From contig BNVG01000058.1 in assembly GCA_025997935.1 (NCBI GenBank), positions 1 to 12,091 of the forward strand: 12,091 nt of DNA. Reading direction: 5' to 3'. The stretch is from Synergistales bacterium (GTDB lineage Bacteria; Synergistota; Synergistia; Synergistales; Aminobacteriaceae). The position numbers were made by a program, and so were the translations under genes. Positions 1 to 12,091 of the stretch are shown here, one piece after another. Below the pieces are notes generated by a model that saw only the letters and a list, made by a program, of their open reading frames with translations, did not search any database and had not been told where the DNA came from. The first letter of the stretch is position 1. Each line of letters begins with the position of its first letter.

Positions 1-843
1 CTCGGCGATAAGCGTCTGCATAGGGGTGACAGAAACCTCACCTATGAGCTGCTCCATGCGAAGGAGCGCCGCTGCCGCGTTATTGGCGTGTACTGTCGCC
101 AATCCTCCGGGGTGTCCTGTGTTCCATGACTTTAATAAATCAAGGGCTTCTCCTCCTCTCACTTCTCCGATGATGATTCTGTCCGGTCTGTATCTCATGG
201 CTGTTTTTAATAGCTTTTGCATTGTCACGACGTCAGAGGCCACAAAATTCTGTTTGTTGTCGGTAGCGCATTGAAGCTCAAGAGTATCCTCAATAACAAG
301 GAGCCGATCCTGTGGAGCTATGGACAATAATTCACGTATGAGCGCGTTGACTAATGTAGTCTTTCCTGACGATGTGCCGCCCGCCACTAAGATGTTTTTA
401 GCGTCTCGTATCGCCTCTCTCAGGTAATCGGCGGCTTTTGGCGAGATTCTGCGTTCCTCAACGTACTGTGAAAGAGGAAATATCGCGGAGGCGTGTTTAC
501 GAATACTCATCGAGGGACCGTCAGGTGTCGTAGGTGGTATAGCTCCTTCTATCCTTGAGCCGTCGAGCGGTAATCTTCCTTCAAGTACAGGATTAGATTC
601 ATTCAGTTCCATGCCGCTCATGGCCGCGATGGTGCCTAACGCCGCAATAAGGCTTTGGGAATCTATTGTTTTCTCCGTGTCATAGAGCCGCTTCGTCTTT
701 TCCTCTATCCAGATATGCCCATCCGAGTTCACGCATATTTCAAGCACATCGGGGTTTTCAAGAGCTTCCACTATGTCAGAACCGAGTTCTCTTTTCAGTT
801 TGTAATCTAAACGCTTTAGTTGTTCCGTCGTTTCAAAAGACAT
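1..843 (-). CDS. trbB: TrbB/VirB11-family conjugal transfer secretion ATPase, 3' end missing
   Basis: Hexameric traffic ATPase of a type IV secretion system, acting at the inner-membrane face to power pilus assembly and substrate transfer. The 281 codons seen start at an ATG (843-841) behind a strong GGGAGGTGATT ribosome site (851-861). Visible motifs are Walker A GGTSSGKTT (residues 155-163), an Asp-box-like VIEDTLELQ (183-191), Walker B-like RIIIGEVRGGEALDLL (222-237) and a His box GHPGGLATVHANNA (243-256), in the usual order for the family. RP4 TrbB is about 320 residues, so roughly 40 residues lie beyond the left edge. The protein could also be called CpaF/VirB11-like, but the neighbouring traK, traL, traJ and traI homologues favour TrbB. 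The other trb genes would be expected to follow to the left. Confidence 0.9.
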   Translation of the reverse strand, partial: MSFETTEQLKRLDYKLKRELGSDIVEALENPDVLEICVNSDGHIWIEEKTKRLYDTEKTIDSQSLIAALGTIAAMSGMELNESNPVLEGRLPLDGSRIEGAIPPTTPDGPSMSIRKHASAIFPLSQYVEERRISPKAADYLREAIRDAKNILVAGGTSSGKTTLVNALIRELLSIAPQDRLLVIEDTLELQCATDNKQNFVASDVVTMQKLLKTAMRYRPDRIIIGEVRGGEALDLLKSWNTGHPGGLATVHANNAAAALLRMEQLIGEVSVTPMQTLIAE

Positions 844-850
844 TTGTTGT

Positions 851-861
851 AATCACCTCCC
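851..861 (-). promoter_or_regulatory. Ribosome binding site of trbB
   Basis: On the minus strand GGGAGGTGATT lies 7 bases before the ATG at 843. The match to the anti-Shine-Dalgarno sequence is long and fixes the trbB start. Confidence 0.7.
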
Positions 862-1400
862 GCAATAAACACCTCCCTACTCCCGGAGCTATTTCCGAGT
901 ATTAGCGTTTTCCGCTTTCCGTTAGATTAAGCCGCTTATTGTCTTGGATTCATAGAATGGCAAGGATAATGGGACGCTAATTTTTACTGTCTTACGGATT
1001 GAGTCAACCTATTCATTAGCTGTTGTCGTCTTTTTGTTATCTCCGTATGTAGGCTTCAAAGCCACGTAAAAGACACTTGGAGTCATTATCTCTTTGCAAA
1101 AAATCAGATATTGCCAAAAGCGGCTCAATAAAACTACAACTCGGACAGATTGTCCGAGTTCAGAGTCGGACAATCTGTCCGAGTTGGATAAATAGTCTGT
1201 TTGATACGGTTCTGAATCGCAATCGAAAGTTAGTTCTGACAGTTAGTTATGAGGTAGAACAACCCGCCAGTTACGTCACTCCATAGAATTACGTATAAGC
1301 GCGTACCGGAATTGTCTTTTTATTCAGCCTAATAGCATAAGGTTTTCATCGTGAAAGGTAAGCGTAAACATCTTTTGACACTCAGAGGGGGATTAGAACT
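862..1400. promoter_or_regulatory. Divergent intergenic control region between trbB and the HTH regulator
   Basis: About 540 bases without a convincing gene lie between the leftward trbB and the rightward regulator gene. The clear content is the operator pair at 1138-1185. Promoter boxes are weak. On the minus strand CGGACA inside the left operator (1147-1142) is followed after 17 bases by TTTTAT, which would place a trbB promoter under operator control. A second minus-strand option is TTGACT at 1007-1002 without a good -10. For the regulator, no good sigma-70 pair was found; TTGACA at 1375-1380 is too close to the start codon to serve. A 69-codon open frame at 1077-1286 runs through the operators and has no ribosome site, so I do not count it as a gene. 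Confidence 0.5.
1138..1185. promoter_or_regulatory. Tandem palindromic operator pair, also a 20-base perfect inverted repeat
   Basis: The left site (1138-1160) is a perfect 23-base palindrome: AACTCGGACA, three bases GAT, TGTCCGAGTT. The right site (1166-1182) has the same TCGGACA and TGTCCGA half-sites around the reversed centre ATC. The centres are 25 bases apart. In addition, bases 1138-1157 are the exact reverse complement of 1166-1185, so the pair is mirror-symmetric as a whole. This is the layout expected for a dimeric repressor binding twice between divergent promoters. The obvious candidate ligand is the HTH protein encoded next door at 1401. A transcript hairpin or terminator is less likely because no T-run follows on either side. 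Confidence 0.75.
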
Positions 1401-2267
1401 ATGCAGTTCGACTTTGTCTTTCTACGTGAAACAAGGCTGAAGAATAAGATTGGGTGTTCAGCCTTTGCCGTTCTCCTTGGAATTTCTGTAGATTATCTTT
1501 ACAGATTTGAAAGCGGACGAAGAAAACCTAATATTAAGATTGTCGGAAAGATGGCGCATCTTTTTGGCGTCTCCATAGAAGCGTTTTATATCGGTGGTGT
1601 AGAATCCAAGAAAGTAATCATAGTGCCGGACGCTACGATGAATCTGTTGGCGGTGACGAATAGCCTCAATAGGGAAAGATATATGAGAAAAATGAACGAT
1701 GAAAGAATCTTCGAGTTGGAGAAGCTGACCGAACACTTACTTTGTGTGAACGCGCTTTACGTTCAATTTAGCGATATACTTCGTTTGGGGTTGCCGAAGC
1801 CCGTAATGGCCAAAAAGATAGCGGCTCTCGCAAGGACGACGGCAAGAGCCGGTGATATTTGCTTCAACGAGATTCAGGTGATATTATGCCTGACGCAAGC
1901 TACCCTGACACACTACCTTGAAACCGAAGTAGTCAGTTATTCGTGTAGGATGTCTAAAGAAAAAACGGTAATGGCTTCTAATCCAGGCGAGGCCGGGATG
2001 CGCCTTTTATGTTTCGATTGCGAAGCCCGCGCCAAGGAGATTTGCGGAGGTTACGGAGAGAACAATCAACCGGAAAGTATTTTTACGCTCATCGCCATGC
2101 TTGAAGCCAACGGTATCTGCAACAGGGAAGATCAGTCCAAAGAACTTAGTAAATCATGCAATACAGAGATGTCCGCGCACCAAATATCCGATTTACTTTC
2201 GAGAAAAAAGCACGGAAAACCGATACCGGAATATACCGAGAACATGGACATACGCGGGCGCGCATAG
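1401..2267 (+). CDS. XRE-type helix-turn-helix transcriptional regulator (TrbA-position)
   Basis: A 288-residue protein with an N-terminal lambda-repressor-like HTH at about residues 7-65 (core LRETRLKNKIGCSAFAVLLG followed by SVDYLYRFESGRRKPN and a second helix pair ending FGVSIEAFYIGG). The remaining 220 residues are helical, with several cysteines (for example CFDCEARAKEIC), and I do not recognise them; they may hold a dimerisation or sensing domain. The ATG at 1401 follows an AGAGGGGGA ribosome site at 1384-1392. The gene is divergent from trbB across the operator pair. In RP4 the repressor TrbA is also encoded beside trbB, so a role in repressing the transfer operons is a positional inference rather than a sequence match. 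Confidence 0.8.
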   Translation: MQFDFVFLRETRLKNKIGCSAFAVLLGISVDYLYRFESGRRKPNIKIVGKMAHLFGVSIEAFYIGGVESKKVIIVPDATMNLLAVTNSLNRERYMRKMNDERIFELEKLTEHLLCVNALYVQFSDILRLGLPKPVMAKKIAALARTTARAGDICFNEIQVILCLTQATLTHYLETEVVSYSCRMSKEKTVMASNPGEAGMRLLCFDCEARAKEICGGYGENNQPESIFTLIAMLEANGICNREDQSKELSKSCNTEMSAHQISDLLSRKKHGKPIPEYTENMDIRGRA

Positions 2268-2336
2268 CGGTTTGACCTAAACACGGCGATTGAGCCAGCT
2301 ATTGCCTCTTTCGCCAATTCGTATAAAAGTATTCCT

Positions 2337-2957
2337 TCAAATCATGAATATAAAGAGCGCCAAGATAACCAGACCTTGCAACGCTAAAATTCCCTTGTAG
2401 TACAATGACCTTTTAACCTGTTTCCAATGGTCGAAAGCCCACATATAGCTGTAGAGCGAACAGCAAACGAACGCTATCCAACCAGATTGAAGCGTAAGTA
2501 AAATTCCAAGCGGCCCCGTACCGTCGCCGAAATTCAGGACTTTGGCAGAGCCAAGCCAATAAGCCAACGTCGCTATAATACTGATAAAGCAAACAACCAA
2601 GACCTGTCCGCGTAGTTGGTGATACTCATCCCTTGCCTCAAGAACTTCCTTTGCGCCGTCCACTATGTAGTCCCCCATATCGCGCCCTATCTTTTGCGCT
2701 CCGTCGCCAAGGATTCTCTCGATTGATTCCTCAAGCGTACCGTCTATCTTCACGGACAGGGCGGCTATGTCGTTAAATTTTTTGTTCATGGTGTCCTCAT
2801 GGAGCTTGAACACGAGCATGAGATACAGGAAACTCTGTACGTTAGTCATTCCCATAGCGTCAGAGATTTTATAAATATCAAGTTCTTCCTCCTCGCTCAA
2901 TGGCCGTTTCAATACGGTCTCGGCCAGAGCGGACATCTTCTCGTCAAGGTTTGGCAT
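2337..2957 (-). CDS. Small membrane protein in the traM position of a traK-traL-traM operon
   Basis: A 206-residue protein with a soluble, charged N-terminal half (about 1-112; contains LSEEEELDIYKISDAMGMTN and a predicted amphipathic helix around 70-110) and three probable membrane helices at about 116-136, 148-170 and 187-206. The last helix ends almost at the C-terminus (LVILALFIFMI). The ATG at 2957 overlaps the stop of the traL-like gene by one base (TAATG), so translation is coupled. In RP4 the third gene after oriT on this side is traM; I see no residue-level similarity to it, so only the position is shared. The function is unknown; it could anchor the relaxosome or TraL-like ATPase to the membrane. 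Confidence 0.72.
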   Translation of the reverse strand: MPNLDEKMSALAETVLKRPLSEEEELDIYKISDAMGMTNVQSFLYLMLVFKLHEDTMNKKFNDIAALSVKIDGTLEESIERILGDGAQKIGRDMGDYIVDGAKEVLEARDEYHQLRGQVLVVCFISIIATLAYWLGSAKVLNFGDGTGPLGILLTLQSGWIAFVCCSLYSYMWAFDHWKQVKRSLYYKGILALQGLVILALFIFMI

Positions 2958-3721
2958 TATTCATCACCATTGTCGTTTTCATGGGAATCTGCGTTTGAAT
3001 TTACGCCAACGCCAACTTCAAATTCCCCAATGCTATCAAACATCGCGCACACCTGATTGCGCCAAGATAAAAAGCTCTGACCGGCAAACGCGCCGAGAAT
3101 GTCAACTGTTTCGGGAATAGTTCGTCCTCCGGTATAGAACGCATCGGCGATTATGTCAGACAGCGCGGGGAAGTCCAGTATTCCCGATATGCGAGACCTC
3201 AAAAACTTAGACTCGTTGACGTACTTCGCGTAGAGAGTGAAATCGTCAGACTCTCCAAAATAGCAGTTGCGAACCGGATAGACAGAACCGAACGCAACAT
3301 AGTTCAGGAAATCCTCAAGCAGGGCGACTGAATCTTTCTGGCGGTTGATTGGCCATAGCGTGATAAGGTTATATGGAACGGCTCCGCTCTCTAAAATGGC
3401 GGTGAAGTTACGTCCGTTCTTCTTTATCCCCATATTGCTCCGCGCCGCACTATTAATGACAAAGAGCGTGTCATGACTTTGTTCGATGAGGCTTGACATA
3501 AGAATCCAGCCCTTTTCATCGCTATCGAGTATGGCCGTTGTCATGGGGATTTTGCCCTTATACACTCGCCCCACGTCCGGGTTCGATTCGTCAGTTTCGA
3601 TGAGATGTATTGTTTTTGTATCGCCATACTTGTCAATTAAATACTGAACTAACGTGAGTGAAATCATACTTTTGCCAACTCCACCCTTGCCGCCGCCTAC
3701 GTAAAAAATTGTATCCTTCAT
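2957..3721 (-). CDS. traL: TraL-like ParA/MinD-family P-loop ATPase
   Basis: A cytoplasmic nucleotide-binding protein of about 254 residues. The deviant Walker A of the ParA/MinD group is clear near the N-terminus (GGGKGGVGKS), followed by the switch-like IHLIETDESNPDVGRVYKG, where a conserved Asp follows the second strand. The rest matches conjugal TraL proteins in length and outline. The choice of start matters. An ATG at 3727 lies only 2 bases from the AGGGG ribosome site at 3730-3734, whereas the second ATG at 3721 has 8 bases of spacing and is preferred. The gene follows traK by 24 bases and overlaps the next gene by one base. Its role in transfer is auxiliary in IncP plasmids; here it presumably acts with TraK and the membrane protein. 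Confidence 0.82.
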   Translation of the reverse strand: MKDTIFYVGGGKGGVGKSMISLTLVQYLIDKYGDTKTIHLIETDESNPDVGRVYKGKIPMTTAILDSDEKGWILMSSLIEQSHDTLFVINSAARSNMGIKKNGRNFTAILESGAVPYNLITLWPINRQKDSVALLEDFLNYVAFGSVYPVRNCYFGESDDFTLYAKYVNESKFLRSRISGILDFPALSDIIADAFYTGGRTIPETVDILGAFAGQSFLSWRNQVCAMFDSIGEFEVGVGVNSNADSHENDNGDE

Positions 3722-3745
3722 AATCATTTCCCCTTTCGCCCTGTA

Positions 3746-4240
3746 TCAGTCAAAGTCAAAACTTCCGTCCGAGTGCTTGACGATATTCCCAAGCCCTGTG
3801 TTCACCGTTGTACTCGTCAATTTCCGTATCAGCTCCTTGTCCGCCGCTTCGTCGTCTGCCGTCCCTGCTGTAGTCTTTTTGATGGACGTCTCCGCTTTCA
3901 CAAACGGAACGGCGCTCTTTTTCACCGTATCGGAACCGCTCCTCTCAAATATTGGAACCTTGGCATTTTTAACGCCATTGCTCCGCTTGGCTCTCTCACG
4001 CCTAAACGCTTGTCCAAGGCATTGAATATCGGCGTTTTCAGGTAGTAGACCTGATGTCTCAAAAGATTTGCATATCCTGTCGTACCCAATGCCTTTTTCT
4101 CTGAGAGACGCGATTCTCTCAAACGCGGAAGATGCGACTCTCGCGTAACAACGTAAACCCGAAGAACTATACACATCGTCTTCTTCGAGCAATCTGTTTA
4201 CCGCTTCTTCGATAGCTTCACTCCTTTTGTTTATGGCCAT
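3746..4240 (-). CDS. traK: TraK-like oriT-binding relaxosome protein
   Basis: A 164-residue, mostly charged protein. The segment FERIASLREKGIGYDRICKSF to LGQAFRRERAKR (about residues 40-85) has the layout seen in TraK-type conjugal proteins: a repeat-helix DNA-reading module ending in a basic FRRERA stretch. The C-terminal half is low-complexity and lysine/threonine-rich. I place the start at the ATG 4240-4238, because GGGGAGG lies about 11 bases upstream. A longer frame opening with GTG at 4336 has no ribosome site and adds 32 residues of unlikely composition. Known TraK binds intrinsically bent DNA beside oriT; here a phased T-tract array lies 100-260 bases upstream of the gene, which fits. 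It is the first gene of an operon with the TraL-like and membrane proteins. Confidence 0.72.
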   Translation of the reverse strand: MAINKRSEAIEEAVNRLLEEDDVYSSSGLRCYARVASSAFERIASLREKGIGYDRICKSFETSGLLPENADIQCLGQAFRRERAKRSNGVKNAKVPIFERSGSDTVKKSAVPFVKAETSIKKTTAGTADDEAADKELIRKLTSTTVNTGLGNIVKHSDGSFDFD

Positions 4241-4338
4241 ATATCCACTCGCCTCCCCGCATAGAAACATAACATCTGTTTTTGGCGGCGAAGACAAAGA
4301 GGGGTGAGACTGAATGGAACTCTTTCTGATATGCACGT

Positions 4339-4500
4339 GAAGTATTTTGAGTTTTGTTGAATTTTGTTGAATTTTGTTGAGTTTTATCGAATTTTGTTGA
4401 ACTCTACATGAAGTAAATTGAGTTTTTATGAGTTATGTCGAGCCTTACTTGAATTTTCTTGAGTTATTTTAAGACTTCTTGAACTTTGTTGAACTTTAGC
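4339..4500. repeat. Sixteen-unit 10-base phased T-tract array (candidate TraK-binding curved DNA)
   Basis: Units begin with GA and carry a T-tract at the same place: consensus GAATTTTGTT. Unit starts are 4339, 4349, 4359, 4369, 4379, 4389, 4399, 4410, 4420, 4430, 4440, 4451, 4461, 4471, 4481 and 4491. Spacing is 10 bases except for two steps of 11, giving a mean near 10.1. The central units 4349-4398 are nearly identical and the outer ones are degraded. A/T tracts repeated once per helical turn are the classic cause of intrinsic DNA curvature. It lies in the traK leader, and IncP TraK is known to bind a bent region next to oriT, so it is probably that binding site. Confidence 0.8.
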
Positions 4501-4530
4501 GAGACGGATAAAAAGCGAGGGTGTCTTTAA

Positions 4531-4596
4531 GGCAGGACAAGCAGGAGTTTGTCCGACAAAAGGCTTCGCCTTTTCCCGTTCAAACTCCCTGTTGCC
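4531..4596. repeat. Long imperfect hairpin in the oriT region
   Basis: Nested inverted repeats share one centre. The tip is AAAAGGC-TTC-GCCTTTT (4558-4574). Outside it GGAGTTTG (4544-4551) pairs perfectly with CAAACTCC (4581-4588). Further out GGCA (4531-4534) pairs with TGCC (4593-4596). Origins of transfer in MOBP systems usually carry such an inverted repeat near the nick, and it can be recognised by the relaxase accessory protein on single or double strands. The tip alone could also act as a weak terminator. Confidence 0.55.
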
Positions 4597-4654
4597 TCTG
4601 CGAGGTTCCGTAATCGGCGTCCTTTGGACTTCTCTCACGAATAAACTAAGCGAT

Positions 4655-4773
4655 TGATGAAGATCCTAAGCGACCAACACGACGCAAAAAGCGCGTCGGT
4701 TGTCTGCTTATCACTCGGCTGATGAAGCTACTAAGCGACTCACACGGCTCATTCTTCGCCGGTTCACTGCTTA
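4655..4773. repeat. Two tandem 65-base units, each with an imperfect TAAGC...GCTTA hairpin
   Basis: Unit one begins TGATGAAG at 4655 with TAAGCGAC at 4667; unit two begins TGATGAAG at 4720 with TAAGCGAC at 4732, an exact 65-base offset. In each, TAAGC is matched by a GCTTA downstream (4706-4710 and 4769-4773), bounding hairpins of 44 and 42 bases. The inner stem is GACGC/GCGTC in unit one and CGGC/GCCGG in unit two, so the inner pairing differs in sequence yet is kept. A further TAAGCGA lies at 4647. Retained pairing with changed sequence argues that the structure matters. Candidate roles are relaxase or accessory-protein binding, or a structured element active on the entering single strand. 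Confidence 0.6.
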
Positions 4774-4854
4774 TCGCGGGGCTTACGCCTGACGGATAAC
4801 AAGAAAATAAAAACGCGCATGACACAGAGGCATAAAAAAGACCCCGCCAAAGCA

Positions 4855-4898
4855 GAGCCGATTCACTGCTATAAAATTTGAAGAGTCAGATTCGGCTC
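4855..4898 (-). terminator. Terminator-like inverted repeat after the DUF4276 gene
   Basis: GAGCCGA (4855-4861) and TCGGCTC (4892-4898) form a perfect 7-base stem, extendable to 10 with one mismatch. On the minus strand, which is the reading direction of the DUF4276 gene ending at 4906, a run TCTTTTTT follows (4835-4842) about 13 bases after the stem. The loop is long (about 30 bases) and the T-run is detached, so termination efficiency is doubtful. Confidence 0.4.
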
Positions 4899-4905
4899 CA
4901 ACTAT

Positions 4906-5574
4906 TCATGAACAGAGGGTCTCTATACGGTTAAGCCATTTATTGAAAAGCGCGCATTCCCGCCTAATAGCGTCTATTCCTATAGCGCTGGCAGCCAGTA
5001 ATCCGTCGGTCGGTTTTACGTATTTGGGACATAATTGCTCTATCCGCTTGCTTGGCGCGGTCTCGTAATCGTTATTGATACTTTCCGGCGTGGAAAATTG
5101 CTCTCGGATAGAGGCAAACCTCACGGCGAGTTCCGGCTTGTGAATGCCCTGCGCCAACTTTTCAGGGTCGCTGAATAACAATCCCTCAAATTCATACATT
5201 TGAACGTATGGGATAAACCTCAGCATTGGTTCGCTCTCTAATCTCCCTTTAAGCCAATTGGTCAATGAATATTGAACACAGGCGGCTTTCTCGGCTACGC
5301 TTGATTTTTTAGCGGCTTCTTTTTTACCCGGAAAATCTTCGGGCAGCGCGTAAAAATCAAAAAATGTAGTGCAAAATGACGACGTATCCTTGAGAAGCCT
5401 TGCCCTTATGTCGGTAAAGAGCCGTTCAACTTTTATGTTGCCGCCCTTGTGACCGGGCTTGCCGACCAAGGAGGGAACGAGATGAATATCCTTGCTTACG
5501 AACTGTTCGGAGAGCAACTCTTCAATAAAGGTTTCCTCGGTCTGGCCCTCGCAGATAATATAAACGCGCCTCAT
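4906..5574 (-). CDS. DUF4276-family TOPRIM-like protein, partner of the AAA ATPase
   Basis: A 222-residue protein starting MRRVYIICEGQTEE. Features seen are the N-terminal strand with the acidic motif CEGQTEETF (8-16), a second acidic stretch FFDFYALPEDFPG (71-83), the conserved YEFEGLLFSDP (127-137) and a C-terminal IRRECALFNKWLNRIE (203-218). This order is that of DUF4276 proteins, which are thought to share the TOPRIM-like fold of nucleases; the acidic residues would bind metal. The ATG (5574) overlaps the ATPase stop as ATGA, with GGGAGG about 8 bases upstream, so I prefer it to an upstream ATG at 5640 that would lie deep inside the ATPase gene. By analogy with ATPase plus TOPRIM systems such as PARIS and AbiL, it is probably the effector nuclease of an anti-phage pair. 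That role is inferred. Confidence 0.8.
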   Translation of the reverse strand: MRRVYIICEGQTEETFIEELLSEQFVSKDIHLVPSLVGKPGHKGGNIKVERLFTDIRARLLKDTSSFCTTFFDFYALPEDFPGKKEAAKKSSVAEKAACVQYSLTNWLKGRLESEPMLRFIPYVQMYEFEGLLFSDPEKLAQGIHKPELAVRFASIREQFSTPESINNDYETAPSKRIEQLCPKYVKPTDGLLAASAIGIDAIRRECALFNKWLNRIETLCS

Positions 5575-6677
5575 CTCGACGGCCTCCCGCCTAAGACGTT
5601 CTTCTCCCAAAGCTCGCCGGTGGTGTAGTCCTCTAACCATATCTCAAAATCGCTTTGATTTTCACGCCGGAAAGTCGTGGCTCCGTTCACTCGTTCGACA
5701 ACAACAAGGTCATCTATAGAAAACTCGTTTACCAAGTCCACGGACTGCGTGGAAACGATAACCTGCATCCTCGTAGACGCTGACCGCAAGAGAGCGCCCA
5801 ACAGGGTTACAGCGTAAGGATGCAACCCAAGCTCAGGTTCGTCAATGATTATCGTAGACGGAGGATTCGGTTGAAGCAACGCGGTCACAAGACAGATGAA
5901 ACGTACGGAACCGTCCGAAAGCTGGCTGGGCCATAAAACATAATCGCTTCCTGACTGCTTCCACATCAGGTTTATCTGACATTCCCCAGTATCAAGTTCC
6001 CTTGGTTGCAGGACAAAATCGTCAAAGAAAGGTATCGCGAGCCTGACGGTTTCGCAAATTTGCCCGTATGTATCGGGAGCTTCATCAGAGAGTCTGTAAA
6101 GGAAAGCGGCAAGATTTGAGGCGTCCGGTCTTAGGCGTTCATTGTCTTGCAAGGAGGCGTAGCGCTTTACCAACGCAGTCTCGCTCGTGTCGTGAAAATG
6201 AAAAATACTCCAACCGTTGATAGCGTCATAAAAAGGCCGTGCGATAACGCCGTCTTTTTTCTTCTTTAGACTTGTTTTAAGCAGCGATTCTTTGTGTCCG
6301 AGTCCAAATAAAACTTCATGTTTCAAACGAGTTTTTTTGCCGACCAATTCTTCCCTTACAAAAGAAAAACCTCCGTCAACGGTAGTTTCAAGATTGAATT
6401 TGTATGTTCCGGGAGCAAATTCCACTGCCGATTCGACAGAACTTGTCTCTTTTACCCCAAAGCTGACTATCCTGTCAGCGGAGCCGTTTTTCGCCGTCCA
6501 GTGCTGAAGACGCCCATTCACTAACTCTCCGAGCATACGGAAATACGAAATAAAATTACTCTTGCCGGAACCGTTGGAGCCTATAAGGATATTGAGGTTC
6601 CTCAAGGGAAAACTCTCAAGATTTACAATTGACTTGAAACCTTTTATTGTGAGTCGTTCAATGGGTTTTCCGTCCAT
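5571..6677 (-). CDS. AAA_21-type (ABC-like) ATPase, sensor of a two-gene defence-like pair
   Basis: A 368-residue SMC/ABC-like ATPase. In order: IERLTIKGFKSI N-terminal strand, Walker A GSNGSGKS (33-40), an inserted variable region (about 60-240), signature LSDGS (253-257), Walker B IIIDEPELGLHP (276-287) with catalytic Glu, and a switch STQS (309-312), where many relatives have STHS. The start is set at the ATG 6677 because GGGAG lies 7 bases upstream and the promoter at 6729-6758 would fall inside a longer frame opening at 6764. The protein is coupled by ATGA to the DUF4276 gene. Such ATPases paired with TOPRIM-like partners are typical of phage defence (OLD, PARIS, AbiL groups). I cannot place it in a named system. 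Confidence 0.85.
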   Translation of the reverse strand: MDGKPIERLTIKGFKSIVNLESFPLRNLNILIGSNGSGKSNFISYFRMLGELVNGRLQHWTAKNGSADRIVSFGVKETSSVESAVEFAPGTYKFNLETTVDGGFSFVREELVGKKTRLKHEVLFGLGHKESLLKTSLKKKKDGVIARPFYDAINGWSIFHFHDTSETALVKRYASLQDNERLRPDASNLAAFLYRLSDEAPDTYGQICETVRLAIPFFDDFVLQPRELDTGECQINLMWKQSGSDYVLWPSQLSDGSVRFICLVTALLQPNPPSTIIIDEPELGLHPYAVTLLGALLRSASTRMQVIVSTQSVDLVNEFSIDDLVVVERVNGATTFRRENQSDFEIWLEDYTTGELWEKNVLGGRPSR

Positions 6678-6728
6678 TATTTTCTCCCTTGCGTACACGC
6701 CTAATTTAACAAGTCTTTTTACGCTTTT

Positions 6729-6758
6729 ATAGTATCGTTTCGCTTTACTAAAAGTCAA
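6729..6758 (-). promoter_or_regulatory. Sigma-70-like promoter of the AAA/DUF4276 pair
   Basis: On the minus strand TTGACT (6758-6753) and TACTAT (6734-6729) are separated by 18 bases. Each box has five of six consensus bases. A transcript would start near 6722 and reach the ATPase ATG at 6677 after about 45 bases. The pair therefore has its own promoter independent of the tra genes. Confidence 0.6.
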
Positions 6759-6764
6759 CCGCAT

Positions 6765-6904
6765 TCGCTACTCAATTCCATTCTAATTTCATTCTTCTGC
6801 CTTCTTTAATCGCGCGTCAGACAAATGCCCTCCAAATTGTCAACAACCCTCAAAACGCCACATACAATCAAGCCTAAGAATACAACAAGGGAGGGGGAAT
6901 CCGC
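6765..6904. promoter_or_regulatory. Divergent gap before the traJ-like gene, with ribosome site and weak promoter
   Basis: 140 bases separate the leftward ATPase pair from the rightward traJ-traI operon. AAGGGAGGGGG at 6887-6897 is the ribosome site for the ATG at 6905. TACAAT at 6863-6868 is a fair -10, but the nearest -35-like TTGTCA (6837-6842) is 20 bases away, so the promoter call is weak. No strong inverted repeat is seen. Confidence 0.35.
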
Positions 6905-7243
6905 ATGCTCAAACCTATCTTAGAACGGCGAAGCGCGAAAATTACCACAAGATTCACCGATGCTGAGCGCGAGTTTCTCGCAATAGAAGCCGATATATGC
7001 GGATTGTCCCTGTCCTCACTCATCAGGCAACGCAGTCTCGGCAAGCGAGTCTCGGCAAAAGTTGACCTCCGTGTTCTTGCTGAGCTCCGTCGTCTCGGCG
7101 GCTTATTGAAACATATCCATAACGAGACAAAGGGCGCTTACAGCTCGTTCACCAGAGATTGCCTCAAAGAAATGGCCGCCTATATACGTTCCATGAACAG
7201 GCAAATCAACGAAAGCAGAAGTGAAAAGGAACAGCGCTCATGA
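6905..7243 (+). CDS. traJ: TraJ/MobC-type relaxosome accessory protein
   Basis: A 112-residue DNA-binding protein. The N-terminus has a ribbon-helix-helix layout: strand RSAKITTRFTDAEREFL (9-25), helix AIEADICGLSLSSLIRQRSLG (26-46). A MobC-like segment LAELRRLGGLLKHIHNE (59-75) follows; relatives usually read RLGNNLNQIA there. It would bind oriT and position the relaxase at the nick. Its stop and the relaxase start overlap as ATGA (7240-7243), so the two are made together. A strong AAGGGAGGGGG ribosome site precedes the ATG. Function is inferred from fold, size and position directly upstream of the relaxase, as traJ is in RP4. Confidence 0.8.
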   Translation: MLKPILERRSAKITTRFTDAEREFLAIEADICGLSLSSLIRQRSLGKRVSAKVDLRVLAELRRLGGLLKHIHNETKGAYSSFTRDCLKEMAAYIRSMNRQINESRSEKEQRS

Positions 7244-9930
7244 TAGGTAAAATCCCCAACAAACGGCGCGACGGCAAAAGCTCTTTTCAAGACCTCGTTT
7301 CCTATTGTACTGAAAAAGACCCGACAAAGATACTTCACGTCAGGTATCAGAACGTAATATCTAAGGAAACGGCGGCCATTGAAATGGAAGCCCTCGCCAC
7401 GGACAACACCAGATGCAAAGACCCCGTGTTTCACGCTATCCTCGCGTGGCGCGAAATGGAAATACCGACAAATGAACAGGTTGATAAAGCCGTTCAGATA
7501 GCTTTGAAAGAATTAGACCTGCAAGGCTGCCAAGCTCTCTGGTCTCTTCAAAGCGATACGCAGAACAGGCACGTTCATATCGTAGTCAATAGAATAGACC
7601 CCGAAACCGGCAAGGCTATAATCCCGGCCAATGGCTGGACATACAAGGCACTTGAAAGAGCGGCGCGAAAGATAGAGCTTGCTCAGGGATGGGAAAGCGA
7701 ACAGAGCGGATTTTACAGCGTCACCGATGACGGGAAAATCATAGAGAAGTCCAAAAGAGAAAAACCGGCCATTTCCACGTCAGCCAAGGACGGCGAAGCT
7801 CACACCGCAATAAAGAGCGCCGAGCGTATCGCTCAGGAGGTTGCCGCTCCAATACTCAATTCGGCAAAAAGCTGGGGAGAACTACATGAAAAACTTGCTG
7901 AACATGGAATCTCTTTTGAGGCTAAAGGCAGCGGAGCTGTCCTTCATATCGGAAAGGTCATTATCAAAGCGTCAAAGGCGTCGAGGGATACCAGTATGTC
8001 CAAACTCACCGCCAGACTCGGAGATTACATTTCAAGACCGGAGGGAACGGTAATTGCAGACCGAAAAACAGAACCCGTTGAAAGAGCATCGAAGGATAGC
8101 GTCAAGAGCGATTGGGAGCGTTTCGTAACCGAGAGGGAAACATACTTCCAAGACAAAAAAGAGGGGAAAACTTACCTTATCAAGCGTCACAAGGAAGAAC
8201 GCTCTCGGTTGCAGACGCAGCAAAAAGCCGAGCGAAACGGCGCGCTTGCCGGTTCATGGAAAGGTCGGGGCGCAATCCTCAATCGGACGCGCAGCCTAAT
8301 GGCGGCGAAACAACAAATCGAAAAACTCAATCTCGCGGACAGGCAAAAGAAAGAATTGGACGAGTTTAAGCGAAAGTATCCCCATTGTTTTGTCAACTTC
8401 AAAACATGGTTGGAACAGGAAAAAGACCAAAAGGCGTTTCTTTCTTTCAGGTATCCGGCTCAGAGGACTATTCACGGAAACGAAACATTGACGGATAAGG
8501 CTACAATAAACGCCGATCTTCGAGCCTTCACGCTCAAAATCGGCAACAAGGGCGGTGTGGCCTATTCAAGAACAAACGCAAAAGAAGCGGACTTTATAGA
8601 CTATGGCAGAAAAATAATCCTTTCCGATAAATGCGATGAAGCGGCCATACTCGCCGCCTTACAGCTCGCCAACCAGAAATGGGGAGGCGCGATTATCAAC
8701 GGCACAGACGAATACAAACGTAAGTGCGTTGAAATCGCCGCCAAACATAGGCTTAAAATCTCAAACCCCGAGCTTGCGATAAAAGCAAGCAAGACAAGTC
8801 AAGAAAAAGACGAAAAGAAACGCATTTTCAGTCAGTACGACGACGCCGTTGGAGCTGAAAGATTCCGTATCACCGTTACGGAGTTTACCGAAAACGGAAC
8901 GCGGGCATTCATACACGACAAACAAAACGGCGGCTATGAGGGCAAAACAAGAGATGAAATATTGGAGGCTATTCCTAAATTCTCTATATACACCCACTAC
9001 AAAAAGAACATCATCGTCACGCCTATGAGCCGCGACAAACATCATATACTCATTGACGACCTTACATCTGAGAAACTGAAACAATTCAAAGACGACGGAT
9101 ATTCCCCAGCCTGTGTAATAGAGTCCAGTCCTGAGAATTATCAGGTTATCATCACTGTTCCGAGCATAGAGGGAGACTCACAGAAAGACCACGAGGCAGC
9201 GAACAGAATCACTAAAGAGCTAAACCTGAAATACAGAGACCCGAAACTCTCAGGCTTAATACACGGACATAGACTGCCGCCGTTCGGGAATTACAAGCCA
9301 AAACACAAACGTGATGACGGGACATATCCCGATACGGTCTTAATCGAGGCAAACGAAGGTATATGCGAAAAAGCTAAACAGGAGCTTGAGACCGTACACC
9401 ACAACACTAAAGCTACCGAGCAACGAATGGAAACCGAGAAACAGGCACGTCAGGATACAAGGACAGGAATAATGGCAGGGACTGAGAATCGGAAGCAGTA
9501 TATGCGAAGTCATAATACCGGCGCAAACGACCCAAACGGCGCGTATTGGACGCACTACCGAGACATTGCGACGAAGTTTATAGGAGCAATGGACTACTCA
9601 CGCATCGACGCCATGATAGGTGTCCGAATGAGAGCCACAGACTACACACAGGACGCCGTGGAGAGCGCCATAGAAGAAAACGCTCCGGCCATGCGCAGGG
9701 AAACAATGAACGAAGCTGACTTTTCAGCTAAGTATCACAACAGAGATTGGCGAAGGTATGCCATAGAGACAACGGAGAAATACGTCTTCGGAGCCAGAGG
9801 CGCGGTTCAGTTTGAAAAAGCATTGGATTACAGACCGCTCTATATGCGTCTTGAAGGACGTAATGCGTCCAAGGAACAAGGGGTCGAATATGAGCGTGTT
9901 CGGCAGGAAAAACAGAGCAGAGGAAGGTGA
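7240..9930 (+). CDS. traI: TraI-type MOBP relaxase fused to LPD7 and a RepB-like primase
   Basis: An 896-residue protein that nicks oriT, pilots the strand and probably primes its replication. Residues 1-270 are the relaxase. Tyr22 (DLVSYCTEK) matches the catalytic Tyr22 of RP4 TraI, and the metal-binding motif is HVHIVVN (111-117). Motif II, FHAILAW (64-70), has Ala69 where RP4 TraI has Ser74. Residues about 270-390 are charged and probably helical. About 395-515 match the LPD7 domain (DYGRKI, LQLANQKWG, NPEL). About 535-715 resemble RepB-type primase, with HHILIDDL (601-608), whose two Asp are likely catalytic, VIESSPENYQ (626-635) and GHRLPPFGNYKPK (676-688). Residues 765-870 (HYRDIA, DYSRIDAMIGVRMR, DWRRYA) fit the C-terminal primase helices. 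It overlaps the traJ-like gene by 4 bases. The stop lies within the ribosome site of the next gene. Confidence 0.9.
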   Translation: MIGKIPNKRRDGKSSFQDLVSYCTEKDPTKILHVRYQNVISKETAAIEMEALATDNTRCKDPVFHAILAWREMEIPTNEQVDKAVQIALKELDLQGCQALWSLQSDTQNRHVHIVVNRIDPETGKAIIPANGWTYKALERAARKIELAQGWESEQSGFYSVTDDGKIIEKSKREKPAISTSAKDGEAHTAIKSAERIAQEVAAPILNSAKSWGELHEKLAEHGISFEAKGSGAVLHIGKVIIKASKASRDTSMSKLTARLGDYISRPEGTVIADRKTEPVERASKDSVKSDWERFVTERETYFQDKKEGKTYLIKRHKEERSRLQTQQKAERNGALAGSWKGRGAILNRTRSLMAAKQQIEKLNLADRQKKELDEFKRKYPHCFVNFKTWLEQEKDQKAFLSFRYPAQRTIHGNETLTDKATINADLRAFTLKIGNKGGVAYSRTNAKEADFIDYGRKIILSDKCDEAAILAALQLANQKWGGAIINGTDEYKRKCVEIAAKHRLKISNPELAIKASKTSQEKDEKKRIFSQYDDAVGAERFRITVTEFTENGTRAFIHDKQNGGYEGKTRDEILEAIPKFSIYTHYKKNIIVTPMSRDKHHILIDDLTSEKLKQFKDDGYSPACVIESSPENYQVIITVPSIEGDSQKDHEAANRITKELNLKYRDPKLSGLIHGHRLPPFGNYKPKHKRDDGTYPDTVLIEANEGICEKAKQELETVHHNTKATEQRMETEKQARQDTRTGIMAGTENRKQYMRSHNTGANDPNGAYWTHYRDIATKFIGAMDYSRIDAMIGVRMRATDYTQDAVESAIEENAPAMRRETMNEADFSAKYHNRDWRRYAIETTEKYVFGARGAVQFEKALDYRPLYMRLEGRNASKEQGVEYERVRQEKQSRGR

Positions 9931-9945
9931 TTATTCTGTGGAACT
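9921..9945 (+). repeat. Ribosome site/start leader, copy 1
   Basis: AGGAAGGTGATTATTCT, then GTG, then GAACT. It provides the ribosome site for the GTG at 9938, and the relaxase TGA stop (9928-9930) is embedded in it. It is almost identical to 11346-11370, and the similarity extends about 20 bases into the coding sequence with only transitions. Confidence 0.75.
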
Positions 9946-12091
9946 TTTTAATAAAAACACGGCCAAGACAGCGGAGGATAACTTAGAGATTAAAGAGGCG
10001 CGCAGAGTCGCGCGAGAAGCGGAGGACAAAGCTATCTTTGCAGGACGCTCCGAGAGCGAGAGCAGGGTTTTTGGACAGTTCGTTTCTGTCATCGGTTTGC
10101 AGTTGAGCCGAGCTACGGATAAACCTACCCGCGAGGTGATGAGCTTCGACTTGACACGGAAGAAATACGCGGAGTGGATGAACCGGCACGAGAATACGGA
10201 GCGGGAGCGGACGTTTGAGCAGAGAGTTTTACAGTCTATATCTTCCGCTGACACTTCTATCCGTCAAGTTGCGGCGGCTCTCAAGAAAATCACATGGAAA
10301 TCAGGCACTGTAAACCTCGACATTGGAGGCGGCAGATTCGATGAGGGTACTGACTACCTTTCTGAACGCAATGTAGAGAATTTAGTATTCGACCCGTTCA
10401 ACAGAGATGAAGCGCACAACAGGGTTGTATTTGAACGACTCCGCAAGGGCGGCATAGACAGCGTTACGGCTACGAATGTACTCAACGTAATAAGAGAAGA
10501 CGCGATACGAACCGAAGTCATACATCAAGCCGCCAGAGCTGTGAAATCAGACGGGGTAGCTTATTTTCAGGTCTATGAGGGTGATGGTACAGACGGCAAA
10601 CAAACATCCAAGGGTTGGCAAAACAACGCCAAGACAAACGCGTACATGAAGGAAGTACAACAATATTTCGGCGATGTCAGCAAAACAGGAAACGTTATAG
10701 AAGCCCGAAGCCCTATCGCCGGGAAAACTCCTGCGGTATGGGCCTTTAATGGCATAGAGGAGTATTTTCAGCGCGAGATAGACGACAGGCAAGCAGCACC
10801 CAACGCCAACACGCTGTTAATGAATGATATGTCGTCGATAATCACGCTGTTTGAGACGGCGAACGTATCAAGTCCTTATCACGAATTGATGCACCACACC
10901 CTGAACGTCTTTGACAGCCTCTATGACACCGATGGCGTGAACGAACAGTTCAAACAGGACTTCATGACCATTCTCAAGGAGTTCGGCGTCACGAGAGAAC
11001 AGTTCAGGACAGACGCTACGGCACGGCGCAAGGTGCACGAGGGTTTCGCCCTTGGCTTCGAGGTCTATCTCGGCACTGGACAAGCGCCGTCTGAGGAACT
11101 GAAAGCGGCGTTCGTTCATGTGCGTCGGTGGATGCTCAACCTCTACGGGGACATCAAGAAAACTCTCGGCATCGAACTCTCGGACGGTATGAAAGACATG
11201 TACGACCGCCTGTTGAGTACGCCGGAGGAAATCAGCGCAAAGACAAGGGAGAGAATAATCACTGGACGATTGAATGAAGAACGTATACAGATGCGCAAAG
11301 AGAGCGAACGATTCGGCAGGAAAAGCAACAGAACACACACAACAAAGGAAGGTGATTATTCTATGGAACTCTTCGATAAAGACGCGATAATCAGCGCGAA
11401 AGTACAGAAAACAGCGGACTTGTTTTCAAGTCATCTATCTGAGGTAACGAAAGACGCAGAAAATTGGACATCGTTTCTTGGTTCAGCGTCAAAGATGTAT
11501 AAATACTCGTTTGTAGACCAGTTACTTATTCATTCACAACACCCAAACGCCGTAGCCTGCGCGGACATTCCGCTATGGAACAAGCGTATGCAGAGGTGGG
11601 TGAAAAAGGGGACAAAAGGCATTGCTCTAATCAACAGGACAAATCCTATAAGGCCATCTTTGAAATACGTCTTCGACATACAGGACACGTACAAGTCTAA
11701 ACAGGGCGCTCCTGACCCTTATATTTGGAAAATGGAATCCGAACACCAGGGACATGTAAGGAAGATGCTGGCAACGGATTATGGAATTGATGACCCTGAT
11801 ATGAGAACTCAACTCCTGAGCATTGTCAAAAAGATGACAGCGGACTATACCGGCTACACCGGCTATAACGGCAATATCGACGGATTCAAAGACCTTGTTG
11901 CAAACAGCGCGGTCTACTGTATAATGTCTCGTTGCGGCCTTGAAACAGAACATTCCATAGAATACTCTGGGGAAGACAAAGAAGAACTTTCTGACATTTC
12001 CAAAGAAGCATTTTCATTTTCCGACATTTCCAAATACGATACCGACGACAAAATCTTAGAGCTTGGCATAGCGACAGTAGAGCTGTCGGAG
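9938..12091 (+). CDS. Large polyvalent protein: methyltransferase-like, metallopeptidase-like and ArdC/Tn1549-type regions, 3' end missing
   Basis: 718 codons are open to the right edge. The start is GTG 9938 after GGAAGGTGATT. Residues 1-115 are charged and probably helical. About 116-260 look like a class I methyltransferase fold: glycine motif NLDIGGGRFD (126-135), acidic LVFDPFNR (149-156), SVTATNVLNVI (175-185) and DGVAYFQVYEG (205-215). About 290-430 carry a zincin-like motif HELMHH (315-320) followed by VHEGFALGFEVYLGTGQAPS and WMLNLYGDIKKTLGIELSDG, as in phage and plasmid polyvalent proteins. From Met476 (11363) the sequence matches the N-terminus of large Tn1549-type ArdC-like proteins: LGSASKMYKYSFVDQLLIHS, PLWNKRMQRWVKKGTKGIAL, YVFDIQDT and YCIMSRCGLE. 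Such proteins usually continue into helicase or primase domains. Probably a fusion of two genes; likely an antirestriction or incoming-DNA role. Confidence 0.75.
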   Translation, partial: MELFNKNTAKTAEDNLEIKEARRVAREAEDKAIFAGRSESESRVFGQFVSVIGLQLSRATDKPTREVMSFDLTRKKYAEWMNRHENTERERTFEQRVLQSISSADTSIRQVAAALKKITWKSGTVNLDIGGGRFDEGTDYLSERNVENLVFDPFNRDEAHNRVVFERLRKGGIDSVTATNVLNVIREDAIRTEVIHQAARAVKSDGVAYFQVYEGDGTDGKQTSKGWQNNAKTNAYMKEVQQYFGDVSKTGNVIEARSPIAGKTPAVWAFNGIEEYFQREIDDRQAAPNANTLLMNDMSSIITLFETANVSSPYHELMHHTLNVFDSLYDTDGVNEQFKQDFMTILKEFGVTREQFRTDATARRKVHEGFALGFEVYLGTGQAPSEELKAAFVHVRRWMLNLYGDIKKTLGIELSDGMKDMYDRLLSTPEEISAKTRERIITGRLNEERIQMRKESERFGRKSNRTHTTKEGDYSMELFDKDAIISAKVQKTADLFSSHLSEVTKDAENWTSFLGSASKMYKYSFVDQLLIHSQHPNAVACADIPLWNKRMQRWVKKGTKGIALINRTNPIRPSLKYVFDIQDTYKSKQGAPDPYIWKMESEHQGHVRKMLATDYGIDDPDMRTQLLSIVKKMTADYTGYTGYNGNIDGFKDLVANSAVYCIMSRCGLETEHSIEYSGEDKEELSDISKEAFSFSDISKYDTDDKILELGIATVELSE
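11346..11370 (+). promoter_or_regulatory. Leader copy 2: internal ribosome site and ATG within the large frame
   Basis: AGGAAGGTGATTATTCT, then ATG (11363), then GAACT. Seventeen bases before the start codon are identical to copy 1 (9921-9937), and the first residues are MELFDK versus MELFNK. Here the upstream frame reads through as KEGDYSM instead of stopping. A free ArdC-like protein could be translated from this ATG. Confidence 0.65.

Follow-up and report, generated by a model that had tools for sequence, protein, structure and literature searches.

The window analysed here, a 12,091-nucleotide stretch, lies on contig C58 of an assembly that comprises 2.25 Mb and is 70.5% complete. It carries an operon in the order traK–traL–traM on the minus strand (4240 to 2337), together with a VirB11-like ATPase, a NikA-like protein and a MOBP relaxase. 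The traK-like gene (3746..4240, minus strand) encodes a 164-residue protein with an N-terminal helical domain, a linker and a conserved C-terminal tail, and is followed by a traL-like gene (2957..3727, minus strand) encoding a ParA-type ATPase with a KGGVGKS motif, whose relatives are MobD and TraL proteins. The third gene, at the traM position (2337..2957, minus strand), has no family in Pfam or NCBIfam. On the plus strand are genes for a traJ/NikA-like relaxosome accessory protein (6905..7243) and a TraI-type MOBP relaxase (7240..9930), in which the relaxase, TraI_middle, LPD7 and RepB-type primase domains are fused in a single 896-residue protein. The VirB11-like ATPase (T2SSE; 1..843, minus strand), which is truncated by the contig end, suggests that the window belongs to a conjugative element. 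A DUF4276 and AAA ATPase gene pair (4906..6764, minus strand), whose best PADLOC matches are HEC-01B (4.5e-78) and HEC-01A (1.8e-138), is located between an oriT-like block and traJ and is outside the array system described below.

An array of 16 units, the presumed TraK operator (4339..4500, minus strand), ends 95 bases from the start of traK and has the unit AaAatTCAAn on the traK-sense strand. The array spans 162 bases, and its unsupervised placement by an EM unit model is 4336–4497, in another register. With steps of 9 to 12 bases allowed, the unit model places 13 steps of 10 bases and 2 of 11 bases between the units (mean, 10.13), recovering exactly the 16 units, period of 10, length of 162 bases and two 11-base steps of the original prediction. 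The unit-model score of 147.6 compares with 56.1 ± 6.8 for shuffled sequences (z 13) and was reached by 0 of 99 shuffles, as well as by 0 of 19; the Fourier power of 6.04, compared with 2.72 ± 0.66, was reached by 0 of 200. Self-identity within the array is 0.59, 0.54 and 0.51 at lags 10, 20 and 30, respectively, and 0.22–0.40 at the remaining lags from 5 to 39, except for lag 31 (0.50). Tandem Repeats Finder (TRF) returned four rows for the array, with periods of 10, 41, 31 and 10.

Read on the traK-sense strand, the unit has T at position 5 in 16/16 copies, C at position 6 in 15/16 and A at position 7 in 14/16, making TCA the best-conserved element, with the T-tract less conserved. The array had been described as a recurring T-tract unit, GAATTTTGTT; this holds in that GAATTTTGTT is the commonest unit of the window array, but it is merely the commonest, and the complement of TCA, not the T-tract, is the better conserved part. 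An 18-base, two-unit probe with up to three mismatches matched the assembly at 10 positions, 7 of them in the array and the other 3 single and with three mismatches each, and at this stringency the probe found no second array in the 2.25 Mb assembly.

The conserved oriT-like block (4530..4645, minus strand) sits on the side of the array that faces away from traK. It contains a hairpin with arms at 4544–4551 and 4581–4588 (folding z −4.8, computed on the window sequence only), as well as TGCTTGTCC at 4535–4543 and CGCCGATT at 4612–4619. In an alignment of the block from 11 of 17 TraK loci (all except L025, L026, L028, L030, L053 and L054), all 11 sequences share an unchanged CGCCGATT, and the second inverted-repeat arm is followed by TGCTTGTCC or a closely similar sequence. 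A nic-like TGCYTGYCC motif occurs within 400 bases before traK in 9 of the 13 loci searched, at a distance from the array of 37 bases in the window and 16–40 bases in the other eight. Given its repeat, its conservation and its place, we take the block to be the presumed oriT. A second palindrome (4660..4710) adjoins the block. Part of 4651–4700 has further copies in this genome, on contigs C53, C119 and C146, and the second palindrome may thus be a dispersed repeat; a strict pattern of the palindrome, probably too strict, had no match in the genome.

We next describe the proteins. The predicted structure of the window TraK has a low-confidence linker (residues 94–127) and a conserved C-terminal tail ending in DGSFDFD, and its best match is the StbA DNA-binding domain (7pc1; VIA-align). 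With Foldseek alone, none of the best 50 of 216 matches had an E below 0.7. The TraK model thus has a moderate fold match to StbA, consistent with a StbA-fold DNA-binding domain. A comparison with a StbA/TraK/MobC profile in hhalign yielded E 7.8e-5 and a probability of 61.5 over 47 columns. NCBIfam StbA_2 scored 14.1 bits against a cut-off of 100 and matched 2 of the 17 TraK members (best E 0.0068), and no Pfam or NCBIfam family is accepted for the window TraK; PDB sequence searches with TraK profiles returned weak, unrelated matches only. When the 17 TraK proteins are aligned, the other 16 are 18–46% identical to the full-length window protein and 21–48% identical over the N-terminal domain. 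The window TraL matches MobD/TraL proteins: its score against NCBIfam TraL (PRK13886) is 24.9 bits, far under the cut-off of 360, and, among the matches listed, its nearest named plasmid relatives are of the MobD type (34–36% identity). Searches of genome contigs gave three loci with the TraL query and no match with the TraK query, and the TraL query had no match among viral contigs. The genomes of these three loci are labelled Synergistaceae or Synergistales. Two of the three, L023 and L024, lie on contigs identical to those of L049 and L051, in genomes of the window's order, and each such pair entered the counts once; the host presumably belongs to that order.

An array adjoins traK in 12 of the 17 loci, each with a unit-model score reached by 0/19 shuffles and a z of at least 4.5. 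The array is upstream of traK in 11 of the 17 (the window, L013, L024, L050, L052, L027, L028, L029, L055, L056 and L057) and between traK and traL in L030, for which the stretch was picked after the array had been seen. On the traK-sense strand, the units are AaAatTCAAn in the window, CTCAg in L013, L024 and L050, TCACaca in L052, GGACAa in L027, TTACCACAAa in L028 and GCTTAGCTTA in L030, and L029 and L055–L057 have GG[TC]C-type units with mean steps of 10.3–10.5. In the window's group, seven units are clearly distinct from one another, and two further candidates are weaker. Related elements thus have arrays whose period is about the same but whose sequence differs, as the original prediction proposed to look for. 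The L030 array (4482–4581) consists of GCTTA, a 5-base unit in a 10-base register, and overlaps the end of traK. By Fourier analysis, nine loci (the window, L013, L027–L029, L050 and L055–L057) are at 0/200 shuffles, and the misses are L024 (15/200), L052 (12/200) and L030 (200/200, with its unit of 5 bases). Fixed 220-base tiles that cut the arrays score weakly for some of them (30 and 12 of 199 shuffles in the window, 21 and 84 in L060, and 25, 98 and 2 in L026).

The remaining loci are less clear. The L023 array is weak (0/19 at z 2.8, and 4/99 in a larger shuffle set), and that of L025 is unsupported (2/19 and 56/99), with five CTCA units visible by eye. In L026, L053 and L054, in which traK, traL, traJ and traI all run in the same direction, the unit model found no array before traK (15, 13 and 3 of 19 shuffles, respectively). 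The best-scoring scan window of each of these three loci falls in the traL–traJ gap (0/99 each; z 4.0, 3.4 and 2.4); these windows were picked from 63, 48 and 48, respectively, and are therefore weak evidence. The L026 locus (G000:C5, 4401–8493) is a second traK–traL–traJ–traI set in the same genome, with an ATC-type pattern in the traL–traJ gap, and the gene upstream of this set resembles, by eye, a DnaB-type helicase. The distant Synergistota TraL loci L031, L033 and L034 have no array; the test next to traK left out L032, a second copy in the genome of L031, and L058 and L059, which have no traK match.

The L028 array, with 13 nearly perfect units, is what recent replication slippage would produce, and the window array could likewise be a neutral slippage product with no protein partner; we consider this extremely improbable, given that the core of the window unit is conserved while its flanks drift, and that many relatives carry different units at this position while keeping roughly the same period. 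The perfect 10-base array of L028 (G007:C60, 8667–9117) is contained in an open frame extending from a stretch that resembles, by eye, a primase zinc finger into traK. Replication-origin iterons, which are often helically phased tandem arrays, would be bound by a replication initiator, and the RepB-primase domain fused to TraI is compatible with such an origin. However, none of the ten window proteins scanned with Pfam was recognized as an iteron-binding initiator, and in relatives the array is associated with traK and the oriT-like block, so that iterons are a very improbable explanation.

The array could instead serve chiefly for autoregulation, as an operator of the traKLM promoter, with effects on transfer being secondary. 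Its location directly upstream of traK in 11/17 loci fits such an operator, and the R388 study (PMC3098194) describes the R388 repeats, stbDRs, as surrounding the stbABC promoter. Against an operator of this kind, 16 units over 162 bases exceed what a simple operator needs, a scan limited to the sigma-70-like type found no such promoter in 4230–4910, and the L030 array lies between traK and traL, with the candidates of L026, L053 and L054 in the traL–traJ gap. We consider a mainly autoregulatory array unlikely.

We then examined whether the DNA is predicted to be bent, using the Bolshoy and Olson parameters and 100 shuffles per array. A phased A6 control was more curved than 100/100 shuffles in both models. 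The curvature of the window array, by contrast with what the original prediction expected of phased T-tracts, was reached by 72/100 shuffles in the Bolshoy model and 6/100 in the Olson model, not clearly above the shuffles as intrinsically bent DNA would be, and AAAA occupies unit positions 0–3 in 7/16 units, as against TC in 15/16. Among the 12 arrays of the window's group, 6–100 of 100 shuffles were as curved in the Bolshoy model, and none stands out, whereas six of the 12 (L013, L027, L029, L050, L056 and L057) were at 0–4 of 100 in the Olson model. L028 is not above its shuffles (100/100 and 21/100, respectively). The Olson values of these six, and the curvature of R388 and RP4-type sites in both models, speak for a weaker bend. 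The strong bending proposed for the window array is therefore not supported: the group shares a helical period; the models predict no strong curvature for the window, and for its relatives the outcome depends on the model.

These results weigh on a reading in which the array is an intrinsically bent segment and TraK recognizes or wraps the bend and not the base sequence. Several units contain AATTTT-type tracts spaced by one turn, both models predict curvature for R388, the RP4-like site, p138R and pLAO80 (0 or 1 of 100 shuffles), half of the group's arrays lie at 0–4 of 100 shuffles by Olson, and the RP4 TraK site is reportedly bent, as Ziegelin and colleagues are said to have found in 1992. 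On the other side stand the Bolshoy value of the window and its borderline Olson value, the absence of any group array below 6/100 by Bolshoy, the predominance of TC over AAAA in the units and the G+C content of some related arrays (54–60%), and roll models give some curvature for phased units of any sequence. A bend-recognizing TraK is, in our judgement, also unlikely.

The unit sequence appears to vary with the protein. In 15 of 19 arrays, half or more of the units have CA at one phase on the traK- or stbA-sense strand (GC in 8/19; TG, the reverse complement of CA, in 6/19), the exceptions being L030, L055, L056 and L057, with TG replacing CA in L056 and L057; as the model selected the units and the arrays lack independence, this shared CA core is a lead. 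Compared by eye, the TraK helix start after residue 70 falls into groups that largely match the array type, although several of the array assignments are weak (L023, L025, L026, L053 and L054). An HS.SQ start occurs with CTCA arrays (L013, L024, L050 and, weakly, L025), PYCFRQ with the ATC type (L026 and, weakly, L023), PYSLRA with weak GAC-type patterns (L053 and L054) and F.R with GGYC arrays (L029 and L055–L057), and in the window, L052, L027 and L028 both the helix start and the unit are unique to the locus. L030 is an exception to this grouping, with an F.R helix but a GCTTA unit. The L025 TraK is 48% identical to that of the window, as against 40% to the CTCA group, yet has the CTCA-type helix. 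The members of each helix group are mostly close relatives, and shared descent thus explains part of the match between helix and unit.

From this pattern we tentatively propose that TraK/StbA proteins and their oriT arrays may make up a freely evolving address code, in which the protein assembly would fix the period and the unit would track the presumed recognition-helix start, so that related elements could share a cell without cross-binding; the 'bent' site of RP4 would then be a worn array in which bending is secondary. We regard this broader proposal as possible, while leaning against it. The genome G149 has six TraL matches (L049, L050, L053, L054, L057 and L059), one of them partial, and combines a CTCA array (L050), a GGYC array (L057) and weak GAC-type patterns (L053 and L054). 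Such array types together would fit an address function, but the genome has an estimated contamination of 7%, and one of its contigs is also found, unchanged, in a metagenome-assembled genome.

Collectively, the array, its position, the recurrence of a helical period at this place in most relatives, the units differing by TraK lineage and the moderate StbA fold match lead us to regard the array as most likely the putative binding site of the element's own TraK. We consider it quite probable that it serves the TraK–TraL–TraM module of a conjugative element as an operator or centromere-like site, comparable in kind to the R388 stbDRs, on which TraK would assemble on one face and recruit TraL. 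One TraK helix-turn-helix domain would read the unit core (TCA, traK-sense) in one major groove. Because the units recur every 10 bases, neighbouring TraK molecules would line up along one face of the DNA, some tens of bases away from the presumed nic, and the aligned molecules would build a continuous nucleoprotein stretch. This accords with the initial suggestion of a ruler, given an array with about one unit per helical turn. The TraK C-terminal tail would recruit the ParA-like TraL, which would link the presumed origin of transfer with relaxosome control and with positioning or segregation, and TraK on the array may perhaps also regulate traKLM. By analogy with R388 StbA, we infer that a double role in transfer and stability is to be expected. 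The window's group is a natural set of protein–DNA pairs for studying how spacing and unit sequence are read, and how much bending matters, and these pairs could show whether the array type decides which elements coexist or are co-mobilized.

To place the array among known plasmid systems, we chose, not at random, 8 StbA loci from 40 listed of 244 records and 14 IncP-type loci from 40 listed of 298, with L060 added from a separate search. In the unit model, R388 and six other StbA loci were at 0/19 shuffles and L064 at 1/19, and the StbA arrays have mostly 11-base steps and a GCA core. By Fourier analysis, R388 was at 0/200, L066 at 2 and L075 at 1, and L063–L065, L067 and L074 were weak (8, 14, 48, 136 and 80 of 200, respectively). 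The IncP-type TraK sites reached the Fourier threshold (at most 3 of 199 shuffles) in 13 of 14 cases, or 8 of 9 groups without near-identical copies, compared with a background of 16/500 windows from eight loci, in which the IncP part is small (L060, 0/21). The unit model, applied to 7 of the 14, gave 0/19 shuffles for four and not for the other three. The clearest of the IncP-type sites is the TraK site of L070 (p138R; z 6.5), where a unit centred on T.CA is half-readable; this site is a possible bridge between RP4-type sites and readable arrays.

The window agrees with the StbA/TraK family in its operon layout beside the presumed oriT, in the predicted StbA fold and in its helical repeats between the oriT and the first gene. 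Titles and the opening parts of abstracts in the literature contained no description of 10-base arrays upstream of traK or of TraK arrays in Synergistota. Partition centromeres such as ParR–parC use iterated, helically spaced sites to nucleate protein assembly; the likeness to the window lies in this mode of working, and the motor in the window is ParA-like, not ParM. IncQ-2-type MobC–MobD operons have a MobD resembling the window TraL, and in the three loci analysed (L035–L037: pLAtc1, typed IncQ2, a Comamonas mobC–mobD locus and a Methylocystis locus) the unit model found no array upstream of the first gene; the Methylocystis locus, L036, has a Fourier signal reached by 4/200 shuffles.

The R388 StbA–stbDRs system resembles that of the window in combining a small DNA-binding protein, a ParA-like ATPase and a third protein adjoining oriT, and in its helically spaced direct repeats around the first-gene promoter, in line with the best match of the TraK model. 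R388 has two sets of five direct repeats of the 9-base TTGCATCAT with 2-base spacing, giving an 11-base period (PMC3098194); StbA acts through these repeats, transfer rises about 50-fold and the plasmid becomes unstable when stbA is deleted, and deletion of stbB abolishes transfer. R388 differs in its MOBF relaxase and its TTGCATCAT repeats, whereas the window has a MOBP relaxase and 16 contiguous 10-base units of another sequence, AaAatTCAAn, with mainly 10-base steps in place of the 11-base period. RP4 shares with the window a traK–traL–traM operon beside oriT, with TraJ and TraI on the opposite side, and the same source (PMC3098194) locates the TraK-binding region of RP4 in the stretch that separates nic from traK. 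On pWEC911, the RP4-like site has a comparable helical period (P 10.15, 0/199 shuffles) but differs in having no readable unit (EM z 3.9) and in being predicted to be curved. The original prediction had placed the array at the position of the TraK site and called it regular where RP4-type sites lack a readable repeat, and both the position and the unit model agree with this. In the window's group, the same kind of protein is encoded next to readable, one-per-turn arrays with different units, and the RP4-like site is periodic but has no readable unit.
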